Assembly: GCA_024278985.1 (NCBI GenBank)
Contig: JAJRSC010000021.1
Coordinates: forward strand, 1-43,765
DNA: 43,765 bases
Origin: an archaeon
GTDB taxonomy: Archaea; AGJL01; Methanococci; Methanococcales; Methanocaldococcaceae
Direction of reading: 5' to 3'
Positions within the stretch are counted from its first letter, which is position 1. Each line of letters opens with the position of its first letter. The position numbers and the translations under genes were made by a program. This document shows, one piece after another, positions 1 to 43,765 of the stretch. Below the pieces are notes generated by a model, which was not told where the DNA came from, did no database searches, and was given only the letters and a program-made list of their open reading frames with translations.

Positions 1-715
1 CTACAACATATGCCCCTTTTATTGCTGCATGTACTGAAAACCCTCCTGTATAACAACAAACATCTACAACCTTATCATTTTCTTTAACAAATCTCTCTAT
101 CTCTATCCTATTCTCCCTCTGGTCTAAAAAAAACCCAGTCTTTTGCCCTTCAAACGTTACCTTAAATTTTACATTCCCCTCTTTTATTATTGTCTCCTTT
201 TTTGTTCCATAAAGATGCTTTTCAAAATCCTCTAATCCAGCTCTTTTTCTATTTCTTCCAGAACTTTTTTCATAAATACTTTCAATTCCAAGGTCTATTA
301 ATGTCTCAACTATAACATCCCTAAACTTCTCAATTCCATAATTAAATATTTGGATTGTTGCTATTTCATTATATTTATCAATTATCAGGCCATTTAACCA
401 ATCAGATTGAGTATAAACCATTCTATAGGTATCCTTTAATTTTAAAAATTCTGTTCTATATTTATTAGCCTTAATTATCTTCTACCTTATGTAATTTTCA
501 TCTAATTCTTCCATTTTTAATGTCATTATTCTAACTTCATGAGGATTTTTAAATCCTCTACCTAAAAATTTTCCTCTTTTTGAGTAAATATCTACAACTT
601 CTCCAAGTTCAGCACTTTCAAAATCCTCCTTATTTAAGATGTTCTCTTTCTGTATTATTAGATTACCTTTTTCTATAGCTGAATAACCTCCAAAATCAAC
701 ATACAATTTAACCAT
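1..715 (-). pseudogene. RlmI-type PUA/SAM-dependent rRNA methyltransferase, partial and interrupted by in-frame TAG
   Basis: Class I SAM-dependent RNA methyltransferase of the RlmI/YccW family (23S rRNA m5C type), running off the left edge. The first 77 codons form a PUA-like domain. A TAG at 482-484 then interrupts the frame, and the same frame continues without a break to position 1. The continuation shows family features: TQSDWLNGLIIDKY, GQKTGFFLDQRENR and the SAM-binding stretch VVDVCCYTGGFSVHAA. The TAG falls in the linker after the PUA domain, where a charged residue is expected, and one base change from AAG, GAG or CAG explains it. I chose ATG 715 because GTGAG lies just upstream; a TTG at 736 would add seven residues. 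The family is certain. Whether the gene is truly dead or the base is an error cannot be told here. Confidence 0.8.
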
Positions 716-807
716 ATTCTCACAGATTATTACCAACTTTTATATATTTTATAACCTTAATTAATATAATTAGGTAGAATAAAATAATTTATGGAGTGGA
801 GCTTTTT

Positions 808-1158
808 ATGGAACCTTGGAGATTAGAAAAAGTTAGTAAATGTTTTAATTGTGGTAAAGAAGTATCTCAAATAATTGAGATATTTCCCAATCAGGCATAT
901 ATAACCTGTTCAAATTGTGGAGCTAAAAGATACTACATTATTAGAAGGATAGGAATAGAAAATGAAGATATTATAATAAAGGAAAAAAATAAAAAACATA
1001 AATATGACATTTGGAGCTTAAGTAAAATTGCTGTATGTTTTAATTGTAAAAAAGAATATGTTCAGGAAATTTTAATTACAGAAACTAAACTTATTGTTAG
1101 ATGTAAAAATTGTGGATTCACAAGAGTTTATCAATTTCACATATTAGAGATAAAATAA
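808..1158 (+). CDS. Small protein with two zinc ribbons
   Basis: About 116 residues with an internal duplication. Each half has a CFNC pair followed about 22 residues later by a second CxxC (CSNC in the first half, CKNC in the second) and an aromatic tail (RYYI, RVYQF). Each half should therefore bind one zinc ion. Function is unknown; such ribbons bind nucleic acid or protein. The ORF can open at GTG 796, but GGAG at 798-801 sits six bases before ATG 808, which is the better start. The gene diverges from the broken methyltransferase gene on its left and converges with the UPF0173 gene on its right. A T7 run after the stop could end transcription. I do not recognise a named family. Confidence 0.75.
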   Translation: MEPWRLEKVSKCFNCGKEVSQIIEIFPNQAYITCSNCGAKRYYIIRRIGIENEDIIIKEKNKKHKYDIWSLSKIAVCFNCKKEYVQEILITETKLIVRCKNCGFTRVYQFHILEIK

Positions 1159-1178
1159 TTATAAAATAATTTTTTTAG

Positions 1179-1832
1179 TTATAAATCAATTGGAACTCCT
1201 ATTTCAGGAACCACTACTTCAACCCCTAATGGTTCAACCTTTTTTATAAACTCTCTTACATCTGCTTGTATTACTGGGAATGTATTATAATGCATTGGTA
1301 TAACAACTTCTGGATATATTAATTCAGTAGCAACAACTGCCTCATCAATTCCCATGGTGTATCTTCCACCTATAGGTAATAATGCTACTTTAGGAGCATA
1401 TAATTCCCCAATTAGTTCCATATCTCCAAATAATCCAGTATCTCCTGCATGGTATACTCTATCATTTATAATATATCCTGCAGCTACTCCTCCGCTTATT
1501 GTTGGAGATATATCTGAAGAGTGTTCCGCTTTAACCATTGTTATTTTTGAGTTATTTACTATAACAGAGCCACCTATATTCATATCAATAGTTTCAACTC
1601 CTTTTTCATTTAAATATAATGAGATTTCATAAATACATACAACAGGAACACCATACTCTTTAGCTAAAGCTTCTGCATTTCCTAAGTGGTCACCATGTCC
1701 ATGAGTAACTGCTATAACTTCAACACCTTCCATAACTTCATCCATAGGAAGATTACATAATGGATTAGGAACAAATGGGTCAATAAGTACATTATCCACT
1801 TTAAAGCACGCATGCCCATACCAAGTTATCAT
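1179..1832 (-). CDS. UPF0173 metallo-beta-lactamase-fold metal-dependent hydrolase
   Basis: A 217-residue metallo-beta-lactamase-fold protein of the UPF0173 family. The metal site is complete: THGHGDH gives H44, H46, D48 and H49, and the remaining ligands are probably H104, D131 (in HAGDTGLFGD) and H181 (in PMHYNTFP). The family hydrolyses unknown substrates; members are cytoplasmic and single-domain. Length is normal for the family. GGTGAT lies six bases before the ATG, fixing the start. It is probably transcribed alone, because 71 bases separate it from fprA upstream. Nothing in the context indicates a substrate. Confidence 0.9.
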   Translation of the reverse strand: MITWYGHACFKVDNVLIDPFVPNPLCNLPMDEVMEGVEVIAVTHGHGDHLGNAEALAKEYGVPVVCIYEISLYLNEKGVETIDMNIGGSVIVNNSKITMVKAEHSSDISPTISGGVAAGYIINDRVYHAGDTGLFGDMELIGELYAPKVALLPIGGRYTMGIDEAVVATELIYPEVVIPMHYNTFPVIQADVREFIKKVEPLGVEVVVPEIGVPIDL

Positions 1833-1903
1833 ATATGTATCACCAAAATTTTTATTATATTTTAAATATCATTATTTTGAGTTATATATACTTTTTTAAA
1901 TAT

Positions 1904-3076
1904 TTAATCATAGTCAATATCTGCAAGTTTTCTGCCAAATTCTTTCAATTTCTTAATATCTTCAGTAGTTGGTTTTAATCTAATAGTTAAACATTTATCT
2001 TCAACTATTTTATAATAAAGCTCTAAAAATACAGTTTTTATTTTATTTACAGCACATTCTACCCATCCATAAGAACCAAAAGCAACTCCTATTTTATCAT
2101 AAGGCCTAATATTCATAAGATAAGTTAAAAATTTACCAATATTAGGAGTTACATTTCTATTCATTGTTGGAGAGCCAATTAATAGATATTTACAATCTAA
2201 TACATCAGTCACTATCTTACTAATACTTGTCTTTGATACATCATATACTTTAGTTTCTACACCTCTCTCCATTAATCCACAAGCTAATGAATGTGCCATT
2301 ATTCTTGTAGAGCCATACATTGAATCATAAACAATAACAGCCTTATTTTTTACATTAAAAATCCAATCTTCATATTTTTTAATTATATTATTAATATATT
2401 TACACCAAATTACTCCATGTGCTGGAGCTATCATATCTAACTCTAAACATTTTAATTTTTCTATAATATCTGGAACCATAGATTTATAGGGCATTAATAT
2501 GTTTGCAAAATACTCCTTAGCATAATGAAATGAATAGTTTTTAATTTCATAATCAAATCTTTTAGAGCTTGCAAAATGTTGCCCAAATGCATCATTTGAA
2601 AATAGAATTTTATCATCTATACAGTAAGTCATCATATTGTCTGGCCAATGTAACATAGGAGTTAATATAAATTTAAAACTTTTATCTCCTAATTTTAAAG
2701 TAGTATTATCATTAACTATAATAAACTCCCAATTATCAGTATTATAATAAATTGATAACAATTCTTTTCCTTTCTCATTTGTTATAACTTTAGCTCCACT
2801 AATTTTAACAATATCCTCTAAACAACCACTATGGTCTTTTTCTGAATGTTGAGCAATAATATAGTCAATTTTTTTAGGATTTATAACTTCTGATATTCCA
2901 AATATTAATTCACTACAAAGCTCTTCTTTACATGTATCTATTAAAATATTTTTTTCTCCTGTTATTAGATAACTGTTGTAAGTTGTTCCAAAAGGAGTTT
3001 CATGAGAATGGAAATCCCTAATATCCCAATCCACTACTCCAACCCAATAAATATTTTCTTTTAATTTTACAGCCAT
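1904..3076 (-). CDS. fprA: F420H2 oxidase / flavodiiron protein FprA
   Basis: Flavodiiron protein, which in methanogens reduces O2 to water with F420H2 and so protects anaerobic metabolism. The N-terminal metallo-beta-lactamase domain keeps the diiron ligands: HSEKDH (H77, E79, D81, H82), H143 in MLHW, D162 in SNDAFGQH and H220 in PAHGVIW. A C-terminal flavodoxin domain begins near residue 246 with YDSMYGSTR, the FMN phosphate loop. The length of 390 residues is typical. The frame opens at GTG 3085, but ATG 3076 begins the usual MAVKL-type N-terminus and has GGTG just upstream, so I use it. The gene seems to stand alone. It is cytoplasmic and the assignment is secure. Confidence 0.93.
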   Translation of the reverse strand: MAVKLKENIYWVGVVDWDIRDFHSHETPFGTTYNSYLITGEKNILIDTCKEELCSELIFGISEVINPKKIDYIIAQHSEKDHSGCLEDIVKISGAKVITNEKGKELLSIYYNTDNWEFIIVNDNTTLKLGDKSFKFILTPMLHWPDNMMTYCIDDKILFSNDAFGQHFASSKRFDYEIKNYSFHYAKEYFANILMPYKSMVPDIIEKLKCLELDMIAPAHGVIWCKYINNIIKKYEDWIFNVKNKAVIVYDSMYGSTRIMAHSLACGLMERGVETKVYDVSKTSISKIVTDVLDCKYLLIGSPTMNRNVTPNIGKFLTYLMNIRPYDKIGVAFGSYGWVECAVNKIKTVFLELYYKIVEDKCLTIRLKPTTEDIKKLKEFGRKLADIDYD

Positions 3077-3162
3077 ATACACCACATAAAATATTTTATT
3101 TTATTATTTAGGAGTTTCTCTAATTTATAATTTAACTAATAAAAAATAATAAAATATTTTAG

Positions 3163-4377
3163 TTAGAAGGTATTTACTTCTCCATTAACAATCATGTCCC
3201 TTACTTTTAAAATATTATTTAACCAGTTGTTTGCTATTTCTTCAGCTTTCTTTTTAATTTCTTCAAAATCTTTATCTTCATCAACTATTAACTCAATATC
3301 CAGAGCCTTAGGTTCATTTATTGGCTTACCGATTTGACTTAAAATTCTTACATAACATTCCTTAACTCCATCTAAATTAGCAATATCATTTGCTATTAAA
3401 TTAGCTAAAATATTATAGATTTTCCCTACATGATTTACAGGATTTTTTCCACTTGCTGCTTCCATACTCATAGGTCTAAATGGTGTTATTAAACCATTAA
3501 CTCTATTTCCTCTCCCAACTGACCCATCATATCCCATCTCTGCAGAAGTTCCTGTAACAGTTATATATACCGCTCCTCTTTCATAGTCATCTGCAGTATT
3601 AATATAGATTTTTACATCATAACCATTAGCAATTTTTTTAGCTAAATATTTAACTTTTTCCTCAATTTTTTTAATTACCTCCTTATATTCTTCTATATAT
3701 TTAACATATTTATCTACTATAGCTGCTGCAATAGTAAGTTTAATTTTTTTACCTTCTCTTAATCCCATAACTTTAATATCTTCACCTAATGCAGGAATTT
3801 CTTTTTTTGTTTCCTCACTATTTAGTAATTTCTCTGTTTCTAAAACTAATCTTTCAGTTGTAGATAGAGGAGCATAACCAACACCAAAAGATGTATCATT
3901 AGCCAAAGGTATTTTATCTTTCTGTCTTTCAAATACATCAACTAAATCAACACTACCCTGTCCAATTCTACAATCTACAATAACATCCTTATCCACATCT
4001 AAATTTCTTACAACTTTTTTTAAATATTCTTTAGCTGCTTTTATTGCAACAGTTCCGACAGGTAGTTTAATAATTCCTTTTTCTGTAGTTATCTGCATTG
4101 TTGCCCTTCCTGAAAGAAGAATGTATATAGGAGTAACCATTTCTCCTCCTCCAAATTTAGGATATGCATGACCTCCAACAACTTCAACCTGGTCGGTGTT
4201 ATGATGTAAAATAGTTCCAAATTTTTCAATATACATCTTACATAACGCTCTACTTACACTTTCAGCAATACCATCAGCTATTGAATCAGGATGACCCAAT
4301 CCTTTTCTTTCAACTATTTCAATTTCTTGCTCTTCAATTGGCTTACAATTCAACTTTTTTATAAATATATTTCTCAT
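3163..4377 (-). CDS. mat: Archaeal S-adenosylmethionine synthetase
   Basis: Makes S-adenosylmethionine from methionine and ATP. The 404-residue sequence is the archaeal MAT type, very unlike bacterial MetK. Diagnostic segments are [14 protein letters not shown] near residue 26, [34 protein letters not shown]-like [14 protein letters not shown], and [25 protein letters not shown] precedes the ATG, which overlaps the stop of pheA by four bases, so the two are co-transcribed with the carbamoyltransferase gene upstream. Its product feeds the methyltransferases and, by way of SpeD, the polyamine operon 20 kb to the right. Confidence 0.95.
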
Positions 4378-5189
4378 TTTATCTCACCTATTAAATTGTA
4401 ACTTGGGAACTTACCAAAGTTTATTACATAATTTGTATATTTTTTTAGCTCTTCAATTACAGAGCTATCAAAATTTTTATATTCAAAATCAATATAAAAA
4501 ATATATATTCCTAACAATCTTTTAGAGGGTCTTGACTCAATTCTTGTTAAGTTTATTTCCCTATCAGCAAATATCTTTAAAATTCTATATAATGCTCCAG
4601 GTTTATCTTCTTTTAACTCTAAAACTATTGACCCTTTATAATTTTTTGATGGTTTAAGTTTTAAATCATCATATCCAATTAATATAAATCTTGTGGCATT
4701 ATTTTTATAATCTTCTATTTTACTATCTAATATTTTTAAGTTGTATAATTCTGCCAACTCCTCTGAACCAATTGCTGCTAAACTTTCGTCTCTTTTTTTG
4801 GCAATAATATCAACTGCCTTGGCAGTAGATTCCACTGGTAGAACTTTCCAATTATGTTTTTTTATATAGTTTTTACATTGTGCCAATGCCTGAGGATGGG
4901 AAAGAATGGTTTTTATTTTTTCTTTGTTAAATCCTATTAAATTATGATGTATTGGGATAATTATTTCTGCTAAAATTTTTGGTTTATATTCTAATAATAA
5001 ATCCATTGTTAAAGAAACTCCTCCCTCTATAGAGTTCTCTATTGGTACAACACCATACCCTTTTTTTAAGTTCTCAAATATGTTATAAATTGTAGGACAG
5101 TAAAAAATTTCTTCTTTCTTTTCAATAAAATTTAAAAAATTTTTTGCTGCTATTGATGAATAACTTCCTTTTTCTAATGTATAAATCAT
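4374..5189 (-). CDS. pheA: Prephenate dehydratase with C-terminal ACT domain
   Basis: Converts prephenate to phenylpyruvate in phenylalanine synthesis. The 271-residue protein has the catalytic dehydratase domain first ([11 protein letters not shown] near 48-58, HPQALAQC at 98-105 and the essential TRF triplet at 166-168). An ACT domain follows from about residue 187, with GALYRIL and the ESRP motif (218-221), the signature of phenylalanine feedback inhibition. It is monofunctional: the chorismate mutase is a separate 93-residue gene at 9972-10253. It overlaps both neighbours by four bases (ATGA), so it belongs to one operon with the carbamoyltransferase and mat. Confidence 0.95.
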
Positions 5190-6706
5190 TTTTCTCCCTC
5201 AATTAAATAATTTCCTAAAAGTAAGTAATTAAATTTAGTTTTTAAAAAACTCTTTATTGCGTCTTCCTCTTTACATACTATTGGCTCACCATGTAAATTA
5301 AAGGAGGTATTTAAAACAACAGGAATATTTTTAGTGTCATAGACATATTTTATAATATCGTAATAGAGAGGATTACTTTCTCTTTTTAATGTTTGAGGTC
5401 TTGTTGTATTATCTACATGAACAACTCCCTCAATTTCTTTAACTTTTTCATCTTTAACCTTAAACAAAAAAGTCATAAATGGAGAATAAAAAGTATTTTC
5501 TAAATAATCATCAATAAACTCATAAAGTATAGTAGGTGCAAAAGGCATAAACCAATCTCTTTTTAGTAATTTATTAATCTTTTTTTTATTTTCTTTTGTT
5601 GGGAGTGATATTATACTCCTATTACCTAACGCCCTTGGCCCAAATTCCATTTTATCTCTTGCTAAACATACAATTTTATTGTTTATTATTAACTCCCCAA
5701 CAACTTCAGCAATCTCTTTATCTTCTATATATTTATATTTTAGATTATATTTATTTAAAAGATTCTCAACCTTTGAATTTTCTATTTTATAACCAAAATA
5801 AGTATTTTCTATTTTAATTCTATCTATTTTTTTGTCAGATAATGAACTACCAACTGATAAACCTTCATCTCCCATAAATGGTGGGACAAAGACACTATCA
5901 CAAATTTCAGCCACTTTACTATTCAATTTTACATTTTGAGCTACTCCACCAGTTAGTACAACATTTTTAATACCATATTCTTCAGTTAGATGTTTAACTA
6001 CCTTTAAAACACAGTCCTCTAAAATCCTCTGAGCAAATTTAGAAATCTTTACTTTTGTATTAAAGTCCAAATCTTTTATTTTTAAAAGTTCTTTTAATTT
6101 ATTTGTTGCCTCTCTACCAACAACATTTAAATAATTCCTAAAACTCCATATCTCTTTATGATAATCAATAACTTTAAGATTAATCTCCTCTTTTGTAGGA
6201 AAGGAAGATAATGACATAACTTTACCTTCATGTTCCATACTTCTAAATCCTAAAAGTTCAGTTATAGATGCATAAAAGTCACCAATTGAGTCAATATAAG
6301 AACTTTGTGTTATTATCTCCAAATCTTTATTTCCAATTGATGCCAAAAAAGATAATCCATCTCCAGCTCCATCCAGAGAAATAATTAAACATTCTTTAAA
6401 ATTGGATAATTTGTATAGATAACTATGAGAAAGATGATGATAAATATAAACAGTTCTTTTTTTTATCTTATCTTGAAAATCTCTAAGTTTTAATAATTTA
6501 TTTCTTCTTCTAAATGTAGAGCCAACAGTTATATATGATATCTCATCATTATTAATATTTGAAAACAAATAATTTAAAGCTTCATCTGGAAATCCTCTAT
6601 AATTCTTAATTCTTTTAAATCTTTCTTCACTTGCTGCAAAAATAATATTCTTTTTATTAATTAATGAAACACTTGCATTATGTCCATCATGTAACCCTAA
6701 AATCAT
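5186..6706 (-). CDS. NodU/CmcH/TobZ-family O-carbamoyltransferase
   Basis: A 506-residue carbamoyltransferase of the NodU/TobZ family, which transfers carbamoyl from carbamoyl phosphate by way of carbamoyl adenylate. The N-terminal Kae1-like ATPase half carries LHDGHNASV at the start, AASEERF, HHLSHS and SLDGAGDG, plus TGGVAQNVKLN. The C-terminal YrdC-like half carries FGPRALGNRSI, WFMPFAP, HVDNTTRPQTL and NTSFNLHGEPIV. The acceptor in methanogens is unknown; surface glycan or a secondary metabolite is possible. It heads the operon with pheA and mat. Its start lies only 29 bases from the start of the divergent gene at 6736. Confidence 0.88.
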   Translation of the reverse strand: MILGLHDGHNASVSLINKKNIIFAASEERFKRIKNYRGFPDEALNYLFSNINNDEISYITVGSTFRRRNKLLKLRDFQDKIKKRTVYIYHHLSHSYLYKLSNFKECLIISLDGAGDGLSFLASIGNKDLEIITQSSYIDSIGDFYASITELLGFRSMEHEGKVMSLSSFPTKEEINLKVIDYHKEIWSFRNYLNVVGREATNKLKELLKIKDLDFNTKVKISKFAQRILEDCVLKVVKHLTEEYGIKNVVLTGGVAQNVKLNSKVAEICDSVFVPPFMGDEGLSVGSSLSDKKIDRIKIENTYFGYKIENSKVENLLNKYNLKYKYIEDKEIAEVVGELIINNKIVCLARDKMEFGPRALGNRSIISLPTKENKKKINKLLKRDWFMPFAPTILYEFIDDYLENTFYSPFMTFLFKVKDEKVKEIEGVVHVDNTTRPQTLKRESNPLYYDIIKYVYDTKNIPVVLNTSFNLHGEPIVCKEEDAIKSFLKTKFNYLLLGNYLIEGEK

Positions 6707-6735
6707 AATTTCACATTTAAGAGGAGGGTTTTTAT
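6707..6735. promoter_or_regulatory. Very short divergent intergenic region
   Basis: Only 29 bases separate two divergent start codons, yet both genes have a ribosome binding site here: GTGA for the minus gene and GAGGAGGG for the plus gene. There is no room for a TATA box and start site in either direction. The promoters must therefore lie inside the opposite coding sequences, and the two transcripts should overlap at their 5' ends. Confidence 0.55.
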
Positions 6736-7521
6736 ATGATACCTAAAAGTCATCCAAGATATAAATCATTAATGATGAGAGAGAAATTAGTAGAGGCATT
6801 GGACAAGGGGATTTTAGCAAAAGCTGGATTAATTGCTCATGGTAGGGGAGAAACTTTTGACTACCTAATTGGAGAAAAGACAACTGATATAGCTTTAGAG
6901 TCTATTAAAGCAGCTGCTGCAATGTTAGTTTTAGCAAAAAATCCTATAATAAGTGTAAATGGAAATACAATTGCTTTGGCTATTGATGAAGTTGTGCAAC
7001 TTGCTAAAGAACTAAATGGAAAAATTGAAGTTAATTTATTTTATAGGACAAAAGAAAGAGAAGAAGCAATAAAAAGAGAATTTTATAAAAAATTTGGAGA
7101 AGATATAAAATTTAAAAAAATTGAAATTCATGGAATTGATGATGCAAACTATCAAATTCCAAACTTAGATAGTTTAAGGGGAAGAATATCAAAAGAGTTT
7201 TTTAATGCAGATGTTGTTTTAGTACCTTTGGAAGATGGAGATAGAACTGAGGCATTGGTTAAAATGGGAAAAAAGGTTATTGCTATTGATTTAAATCCTC
7301 TCTCAAGAACTGCCCAAAAGGCAACTATAACCATTGTTGATGAACTTACAAGGACTTTACCTTTGTTAATAAAATATGTTAAAGAATTTAAAAAAACTGA
7401 TAAAGAGAGACTAATAAAAATTATTAAAGAATATGATAATAAAAAAAACTTAAAAAAAATGTTATTATATATAAATGAAAGATTAAAAAAATTGGGTGAT
7501 GATGAAAATTTCGCTATCTGA
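6736..7521 (+). CDS. 4-phosphopantoate--beta-alanine ligase (archaeal CoA pathway)
   Basis: Archaeal phosphopantothenate synthetase (COG1701/DUF137), which joins 4-phosphopantoate to beta-alanine with ATP in coenzyme A synthesis. The 261-residue protein shows the conserved N-terminus [29 protein letters not shown], the Asn/Asp-rich stretch VNGNTIALA, and [10 protein letters not shown] followed by [19 protein letters not shown] precedes the ATG. The end of the gene is unusual. Its TGA stop (7519-7521) is the last three bases of box D' of a C/D box sRNA at 7492-7556, so the last ten codons double as RNA-guide sequence. The C-terminal tail (residues 240 to 261) is weakly constrained in the family, which may allow this. 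Confidence 0.9.
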
Positions 7522-7556
7522 TAATTAATGATGACTACTCCCGCGGCTGAACCCAA
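7492..7556 (+). ncRNA. C/D box sRNA (2'-O-methylation guide)
   Basis: A complete archaeal C/D sRNA layout. A 6-bp terminal stem TTGGGT/ACCCAA (7492-7497 with 7551-7556) encloses box C ATGATGA (7499-7505), a 12-nt guide (7506-7517), box D' CTGA (7518-7521), a 6-nt spacer, box C' ATGATGA (7528-7534), a second 12-nt guide (7535-7546) and box D CTGA (7547-7550). Both guides have the canonical 12-nt length. It is the only GC-rich patch among the intergenic sequences. By the box+5 rule the D' guide AAATTTCGCTAT fits UAGCGAAAUU of 23S rRNA (E. coli C1942). The D guide CTACTCCCGCGG fits the GCGGGAGUA-type segment just upstream (around 1906). rRNA matches are from memory. It overlaps the preceding gene by 30 bases. 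Confidence 0.88.
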
Positions 7557-7574
7557 ATCCTTTTTGGTGAAGAT

Positions 7575-8645
7575 ATGTTAAAAGATTTTGATAATTTTGA
7601 AATTATGGATATTCTTTCTAAAGCTCAAAAGTTGGAAAGAGAAGGGAAAGATGTTATACACTTAGAAATAGGAGAGCCAGATTTTCCTACACCTAAACCT
7701 ATAGTTGATGCTGCTAAAAAAGCATTAAAAGATAATAAAACATTTTACACAGATAGTAAGGGAATTATTGAACTAAGAGAAAAATTAGGAGAAAAATATA
7801 ATTTTAATCCTGATAATATTATAATTACAGGTGGAAGTTCTTTAGCATTATTTTTTAGTTTAGCATCAATTTTAGAGAAGGGTGATGAAGTTCTTATAAA
7901 AAATCCAACTTATCCATGTTATAAAAATTTCATAAGATTTTTAGGAGGAAAAGTTATTTATTTTAAAGATGAAAATGACCTATTAGAAAAAATAACCAAA
8001 AAAACAAAATGTATAATTTTAAATTCTCCTTCAAATCCAACAGGGGAAATATTAAATAAAGAGATATTTAAAATCTCTTATGAAGAAATTCCTTTTATTG
8101 TTTCTGATGAAATTTACAGTGGCTTAGTATATGAAGGAAAAAGCTACTCAATTAAAGATTTTGATGAAAATCTTGAGAAGAGTGTTTTAATAAATGGATT
8201 TTCCAAGTTGTATTCAATGACTGGCTGGAGATTAGGATACTTATTAACCAGTTTAAATATAATTGATGATATTTTAAAACTTCAACAAAATTTTTTTATT
8301 TCAGCTCCAACTATATCCCAGTATGCAGCTTTAAAAGCTTTTGATAAAGAAACATTAAAATATGTTGAGGAAATGAAAAAAGAATTTAATAGAAGAAGGA
8401 AATTAGTTTTAAAGTATATGAAAGAGTTTAATTGGTATGTTGGAAATCCTGTAGGTGCCTTTTATGTTTTTCCATATATTGGAAGTGATGGAAAAAAATT
8501 TTGTGAGGATGTTTTACAAAAAAAATTTGTTGCTTTAGCTCCAGGAGAAGAATTTGGAAGTAAGATGAATATAAGAATTAGCTATGCAAATTCATACAAC
8601 AAAATTAAGGAGGGTTTAGAAAGAATAAAAGAAATGATATTATGA
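7575..8645 (+). CDS. PLP-dependent class I/II aminotransferase
   Basis: A 356-residue fold-type I aminotransferase of the aspartate aminotransferase superfamily. Landmarks: LEIGEPDFPTP at 30-40, YTDSKGIIELRE replacing the usual Y-x-x-x-x-G, SPSNPTG at 151-157, SDEIYSGL at 177-184, the PLP lysine K211 in GFSKLYSMTGWRLGY, and an arginine for the substrate carboxylate in MNIRISYAN near the C-terminus. The substrate cannot be read from the sequence; aspartate or an aromatic or branched-chain 2-oxoacid is likely. It is slightly shorter than typical family members (370-390). It overlaps the UPF0254 gene downstream by four bases. Its start lies 18 bases after the stem of the sRNA, so sRNA and mRNA may be processed from one transcript. 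Confidence 0.88.
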   Translation: MLKDFDNFEIMDILSKAQKLEREGKDVIHLEIGEPDFPTPKPIVDAAKKALKDNKTFYTDSKGIIELREKLGEKYNFNPDNIIITGGSSLALFFSLASILEKGDEVLIKNPTYPCYKNFIRFLGGKVIYFKDENDLLEKITKKTKCIILNSPSNPTGEILNKEIFKISYEEIPFIVSDEIYSGLVYEGKSYSIKDFDENLEKSVLINGFSKLYSMTGWRLGYLLTSLNIIDDILKLQQNFFISAPTISQYAALKAFDKETLKYVEEMKKEFNRRRKLVLKYMKEFNWYVGNPVGAFYVFPYIGSDGKKFCEDVLQKKFVALAPGEEFGSKMNIRISYANSYNKIKEGLERIKEMIL

Positions 8646-9139
8646 TAACTGTAGCAACTGCTGAATGTTTTACTCATGGAAAAATAGGATTAACTATTCA
8701 TAAAGCTGCTTCTGGATATAAAGATTTTGAATATAAATATCTATTTAATGAAGATGATTTAAAAATTATTAAAAATGTTAAAGTTTTAGTTTCTATGTTT
8801 CTACCATCTATATATGCCACCCAAAAACTTTTAAATATATCTCTTCCAGAGCCAGATTATTCCTATAACTATGCTAAAGCTTACTCTGAAGAGAAGGATA
8901 TTATTGTTGCTAAGCAAATAGCCAAAGCTTTAAAAGAAAAATTAAATGTTGATATTTCTATTGCTTCAACTGCAGGAGTTGGTAGAGGTGCAATAGCAAT
9001 ATATTCCAAAAAACTTCATATATTTACAACCGATATTTATGCTAATTTATTAACTCATGAGAATGTTATAGAAAGACAAAAAAATGGGATTGAAAAGGGA
9101 ATAAAAAAATTTTTAGAAATTCTTAACTCTGAGTTTTAA
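8642..9139 (+). CDS. UPF0254 family protein
   Basis: A 165-residue protein that I recognise as the methanogen UPF0254 family. Typical stretches are the start MITVATAECFTHGKIG, KAASGYKDFEY, ASTAGVGRGAIAI and TTDIYANLLTHENV. Function is unknown. The family is largely limited to methanogens, which points to a role tied to methanogenic coenzymes, but that is inference. It has no signal peptide or membrane segment. It overlaps the aminotransferase gene by four bases (ATGA), so it is translated from the same mRNA. It overlaps the convergent secF by 27 bases at the 3' end. Confidence 0.85.
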   Translation: MITVATAECFTHGKIGLTIHKAASGYKDFEYKYLFNEDDLKIIKNVKVLVSMFLPSIYATQKLLNISLPEPDYSYNYAKAYSEEKDIIVAKQIAKALKEKLNVDISIASTAGVGRGAIAIYSKKLHIFTTDIYANLLTHENVIERQKNGIEKGIKKFLEILNSEF

Positions 9140-9958
9140 TATTTTAAGAACCCCAGCATTTAAGAACCATGTATTAAAGATGTCTGCTATTAAAGCAATT
9201 ATTAAAACTGATGCAATATTTGATAAAATATCTGCTATTGGAACAAATAACTTAACTATTACTAATAAAATTAACATTGCTGTTATTGTTGTTAAAGTCA
9301 TAGTTAATCCAGTTTTAAAAGCTTCTTTATATATCTCATCAAATTCTTCATAGCTTCTTTTTAACAACTTTGTTGTTAATAAAATGTTACTATCAACAGC
9401 ATAACCAATAACCATTAATAATGCGGCTATTGTTGCTGATGAAAGTTCAATATTCAATAAAGACATTCCACCCAAGGCAATTATAATATCAGACAAGGCA
9501 CAAAAAATAATTGTTCCACTAACTACTGGATTTCTAAATACAATATATATAACAGCAGCCATAAATAAAAATGCAAATCCAACAGCTTTTAATCCCTCTT
9601 CAAAAAACTTAGAGCTTAATGTAGGTCCAACAACTTTTTCAGAGTAATTTAACTTATCTAAAGAATCAACTTTAAAAAATTCTAAGATTTTTTGCTTAAC
9701 TATATCAACATTTTCAGTTTTACATCTTATAACTATAAAATAACCATTGGCAGCTTTAAGTTCTTTTACATCAGCCAAATCTCCTAATTCTTCTTTTAAT
9801 TTTGTAATATCTACTTTTTCCTTTACTTCAATTGTTATTTCAGTACCTCCTGTTATATCTATACTCTTAGGAATTCCTTTAAATCCTATTAAAAGGATAG
9901 ATAAAATTAACAAAATTATAGGAATTATAATAGATATTTTTGGGTCTTTAATAATCAT
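9113..9958 (-). CDS. secF: Protein-export membrane protein SecF
   Basis: SecF component of the SecDF complex that assists protein translocation at the membrane. The 281-residue protein starts with a transmembrane helix (about residues 8-26) and then GIPKSIDITGGTEITIE, the family's D-x-x-G-G motif. A periplasmic-side domain follows. Five further helices contain VGPTLSSKFFEEGLKA, GYAVDSNILL and TMTLTTITAM. SecD is usually adjacent to SecF in archaea but is absent on either side here; the next gene upstream, 13 bases away, is chorismate mutase. The start has CTGGGA as a weak ribosome site. The product should support the secreted proteins encoded at 11-14 kb. Confidence 0.92.
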   Translation of the reverse strand: MIIKDPKISIIIPIILLILSILLIGFKGIPKSIDITGGTEITIEVKEKVDITKLKEELGDLADVKELKAANGYFIVIRCKTENVDIVKQKILEFFKVDSLDKLNYSEKVVGPTLSSKFFEEGLKAVGFAFLFMAAVIYIVFRNPVVSGTIIFCALSDIIIALGGMSLLNIELSSATIAALLMVIGYAVDSNILLTTKLLKRSYEEFDEIYKEAFKTGLTMTLTTITAMLILLVIVKLFVPIADILSNIASVLIIALIADIFNTWFLNAGVLKILKLRVKNF

Positions 9959-9971
9959 TTTTTCCCAGATA

Positions 9972-10253
9972 TTATTTTTTTAGATTTTCAATATACTTTC
10001 TTTGTAGGTCTTTATTATGTTCAATTAAAATTTTAAAAATTTTTAGACAGATATCTTTATCAACATTATAACATTTACAAAGTTCTTCAATACTTTTATA
10101 TTTTTCTTTTTCTCTATTTATGTCATTGATATCTAAGTTAAAGGAAAATTTTATTTTTGCAATATCTTTGGCTAGTTGATTTCTTTTAGCAATTAATTTT
10201 ATAATTTCCTCATCTATTCTATCAATTTCTTTTCTAACTTTATTTAATTCCAT
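9972..10253 (-). CDS. Monofunctional chorismate mutase (AroQ class)
   Basis: A 93-residue all-helical AroQ-type chorismate mutase, converting chorismate to prephenate. Visible features are the N-terminal pattern LNKVRKEIDRIDEEIIKLIAKR (given in part), with R7, R11-D13 and K/R residues that line the active site. Next come LAKDIAKIK in helix 1 and REKEKYKSIEEL in helix 2. The length equals that of archaeal stand-alone mutases. It supplies PheA at 4374-5189. It lies 13 bases upstream of secF and 18 bases downstream of the ArsR gene, so all four minus-strand genes from 10779 to 9113 could be one transcript. Confidence 0.85.
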   Translation of the reverse strand: MELNKVRKEIDRIDEEIIKLIAKRNQLAKDIAKIKFSFNLDINDINREKEKYKSIEELCKCYNVDKDICLKIFKILIEHNKDLQRKYIENLKK

Positions 10254-10271
10254 ATTTTCCCAACTAATAAA

Positions 10272-10553
10272 TTATTTAAAGAGAGAATCTATAACTTCAT
10301 TATCAATATATAATTTAAACTTTTTTGTTATATAATATCTCTTAGCCCTACCTTCCTCTAAGATTGTTTCACTTTTTACTAAATTAGCATTTTCAAGTTT
10401 TTTCATATGAGCATATAAAACAGGCCTTGATAGTTTTAAATATTTTGATAAATCATAAATTGTCATAGGTTTTTTATTAAGAATAGATAAAATTTTAATT
10501 CTTGTAGGGTTTGATAATGCATCACATATTTTACATATCTCATCCACATCCAT
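10272..10553 (-). CDS. ArsR-type winged-helix transcriptional regulator
   Basis: A 93-residue winged helix-turn-helix protein of the ArsR superfamily. Residues 9-25 (CDALSNPTRIKILSIL) are the classic helix 1, DLSKYLKLSRPVLYAHMKKL is the helix-turn-helix, and GRAKRYYIT is the wing. Two cysteines in the first ten residues (ICKICDAL) could form part of a metal or redox sensor, but the usual ELCVCDL metal motif is missing. It lies four bases downstream of the small membrane protein gene and is divergent from the secreted-protein cluster. This makes it the best candidate to bind the tandem CATATGTAG repeats at 10969-10997. The target is inferred from position only. Confidence 0.82.
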   Translation of the reverse strand: MDVDEICKICDALSNPTRIKILSILNKKPMTIYDLSKYLKLSRPVLYAHMKKLENANLVKSETILEEGRAKRYYITKKFKLYIDNEVIDSLFK

Positions 10554-10557
10554 AAAC

Positions 10558-10779
10558 TCACTCTATTTCTTCCCATTTCTTCTCTAATTTTTTAACTGTT
10601 TCTTTAATTTCTTCAACATCTTTCTCTATTTTTATTAGTTTAACTTCATTTCTTGGTTTAAATATATTGTATAGAAGTAAAATAAGTATTAATATTAAAA
10701 GTATTATGATAACTATATCAGTCCAATGCCACATTACATTATTAGGAAAATAAGAATATTCATACCCTCTATAAGGCAT
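10558..10779 (-). CDS. Small membrane protein with cytoplasmic coiled coil
   Basis: A 73-residue protein of unknown function. A tyrosine-rich N-terminus (PYRGYEYSYFP) precedes one hydrophobic helix (about residues 20-42, rich in I and L). A charged heptad-like tail, KIEKDVEEIKETVKKLEKKW, follows and should form a coiled coil. By charge, the tail is cytoplasmic. AGGGG lies ahead of the ATG. It is first in the operon with the ArsR regulator four bases downstream. A membrane partner or sensor for that regulator is possible. I do not recognise a family. Confidence 0.68.
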   Translation of the reverse strand: MPYRGYEYSYFPNNVMWHWTDIVIIILLILILILLLYNIFKPRNEVKLIKIEKDVEEIKETVKKLEKKWEEIE

Positions 10780-11014
10780 TTTTAACCCCTCAAAAATTTT
10801 TATTTATCAATATAAATATTTGAATAAATTATTTTAAGATATTATATCTAATAAAAGGGACACAATAATTTTAGAGATACTTTATATATTAAAATAACTT
10901 ATATTAAAATTTTTAAATATAAAAATTTATATAATAGAAAAATTTATATATGGGTTAATAAAATATATCATATGTAGATAAAATACTACATATGTAGGTA
11001 AAAGGTGATAAAAT
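10780..11014. promoter_or_regulatory. Divergent promoter region with tandem CATATGTAG operator
   Basis: A 235-base region, extremely AT-rich, between the ArsR operon and the secreted-protein cluster. For the plus strand, TATA-like TTTATATA occurs near 10926-10934 and 10943-10950. CATATGTAG occurs at 10969-10977 and again at 10989-10997, exactly 20 bases apart. The second copy lies inside a perfect 12-bp palindrome CTACATATGTAG (10986-10997), and the left copy plus its reverse complement form an inverted repeat with an 8-base loop (10969-10994). This overlaps the expected transcription start. GGTGAT at 11004-11009 is the ribosome site for ATG 11015. Confidence 0.65.
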
Positions 11015-11284
11015 ATGAAGAAAGTTTTGGGAATATTAGGAATAATATTTCTCCTTGTAGGTGCAGTATTTGCATTTAATAATACTACATCATTTAATAC
11101 TACAGACAATGGAGTAGTATGTCCATGCTGTGGAAATAACTGTTTATGTAACAATTATGAAAATTGTCCATGCTCAGAAAACTGTATATGCGAAGATAAT
11201 TGCACATGTTTAAATAACTGCCACCAATATTGCCACAATCATGAATTTAGACATTGTTGGGGTTTTAACAGATGTCATAGTTAG
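11015..11284 (+). CDS. Secreted cysteine-rich, metallothionein-like protein
   Basis: An 89-residue preprotein. Residues 1-20 form a clear signal peptide (KK, then a hydrophobic core, ending AVFA). The roughly 69-residue mature part has 15 cysteines and five histidines. Four NCxC units occur nearly in tandem (NCLC, NCPC, NCIC, NCTC), the last three at a six-residue period separated by acidic pairs (SE, ED), with CPCC before and HCW...CHS after. This suggests binding of several metal ions or a Cys-liganded cluster outside the membrane; disulphides are the alternative. No family recognised. It is the first gene behind the tandem operator and is followed by a T8 run, so it may be made in excess over the downstream genes. 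Confidence 0.8.
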   Translation: MKKVLGILGIIFLLVGAVFAFNNTTSFNTTDNGVVCPCCGNNCLCNNYENCPCSENCICEDNCTCLNNCHQYCHNHEFRHCWGFNRCHS

Positions 11285-11307
11285 TCTTAAATACCAATTA
11301 TATTAAA

Positions 11308-11315
11308 TTTTTTTT
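11308..11315 (+). terminator. T8 run, probable archaeal terminator
   Basis: Eight T residues 24 bases after the stop of the cysteine-rich gene, with no strong hairpin, as is usual for archaeal intrinsic termination. Partial termination here would separate expression of the small protein from the cluster that follows. Confidence 0.45.
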
Positions 11316-11354
11316 CTTGTGAGTATTATTAACTACTTAAAAAGGTGATATAAA

Positions 11355-12917
11355 ATGATAAAGAAAATGATTTTATTCTTAGCATTATTAGTTCTACCCA
11401 TAGTTTCAGCAAATACAGTAGTATTAGTAAGTGATAACTTAGCAGATTATAATACTGCTTTAGATGTTGCAAATGTATTAAATGCAACTGTTATAACAAC
11501 AGAATGGGGAATATATAATGAAAGTTTAGTTAATACTATAATCTCCCTAAATCCAGATAAAGTTATAATCATTGGAGGTCCTTTAGCAGTAGTAGATAAT
11601 TATACAACAGCTTTAGAAAATGCTGGGATAAGTGTTGAAAGAATAGGGGGGCATGATAGATATCAAACCAATGCCATGGCACTTCTTCAATATAGAGAGC
11701 AATTTAGAGAAAAGTTTGGTAATAATTTATCTGCATGTGTATGTCATGGATTTGATGATATTGCTTTAAATGAATCCTTAAACTTAGTTAAAGAACATTA
11801 TATAACAGTCTTAACAAATGGTGTTAATTTAACTGTAAATGTCTCAAACTTAGGAGTTAAAAAAGTAGATGTTATTGTAAATCCTATATGTCCATTCTGT
11901 AACTATACAAAATTAATGCAAAGACTTAAAAGAGGAAATATTGTTGTTGAACAACTTGAAATTCCTCAAAATAAAATTAAATTAATGTTACAAAATAGAT
12001 TAAGAATATTAGAGAGAAGACTTATCAGATTAAAATTAATGGGTATTAATGATAGTGAATTAGAAAATAAAATTAAAGAAATTGAAGAGCTAATAAAACA
12101 AAATAAATATGAAGAAGCATACAAACTTATGATTCAATTAACAGACCAACAAAGAACTATGATAGTTTTACATTTCCATCCAATGGGTTATGGTAGAGCA
12201 ATGGGTATGAATAATGCTCCTCACATTTATCATCAAAATGCTAACAACTCTCAAATGATTAGAGGGCCAAAAGCTCCACATAGATATCAAAATGTTACCA
12301 ATTCACAAATGGGTAGAGGTAGAGTGTTTGTTGATAACAATGGAAATGTAAATGTTAGTTTAATGCATATGACTATTAATAACTTGCCAAAACAATCTAT
12401 AAGTGAAGAAGAAAAAGAGGGATTAATTGAAATGAGAGAAGAAGAAAAATTGGCAAGAGATGTTTATCTAACATTATACAATAAATGGAAATTACCAATA
12501 TTTAAAAACATTGCTGAAAGTGAACAAACACACACTGATTCCATCAAGTATCTTTTAAATAAATATAATATCTCTGACCCTGTTAAAAGTGATGAAGTTG
12601 GAAAATTCTCAAATCCAAAATATCAAGAATTGTATCAAAAATTAGTTGAGGAGGGTAATAAATCAGTTATTGATGCTTTAAAAGTTGGAGCTACTATTGA
12701 AGATTTAGATATAGCTGATTTACAATATTGGTTAAATAGAACAGACAATGAAGATATAAAACTTGTTTATGAAAACTTAATGAAAGGTTCAAGAAACCAT
12801 ATGAGAGCTTTCGTAAGTATGCTACAAAAGTATGGAGCCAATTACACTCCACAGTATATAAGTAAAGAAGAATATGAACAAATAATAAATAGCCCAATGG
12901 AAAGAGGTAGAAAATAA
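11355..12917 (+). CDS. Secreted cell-wall-binding protein with C-terminal ferritin-like DUF2202 domain
   Basis: 520 residues. A signal peptide (1-19, ending VSA) is followed by one cell-wall-binding repeat 2 domain (about 20-113) with IIIGGPLAVV and the hallmark RIGGHDRYQT. Next are CVCH (128-131) and CPFC (179-182, in a strand-CxxC-helix context like glutaredoxin). A coiled-coil region (205-255) leads to a linker rich in His, Met and Asn (273-325), in which APHxYxQN...NSQMxRG occurs twice. The C-terminal DUF2202 domain (about 350-510) is ferritin-like, with likely metal ligands in EEEKLARD (362-369), ESEQTH (388-393), E449, E473 and H482. An extracytoplasmic metal-dependent oxidase, reductase or store is likely; the substrate is unknown. 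GGTGAT lies six bases before the ATG. Confidence 0.82.
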   Translation: MIKKMILFLALLVLPIVSANTVVLVSDNLADYNTALDVANVLNATVITTEWGIYNESLVNTIISLNPDKVIIIGGPLAVVDNYTTALENAGISVERIGGHDRYQTNAMALLQYREQFREKFGNNLSACVCHGFDDIALNESLNLVKEHYITVLTNGVNLTVNVSNLGVKKVDVIVNPICPFCNYTKLMQRLKRGNIVVEQLEIPQNKIKLMLQNRLRILERRLIRLKLMGINDSELENKIKEIEELIKQNKYEEAYKLMIQLTDQQRTMIVLHFHPMGYGRAMGMNNAPHIYHQNANNSQMIRGPKAPHRYQNVTNSQMGRGRVFVDNNGNVNVSLMHMTINNLPKQSISEEEKEGLIEMREEEKLARDVYLTLYNKWKLPIFKNIAESEQTHTDSIKYLLNKYNISDPVKSDEVGKFSNPKYQELYQKLVEEGNKSVIDALKVGATIEDLDIADLQYWLNRTDNEDIKLVYENLMKGSRNHMRAFVSMLQKYGANYTPQYISKEEYEQIINSPMERGRK

Positions 12918-12930
12918 CGGTGAATGATTT

Positions 12931-13701
12931 ATGAGAAAATTTTTGGCTATCTTTTTATTTTTTTCTTTTTTAAGTTTATCTTTTGCTTGGAATGACTGTC
13001 CTTTTGGAGAAGTAAATTGTACATATCCAGGAAAATGTGGAAGATATATAGATACAAACCATAATGGTATCTGTGACCATAGTGAGCCAGCTCCAACAAC
13101 TAATAATATTAAACCAGTTGAAATAACAAATATAAATATTTCAAATCTATCAATAAAAGAATTTTGTTTAATGTATAACATTAATGTGAATATTTTTATT
13201 GATAAATTAAAGGAATTTTTAGAGAATAAACTAGGAATAGAAAATGTTATTGATATTAAGGGTAGTGAATTAAAAAAATTAACAATAAAAGAAGTATGTA
13301 AAATATATAATATCTCTCCAACTCTACTAATATCAAAATTAGGAGTTAATGTTGATGAAGACACCACATTTGAAGAATTAAAGGATAAATATGGAATAAC
13401 TCCAAAAAAAGCAAAAGAAATTATTGCTGAATGTATAAATGAAGAAAGATACTATAATAATGAATTAAATATTACTGAAAATACTAAGATAGGTTATATA
13501 ATTAAAACATATGATATAAATCCTGAAGATATAATAAACCTTGCTAAAGAATTGGGAGGAGTATACAATAATACTGAAACTTTAAATACAAATACTACAA
13601 ATACAAATAAAAATAATGAAAATATTATAGATAAAATATTATCCCTATTATTTACATATATTGATATAAAATCACTAATTCTTAAAATAATAGGAGGGTA
13701 A
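12931..13701 (+). CDS. Secreted EF-hand-like and helical-repeat protein paired with polyferredoxin
   Basis: 256 residues. A signal peptide ends near residue 19 (LSFA). A four-cysteine segment follows (C23, C30, C36, C48) with an EF-hand-like calcium loop DTNHNGICDHSE at 41-52. Four copies of a roughly 20-residue helical unit come next, near 74-92, 118-136, 146-165 and 186-206. Their pattern is T/S-I/F-x-E-x4-Y-x-I-N/S/T-P (for example TIKEVCKIYNISP). An Asn/Thr-rich stretch (212-230) leads to a hydrophobic end, probably a membrane anchor. From memory, similar Cys/EF-loop segments and repeats accompany NapH-type polyferredoxins in archaea. The next gene is one, seven bases away. Function is unknown. 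Confidence 0.75.
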   Translation: MRKFLAIFLFFSFLSLSFAWNDCPFGEVNCTYPGKCGRYIDTNHNGICDHSEPAPTTNNIKPVEITNINISNLSIKEFCLMYNINVNIFIDKLKEFLENKLGIENVIDIKGSELKKLTIKEVCKIYNISPTLLISKLGVNVDEDTTFEELKDKYGITPKKAKEIIAECINEERYYNNELNITENTKIGYIIKTYDINPEDIINLAKELGGVYNNTETLNTNTTNTNKNNENIIDKILSLLFTYIDIKSLILKIIGG

Positions 13702-13708
13702 GTAATTT

Positions 13709-14407
13709 ATGGATAAAATTCAAATTTTAAGAAAAATTTCTCAAGTATTCTTTTTTATTCGTTTTGTTTTTATTAGCTCCTTATGTTTATGTTTTTATGG
13801 TGTATTAGAGCAAATATTTATTAGTGGTTCAACTGCATTAATACAAAAAATTATTATTATTGCTATTATAACATTAATTTTTGGTAGATTATTCTGTGGA
13901 TTTGCCTGCCCTTTTGGTTTTTTACAAGAATTAGCTTATAAAATAAAAAAAAGAAAAAAACTTCCTAAAATTAATAGAGAAATTCATAATAAATTAATAT
14001 ATTTAAAATATTTTGTTATGGTTGGTTTTTTATTGTTGGCTTATTACTTATCAACATATGCATTTTGTAATATCTGTCCTATTGGTTTTGTATCAAGATT
14101 ATCAGGAACTTTATTAGCTTTATTTTTAGCTATTTTATTTATAGTAATATCCTACTTTATTCCAAGGTTTTTCTGTAAATATATATGTCCATTAGGTGCA
14201 TTTTTATCTATTTTCTCAATATACCCAATATTTCAATTAAAATTAAATAACAACTGTGTTAAATGTAGATTATGTGAGTTTAAATGTCCTATGCAAATAG
14301 AAATTACTAAAAATATTACACAAAGAGAATGTATAAGATGCTTTGAATGTATGTCTGCTTGTAGAAAAGGAGGATTATCATTTAAACCATTTTTTTTTAG
14401 GAGATGA
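13709..14407 (+). CDS. Membrane-bound polyferredoxin, NapH/NosR/YccM-like
   Basis: 232 residues with about four membrane helices (14-34, 43-60, 100-118, 133-152). Three CxxxCP or CxxCP motifs lie at membrane edges (C63/C67 in CGFACPFG, C120/C123, C156/C160), as in NapH, NosR and CcoG proteins. Two cytoplasmic-type [4Fe-4S] sites are near the C-terminus: CVKCRLCEFKCP (183-194) and CIRCFECMSACRKGG (208-222). Such proteins move electrons across the membrane to a periplasmic enzyme. Here the natural partner is one of the secreted products of the same operon. GGAGGG precedes the ATG. It stands seven bases after the EF-hand-like gene. Confidence 0.88.
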   Translation: MDKIQILRKISQVFFFIRFVFISSLCLCFYGVLEQIFISGSTALIQKIIIIAIITLIFGRLFCGFACPFGFLQELAYKIKKRKKLPKINREIHNKLIYLKYFVMVGFLLLAYYLSTYAFCNICPIGFVSRLSGTLLALFLAILFIVISYFIPRFFCKYICPLGAFLSIFSIYPIFQLKLNNNCVKCRLCEFKCPMQIEITKNITQRECIRCFECMSACRKGGLSFKPFFFRR

Positions 14408-14412
14408 AAAAA

Positions 14413-14982
14413 ATGAAAATAAAAATAATTAGATTATCCCCTGGAAAATTTTTATTATTTTTTATTTTATTTATTTTAATTATGGGCCTATTATTTTTCT
14501 TATTATTTCCTCTCTTTTTATTATTGTTAATTATGGGAGTAATATTTATTATTTATCTCAAATTCAAAAAAAGATTAAAAGATATATGGTTAAACTTTAA
14601 GAAAAAAAGGATTAAAATTGAATATAAAGATAACTCAGGAAAAATAGATATTCATTTTCCAAAAAAGATACCTATTGAAGGAGAAAATGAAAATAAAAAA
14701 TATAATAATATAACTGATCCATTTGTCATTTATTTAAAAAAACTTGGTGCTAAAATTGATGAAAAAGGTAATATATATTTTAGAGGGTATAAAGTATATC
14801 CTATATTTAAAAAATCTTATCCTATAAATGAGATAATCTCATTGGACTATCCTGATGATATAGATGCAGTTGTTTTAGGTTTAAAAGGAGAACCATATGA
14901 ACCAAAGTTTTTATTTTTAATACCTAAAGAGAACTTAAAAAGAAGAATGAAATTAGATGAAATTAAAAGATTTATAATTTAA
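14413..14982 (+). CDS. Membrane protein of unknown function, last gene of redox cluster
   Basis: About 189 residues. Two back-to-back hydrophobic segments (about residues 10-50, almost all I, L, F and G) form a hairpin. A basic stretch (KKRLKDIW, KKKRIKIEY) follows, which by the positive-inside rule puts the soluble 130-residue domain in the cytoplasm. That domain is charged and has no recognisable motif. The frame opens at ATG 14404, but AGGAG directly abuts that codon. ATG 14413 has proper spacing of nine bases, so I use it. It immediately follows the polyferredoxin gene and overlaps the end of serA on the other strand by 11 bases. Confidence 0.68.
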   Translation: MKIKIIRLSPGKFLLFFILFILIMGLLFFLLFPLFLLLLIMGVIFIIYLKFKKRLKDIWLNFKKKRIKIEYKDNSGKIDIHFPKKIPIEGENENKKYNNITDPFVIYLKKLGAKIDEKGNIYFRGYKVYPIFKKSYPINEIISLDYPDDIDAVVLGLKGEPYEPKFLFLIPKENLKRRMKLDEIKRFII

Positions 14983-16536
14983 CTACAGCTATATCTTTAA
15001 TATTAGGAATTTCTTTTAGCTTTTTTATAGCCTCTTCAGGAATTGGTTGGTCTAAAGATAAAACCATCACTGCCTCCCCACCAGGCTCTTTTCTACCTAC
15101 TTGCATACTTGCAATATTTACACCATACTCTCCTAAAATTAGCCCAACTTTTCCAACTACTCCAGGTCTGTCTATATGCTTAGTTATTGCCAAAATTCCC
15201 TCTGGAATAATATTTATTTTATATCCTTCTATTTCAGTTATAACTGGTTTATCATTAACAACTGTCCCAGCAATAGAGAATTTTTTACCATTTCTTTCTG
15301 CTATTACTTTTATATAGGTATCTTTTTCTGATGTCTTTGTTTCAATAACTTCTATTCCTCTATTTTTAGCTAATATCTCAGCATTAACTAAATTTACACC
15401 AGCCAATAATATAGGAGATAATAAACCTTTTAATAATGATTTTTTAATTAATGTTGTATCTTATTTAGATAACTCTCCAGAATAAATAATATTTATTTTC
15501 TTAACAGAACTATCTAAAACCTGCATAACTATATTTCCCAATGTCTCAGATAATATCATATATGGTTTTAACTTACCAATCTTTTCCTTTGGAAGATTTG
15601 GAAGATTTACAATATTCTCAGCTAACTCTCCAGATAATATTTTTTTATTTGCTCAGCAACTATTTTTCCAGCAGATTTTTGAGCTTCATCAGTTGATGCT
15701 CCTAAATGGGGGGTACATATTACATTATCCAACTCCAATAAAGGATTATTTTTTGGTGGTTCTTCTTCAAAAACATATAATGCAGCAGCTTTAATTTTTT
15801 TATCTTTAAGGGCCTTATATAATGCTTTTTCATCAATTAAACCTCCTCTTGCACAATTAACAATAATAGCATTTTTTTTCATTAGATTTATCTCTTTCTC
15901 TCCAATTAAATTTTTTGTTTTTGGAGTTAGAGGAACATGAAGTGTTATAATATCTGAAACTTTACATAGTTCTTCAATACTATCTAACAACTTAACTCCT
16001 ATACTCTCTGCCTTCTCTTTAGATATGTATGGGTCATAACCTACTAAGTTCATACCAAAAGCCTTAGCTCTTTTAGCAACTTGCTGACCAATTCTTCCCA
16101 ATCCAATTATTCCCAATGTTTTCCCATAAATCTCTATTCCTTTAAACCTCTTTCTATCCCATTCTCCTTTTTTAACTGAGTTGTTTGCTTGAGGTATATT
16201 TCTTGCAGCTGCTAAAATTAGTCCCATAGTAAGTTCAGCAACAGATATAGATGAAGAGTCAGGAGCATTAACTACAATAATCCCCTTTTCTGTTGCTGCT
16301 TCAACATCAATATTATCAACACCTACTCCAGCCCTTCCAATTATCTTTAATTTTTTTGCATGTTCAATAACTTCCCTATCTACCTTAGTACCACTTCTAA
16401 CTATTAAAATATCAGCATCTTTAATTTTCTCTAAAAGTTCTTCTTTACTTAAATTAGTGGCAACTTCAACATCTCCCAATTCTTTTAAAATGTTTATAGC
16501 ATCCTCATGTATTGGGTCAGTTATTAAAATCTTCAT
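14972..16536 (-). pseudogene. serA: D-3-phosphoglycerate dehydrogenase, broken by a frameshift and an in-frame TAA
   Basis: First step of serine synthesis (3-phosphoglycerate to 3-phosphohydroxypyruvate). Residues 1-299 carry the complete substrate and NAD domains: [38 protein letters not shown] and [11 protein letters not shown]. In the T7 run at 15640-15646 (A7 in the mRNA) one base is missing, and the original frame stops at 15622. In the shifted frame coding resumes ([17 protein letters not shown] and on), meets a TAA at 15461-15463, then continues into the regulatory domains and a C-terminal ACT domain (LAITKHIDRPGVVGKVGLIL) to 14972. Restored, it would be about 520 residues, the full-length archaeal form. 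Two lesions in an essential biosynthetic gene suggest sequence errors. Confidence 0.88.
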
Positions 16537-16538
16537 AA

Positions 16539-17396
16539 TTATCCCTTATAAACTTCCTCTATTATCTTTTTTATTTTATCCTTATCTTTTAAGCCATCAA
16601 TCCATTTTTTAGGAACTTTATTATAATAACTTCCTGCCAAAGCTCCATAAATACTGGCTAATGTATCAGTATCTCCACCTGCATTTATTGCCTTAATCAT
16701 TCCTTCCTCAAAGTTGTCAGTTAATATAAATGTAGCTATAGCAGAGGGAACAACTTGAAGAGTTGAAACTCCTGTACCAAAATAATCATAAGCTTCATCA
16801 ACATTATTAAAATCTTCTATTTTTAGCAACAACTTAGAAAATTTGTAACTAATATTTTCAATAAATTTACAACATCCAATTATATCCTTTTCTTCTTTAT
16901 ATATTATATAAGAAATAGCCAAAGCCCCTGCAATAGCAATATTGTTATTGTGGGTTATTTTAGATGATTTAATAACTTCTCTCTTTATTGTATTCAAATC
17001 ATTATAATAAAGTGGAATAGGATATATTCTCATTGCTGCTCCACAACTCTCACTATCTAAACCAGAAAAATCTCCTCTCATAAGTTTCATTATTGCCTTT
17101 AAAGAGGTATAACCTATATCTGGAGGATTAGTTTTAAACCACTCTATTAAATTTTTTGCAAATTTATTTAAATTAACACCATTCTTCTCCAAACTTTTCA
17201 TTAGGCAAATAGCCTGCTCTGTGTCATCAGTCCATTCACCTTTTTTTAGTTTTCCTGCTAAATAATTTTTAGGTTCAACATAATCAACAACTTTTCCATA
17301 TAGGAAAAGTATTTCATCTTTAGAAAGGTTTTCTGTTGGCATACCCAATGCATCTCCAACAACAGCTCCAAAAATTGTACTATATATTTTATCCAT
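16539..17396 (-). CDS. ADP-ribosylglycohydrolase family protein
   Basis: 285-residue member of the ADP-ribosylglycohydrolase (DraG/ARH) family, which removes ADP-ribose from modified proteins or cleaves related compounds. The two-metal site is intact: GDALGMPTE near the N-terminus, EWTDDTEQA (the DDT/S motif) and [18 protein letters not shown] (the GGDTD motif). In this frame a GTG at 17405 is possible. However, the GTGAT there is the ribosome site for ATG 17396, which gives the family's usual [18 protein letters not shown] start. It lies between serA (two bases) and the M24 peptidase gene, in a minus-strand run of close genes. The natural target is unknown. Confidence 0.9.
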
Positions 17397-17406
17397 AAAA
17401 ATCACT

Positions 17407-18384
17407 TTAATACTCTGGAATTGGTAAGCTGGTTAATCTTTTAAAACCATTCTTTTTTATAAGATATAAATCTTCTATTCTAACTCCAAATTTATTTTTG
17501 AAGTATAAACCTGGCTCTATAGTAATAACCATATTCTCCTTTAATATATAATCTTCCCTAAAAAATGGTTTTTCATGAACTTCCAACCCAACACCATGTC
17601 CTAAAGAATGGATAAAATATTTTTCATATTTCCCAAAAAAATTTCTTACAATCCTCTCCAAATCTTTAGTAGATACTCCTTCCCTTAAATTATCTTCAGC
17701 TAAAAGTTTAGCCTCATAAACTATATTATATATCTTAATTTTCTCCTTATCATTATCTAAAATATACGTTCTTGTTATGTCAGAACAATAACCTCTATAG
17801 TTTGCCCCAGCATCTATTAAAAGAATATTTTTAATAGTTCTATTTTCAGGAAGTGCATGAGGCAATGATGTTTTTTTATCAGATATTACTATTGTATCAA
17901 ATGCAGGTTTTAAAGAGTTGTTTATCTTTAAATTATATTCAATCTTAGCACAGACATTAATCTCATTATCATAAGTATCAATATCTTTTATTGCCTTATC
18001 CACAATATTAGCAGATTTTTTTATCTTTTTAATCTCATCCTTATCTTTTATTAATCTAAGTTCTTCTATTTTTTTAGAGATTATTTTATAGTTGTTAAGA
18101 TGTTCTAAAAATCTTATTGGAAGACTTTCCTCAACACCCTCAGCATCTTTAAAAATTTCTTTCCAACTTTTGAACTCCTTAACTTCTATATTACTATAGT
18201 TCTCAGCTAAGTCTTTATCCAACTTTCCAACATATAAGTATGGCTTATCTTCAAATACTAAGACACAAAAAGAAGGAAAATAATCTTCTAAAAAATAGTT
18301 TATATTTTCTTTTTTTAAAATAACTGATTTTTTTATATTCTCAGTTTCCATATACTCTAAGAATTTTTTAATTTTCCTATTCAT
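17407..18384 (-). CDS. pepQ: M24 family Xaa-Pro peptidase
   Basis: 325-residue metallopeptidase of family M24 (pita-bread fold), probably an Xaa-Pro dipeptidase. The metal ligands are all present: D in [12 protein letters not shown], the second D in SDITRTY, H in [14 protein letters not shown] in ITIEPGLYF and E in [17 protein letters not shown] carries the additional substrate histidine. A short N-terminal creatinase-like domain (about residues 1-115) precedes the catalytic one. It is cytoplasmic and acts in peptide turnover. It is separated by ten bases from the adjoining genes' frames and sits in the same minus-strand run as argB and tgtA. The substrate preference is inferred from the family. 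Confidence 0.9.
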
Positions 18385-18397
18385 AATATTATCCCTT

Positions 18398-19435
18398 CTA
18401 AATTATTGATAATTTAATTGCCTTATAGGGGCAGGATTCATAACAACAGTAGCATTTTATACATTTTTTAGTTATTTTATAATCTTCAGTTATAGCCTTA
18501 ACTGGACACACTTTTCTACAAATCCCACATTTCTTACATTTTTTATTTATTATTTTTGGTTTATAAGATAATAAATCAAATGACAATCTAACTAAAAAAG
18601 AAGGTAATGGTAATTTAGAGGTCAAAGGTTTTTTAAACTTAACAGGTTTAATCTCTTTATAGTTGTATATTTTTCCATTCTCAATAATTATTAAATCATT
18701 AAAATTTTTTAATAATTTATTAGTTAAAATCTTCTCTGGGTTGTAGTTAATATAATATGTTGCAAAATAATCAACTGCAACTGGATTTTTTGATGCTATA
18801 ACAATTCCCAAATTTTTAGGTTTTCCAGCAGATGGACCATTTCCTTCCAATCCAACAACTCCATCCATTACTGTTAAAATAGGCTTTTGAGATAAAAATT
18901 TATAATATTCTACCAAAAATTTACAAAAATCCTCTTCTGCAGGAAAATGTTTATGAATAACCCCCTTTAATCCACCTGGAATAATACCATAAAGATTTTT
19001 AACTGCTCCGGTAAATTTTGTTAAAACATGTGTTTTAAGTTTAGGTAAATTAACAATATAATCCACATTAAAAAATGTCTTAGGGATTAAAACTTCAACA
19101 TCTTTTATAACAACTTTCTTACTTTTATCCTTCTCAAAAGGATAATATTTAACTTTAAACTTTTTACAAACCTCCTCTATTCCAGAAACTTTAAAAGCTT
19201 TTTCTGTATGATATGCTGAAGAATCAGCAACAATTATCTCATCAACCTTATCTACTAAATACTCAATAACCCACTCTAAAAATTTTGGATGGGTAGTTAC
19301 AGCTCTTTCAGGTGGAAAAGCTCCTAAAATATTAGGTTTTATTAAGACTTTACCTTCTACATTCTTTAAAATATTATCTAAAAAATTTTTATTTAAATTA
19401 TCATATGTTTTATTTCTTTCAATAAAAACCTTCAT
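18398..19435 (-). CDS. DUF362 protein with C-terminal 2[4Fe-4S] ferredoxin domain
   Basis: 345 residues. The first 270 form a DUF362 domain, with LIKPNILGAFPPERAVTTHP, IVADSSAYHT, LPKLKTHVLTKFTGAVKNLYG and VMDGVVGLEGNGPSAG. Two ferredoxin motifs end the protein: CKKCGICRKVCPVKAI and CIKCYCCYESCPYKAI. DUF362-ferredoxin proteins are common in methanogens and clostridia. Their role is unsettled; an electron-transfer or cofactor-handling function is likely. The gene overlaps argB by four bases, so the two are translated from one message. The link to arginine synthesis is not obvious. Confidence 0.87.
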   Translation of the reverse strand: MKVFIERNKTYDNLNKNFLDNILKNVEGKVLIKPNILGAFPPERAVTTHPKFLEWVIEYLVDKVDEIIVADSSAYHTEKAFKVSGIEEVCKKFKVKYYPFEKDKSKKVVIKDVEVLIPKTFFNVDYIVNLPKLKTHVLTKFTGAVKNLYGIIPGGLKGVIHKHFPAEEDFCKFLVEYYKFLSQKPILTVMDGVVGLEGNGPSAGKPKNLGIVIASKNPVAVDYFATYYINYNPEKILTNKLLKNFNDLIIIENGKIYNYKEIKPVKFKKPLTSKLPLPSFLVRLSFDLLSYKPKIINKKCKKCGICRKVCPVKAITEDYKITKKCIKCYCCYESCPYKAIKLSII

Positions 19436-20310
19436 TCTTTCACAATCATAGTTCCAATACCTTCCTCAGTAAAAACCTCTAAGAGAAGAGCATGAGGTAT
19501 TTTTCCATTTATAATATGTACTGCTTTAACACCCTTTTCTAAGGCATTTATTGCAGCCTCTGCTTTAGGAATCATTCCACCAGTAATAATTTCAGAATTA
19601 ATAAGTTCTTTAAGTTCCTCAACTGTTAATTTTTTAAATAGTGTATTTTTATCATTTGGGTTTTCCATAATTCCATCTACATCAGTAATTAATATTAATT
19701 TTTCAGCCTTTAATGCCCCAGCAATATCTCCTGCAACTGTATCTGCATTTAAATTATAGGCTTCTCCTTTTTCATCTATACCAATTGGAGATATAACTGG
19801 AATATAATTATTATTTATTAGTATATCTAAAAGTTCAGTGTTTATTAAAACTGTTTCTCCAACTCTACCCAAATCAACCTCAATATTTTCTCCTTTATCA
19901 TTTTTTATAAACTTTTTCTTTTTCTTAGCTAATATAATTCTCCCAGATTTTCCTGATAATCCAACAGCTTTACCTCCAAATTTGGATATTTTTGAAACAA
20001 TTTCACCATTTATTTTTCCAGCTAAAACCATCTCAACAATATTTAATGTTTCTTCATCTGTAACTCTTAAACCATGTATAAATTCTGGCTTTTTCCCCAT
20101 TTTTTCCATTGCCTTATTAATTTCTGGACCTCCTCCATGAACTATAACAGGATTTATTCCAACATATTTTAATAAAACTATATCCTGAGCTGTCCAATTT
20201 TTTGCTTCTTTGTTAATCATTGCATGTCCTCCATACTTAATAACAAATATTTTATTGTGGAACTTTTGAATATATGGAAGAGCCTCTAACAGTATTTTAG
20301 CTTTTTCCAT
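19432..20310 (-). CDS. argB: Acetylglutamate kinase
   Basis: Phosphorylates N-acetylglutamate, the second step of arginine synthesis. The 292-residue amino acid kinase shows KYGGHAM near residue 24, VIVHGGGPEINKAM, the NAG-binding segment LRVTDEETLNIVEMVLAGKIN (given in part), GLSGKSG, LNADTVAGDIAGALKA and TDVDGIM. The C-terminus contains GGMIPKAEAA. The length is typical. Its product pathway leads to arginine, the substrate of PdaD in the polyamine operon at 25 kb. It overlaps the DUF362 gene downstream by four bases and starts three bases after tgtA. Confidence 0.95.
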   Translation of the reverse strand: MEKAKILLEALPYIQKFHNKIFVIKYGGHAMINKEAKNWTAQDIVLLKYVGINPVIVHGGGPEINKAMEKMGKKPEFIHGLRVTDEETLNIVEMVLAGKINGEIVSKISKFGGKAVGLSGKSGRIILAKKKKKFIKNDKGENIEVDLGRVGETVLINTELLDILINNNYIPVISPIGIDEKGEAYNLNADTVAGDIAGALKAEKLILITDVDGIMENPNDKNTLFKKLTVEELKELINSEIITGGMIPKAEAAINALEKGVKAVHIINGKIPHALLLEVFTEEGIGTMIVKE

Positions 20311-20313
20311 TTT

Positions 20314-22236
20314 CTACCCTCCTTTTATTCCTCCTCTAATCTTAACTGCTAAACCAGAATCAAATTCTAAAAGTTCTCTACTATTTAATATAGATGTTCC
20401 ATAAGCTAATAATTCATCATCCTTATTTACTACTAAAACCTCATCATATGGGTAAATATTAGGATAACAATCAACTACAAACTTAGCAAATACATTTCTA
20501 CCTTTTTTAGCAAATTCTTCAGCCTCTTCACTAATAACAACCCTATATTTTGGAAAATCTAAATAATCCCATAGTAATTTAGCCCCTTCTTTTGTAGGAA
20601 TTAAAAAGTTATCATAACTTCTAACTGAAAATACAAGTTTATCCTCTAAATACACATATCTCAATCTACCTGTGTTTTTACTTCTCTCAACCTTAAATTC
20701 TAAGTCAATATCTACTCCATACTGATATTGTAGCATCTTTCTTATTCTATAACTATCTGAATTAAACTCTTTACTTTTGAAATAGTTAATATAATAGTTG
20801 TATGTAGTTATATCCAATATCTTCTCTTCTCCAATTTTATTTTTAAGCCAGTTTAAAAAATCTTTTTGGAAATCCTTATCATATTCAAATTCATAAAGTT
20901 CTGGATATTCATGTTGAGATAAAGGATAAACAGTATCTATATAGTAAGGAATATAACCAAAAAATGGATGTTTTATAAGAATATCTACATCAGTCTCAAC
21001 AACATTTAAGTTTTCACTGTAAGGTCTTTCAATATTTTTATTGATATCTGTTATATACACTTTATTATATTTTAATCTCTTTAATCTCTTTTTATGTCTA
21101 TACACCTCTGGCCTAAATCTTGATTCATAGCCAGAGTAAAAGAAGGCTGATTTTTTTGTTATAGGGTCAAATTTTTCAATAAATGATATATACTTTCTAA
21201 CTGTTCTATAAGCCTCTAAGAGTTTTGGATGACATCTAACTCTTTCCTCAACTAATTCCCACAATGAGTTTTCTCTTATTGCTTCTTTAATTCTTTTCAT
21301 TTCTTCAAATGTTACATATAAATTATGCTCAGCCAATAAACTTTCTCTATCTTTTTTCTCTAAACTTAACAATTCTTTAGGAGTATATGATGAACAGACA
21401 GGACAAGAACATGGAAATTCTTTAAGTTCCTCTAAGTGTAGAGTTCCAGTTTCTGTTAGGTATCTATCATCCTTAGCATATAAAGCATAGGCAGCAGAAT
21501 CAAATAAATCACAACCCAATAAAACAGCTAATGAAAAAAACATAGGATGCCCACAACCAAATAAATGAACTGGTTTATTAGTTGGTAAATACATTTTAGA
21601 GTTTAATATAATTTCTACAACATCCTTATATCTATACTCTTCCATTAAAGGAACAACTGCACCAATTGGATAGATATCAAAATTTAGACTACTCATCTCT
21701 TTAGCAGATAATTGTCTTAAATCTAAGAATGTAGACCCCTGAATAGTTCCATTTAATAATAAATTTATTTTTTTTTCTTCTCTTAATTTTATTGCCTCTT
21801 TAGCTCTTTTTAATGTCTCTTCTAAATCTTTCTCAGCTTTTTCTCTTTCAACATCTGGAGGAGTAGGAATATCTAAAATAGTCCCAACATCTACCCCTAT
21901 TTTATCCTGAAATAGTAATATCTCATCTGGTTTTACATCAATGTCTCCATATACTCCTAATTGATAGGAACCACTATCAGTAACAATAATCCCATCAAAT
22001 CCTATTAAGTTATGTACTCCTTCTTTTAGAGCTATCTCTCTGAGTTCTTCATTTTTGTAAATTATATAGGAGTTTGTAATAATAATCTTAGTAAATTTTT
22101 TGATTATTTTTATAGGAACTATTTGTTTTTTAGGATTTGGATGAACAACTGGCATTATTGTTGGCATTTCCAATTCTTTATTTTTTATTTTTATAGTTGC
22201 TATTTTTCCTAAACCATCTCTATCTTTTATGTTCAT
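20314..22236 (-). CDS. tgtA: Archaeal tRNA-guanine(15) transglycosylase
   Basis: Replaces guanine-15 in the D-loop of tRNA with preQ0, the first tRNA step of archaeosine synthesis. The 640-residue protein has the TIM-barrel catalytic domain first: VHPNPKKQIVP, the catalytic aspartate in TDSGSYQLGVYGD, and the second aspartate in FGCGHPMFFSLAVLLGCDLFDSA. The zinc site FPCSCPVCSSY with its later histidine (LLAEHNLY) follows. C-terminal ArcTGT-specific domains come next, ending in a PUA domain (about 560-640: YRVVISEEAEEFAKKG, GGIKGG) that binds the acceptor stem. Its length matches archaeal enzymes, which are far longer than bacterial Tgt. It heads the minus-strand run toward argB. Confidence 0.95.
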   Translation of the reverse strand: MNIKDRDGLGKIATIKIKNKELEMPTIMPVVHPNPKKQIVPIKIIKKFTKIIITNSYIIYKNEELREIALKEGVHNLIGFDGIIVTDSGSYQLGVYGDIDVKPDEILLFQDKIGVDVGTILDIPTPPDVEREKAEKDLEETLKRAKEAIKLREEKKINLLLNGTIQGSTFLDLRQLSAKEMSSLNFDIYPIGAVVPLMEEYRYKDVVEIILNSKMYLPTNKPVHLFGCGHPMFFSLAVLLGCDLFDSAAYALYAKDDRYLTETGTLHLEELKEFPCSCPVCSSYTPKELLSLEKKDRESLLAEHNLYVTFEEMKRIKEAIRENSLWELVEERVRCHPKLLEAYRTVRKYISFIEKFDPITKKSAFFYSGYESRFRPEVYRHKKRLKRLKYNKVYITDINKNIERPYSENLNVVETDVDILIKHPFFGYIPYYIDTVYPLSQHEYPELYEFEYDKDFQKDFLNWLKNKIGEEKILDITTYNYYINYFKSKEFNSDSYRIRKMLQYQYGVDIDLEFKVERSKNTGRLRYVYLEDKLVFSVRSYDNFLIPTKEGAKLLWDYLDFPKYRVVISEEAEEFAKKGRNVFAKFVVDCYPNIYPYDEVLVVNKDDELLAYGTSILNSRELLEFDSGLAVKIRGGIKGG

Positions 22237-22456
22237 TCCCTATCAACCTGTAAAATGTTTTTTACCTAATTATTTAAAGGTTCATTATTAATTAATGTTA
22301 TTTTTATATTAACTAACTTCAATTAAAGAAAATTTTAAATTATTTAAAATCAATTGTAATTATACTATAAAAATGCTAAAGGTATTTATGATATAAATAG
22401 AAAAATTTATTATATAGTAATAACAATTTTCTAAAAGTTATTACTAAGGTGGGACT
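22237..22456. promoter_or_regulatory. Divergent intergenic region with 9-bp inverted repeat
   Basis: A 220-base AT-rich region between tgtA and a 63-residue gene. AGTAATAAC (22416-22424) and its exact reverse complement GTTATTACT (22437-22445) flank 12 bases. A TATA-like AAAAATTTATTATAT lies directly upstream (22401-22415), which puts the repeat over the expected transcription start. GGTGGG follows it as ribosome site for ATG 22457. It looks like an operator, or a 5' hairpin, for the small gene. The rest shows only A/T tracts. Confidence 0.55.
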
Positions 22457-22648
22457 ATGGATGATATAGATAAGAGAGCAATTGAGTTGTTGGTAAATGC
22501 TCCATTGTTAGATGATAAAGAACTAAAAAATGTTATTAGAATATTAAAAAAGTTGGCAAGAGCAAAAAAAAGAAATTCAAATATAAAAAAATCTATTAAT
22601 GATATTCTTGATTACTGGGCAAAAATGGCATATGAAGTTACTATTTAA
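22457..22648 (+). CDS. Small helical protein of unknown function
   Basis: 63 residues, highly charged and predicted helical throughout: an acidic start (MDDIDKRAIELLVNAP), then a lysine/arginine-rich middle (KKLARAKKRNSNIKKS) and an aromatic end (DYWAKMAYEV). No cysteine, signal peptide or membrane segment. GGTGGG lies before the ATG, which makes it a credible gene despite its size. The only plus-strand gene in a 9-kb minus-strand region, it stands alone behind an inverted repeat that overlaps its likely transcription start. A small DNA- or RNA-binding or accessory protein would fit its charge, but no family is recognised. Confidence 0.65.
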   Translation: MDDIDKRAIELLVNAPLLDDKELKNVIRILKKLARAKKRNSNIKKSINDILDYWAKMAYEVTI

Positions 22649-22662
22649 TATTATGTTATTAT

Positions 22663-24012
22663 TTAATCTTTAATTTTCTCCTTTATTGTTTTAATTGTAT
22701 TTTCAACAATTTGAGGAGCTAAACCAATATATGTATTGTAATCCATTAGTTTATTTATTTCCTTCTCACTTAAGTATTTTCTAATTTCTTCATTTTCTAA
22801 TAATACCTCTTTTAAGTGTTTATTTTCATTATATGCTTTCATTGCACAATCTCTAACTAATTTATATGCTGTCTGTCTGCCAATTTTTTTGGCAAGTTCT
22901 ATCATAACTCTCTCAGCCATTATTAAACCTTTTGTAAGTTCAAGGTTTCTTTTACATGCTTCTTTATTTACTTTAAGTTTTTTTATTCCTTTTATAGATA
23001 AATTTAAAATATGGTCTGTTAAAACACATACCTCTGCAAATATACACCTTTCTGATGATGAATTTGTTAAATCTCTCTCTTCCCATAGTGGAATATTATC
23101 AAGCTCAGCAATAACTAAAGATTTTATAACTCTTGACAAACCACATATTTGTTCAAAAGTTATAGGATTTCTCTTATGGGGCATTGTTGAAGAACCAACT
23201 TGTTTTTTATAATCAAACTCTTCCTCTAATTCTGCTATCTCTGTTCTTTGTAAGTTCCTAACTGTTACACCTATTTTATTTAAAGTTTGGGCAATTAATG
23301 CCATAAAATTAATAAATTCTGCATGTCTATCTCTTTGAATAACTTGATTAGTTATTAAATCAGGTTCTAAACCAAGAATTTCAGCAACCTTTTTATGAAC
23401 TTCTAAACCTTTCTCACCCATAGCAGCACATGTTCCAACAGCACCAGTCATTTTAGAAACAAGAACTCTTTTTTTTAGTTCTTCCAATCTTTCAAGATGT
23501 CTATATATTTCAGATGCCCAAAGGGCAAATCTCATTCCATATGTTGTGGGAATTGCATGCTGTCCATGAGTTCTTCCTACACAAACAGTATATTTATGTT
23601 CCTCAGCTTTCTCTAATAAGATTTTTAAAAGTTCCTTTAATCTCTTCTCAATTAACTCCAAAGTTTCTTTAATTAGTAGAGAGTTGGATGTATCAACAAT
23701 ATCGTTTGAAGTAGCCCCAAAATGAACATACTCCCTAGCATCTCCACACACTTCTGCTAAAGCTCTAACTAATGCCATAACATCATGTTTTATTTCTTTT
23801 TCAATTTCTTTTATTCTCTCTACAGAAACATATTTAATTGATGCCTTCTTATATATAATTTCAGATGCTTCTTTTGGAATTATTCCAAGTTCTCCCTGTG
23901 CCTTTGCCAATGCACCCTCAACCTTTAGCATCTTATCTATCTTATTTTTTTCATCCCAGATTTTTTTCATTTCTTCAGTTCCATATCTATAATCTATTGG
24001 ATGTACTATCAA
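22663..24012 (-). CDS. purB: Adenylosuccinate lyase
   Basis: Cleaves SAICAR and adenylosuccinate in purine synthesis. The 449-residue protein shows the fumarase-superfamily blocks in order: YVHFGATSNDIVDT near residue 95, GRTHGQHAIPTTYG with the catalytic histidine, and the signature loop GSSTMPHKRNP with the catalytic serine. The start MIVHPIDYRYGTEEMKKIW is typical of archaeal PurB. GGTGAAA precedes the ATG, which lies 11 bases after the ABC ATPase gene. It converges with the 63-residue gene. Confidence 0.95.
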   Translation of the reverse strand: MIVHPIDYRYGTEEMKKIWDEKNKIDKMLKVEGALAKAQGELGIIPKEASEIIYKKASIKYVSVERIKEIEKEIKHDVMALVRALAEVCGDAREYVHFGATSNDIVDTSNSLLIKETLELIEKRLKELLKILLEKAEEHKYTVCVGRTHGQHAIPTTYGMRFALWASEIYRHLERLEELKKRVLVSKMTGAVGTCAAMGEKGLEVHKKVAEILGLEPDLITNQVIQRDRHAEFINFMALIAQTLNKIGVTVRNLQRTEIAELEEEFDYKKQVGSSTMPHKRNPITFEQICGLSRVIKSLVIAELDNIPLWEERDLTNSSSERCIFAEVCVLTDHILNLSIKGIKKLKVNKEACKRNLELTKGLIMAERVMIELAKKIGRQTAYKLVRDCAMKAYNENKHLKEVLLENEEIRKYLSEKEINKLMDYNTYIGLAPQIVENTIKTIKEKIKD

Positions 24013-24023
24013 AGTTTCACCTT

Positions 24024-24791
24024 TTAAATTAGTTCTAAAAATATATCCTCAAGGGAATATTTAACTTCATATTTAACTACTTTTTCAGGCATCTCTCTTA
24101 AAATATTTATAGCTTCATTTTTATTAACTTCCTTTTTTAAGATTTTTCCATTATCAAGAATCTCAATATATACCTTTTCTCTGAATTTTAATTTTCCATA
24201 ATAAACAATATTCCCCTCTTTTAATATAGCCACTCTATCACATACCTTTTCTACATGCTCTAATCTATGAGATGAGATAATAATAGATTTATCTTTTTTA
24301 AGTTCATTAATTATATCAAGTAGAACTCTAACATTAACTACATCTAACCCAGAAAAAGGTTCATCTAATATAACTATATCAGGATTCTTAATTAATGAAA
24401 TGATAATTTGAACTTTCTGTTGGTTACCCTTAGAAAGTTCTTTTATCTTATAATCTAAATATTTATTTAGGTTTAATCTATCAATCCAATGTAATATTTC
24501 ATCAAAAGATACCTCAGCAAGCTCACAAAAAAATTTTAATATTGATTTAACAGTTTCCTCTTTATATAAACCCCTCTCTTCAGGAAGATATCCGACAGTT
24601 CCATAAATATTAACAATTCCATCATAATCTTTTATAATTCCTGCCAAAATTCTTAAAGTTGTTGTTTTACCTGCTCCATTATGTCCTAAAAAAGCAAAGA
24701 CTTCACCTTTATAAACTTCAAAAGATATATTATTTAGAACCTTTTTATTCCCAAAATATTTAGTTAAATTTTTTACTTCAACCATTAACAT
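24024..24791 (-). CDS. ABC transporter ATP-binding protein (NatA/CcmA-type), orphan
   Basis: About 255 residues. Walker A is GHNGAGKTTT, the signature is LSKGNQQK and Walker B is IVILDEPFSGLD, followed by the switch histidine in ISSHRLEH. A C-terminal extension of 60 residues (FREKVYIEI, LEDIFLELI) resembles that of NatA-type ATPases that pair with ABC-2 permeases. No permease gene is next to it on either side, so its partner must be elsewhere. The frame opens at ATG 24824, but GGTGA lies five bases before ATG 24791, giving MLMVEVKNLTKYFG. I take that start. The substrate is unknown. Confidence 0.87.
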   Translation of the reverse strand: MLMVEVKNLTKYFGNKKVLNNISFEVYKGEVFAFLGHNGAGKTTTLRILAGIIKDYDGIVNIYGTVGYLPEERGLYKEETVKSILKFFCELAEVSFDEILHWIDRLNLNKYLDYKIKELSKGNQQKVQIIISLIKNPDIVILDEPFSGLDVVNVRVLLDIINELKKDKSIIISSHRLEHVEKVCDRVAILKEGNIVYYGKLKFREKVYIEILDNGKILKKEVNKNEAINILREMPEKVVKYEVKYSLEDIFLELI

Positions 24792-25020
24792 TATTTCACC
24801 AAATCTAAAACTAAAAAAGCCCATAAATTTTTTGTAAAAATTTGTAAAATCTGATAATTTCTTATTTTTATTTGAAATACTATAAAATATTTGTTATTTT
24901 TACTACCTAATATTTTAAATATGAGTATTTTATAGTTATGATAAAAATCTTATGAGTTATTTATATATTAATAGTTAATTTTTGATAATATAATAATAAT
25001 CTGGAAAATCTGGAGGAGAA
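24792..25020. promoter_or_regulatory. Promoter region of the polyamine operon
   Basis: An AT-rich region between the ABC ATPase gene and pdaD. A TATA-like TTATTTATATATTAATAG lies near 24957-24974, about 50 bases before ATG 25021, which is the expected spacing for the operon promoter. GGAGGAG at 25011-25017 is the ribosome site. I see no riboswitch-like GC-rich structure. A loose direct repeat (ATGAGT followed by TTTATA, near 24921 and 24952) is too weak to call. Confidence 0.5.
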
Positions 25021-25527
25021 ATGATGAATGGGCTGAATTTTATGGAAAAATTGCCAAACACAGTTTCTTTAACAGCAGGTAGTGGAGAAGGAGAAACAGA
25101 GTTAAATGCCTTTGATAGAGCTTTATTAAATGCAGGAGTTGGAAATATCAACCTTATTAAAATTAGTAGTATTATGCCTCCAAGAGCTGAAATAACACCT
25201 CTCCCAAAAATTCCCATGGGTTCATTAGTTCCTGTTGCATATGGAGCAATAATTAGCGAAGAACCTGGAGAGTTAATATCTGCAGCAGTTTCTGTTGCTG
25301 TTCCTAAGGATGAAAATTTATGTGGATTAATAATGGAATTTAGTGGAAAATGTTCCAAAAAAGAAGCTGAAAAGAAAGTTAGAGATATGGCTAAATATGG
25401 ATTTGAAATGAGAGGTTGGGAAATTAAAAAAATTGAAAGTATTGCAGTTGAGCATATAGTTGAAAAAATTGGTTGTGCCTTTGCAGGAGTAGTTTTATGG
25501 TATAAAAATAAAGAGGTGATAAGATGA
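25021..25527 (+). CDS. pdaD: Pyruvoyl-dependent arginine decarboxylase
   Basis: Decarboxylates arginine to agmatine, the first step of polyamine synthesis. The 168-residue proenzyme cleaves itself between two serines, S49 and S50 in [13 protein letters not shown], to give beta and alpha chains with an N-terminal pyruvoyl group on alpha. Other family segments are [20 protein letters not shown] at the start, [15 protein letters not shown], and [16 protein letters not shown]. Two ATG codons (25021 and 25024) follow GGAGGAG, and either may be used. It overlaps speD by four bases and leads the operon speD-speE-speB-mfnD-dys. Confidence 0.95.
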
Positions 25528-25895
25528 TAAGATATTTAGGAAAACACATTATCTTAGAATTATGGGGATGTGATAACAAAGCATTAGATGATGAAGAAGG
25601 AATTGGAAAAATGTTAAATGACTGTGTTAACGCATGTGGTGCAACATTAATTTGTACAAAAACACATAAATTTTCACCACAAGGAGTTACAGGTGTTGCA
25701 GTTTTAGCAGAGAGCCATATATCAATCCACACCTGGCCAGAGTTAGGTTATGCGGCTATGGATATCTTTACCTGTGGAGAACATGTTGAACCAATAAAAG
25801 CAGTACCAATAATAAAAGAGTTCTTAAAGCCAAAACATATTGAAATATTAGATTTAAAAAGAGGTATAAGAATAGAGGAGGGGGATAAAATTTGA
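25524..25895 (+). CDS. speD: S-adenosylmethionine decarboxylase proenzyme
   Basis: Makes decarboxylated SAM, the aminopropyl donor for spermidine. A 123-residue class 1B pyruvoyl enzyme that self-cleaves between E63 and S64 in [13 protein letters not shown]69 (processing) and C84 in FTCG (catalytic acid) are present. The substrate comes from the SAM synthetase at 3163-4377. GAGGTGAT precedes the ATG, which overlaps pdaD by four bases. Its own stop overlaps the TTG start of speE. Confidence 0.95.
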
Positions 25896-26743
25896 AATTA
25901 GATTTATGGTTTTCTGAAGTTCATAATGATAATATTGCTTTTTCTGTAAGGGTTAAAGATATTTTATTTAAAGGAAAATCTAAATATCAAGAGATTGCCA
26001 TATTAGATACTTATGATTTTGGTAGGGTCTTAATCTTAGATAATACTTTCCAAACAACTGAAAGAGATGAGTTTATCTATCATGAGTTAATTTCCCATAT
26101 TCCCCTCTTTACTCATCCAAATCCTAAGGATGTTTTAGTTATTGGAGGAGGAGATGGAGGAACTGTAAGAGAAGTATTAAAACATGAAAGTGTTGAAAAT
26201 GTTGATTTTGTAGAGTTGGATGAAATGGTTATTGAGGCATGTAAAAAATATCTTCCTAAATTAAGTTGTAAAATTGATGATGAAAAAGTAAATCTTATTA
26301 TAACTGATGGTATTAAGTATGTTGCTGAGACAGATAAAAAATATGATGTTATTATAGTTGATTGTCCTGACCCTGTTGGGCCAGCTAAGGGATTATTTGA
26401 GAAAGAATTTTATAAAAATATATTTAAATGTTTAAAGGAAGATGGTTTAATGGTTCAGCAAACTGAAAGTCCATTATATGATTTAGAATTAATTAAAAAT
26501 ATTGTTAATTATCTAAAAGAGGCAGGATTTAAAATAATTATGCCATATCTTTACCCAATGCCAACATATCCAAGTGGTATGTGGAGCTTTACATTGGCAT
26601 CTAAAAAATATAATCCTTTGGAGGTAGATGAAGAACATATAAAAAATAAAATTAAAAATATGGATACAAAATATTATGATGAAAAAGTTCATAAAGGAAT
26701 ATTTTTAGCAACACCTAAGTTTTTAAAGGAGGTAGTAGAATAA
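25892..26743 (+). CDS. speE: Spermidine synthase (aminopropyltransferase)
   Basis: Transfers aminopropyl from decarboxylated SAM to putrescine, or to agmatine in some archaea. The 283-residue protein has the small N-terminal beta domain ([17 protein letters not shown]), then a Rossmann domain with [29 protein letters not shown], and the catalytic aspartate region [28 protein letters not shown] follows. The start is TTG at 25892, supported by GGAGGGGG a few bases upstream and by overlap with the speD stop. It could use agmatine instead of putrescine; the agmatinase downstream fits either order. Confidence 0.93.
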
Positions 26744-27575
26744 TGTTCATAGATTTAAGCACGTATATGCTTGCTGACTCAACCTACTCAAATGCTGATA
26801 TTGTTATTTTTTCTATACCCTATGATGGAACTACATCCTTTAAACCTGGAGCAAGAGATGGAGGTAAATCTATAAGAGAAGCATCATGGGGATTGGAGAG
26901 TTATAGCCCTATTTTAGATAAGGACTTAACAGAAATAAATTTTTGTGATTTAAAGGATTTAGATATATATGGTTCTCAAAAAGATATTTTTAATATGATT
27001 GAGAATGAAGTTAAAAGAATCTTAAAAGACAATAAAAAAATATGTATATTTGGGGGAGAACATTCTATAACTTATCCTATAGTTAAAGGAATAAAAGAAG
27101 AATATGATGATTTTGTTGTTGTTCAATTTGATGCTCATGCAGATTTAAGAGATGAATATTTAGGAAATAAATTTTCTCATGCCTGTGTAATGAGAAGAGT
27201 CAGAGAAATAAATAATAAAGTATTTCAGTTTGGTATAAGGAGTGGAGATAAAGAGGAGTGGGAATTTATAAAAAAGAATAACATATATTTAAAATCTACA
27301 TTACCATCTAAGGAAGATATAGAATATATAAAAGAGCTAAATTTACCTGTTTATTTAACTGTTGATATTGATGTATTAGACCCTGCCTATGCCCCAGGAA
27401 CAGGAACTCCTGAACCTGGAGGATATTCAAGTAGAGAGTTATTTAATTCTTTATATCTCTTTAAAGATTTGGATATTATAGGTTTTGATATTGTTGAGGT
27501 TGCCCCTATTTATGATATTGCCAATATAACTGCAATTACTGCTGCAAAAATAGCAAGGGAATTATTGCTGATATT

Positions 27576-27579
<4 letters not shown>
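26743..27579 (+). CDS. speB: Agmatinase / agmatine ureohydrolase family
   Basis: 278-residue ureohydrolase with the binuclear manganese site: [21 protein letters not shown] (D-x-H-x-D), and [16 protein letters not shown] (D-x-D), plus [10 protein letters not shown] for the substrate loop. It produces urea and putrescine from agmatine, or spermidine from aminopropylagmatine. GGAGGTAG precedes the ATG, which shares a base with the stop of speE, and its stop overlaps the next gene by four bases. With pdaD, speD and speE it completes the route from arginine and SAM to spermidine in one operon. Confidence 0.93.
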
Positions 27580-30510
<2,931 letters not shown>

Positions 30511-30571
30511 AATAGTTCATTTTTATTAACTGACAAAATTATCTCTTAGCTTTAATAAACTATAAATTATA

Positions 30572-31573
30572 TCATTCCAATGTATAAATAATCCAACCTT
30601 TTCCATATTTTTCAGATTTAAATTTAACATCTAAGAATTTCTCAACAACCCATATATTTGTTTTTGTATGGTTAGTTATTTCTGAAACTCCAACTTTTCC
30701 TCTTCCAAAACCTAAAAAAGGAATTATTTGGTCACCCATATATTTATCTAAAGCCATCTCTGTCTGTCTTTCTTTTATAATGTTATTAACAGCTCTTTCA
30801 GCAACAATTTCAGCCCTTAAACCTTTTTCTCCTAAATAACTACTTCCAATAGTATCATTCCATAAAACTATTCCTGCCCCAGTTGAGATACCTTTAGATT
30901 CTTCAATTTTTATATTTGGTATTAGAGAATTTTTATTTAATATATCAACTGCTCTTTTTCTCATTCTTTTAGCAATTTCAATAGGTAAATTTTGTATATA
31001 GCTAATACCTTCAACAATATTAACTTTTGAATGTTCAACCAAATTTATACGTTTTATTGTTGATGGATACATTTTAAAAATAACTTCTCCTCCACCTTCT
31101 GGATAAAATCCTCTTCTTCTTATAGTTATTTCTGTTTTAATTCCAAAATTTTTAAGAATTTTTAAGGTAATATTTTTTGTATAGTCAATAGGAGGTGCAT
31201 ATTTAACATCAGTTCCTCCAATAATTTTAAATTCACATATCTTATTTATTCCTAAAGATAAAGGTAAAAGTGATTGTATTACCAATGATATTGCTCCAGC
31301 TGAACCAATGTCTATTTTAAAACTTTTTGAAGATAACTTTTTAGGAATAAATACTACCTCATCAGAACCTTCATATAATCCCTCTACGTCTGCATTACAC
31401 AATTTTTTAACTGCTTTAATACAGGCAATATGCTGTTTCTTTAATCCTGGTTTTTTTCTTTTTTTTCTAATATTGTAAATTTTAACAGGCCTATTTAATA
31501 GTGCAGATAATGCTATTGCTGTCCTTAATATTTGCCCTCCTCCTTCTAAATAACTTCCATCTATTTCTATCAT
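30572..31573 (-). CDS. rtcA: RNA 3'-terminal phosphate cyclase
   Basis: Converts RNA 3'-phosphates to 2',3'-cyclic phosphates by way of an adenylylated histidine. The 333-residue protein begins [20 protein letters not shown], a strong family signature. It also has [44 protein letters not shown] and [14 protein letters not shown]. The catalytic histidine is in [16 protein letters not shown] near the C-terminus. GGAGG lies ahead of the ATG. It is divergent from porC across a 114-base region and convergent with the protease gene. Confidence 0.94.
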
Positions 31574-31687
31574 ATTTTCCCTCCTTGCTCGATATAATTA
31601 TTTTCGTTAAATGACGAATATTAAAAAAGTTTTTATATAATTTATAATGATTAATAATGATAAATTAAATTATATAAGAGGGATTAC
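31574..31687. promoter_or_regulatory. Divergent promoter region rtcA/por
   Basis: 114 bases serving two divergent genes. An inverted repeat TTCGT-TAAATG-ACGAA stands near 31602-31617. A TATA-like TTTTTATATAATTTAT lies at about 31630-31645, 50 bases before porC, and is followed by AATTTAT...ATAAATT in opposite orientation around the expected start site. GAGGGATTAC is the porC ribosome region. Both repeats are candidate operators, but A/T content makes the second one weak evidence. Confidence 0.4.
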
Positions 31688-32230
31688 ATGATTGAAATTA
31701 GATTTCATGGTAGAGGAGGGCAGGGTGTTGTTACTGCTGCTCAATTATTAGCAGAAGCTGCTTTTTTTGATGGATATTATTGTCAGGCATTTCCATTTTT
31801 TGGTGTTGAAAGAAGAGGAGCTCCTGTTATGGCATTTACAAGATTAGATAAAGAAAAAATTTTATTAAGAAGTCAAATTTATGAACCTGATTATGTTGTT
31901 ATTATTGATGCTTCTCTTTTAAATACTGTCAATGTTTTAGAGGGATTAAAAGAGGATGGTGCAGTTATTATAAATACTGTTAAAAGTAAGGAGGAACTTA
32001 ATTTAGATTGTAAAAATATTTACTGTATAGATGCCACAGATATTGCTCTTAAAACTCTTGGAGTTCCTATAGAAAATACTGCTATGGTTGGAGCTTTTGC
32101 TGGAGCTACTAAATTAGTTAGCTTAGAATCAGTTAAAAAAGCTATTTTACATAGATTTCCAGGAAAATTAGGAGAAAAAAATGTTAAAGCAGCTGAATTA
32201 GCTTATAAAACTATATCTGGTGAAGAATAA
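31688..32230 (+). CDS. porC: Pyruvate:ferredoxin oxidoreductase, gamma subunit
   Basis: Gamma subunit of the four-subunit pyruvate oxidoreductase that interconverts pyruvate and acetyl-CoA plus CO2. In methanogens it fixes CO2 into pyruvate. The 180-residue protein shows [19 protein letters not shown] at the start, [13 protein letters not shown], the IDASLL strand and [12 protein letters not shown]. It is first in the order porC-D-A-B-E-F, the arrangement known from Methanococcales. Its stop TAA overlaps the ATG of porD by one base. Confidence 0.94.
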
Positions 32231-32490
32231 TGGTAACTATTGGAGCGGTTATATTTGAACCAGGAAATGCTGTTAAAAACAAAACTGGAGGATGGAGAAC
32301 TTTTAGACCTATATTAGATATTGAAAAGTGTATTAAATGTGAAATTTGTTATATATTTTGCCCTGAACCTGCTATTTATGAAGATTAAAATGGAAACTTT
32401 AGAATTAATTATGATTATTGTAGAGGATGCTTAATTTGTAAAACAGAGTGTCCTGTTGGAGCAATAACTTCAAAAAGAGAAGAAAAATAA
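32230..32490 (+). pseudogene. porD: Pyruvate:ferredoxin oxidoreductase delta subunit, interrupted by in-frame TAA
   Basis: The reading frame encodes an 86-residue two-cluster ferredoxin subunit: [20 protein letters not shown] and the TGGWRTFRP start, CIKCEICYIFCPEPAI as first [4Fe-4S] motif, and CRGCLICKTECPVGAI as second. Codon 53 (32386-32388) is TAA, between the two cluster motifs, where GAA or a similar codon would read YEDENGN. The frame is otherwise open to the stop at 32488. There is no ATG between the TAA and the second cluster, so without readthrough the subunit would lose half its electron path. The enzyme is central to autotrophic growth, so a base error is the simpler explanation. 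I would treat the gene as intact pending resequencing. Confidence 0.88.
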
Positions 32491-32499
32491 GGTGAAATT

Positions 32500-33660
32500 T
32501 TGAAAACTATCATAACAAGAGGAACCTATGCAGCTGCTGAAGCTGTAAGGTTGGCTGATGTTGATGTTGTTGCTGCTTATCCAATTACTCCACAAACTGA
32601 ATGTGTTGAAAAAATTGCTGAATTTATTGCCAATGGAGAACTTAATGCTGAATATATTAAAGCTGAAAGTGAACATTCAGCAATTTCTGCAATAATTGGT
32701 TCTTCAGCTACAGGAGCAAGAAGTTTTACAGCAACATCTTCACAAGGTTTAGCATTAATGCATGAAATCCTATACATTGCAAGTGGTTTAAGATTACCAA
32801 TAGTTTTAGTAAATGTTAATAGAGCATTATCAGCTCCAATAAATATATGGTGTGACCATCAGGATTCTATATCAGAAAGAGATACTGGATTTATTCAGTT
32901 ATATGTTGAAGATAATCAGGAAATATTAGACACTATTATTCAAGCATTTAAAATAGCTGAAGATAAAGATGTCCTTTTGCCTGTTATGGTTAATTTAGAT
33001 GGTTTTATATTGTCACATACATATGAACCTGTTGTTCTACCTGATGAAGAAGATGTTAAAGAATATTTGGGTGTTTATGAACCTCCTCACTATTCATTAA
33101 ATCCTGACAAACCTGTAACTGTTGGACCTGTTGGGGTACCTAAATACTATATGGAAATAAGAAAACAATTAAATGATGCTATAAATAACTCAGTTAAGAT
33201 TATTAAGAAAGTTAATAAAGAGTATAAAAAATTGTTTGGAAGAGAATATGGAGATGGATTAATAGAATGTTATAATTTAGATAATGCTGATACTGTTTTA
33301 GTGGCTATGGGTTCTGTTTGTGGAACTGTTAAGCATGTTATTAATAACCTAAAAAAAGAAGGTAAAGATGTAGGATTGGTTAAAGTTAGATGTTACAGAC
33401 CATTCCCAAAAAAGGAAATAAAAAAAGCCTTAAAAGATGCTGAAAATATTGCAGTTCTTGATAAAAATGTTTGTTTTGGTTTTGATATGGGAAGTTTAGG
33501 GTTGGATATTAATGCAACAATTAAAGATAAAAAAATCTGTAATTATATTGTTGGATTAGGTGGAAGAGATATCAAGATAGAGCATATAAAAGAAATTATA
33601 AACCATGTAGAAAAATCTAAAGAAAATACAACTAAATGGATAGGATTAAATAAATACTAA
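32500..33660 (+). CDS. porA: Pyruvate:ferredoxin oxidoreductase, alpha subunit
   Basis: 386-residue alpha subunit, containing the pyrimidine-binding-type domain I of the oxidoreductase. It begins RGTYAAAEAVRLADVDVVAAY, then YPITPQTECVEKIAEF, ESEHSAISAIIGSSATGARS and TSSQGLALMHE. The C-terminal domain has AMGSVCGTVKHVI and VRCYRPFPKKEI. The start is TTG 32500, with GGTGA upstream; no ATG is in a suitable place. It lies ten bases after porD and directly before porB. It is cytoplasmic. Confidence 0.94.
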   Translation: MKTIITRGTYAAAEAVRLADVDVVAAYPITPQTECVEKIAEFIANGELNAEYIKAESEHSAISAIIGSSATGARSFTATSSQGLALMHEILYIASGLRLPIVLVNVNRALSAPINIWCDHQDSISERDTGFIQLYVEDNQEILDTIIQAFKIAEDKDVLLPVMVNLDGFILSHTYEPVVLPDEEDVKEYLGVYEPPHYSLNPDKPVTVGPVGVPKYYMEIRKQLNDAINNSVKIIKKVNKEYKKLFGREYGDGLIECYNLDNADTVLVAMGSVCGTVKHVINNLKKEGKDVGLVKVRCYRPFPKKEIKKALKDAENIAVLDKNVCFGFDMGSLGLDINATIKDKKICNYIVGLGGRDIKIEHIKEIINHVEKSKENTTKWIGLNKY

Positions 33661-33672
33661 TTGGGGTTAATT

Positions 33673-34572
33673 ATGAAACAGCCAAAATATCCAAGAGAAG
33701 AATATTTCGGTCCAGGACATAGAGGATGCTCTGGTTGTGGCGCAGCAATGGTTGCAAGAATGGTTTTAAAGGTTGCTGGAAAAGATAGTATTGTAGTTAC
33801 TCCTACAGGATGTTTAGAAGTTTTTTCTACACCTTATCCAGAAACTGCTTGGAGAGTACCTTGGATACATGTAGCATTTGAGAATGCTGGAGCAGTTGCA
33901 AGTGGGATAGAAGCTGCAATAAAAGCTTTAAGAAGAAAAAGAGGTATGTATAAGGATAGAAAAATTAATGTTATTGTTATAGCAGGTGATGGAGGAACTG
34001 CTGATATTGGATTTCAATCATTAAGTGGAGCAATGGAAAGAGGACATAATATTCTTTATATTATGTATGATAATGAGGCGTATATGAATACTGGAGTTCA
34101 AAGAAGTTCATCAACACCATTATTTGCATCTGCAACAACCTCACCACCAGGGAAATATAGTAAAGGAGAAGATAGACCTAAAAAAGATATGCCATTTATT
34201 ATGGCTGCCCATGGAATTCCTTATGTTGCAACAGCCTGTATTTCCTACCCAACTGATTTTATGAAGAAGGTTAAAAAGGCATTGTCTATTGAAGGACCTA
34301 AATTTATCCATGTTCTACAGCCATGTACTGTTGGGTGGGGTTTTCCTGCCAATGAAACCATTGAGATTGGTAGGTTAGCAGTAGAGACAGGTGTTTTTCC
34401 ACTGTTTGAAATAGAAAATGGTAAATTAAAAATAACCTATAAACCTCCAAAAAGAAAACCATTAAAAGAATATATCAAAAGACAGAAAAGATTTAGACAC
34501 TTGACTGATGAAGATATTGAGATTTTACAAAAATATGTTGATGAAAGATGTAAAATGTTAGGGTTAGATTAA
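33673..34572 (+). CDS. porB: Pyruvate:ferredoxin oxidoreductase, beta subunit (TPP-binding)
   Basis: About 299 residues, carrying the thiamine diphosphate site and one [4Fe-4S] cluster. Landmarks are [12 protein letters not shown] (two cluster cysteines), [13 protein letters not shown], and the TPP motif [16 protein letters not shown] through [19 protein letters not shown] further cysteine sits in [11 protein letters not shown]. The frame opens at TTG 33661, but ATG 33673 after GGGG gives the expected [12 protein letters not shown] start. It follows porA by 12 bases and precedes porE by 15. Confidence 0.94.
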
Positions 34573-34587
34573 AGGAGGTGTATATTT

Positions 34588-35085
34588 ATGAAAAAAATCA
34601 TGATGATTAATGATTTTTGTAATAATTGTGGTGACTGTGTAAGAGCATGTCAAGAAAAAAACAAAGTTGCAAGAATAATGATATATGAGAAAGATAAAAA
34701 ATATTTACCTATAGTTTGCCAACATTGTGCTGCTGCTCCATGCAAAGAGGTTTGCCCAGTTGAAGCAATATACTTTAAAGATGGATATGTGTATTTAGAT
34801 GAAGAAACTTGTATTGGTTGTGGTCTTTGTGCTATTGCATGTCCATTTGGAGCTATAACAATGGATGATAAAGCTTATAAATGTATATTATGTAATGGAG
34901 AAGAACCTGTATGTGTAAAGGCATGCTCTAAAAATTCATTGGCTTTAGTTGATTTAACAGATATAGTCATGAAAAGAAGAGAGGATATTTTAGATATATT
35001 TAAAAAATTAAAAGTAGATTATAAGCATAGAGAAAAAAATGTTATAAATGCAGTAACTATTCCTGCTAAGATAGATATAGAATAA
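34588..35085 (+). CDS. porE: Polyferredoxin PorE, associated with pyruvate oxidoreductase
   Basis: 165 residues with four cysteine-rich groups typical of HycB/CooF-like iron-sulphur proteins: [45 protein letters not shown] and CILCNGEEPVCVKAC. It should carry three or four [4Fe-4S] clusters. In methanococci PorE and PorF are encoded with PorCDAB, and studies there indicate roles in supplying electrons for pyruvate synthesis. GGAGGTG stands well spaced before the ATG. A T9 run follows 15 bases after its stop, which may reduce transcription into porF. Confidence 0.9.
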   Translation: MKKIMMINDFCNNCGDCVRACQEKNKVARIMIYEKDKKYLPIVCQHCAAAPCKEVCPVEAIYFKDGYVYLDEETCIGCGLCAIACPFGAITMDDKAYKCILCNGEEPVCVKACSKNSLALVDLTDIVMKRREDILDIFKKLKVDYKHREKNVINAVTIPAKIDIE

Positions 35086-35099
35086 TCTTTTTATATCTC

Positions 35100-35108
35100 T
35101 TTTTTTTT
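35100..35108 (+). terminator. T9 run between porE and porF
   Basis: Nine consecutive T residues 15 bases after the stop of porE. In archaea such runs terminate transcription with partial efficiency, so porF may be expressed at a lower level or from its own promoter in the 36 bases that follow. Confidence 0.4.
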
Positions 35109-35143
35109 ATTATGTAGTATTATAAATTACTCCAGGTTGTTTT

Positions 35144-35542
35144 ATGATTGATTATAGTAAGTGTATTAAATGTAAAAATTGCATTGAGGCATGTCCAAAG
35201 AATGCAATTATTTTTTTAGATATTCCTATAAAATGTTTTCATTGTGAAAATGCACCTTGTATAAAGGTTTGTCCAGTTGAAGATATTTTTAGGGAAAATA
35301 ACAATATAATTATAGATGAAAATATTTGTATAGGATGTGGTTTATGCCTATCTGTTTGTCCATTTGGAGCTATAAAAATAGATAAAGTGGCTATAAAGTG
35401 TGATAACTGTTATAAATATAATAAAAAATACTGTATTGAAGCATGTCCTACTGGAGCAATTATAGAAGAAATAAATGAAATATTTGAGGAGAAGTATAAC
35501 AATTTTAAAAATAAAATTAAAAAAATTTATAAATATTTGTAA
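35144..35542 (+). CDS. porF: Polyferredoxin PorF
   Basis: 132 residues with four cysteine groups: [50 protein letters not shown] and [21 protein letters not shown]. It is a paralogue of PorE with the same cluster order, from a duplication. It is the last gene of the pyruvate oxidoreductase locus and lies 58 bases after porE. The C-terminal 20 residues are lysine-rich with no motif. It is probably an electron carrier for the enzyme. Confidence 0.87.
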
Positions 35543-35554
35543 AGAGGGATTATT

Positions 35555-37996
35555 ATGGAATTAAAGGAAAAAATTGAAAATTTACCTCTTCCAAAAAAGA
35601 TAAAAGAAGAATTATATGAAAAATTAAGCAAAGAAAATTTAAAAGAGGAAATTATTGATGAAATAATTCATGAAGTTCTGTATATGTATCAAAAGGCACA
35701 GATTGAACCTTTTGAGGCAGTTGGAATAATTGCAGCTCAATCAATTGGAGAGCCAGGTACTCAAATGTCATTACCATATGAAGAGAAAATTATCATCAAA
35801 GAAGGAGACTATATTAAAGTTGTTGAAATTGGAAAATTAGTAGATGAGATGATAGAAAAATATGGATTTGAAAAAGTTAATGAAAGTGATGTTTGTGACT
35901 TACCAATTGAAATATATGCCCTAAGTATTGACCAAGATGAAAAAGTTCATTGGAAAAAGATATTAAGCTGTATAAGACACAAACACAATAAAAAATTAAT
36001 TAAAATAAAAACAAAGTCAGGTAGAAGTATAGTAGCAACACCTTACCATTCATTTGTTATAAGAAAAGATAATAAAATAGTTCCTGTTAAAGGTAGTGAG
36101 TTAAAAATTGGGGATAAAATTCCAGTTGTAAAGTTTATTCCAGCGAATTGTGTTGAAGCAATAAATATTTCAAATCATCCACAAAATTCTATAAAGTTGG
36201 ATTATAACTTTGGTTACTTTATTGGTGTTTATTTAGCAAATGGAAAACTTGAAAATAATACTATAACTATAAAAAATATTGATGATGAAATAGCAAAAAA
36301 AGTTATAGAATTTACTAATAAAATGAATTTTAATTATTCAATTGGGGAAGATATTAGAATATATTCTCCTGAATTAACCAAATTCTTATCTAAGTTTGGA
36401 AATTTATATAAGAAAATTGATGATTTTGTATTTGGAGCTAATAAGGAGTTTATTAGAGGACTACTTAGAGGATTCTTTGATTTGTCTGGGTATGTAAATG
36501 GTAGAGGAATTATTATATCATCAAATTCTAAGGATTTAATTGATGGATTAGCTTTATTGTTAGCAAGATTTAACATATTCAGTATAAAATCAAAGATTAA
36601 AAATAATTATTATCTAACAATTCCAGAAATTGATAGGTTTTATAAAGAAATAAACTTTTCAATTGAAAATAAAAGGTTAGAATTAGAAAGGGCTTTAAAT
36701 AATATTAAAGGCTATAATGATACAATTCCAGAAATAGGAAATGCTTTAACTAAATTAGGAAAAATGGTTAATTATCCAGAGATAATTTTAAAGTTATATG
36801 AAAGAAAGCAGAAAATTAAAAGAGTAAAACTAAAAAGACATTTAGATAGAATAAAAGAGTTAGCTAATAAAAATAACATAAATATTAATGAAATTAAAGA
36901 ATTTTGGGTATTAAAAAAGGCAGTTGATAGTGACATAATTTGGGATGAGATTGTTGAAATAAAAGAAATTGAGTATAATAAAGAATATGTTTATGATATA
37001 AGTGTTGAAGGTTTAGAAACCTTTACAACCTTTGAGGGAATTTTAACACATAACACTATGAGAACATTCCACTATGCAGGAGTTGCTGAGCTTAATGTTA
37101 CCCTTGGTTTGCCAAGAATGATAGAAATAGTGGATGCAAGAAAAGAACCATCAACTCCAATAATGAAAATCTTTTTAATGGAGCCAGATAATAGAGAATT
37201 AGCTGAAAAAATTGCTAAAGAAATAGAAAGTTTAACTTTAGAGAATGTATCTAAAAATATAAGTATTGATTTATGGAAAAATGCTATTAAAGTAGAATTA
37301 GATGAGAAAATCTTAGAAGATAGAGACTTAACAGTAGATGAAATTATTGAAGCTATTAAAAAGAAGGTTAAGGTTAAAATTGATGTGGAAGGATATACAT
37401 TATATTTAAAAATAAAAACACCAAGTGTTAAATCTCTAAGAAAAAGAATACCAAAAGTTAAATCCATTCATTTAAAAGGAATTCCCGGGATTAAAAGAGT
37501 ATTAGTTAAAGAAGAAGAAATAAATGGTAAAAAAGAGTATGTCCTTTATACTCAAGGTTCTAATTTAAAAGAAGTGTTAAATATTGAAGGAGTAGACTAT
37601 AGAAGGACTACAACCAACAATATAATAGAAATTCAGGAAGTTTTAGGAATAGAAGCAGCAAGAAATGCAATAATTAATGAAATGAAAAGTACATTAGAAA
37701 ATCAGGGGTTAGAGGTAGATATTAGACATTTAATGATTGTTGCAGATATGATGACAGCTGATGGTATAGTTAAGGCAATTGGTAGAACAGGAGTTGCTGG
37801 AGAGAAGAAATCAGTTCTTGCAAGAGCTGCATTTGAGGAGACTGTTAAACATTTATATTCTGCTGCTGAAAAAGGAGAAGTTGATAATTTAAAGGGAGTT
37901 ATTGAGAATGTTATAGTTGGTAAGCCAATATTCTTAGGTACTGGTTGTATTGAGTTAATTATAGATAAAGAATATGAAGAGGGTAAAAAACAATAA
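35555..37996 (+). CDS. rpoA2: DNA-directed RNA polymerase subunit A'' with intein
   Basis: C-terminal part of the split largest subunit. Extein residues 1-71 contain the bridge-helix-region hallmark AVGIIAAQSIGEPGTQM. An intein follows (residues 72-500), and the extein resumes with TMRTFHYAGVAELNVTLGLPRMIEIVDA. The trigger-loop and clamp segments continue to IGRTGVAGEKKSVLARAAFEETVKHL and a final GTGCIELI. Without the intein it is 384 residues, the normal size. rpoA'' usually follows rpoA' in the rpoH-B-A'-A'' cluster, but here porF precedes it by 12 bases and thrB follows. It has GAGGG before its ATG and a T7 run after it. Confidence 0.95.
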   Translation: MELKEKIENLPLPKKIKEELYEKLSKENLKEEIIDEIIHEVLYMYQKAQIEPFEAVGIIAAQSIGEPGTQMSLPYEEKIIIKEGDYIKVVEIGKLVDEMIEKYGFEKVNESDVCDLPIEIYALSIDQDEKVHWKKILSCIRHKHNKKLIKIKTKSGRSIVATPYHSFVIRKDNKIVPVKGSELKIGDKIPVVKFIPANCVEAINISNHPQNSIKLDYNFGYFIGVYLANGKLENNTITIKNIDDEIAKKVIEFTNKMNFNYSIGEDIRIYSPELTKFLSKFGNLYKKIDDFVFGANKEFIRGLLRGFFDLSGYVNGRGIIISSNSKDLIDGLALLLARFNIFSIKSKIKNNYYLTIPEIDRFYKEINFSIENKRLELERALNNIKGYNDTIPEIGNALTKLGKMVNYPEIILKLYERKQKIKRVKLKRHLDRIKELANKNNININEIKEFWVLKKAVDSDIIWDEIVEIKEIEYNKEYVYDISVEGLETFTTFEGILTHNTMRTFHYAGVAELNVTLGLPRMIEIVDARKEPSTPIMKIFLMEPDNRELAEKIAKEIESLTLENVSKNISIDLWKNAIKVELDEKILEDRDLTVDEIIEAIKKKVKVKIDVEGYTLYLKIKTPSVKSLRKRIPKVKSIHLKGIPGIKRVLVKEEEINGKKEYVLYTQGSNLKEVLNIEGVDYRRTTTNNIIEIQEVLGIEAARNAIINEMKSTLENQGLEVDIRHLMIVADMMTADGIVKAIGRTGVAGEKKSVLARAAFEETVKHLYSAAEKGEVDNLKGVIENVIVGKPIFLGTGCIELIIDKEYEEGKKQ
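35768..37054 (+). mobile_element. Intein in rpoA'' with degenerate LAGLIDADG endonuclease
   Basis: 429-residue intein between GTQM and TMRTF. Splicing residues look functional: Ser at the first position (SLPYEEKI), block B TPYH (T162/H165), block F YVYDISVEGLETF, and the C-terminal His-Asn (LTHN) before Thr+1. The central DOD endonuclease keeps its two helices, but both catalytic acidic residues are replaced. Block C reads FGYFIGVYLANG with N229, and block E reads LLRGFFDLSG with S311, where the second Asp of LAGLIDADG is expected. The insertion site is that known for Methanocaldococcus RpoA'' inteins, and this copy is somewhat shorter than the roughly 470 residues I recall for M. jannaschii. 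Splicing is therefore likely; DNA cleavage is not. Confidence 0.93.
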
Positions 37997-38003
37997 TAAA
38001 AAA

Positions 38004-38010
38004 TTTTTTT
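38004..38010 (+). terminator. T7 run after rpoA''
   Basis: Seven T residues eight bases after the stop of rpoA'' and ten before the thrB start codon. It may serve as a partial terminator between the two genes. Confidence 0.35.
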
Positions 38011-38017
38011 GGGATAA

Positions 38018-39406
<1,389 letters not shown>

Positions 39407-39417
<11 letters not shown>

Positions 39418-39574
39418 GAAATGTTATAAATGTAACTATTACACATTAAAAGATATCTGTCCAATTTGTGGAGAAAAAACAGGAACTGTTAAACCTCCAA
39501 GATTCTCATTAGAAGATAGATGGGGAAAATATAGAAGAATGTTAAAAAGACAACTAAAAAATATGAAAAAATGA
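39407..39574 (+). CDS. nop10: H/ACA ribonucleoprotein subunit Nop10
   Basis: 55-residue zinc-binding subunit of the H/ACA pseudouridylation complex, which works with Cbf5, Gar1 and L7Ae. The zinc ribbon is CYKCNYY...CPICG (two CxxC pairs), followed by the conserved [20 protein letters not shown] stretch that binds Cbf5. The ATG lies ten bases inside the end of trm56, and the stop overlaps the next start (ATGA). Trm56 and Nop10 together make a small RNA-modification pair. Confidence 0.95.
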
Positions 39575-40041
39575 AAAAATATTTAATATTTTTCTTACTC
39601 TTTTTATGTATTAATATTAGTTATTCTTACAATTTTGGATATATAAAATTAAATGTAACTAATCCTATGTATATGAAAGAATTTTATATTGATAAAGCAA
39701 ATTATTCTTATATATTCTCCTTTAATCATTATGGTAATATAAATAAAAGTATGAAAATAGAAATATATCTAAATGAAAATTTAATTTATATTATTGATGA
39801 CTCAAATGATGGTTCTGGAAATTATAAAAAAAGTGTATCTTTAAATGTAAGTAAGTATCTAAGAAATGGTAAAAATATATTGAAAATTAAAGGATATTTA
39901 AAAAAAGGTAATTACTCTCCCTATTATGTTTTAAGTAATGCACAAATATCTGAACCATATACTGTTCCAATTAGTAATTTTATGGTGTTTATAACCTTAA
40001 TGATTTTGGGGATTATTGTTGTTTTTTTATATAAACCTTAA
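39571..40041 (+). CDS. Secreted, C-terminally anchored protein of unknown function
   Basis: 156 residues. A signal peptide (1-19, ending SYS) is followed by a roughly 105-residue beta-rich domain with alternating hydrophobic and polar residues (MKIEIYLNENLIYII, LRNGKNILKIKGYL), like an Ig- or CARDB-type fold. A transmembrane helix lies at 132-154 and the end is a short basic tail (YKP). It is therefore exposed outside and anchored in the membrane. Several N-x-S/T sites could be N-glycosylated. It overlaps nop10 by four bases, which puts a cell-surface gene behind an RNA-modification gene. No family recognised. Confidence 0.72.
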   Translation: MKKYLIFFLLFLCINISYSYNFGYIKLNVTNPMYMKEFYIDKANYSYIFSFNHYGNINKSMKIEIYLNENLIYIIDDSNDGSGNYKKSVSLNVSKYLRNGKNILKIKGYLKKGNYSPYYVLSNAQISEPYTVPISNFMVFITLMILGIIVVFLYKP

Positions 40042-40142
40042 AGGTATTAACCTACATAATAGCATACACCATAATATACATAATATATATTTATATAATA
40101 CTTAAGTAATATTATAATTTATAGAGATTTAGGTAGATTTAT
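40042..40142. promoter_or_regulatory. Intergenic region with palindrome upstream of small gene
   Basis: 101 bases, almost all A and T. AGGT-ATTA-ACCT near the end of the previous gene could form a short hairpin. The 10-bp palindrome TACTTAAGTA (40099-40108), flanked by ATAATA and ATATTAT, lies about 40 bases before ATG 40143. TTTATATAATA just before it is a TATA candidate, so the palindrome sits at or near the start site. Confidence 0.4.
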
Positions 40143-40367
40143 ATGAAAAATAATATTGAAAAAGAATATATTATAGACAATTTAATAGCTAAGATTGTAT
40201 TTATAGACAAAATGGTAAAATCTGAGGGATTTAAAATAATGATGATAAAAAATCTTATTGCTCCATATAGAAAAGAACCAGAAATAATAAATAAACTTTT
40301 AAAATTTTTTGAGAATAAAGATTTGGGAATATTTAAAATCTTAGATTATATTTTAAAAAGATTCTAA
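40143..40367 (+). CDS. Small helical protein of unknown function
   Basis: 74 residues, lysine- and isoleucine-rich and predicted mostly helical (IDNLIAKIVFIDKMV, EIINKLLKFFENKDLGIFKIL). No cysteine, signal or membrane segment. AGGT at 40131-40134 is a weak ribosome site eight bases before the ATG. It converges with, and overlaps by four bases, the broken S-layer-type gene. It has the look of a real small gene: a promoter-like region ahead, and no longer ORF on the other strand. I cannot name a family. Confidence 0.55.
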   Translation: MKNNIEKEYIIDNLIAKIVFIDKMVKSEGFKIMMIKNLIAPYRKEPEIINKLLKFFENKDLGIFKILDYILKRF

Positions 40368-41539
40368 TTAACAAATATCATTTTTTTATTGTCTAAAATT
40401 GAAGAATTTTTAATAAATGTATCAATTGCTTTTTTAGTGCCCCATCTATCTGAACCAGCTAATATATAGATATTACCAGATGAATAAGGATTTTTAATTT
40501 TTATAATCACTCCCTTGTTCTTTCCTGGATATGTGTTAGATATATTAATTATTAATCCTTTTTTTATGAGGTCTCTAACATATTTATTAACTACAGGACC
40601 ACCAATTAAAATAATATCTCTATCTGTATTAAATAAATTTGTTCCAATTATCTTATTTTCTCCAATATAGATAGTAGTGTCATTTATAGGTTTATTTTTA
40701 TAAAATATTTTTATTGAATTATTAATTTTTAATATATTTATATCTCCAAAATTAATAGGATAATTATTTGAGATTATAGTATTTATTTTTACAATTTTAA
40801 AATAGTTCATATTATAATATTTCTTAATATATTTAATTATATATTCACAATTATCAAATGTTAAATTTAATATTTTATTATTACATTCTAATGTTATATA
40901 TTTTGATGAAATATCTTTAACTTTAAAACCAAGAAAATTATCATTTTCTCTTATAAGTTTAATGTCATATACTTTAAAATGAAAAATTTTATTTTCATAT
41001 GAAACAAATTCTATGGCAAAATATTTAGTATATTTTGTTTCATTTTTATTAATCTTTACCTCTTCTGAATGATTTTGATTACTAATATTAATAATAACAC
41101 TATTACCATCTAAAGAAACTAAAATTACTTTAACTGTACAATTATTATATTTAAATGAGTAGTTTGTATAGATATCTTTAAAATTATCTGATTTTAATAA
41201 TAAATATTTATCTTTAAATTCTAAAGAATAATTTTTATAATATCTTTAAAGAATGTATATAGGAATTTTTATTTTTGTAAATATTGTTTTATTATAATAT
41301 ATAATAATATCATCAACATTTAAATAGTTATTGTTGGAAAAAATATACTCTGTTGATTTTTTTATAATCTCTGTTGTATTATTATGGGTGTTTATTTTAT
41401 AGTAGTTATAAAATTTGTCTAATAATGGTTTAGCATTGATATAATCAGGAGTTGATTTATTAACTACAATTATAGGGTCTGTTATTGCATAGCATAAATT
41501 TATCATTATCAACAGTAAAATTAAAATTGTTACTCTCAA
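40364..41539 (-). pseudogene. S-layer-type surface protein, interrupted by in-frame TAA
   Basis: One reading frame of about 391 codons, broken only by TAA at 41246-41248. The N-terminal piece has a signal peptide (LILLLIMINLCYA) and TDPIIVVNKSTPDYINAKPL, as in methanococcal S-layer proteins. After the TAA the same frame continues without further stops through an Asn-rich middle to the C-terminal domain. That end (IILIGGPVVNKYVRDL, NIYILAGSDRWGTKKAIDTF) matches the methanococcal S-layer C-terminal domain. GGTGAT supports a TTG start at 41539; GTG 41548 is the alternative. A minor surface protein is likely, since it is much shorter than the main S-layer protein. Loss of a surface gene is tolerable, so a real mutation is plausible here. 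Confidence 0.78.
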
Positions 41540-41610
41540 AGTTATCACCTCTAAAATTTATAAACCTATATTAACATCTAAAAATATTTTTTATTTTTGG
41601 TGAGATAAAT

Positions 41611-42726
41611 ATGAAACCAAAAGAATATTTAAAAAATCTAAAACCCTATGTTCCTGGAAAGACTAAAGAAGAGATTATGAGGAAATATAATCTAAAGAGG
41701 ATTATTAAACTCAGTTCCAATGAAAACCCTTGGGGTGCAAGTGAAAAAATAAAGGATAAAATTTTAGAAGAAATTAAAAATATTCATCAATATCCAGAAC
41801 CAATAAATCCAATACTTATGGAAGAGTTGAGTAAGTTTTTAGATGTTGAGAAAAAAAATATTATTGTTGGTGGTGATGGGGCTGATGAAATATTAGATGT
41901 TATTTTTAAGACCTTTGTTGATAAAGATGATGAGGTAATTATTCCAATTCCAACATTTACTCAGTATAGAGTTTTAGCTAATATATATGGAGCAAAAATA
42001 AAATTTGGATGTTATAGATATGAGAACAATTTTGAGTTGGATGTAGATAGTGTATTATCCAATCTTACTAACAAAACAAAGGTTATTTTTCTTTGTAGTC
42101 CAAATAATCCAACTGGAAATATTATAAAAAACAGGGATATTAAAAAGATAGTTGAAGAAGCAGAGAACTCTTTAGTTGTTATAGACCATGCATATATTGA
42201 ATATTCTAAAAAAGAGTATGATTGGACTAAAAAGATTTATGAATATGATAATATTTTAATTCTTAGGACATTTTCAAAGGTTTTTGGATTGGCAGGAATG
42301 AGAGTAGGGTATGGAGTAGCAGATGAAAGAATAATTAATGAAATGTTAAAAGTTAAACCAGTTTTTAGCTTAACAAGATTAAGCCAAGTTGCAGCAATAG
42401 AGGCATTAAGAGATAAGGAATTTTTTAATTTTTCCGTTAGGGAGGGTATAAAAGTTAGAGAATATCTTTATAAGGAATTAAAGAAATTAAAAAATATAAA
42501 TGCCTATCCTTCTCAGGCAAATTATATATTGGTAGAATTAAAAAATCATACATCAGATTATGTTTGTGAAGAACTATTAAAAAGAGGTATTATTGTTAGA
42601 GATTGTTCATCATTTGATGGGTTAAATAATAGATATATAAGAGTTTCTATTGGAAAAAAGGAAGAAATTGATGAGTTTTTAAAAGAATTAAAGAATATTT
42701 TAGAGGGGGATATAAATGGAATGTAA
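41611..42726 (+). CDS. hisC: Histidinol-phosphate aminotransferase
   Basis: PLP enzyme of histidine synthesis that converts imidazole-acetol phosphate to histidinol phosphate. The 371-residue protein begins with [19 protein letters not shown] and [11 protein letters not shown], the family's start. [26 protein letters not shown] and the PLP lysine in [18 protein letters not shown] follow, and R-x-S is seen in RYIRVSIG near the C-terminus. GGTGAG lies seven bases before the ATG. It overlaps the next gene by 11 bases, so the two are coupled. Confidence 0.95.
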
Positions 42727-43561
42727 TAAAAAATGTGACACATGTAATTTAAAAAATAACTGTCCTGATTTATTAACTATGCAAAACAACAAAATTAAAG
42801 AAAGAATGAGCAAAATAAAATATAAAATAGCTGTATTAAGTGGTAAAGGAGGAGTTGGAAAATCAACAGTTACTGTTAATTTAGCTGCTGCTTTGGCAAA
42901 AAAAGGTTTTAAAGTTGGAGTTTTGGATGCTGATATTCATGGTCCAAATATTCCCAAAATGTTAGGAATTGAAGGAGAACCAATGGTAGGGAAAAATGGA
43001 ATAATTCCAATTGAAAAAGGAAATATTAAAGTTATGTCAATATCTTATCTACTTCCTGATGAAAAAACTCCTGTTATTTGGAGAGGTCCTAAAGTTAGTG
43101 GAGCAATAAGGCAATTTTTAGCAGATGTGGATTGGGGAGAGTTAGATTTTTTATTAATAGATACACCACCAGGAACTGGTGATGTTCAACTGACTATTAT
43201 GCAATCTATTCCTTTAGATGGAGCTATTATTGTAACTGCTCCAGAAGAAATTTCATTAATGGATGTTAAAAAATCTATAACTATGGCTAATATGTTGAAT
43301 GTTCTAATATTAGGGATTATTGAAAATATGTCAGGATTCATTTGTCCTGAATGTGGAAAACTTGTTTATATTTTTGGAAAAGGAGCTGGAGAAAAGGCAA
43401 GTAAGGAATTTGGAATAGATTTTTTAGGAAGAATTCCATTAGATATAAAAGCAAGAGAGGCACATGAAAAAGGTATTCCTATGGTAGAAATTGATTGTAA
43501 GGCAAAAGAAGAATTTTTAAAAATAGTTGATAAGATATTAAAAAAGCTTAACATTCAATAA
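42716..43561 (+). CDS. Mrp/NBP35-type P-loop ATPase, Fe-S cluster carrier
   Basis: 281-residue scaffold or carrier for iron-sulphur cluster assembly. A cysteine-rich N-terminus ([16 protein letters not shown]) resembles that of NBP35. The deviant Walker A is [12 protein letters not shown] near residue 39, followed by [26 protein letters not shown] and [12 protein letters not shown], the last giving the CxxC that bridges a [4Fe-4S] cluster in the dimer. Methanogens need it for their many Fe-S proteins, including those of the por locus here. It starts inside the end of hisC, and its 3' end overlaps the convergent UPF0047 gene by 14 bases. Confidence 0.93.
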
Positions 43562-43765
43562 CTTTAATTATAACTGTCCTTACTCTTGGTCCATCAAATT
43601 CAGCAAAAAATATACCTTGCCAAGTCCCTAAAATAGGTTTATTATCTTTAATAATTATTATTTTTTCATTTCCTACTAAACTTGTCTTTATATGAGCATC
43701 AGAATTTCCTTCAATATGCTTAAAATTAAAATTTTTTGGAATTAAATAGTTAAGGAAATTTATGA
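43548..43765 (-). CDS. UPF0047/YjbQ family protein, partial
   Basis: The C-terminal 72 residues of a UPF0047 (YjbQ) protein running off the right edge. Identification rests on HIEGNSDAHIKTSLVG, ILGTWQGIFFAEFDGPR and the final [10 protein letters not shown], which are the most conserved parts of the family. Some members have thiamine-phosphate synthase activity in complementation tests, but the native role is uncertain. It ends at TAA 43548-43550, overlapping the convergent Mrp gene by 14 bases. Confidence 0.88.
   Translation of the reverse strand, partial: INFLNYLIPKNFNFKHIEGNSDAHIKTSLVGNEKIIIIKDNKPILGTWQGIFFAEFDGPRVRTVIIKVIEC

Follow-up and report, generated by a model that had tools for sequence, protein, structure and literature searches.

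A predicted exported cysteine-rich protein encoded first in an operator-headed surface gene set of Methanocaldococcus-type archaea

The window, a stretch of 43,765 nucleotides from a genome of a Methanocaldococcus-type genus (G000; 1.1 Mb, 30 contigs, 86% complete), encodes at 11015-11284 on the forward strand a small protein with a dense array of cysteines. A conserved inverted repeat lies just upstream of the gene, and genes for surface and iron-sulfur proteins follow it. In other genomes the same first position is repeatedly taken by a small exported protein, usually rich in cysteine. Our best account, which we hold tentatively, is that the product is an exported Cys/His-rich metal-thiolate protein serving an ArsR-controlled extracytoplasmic operon for iron or electron transfer. 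The small Cys-array protein probably holds metals outside the cell, and the conserved, repressor-controlled surface gene set that it heads has hardly been studied so far. The analysis gives a concrete regulon (operator, regulator and target genes, in genomes like that of M. jannaschii) to a widely kept and unexplained set of genes around MJ0754. If the Cys array does bind metal extracellularly, archaea would have an exported protein of metallothionein-like character, which would hint at the way in which iron or electrons are handled at the methanogen surface.

The cysteine-rich protein

The reading frame at 11015-11284 is intact from ATG to TAG (89 aa), and an AGGTGAT ribosome-binding sequence ends 5 bases upstream of the ATG. 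A first-pass annotation, made from the DNA sequence, had proposed a gene here, and the gene is real. Residues 1-20 (11015-11074) form a signal peptide-like segment with a hydrophobic peak of 2.98, and the structure model places a helix at residues 2-22. From this hydrophobic N-terminus and the model helix we infer that the protein is exported, in agreement with the secretion proposed earlier. The cleavage site was placed by eye after residue 20, between VFA and FNN. The mature part then has 69 residues, of which 15 are Cys (21.7%, as against the "about 22%" of the first-pass annotation), 15 are Asn and five are His. It contains five CxC motifs and one CC.

Most of the cysteines lie in a patterned array at 11138-11233, which reads NCLC, NCPC, NCIC, NCTC and then NCHQYC. 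The four NCxC units start at mature positions 22, 30, 36 and 42, and the fifth NC is at position 48, another six residues on. When the mature part is shuffled 100,000 times, at least four NCxC units turn up in 224 shuffles and four NC in a row at a six-residue period in 18, so the pattern is above chance for this composition. The units claimed earlier are therefore present, but their spacing is 8, 6 and 6 rather than a constant six. The acidic pairs that were said to separate them are found in one place only, the linkers being NNYE, SE, ED and LN. At the DNA level the units share 9-13 of 18 bases, and their Asn and Cys codons vary synonymously. This rules out a fresh tandem repeat in the DNA as the source of the array, and indicates a pattern kept in the protein.

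The array runs into a Cys/His tail, NCHQYCHNHEFRHCWGFNRCHS (11216-11281), which lies within the stretch that aligns with the related protein of genome G010. Binding of haem c through CXXCH is ruled out, as the protein reads CHQYCH, that is CX3CH. The G010 protein has one CQYCH (CXXCH) at this place. It is probably not a haem site, as Methanococcales are not known to have cytochromes. The structure model of the window protein has a mean pLDDT of 47.8 and no confident fold past the signal helix; any peptide that has few homologues would be expected to give the same.

A run of eight T at 11308-11315 had been read as a mark of strong expression. The run is present, but it is one of 19 runs of at least eight T or A in the window and cannot be taken as a special terminator. 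In most relatives the small gene is closely spaced with the next gene, which suggests co-transcription and not a separate strong transcript. Among the ORFs of 60-160 aa that the window contains, only one more has at least 8% Cys; it encodes a polyferredoxin-like protein of 132 aa with 16 Cys at 35144-35542.

Relatives of the protein

The protein matches no family in Pfam or NCBIfam, and at E up to 1 neither database gives a metallothionein model. A PDB sequence search gives no match at E up to 10, and a PHROGs search gives none either. In a direct homologue search of the genome collection, none of 155 pattern stretches was confirmed. A protein search of 61 genomes returned matches at E up to 1 in 18, mostly by chance. 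One of them, in G016, adjoins the CWB2 gene of the module described below; another, in G019, falls inside that genome's gene for the secreted CDHSEP protein.

Two relatives are convincing. The G016 protein (L059:6018-6302) has 8 Cys, and the G010 protein (L060:4249-4575) has 14. The latter was found through gene order, its true place having been missed by the 61-genome search. The alignment score with G010 is reached by 3 of 2000 shuffles of the mature part of the window protein (1 of 2000 with Cys fixed), and that with G016 by 1 of 2000 in either case. Both genes are headed by the operator; the one in G010 is followed directly by the CDHSEP gene, with no CWB2 gene. When the order's 36 genomes are searched with a model built from the three sequences, those three alone have significant E values, so the family that can be aligned is a narrow one. 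The first-pass annotation had named a lack of homologues with conserved NCxC spacing as a finding that would count against it. This applies in part: homologues exist in the order, but neither keeps the spacing, and they have two (G010) and no (G016) CxC motifs against five in the window protein.

Metallothioneins contain about 15-30% Cys with CxC and CC motifs, and in composition the window protein resembles them. They are cytosolic, however, whereas the N-terminus of the window protein looks like a signal peptide in its hydrophobicity and in the helix of the model. The earlier term "metallothionein-like" thus fits the composition and not family membership, because no family model matches and the relatives lack the NCxC spacing.

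A shared position at the head of the operon

A small exported protein, usually Cys-rich, is repeatedly encoded first in the operon in Methanocaldococcus-type genomes and in one metagenome-assembled Thermococcus genome (MAG). The recurrent order is this slot protein, a surface-type protein (often with CPFC), a DUF2202 protein of the MJ0754 family, a secreted protein with a C-YPG-C...CDHSEP motif, and a NapH-like protein. The DUF2202 protein of G007 matches the MJ0754 crystal sequence by eye, and G007 appears from sequence to be M. jannaschii. In the module loci read, the small slot gene is present in 14 of the 36 genomes of the order.

The slot proteins take several forms. One form, 124-142 aa long, combines a conserved domain with an end that is Cys-rich in most cases (G001, G003, G007, G011 and G012; G028 with one Cys). 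Tyr-rich proteins of 95 aa end in CPCCGYCRCGCC (G009 and G013; G008 with one Cys fewer). Cys-dense proteins are those of the window (15 Cys), G010 and G016. G031 has a protein of 136 aa with 11 Cys ahead of the CDHSEP gene, and the Thermococcus MAG (contig L145) and G017 have proteins of 155-157 aa. At least three Cys together with a CC or CxC are found in 14 of the 15 slot proteins. Of the control ORFs of 80-160 aa, 3 of 144 do so, and of the exported-like controls 0 of 10; the controls were drawn from loci chosen for the module, and one of the three positives itself belongs to the module, being a small membrane ORF with a wrong start. The slot proteins with three Cys or fewer are those of G011 (3), the Thermococcus MAG (3) and G028 (1).

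By hand count, the mature part has an odd number of Cys in 10 of the 15 slot proteins, and the spacing of the cysteines varies between them, which argues against a fixed set of disulphides. A peptide with fixed disulphides should have an even number of Cys at conserved spacing; the window protein has 15. With this odd number not all can be in intramolecular disulphides; the first-pass annotation had named all cysteines in disulphides, with no metal bound, as a finding that would count against it. The odd number, the CC and CxC motifs and the loose spacing together speak against a fixed disulphide scaffold.

The window protein does not align convincingly with most other slot forms. Its scores are reached by 460 (G009), 742 (G031), 1822 (G007) and 96 (Thermococcus) of 2000 shuffles. 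The G007 and Thermococcus forms do match each other, with 0 of 2000 shuffles reaching their score. The slot is therefore shared by position and not by one proven family.

Operator and promoter

A putative TATA-like box, TTTATATA, lies at 10943-10950 on the forward strand, and a similar box is found in a similar place relative to the operator in relatives. The predicted operator is the inverted repeat TATGTAG-N8-CTACATA at 10971-10992 on the same strand, extended to CATATGTAG...CTACATATG at 10969-10994. It matches exactly the pattern shared upstream of related genes, TRTGTAG-N8-(A/C)TACAYA, which lies about 20 bases past a TATA-like box, and it stands 22 bases before the ATG. Judged from its sequence position, it would sit over the presumed transcription start. 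The regulated promoter proposed in the first-pass annotation is supported by this conserved repeat. The distance from operator to start codon is 21-39 bases for slot genes, 68-74 where the operon starts with CWB2, and 83-100 before the ArsR operon.

We scanned the 36 genomes of the order with TRTGTAGNNAAANNNNTACAYA at up to one mismatch and obtained 32 matches, 15 of them exact; a reversed control pattern gave 19 matches at the same tolerance, a total in which exact matches were not split out. Ten exact operators precede a slot gene, two the CWB2 gene of the module (G015, G028), two the membrane-protein/ArsR operon (G007, G012), and one is in G024. All 15 across the 36 genomes thus lie at the module, at the ArsR operon or at one apparent relic, and five of them (G011, G015, two in G028, and G024) are independent of the derivation of the pattern. 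Among the one-mismatch operators, 2 of 17 are at the module (G001, G016). At up to three mismatches the window has no more matches than chance would give (4 against 4.69 expected). Only exact matches are therefore relied on.

The slot gene of G031 has no operator match. The exact operator of G024 (L177, 5017-5038) adjoins the gene that in G016 stands ahead of the operon, but G024 lacks the operon here and has a transposase-like ORF in its place. This operator is likely what is left of an operon since lost. The operator repeat is also found at the head of DUF2202-module loci in two Thermococcus-like genomes. On L145 of the Thermococcus MAG it precedes the slot gene as a perfect repeat, TATGTAATAATAAAATTACATA. 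G040 has a single exact match to TATGTA-N10-TACAYA, just upstream of a DUF2202 gene; this looser pattern has other matches too in Thermococcus-type genomes.

The ArsR-family regulator

Two genes are divergent from the slot operon. On the reverse strand, 10272-10553 encodes an ArsR-family winged-helix protein of 93 aa (Pfam HTH_5, E 2e-15), the presumed repressor of the operon. It is adjoined, in the loci read, by a gene for a one-helix membrane protein of 73 aa with a coiled-coil tail (10558-10779, reverse strand in the window). The membrane protein is found in 17 of the 36 genomes of the order, counting a weak match in G035 that holds a stop. The ArsR operon carries the same operator in G007 and G012, and in G028 the ArsR gene follows the operator-headed slot gene. 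The ArsR-family protein is the obvious candidate to bind the repeat at 10971-10992.

In an alignment of 18 sequences (17 orthologues) the recognition helix of the regulator is nearly invariant. The 18 sequences have no conserved Cys and a single conserved His, which lies inside the DNA-recognition helix, and no canonical metal site is visible. Against the NCBIfam metalloregulator model the window protein scores 49.5, under the cut-off of 55. The nearest solved relative is the ArsR-family structure 2p4w, which we take to be the heat-shock regulator Phr. As the regulator lacks conserved Cys, the signal for the operon need not be a metal, and the metal-induced expression that had been suggested for the window gene is not indicated.

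Downstream genes

The CWB2, DUF2202, CDHSEP and NapH-like coding regions all lie downstream of 11015-11284 on the same strand. An exported protein of 520 aa (11355-12917) fuses a CWB2-type (S-layer/cell-wall-binding) part with a ferritin-like DUF2202 domain. The C-terminal DUF2202 part resembles MJ0754 (PDB entries 3q4n, 3q4o, 3q4q and 3q4r, one MJ0754 entry being titled 'with Zn2+') both in sequence (E 4e-93) and in fold (Z 29.1, 0.7 Å over 175 residues, 81% identity). Next after MJ0754 come bacterioferritins at Z about 15-16. Fusion of the domain to CWB2 is seen in the window and in G009; most of the relatives read have a separate DUF2202 gene, often lipoprotein-like. Structures that resemble the CWB2 part at Z 13-15 are Cwp6 and S-layer entries (e.g. 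5j72, Z 14.7); among the matches listed, most of which belong to the DUF2202 half, this half has CWB2/S-layer entries only. The CWB2 domain contains a CPFC motif (residues 179-182, 11889-11900), located in a loop that joins strand 170-175 to helix 184-193.

An exported protein of 256 aa with the motif C-YPG-C...IDTNxxGICDHSEP follows at 12931-13701; no Pfam family matches it above its cut-off. Members of this helical-repeat, exported family are found in 24 of the 36 genomes of the order, and their genes adjoin NapH-like genes in most loci read. The NapH-like membrane 4Fe-4S protein is encoded at 13709-14407 (Pfam Fer4_5, E 2.2e-24); its match to NCBIfam TIGR02163 (E 1.6e-24, 86.8 bits) is under the cut-off of 213. 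A membrane protein of 192 aa (14404-14982), whose gene overlaps the NapH-like gene, is a possible final member of the operon. Homologues of it occur near some NapH loci in the other orientation.

Possible functions

In the proposed mechanism, the divergently encoded ArsR-family repressor would bind 10971-10992 over the presumed start and leave when its signal appears. The operon would then be expressed for extracytoplasmic handling of iron and electrons, with the Cys-rich gene first. The Cys-rich protein would bind metal ions outside the membrane as thiolate, and probably also imidazole, complexes. It may buffer the metal (Fe2+, Zn2+ or Cu+) or pass it to its operon partners: the surface-anchored CWB2 protein with CPFC, the ferritin-like DUF2202 domain, the secreted four-Cys protein and the NapH-like iron-sulfur membrane protein. 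Against this metal-thiolate reading count the lack of conservation of the NCxC array, the lack of a metallothionein family match and the lack of conserved Cys in the regulator. Its main rival is a thiol-redox role together with the CPFC protein, which we consider possible if rather unlikely. Here the Cys array would serve as a store of electrons or of disulphide/persulphide, in exchange with the CPFC of the neighboring surface protein, its redox state would be set via the secreted four-Cys and NapH-like proteins, and metal binding would be incidental. The CWB2 protein could then be a surface thiol oxidoreductase on a non-thioredoxin fold, as the model makes possible: CPFC lies where thiol active sites usually do, in a strand-helix loop modeled with high confidence (pLDDT about 92). 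In Methanocaldococcus-type loci CPFC tracks the presence of the small Cys protein. In ten loci the CWB2 gene either comes next after a small Cys gene or is separated from it by a single small membrane gene; these read CPFC in eight, CQFC in one and SPFC in one (the segments of G009 and G010 were read from the CWB2 alignment), while five CWB2 proteins without such a neighbor (G002, G015, G023, G024, G028) have no CxxC at that site. This covariation, however, is confounded by the shared ancestry of the loci. The Thermococcus-type copies have a small Cys protein with no CPFC found, the domain folds among the matches listed as CWB2/S-layer and not as thioredoxin, and metal-thiolate proteins are the more typical place for very dense arrays of CxC.

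That the protein is a structural or protective surface peptide, forming a disulphide-crosslinked coat on the S-layer with no specific metal or redox job, seems quite unlikely to us. Its gene adjoins that of a CWB2-type surface protein, its N-terminus is signal-like, and N-glycosylation sequons (NNT and NTT) are seen in its sequence close to the mature N-terminus, all of which would suit a coat. The odd number of Cys and their unconserved spacing among relatives do not suit it, and the operator and the neighboring genes point to a regulated system of ferritin-like and iron-sulfur proteins. Still more improbable is a metallothionein in the strict sense, conferring metal resistance and induced by Cu, Zn, Cd or As, which we rank as less likely than either the metal-thiolate or the thiol-redox reading. 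The composition and the nominal ArsR family of the regulator would agree with it; the lack of conserved Cys and the sub-threshold metalloregulator score of that regulator, the predicted export and the absence of a metallothionein model match would not. Nor was an efflux pump or reductase recognised in the window operon from the ORF list and Pfam. A bolder form of the metal-thiolate reading is speculative, and we think it unlikely to hold in full. In it, an ancient ArsR-controlled surface redox operon common to Methanococcales and Thermococcales would have a slot whose occupants, exported Cys/His proteins, turn over too fast to be aligned any longer, and the window copy with its regular NCxC array would be an extracytoplasmic metallothionein-like shuttle that loads the neighboring ferritin-like protein from outside the methanogen cell.

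Relation to known systems

Bacterial metallothioneins of the SmtA/NmtA type are, like the window protein, small and Cys-rich, with CxC motifs and some His. An ArsR-family regulator, AzuR, is described near NmtA of Anabaena (PMC8790569), and an ArsR-family gene is near the window gene too. In contrast to that type, the window protein is predicted to be exported and not cytosolic, it has no profile match, and its regulator lacks conserved Cys. The literature retrieved on archaeal or exported metallothioneins contains, in the portions available, no archaeal case among the matches listed.

Makarova and colleagues proposed iron-dependent electron transfer for neighborhoods of DUF4405, ferritin-like and ArsR genes (PMC5898192, section 3.6). 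The section covers the Thermococcus neighborhood CL1_0239-CL1_0246 with DUF4405, ferritin-like (arCOG03957), ArsR (arCOG01679) and secreted proteins. It describes neither the Cys-rich protein nor the operator. A search by the arCOG numbers of the module found this paper only; apart from it, searches on the module or on NapH in Methanocaldococcus returned nothing on this operon among the matches listed, and a search on MJ0754 and DUF2202 found no papers. The ferritin-like/ArsR/secreted-protein neighborhood is already partly described for Thermococci. What appears to be new, within the literature searched, is the NCxC protein together with the Cys-rich slot and the operator that the loci share.

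Contig L145 of the Thermococcus MAG carries a matching gene set including ArsR, with the operator present, and by gene content would correspond to CL1_0239-0246. Like this neighborhood, the window has genes for ferritin-like, ArsR and secreted proteins. It differs in having a NapH-like protein, with no DUF4405 cytochrome b561-like protein seen of the kind present in Thermococcus-type operons. The secreted protein of the window is also different, a short Cys array without the domain common to the Thermococcus and G007 forms. G017, a member of another family of the Methanococcales, has a Thermococcus-type copy (L187, 4566-7416) with a small Cys protein, DUF4405 proteins and CWB2, which suggests transfer between the orders.
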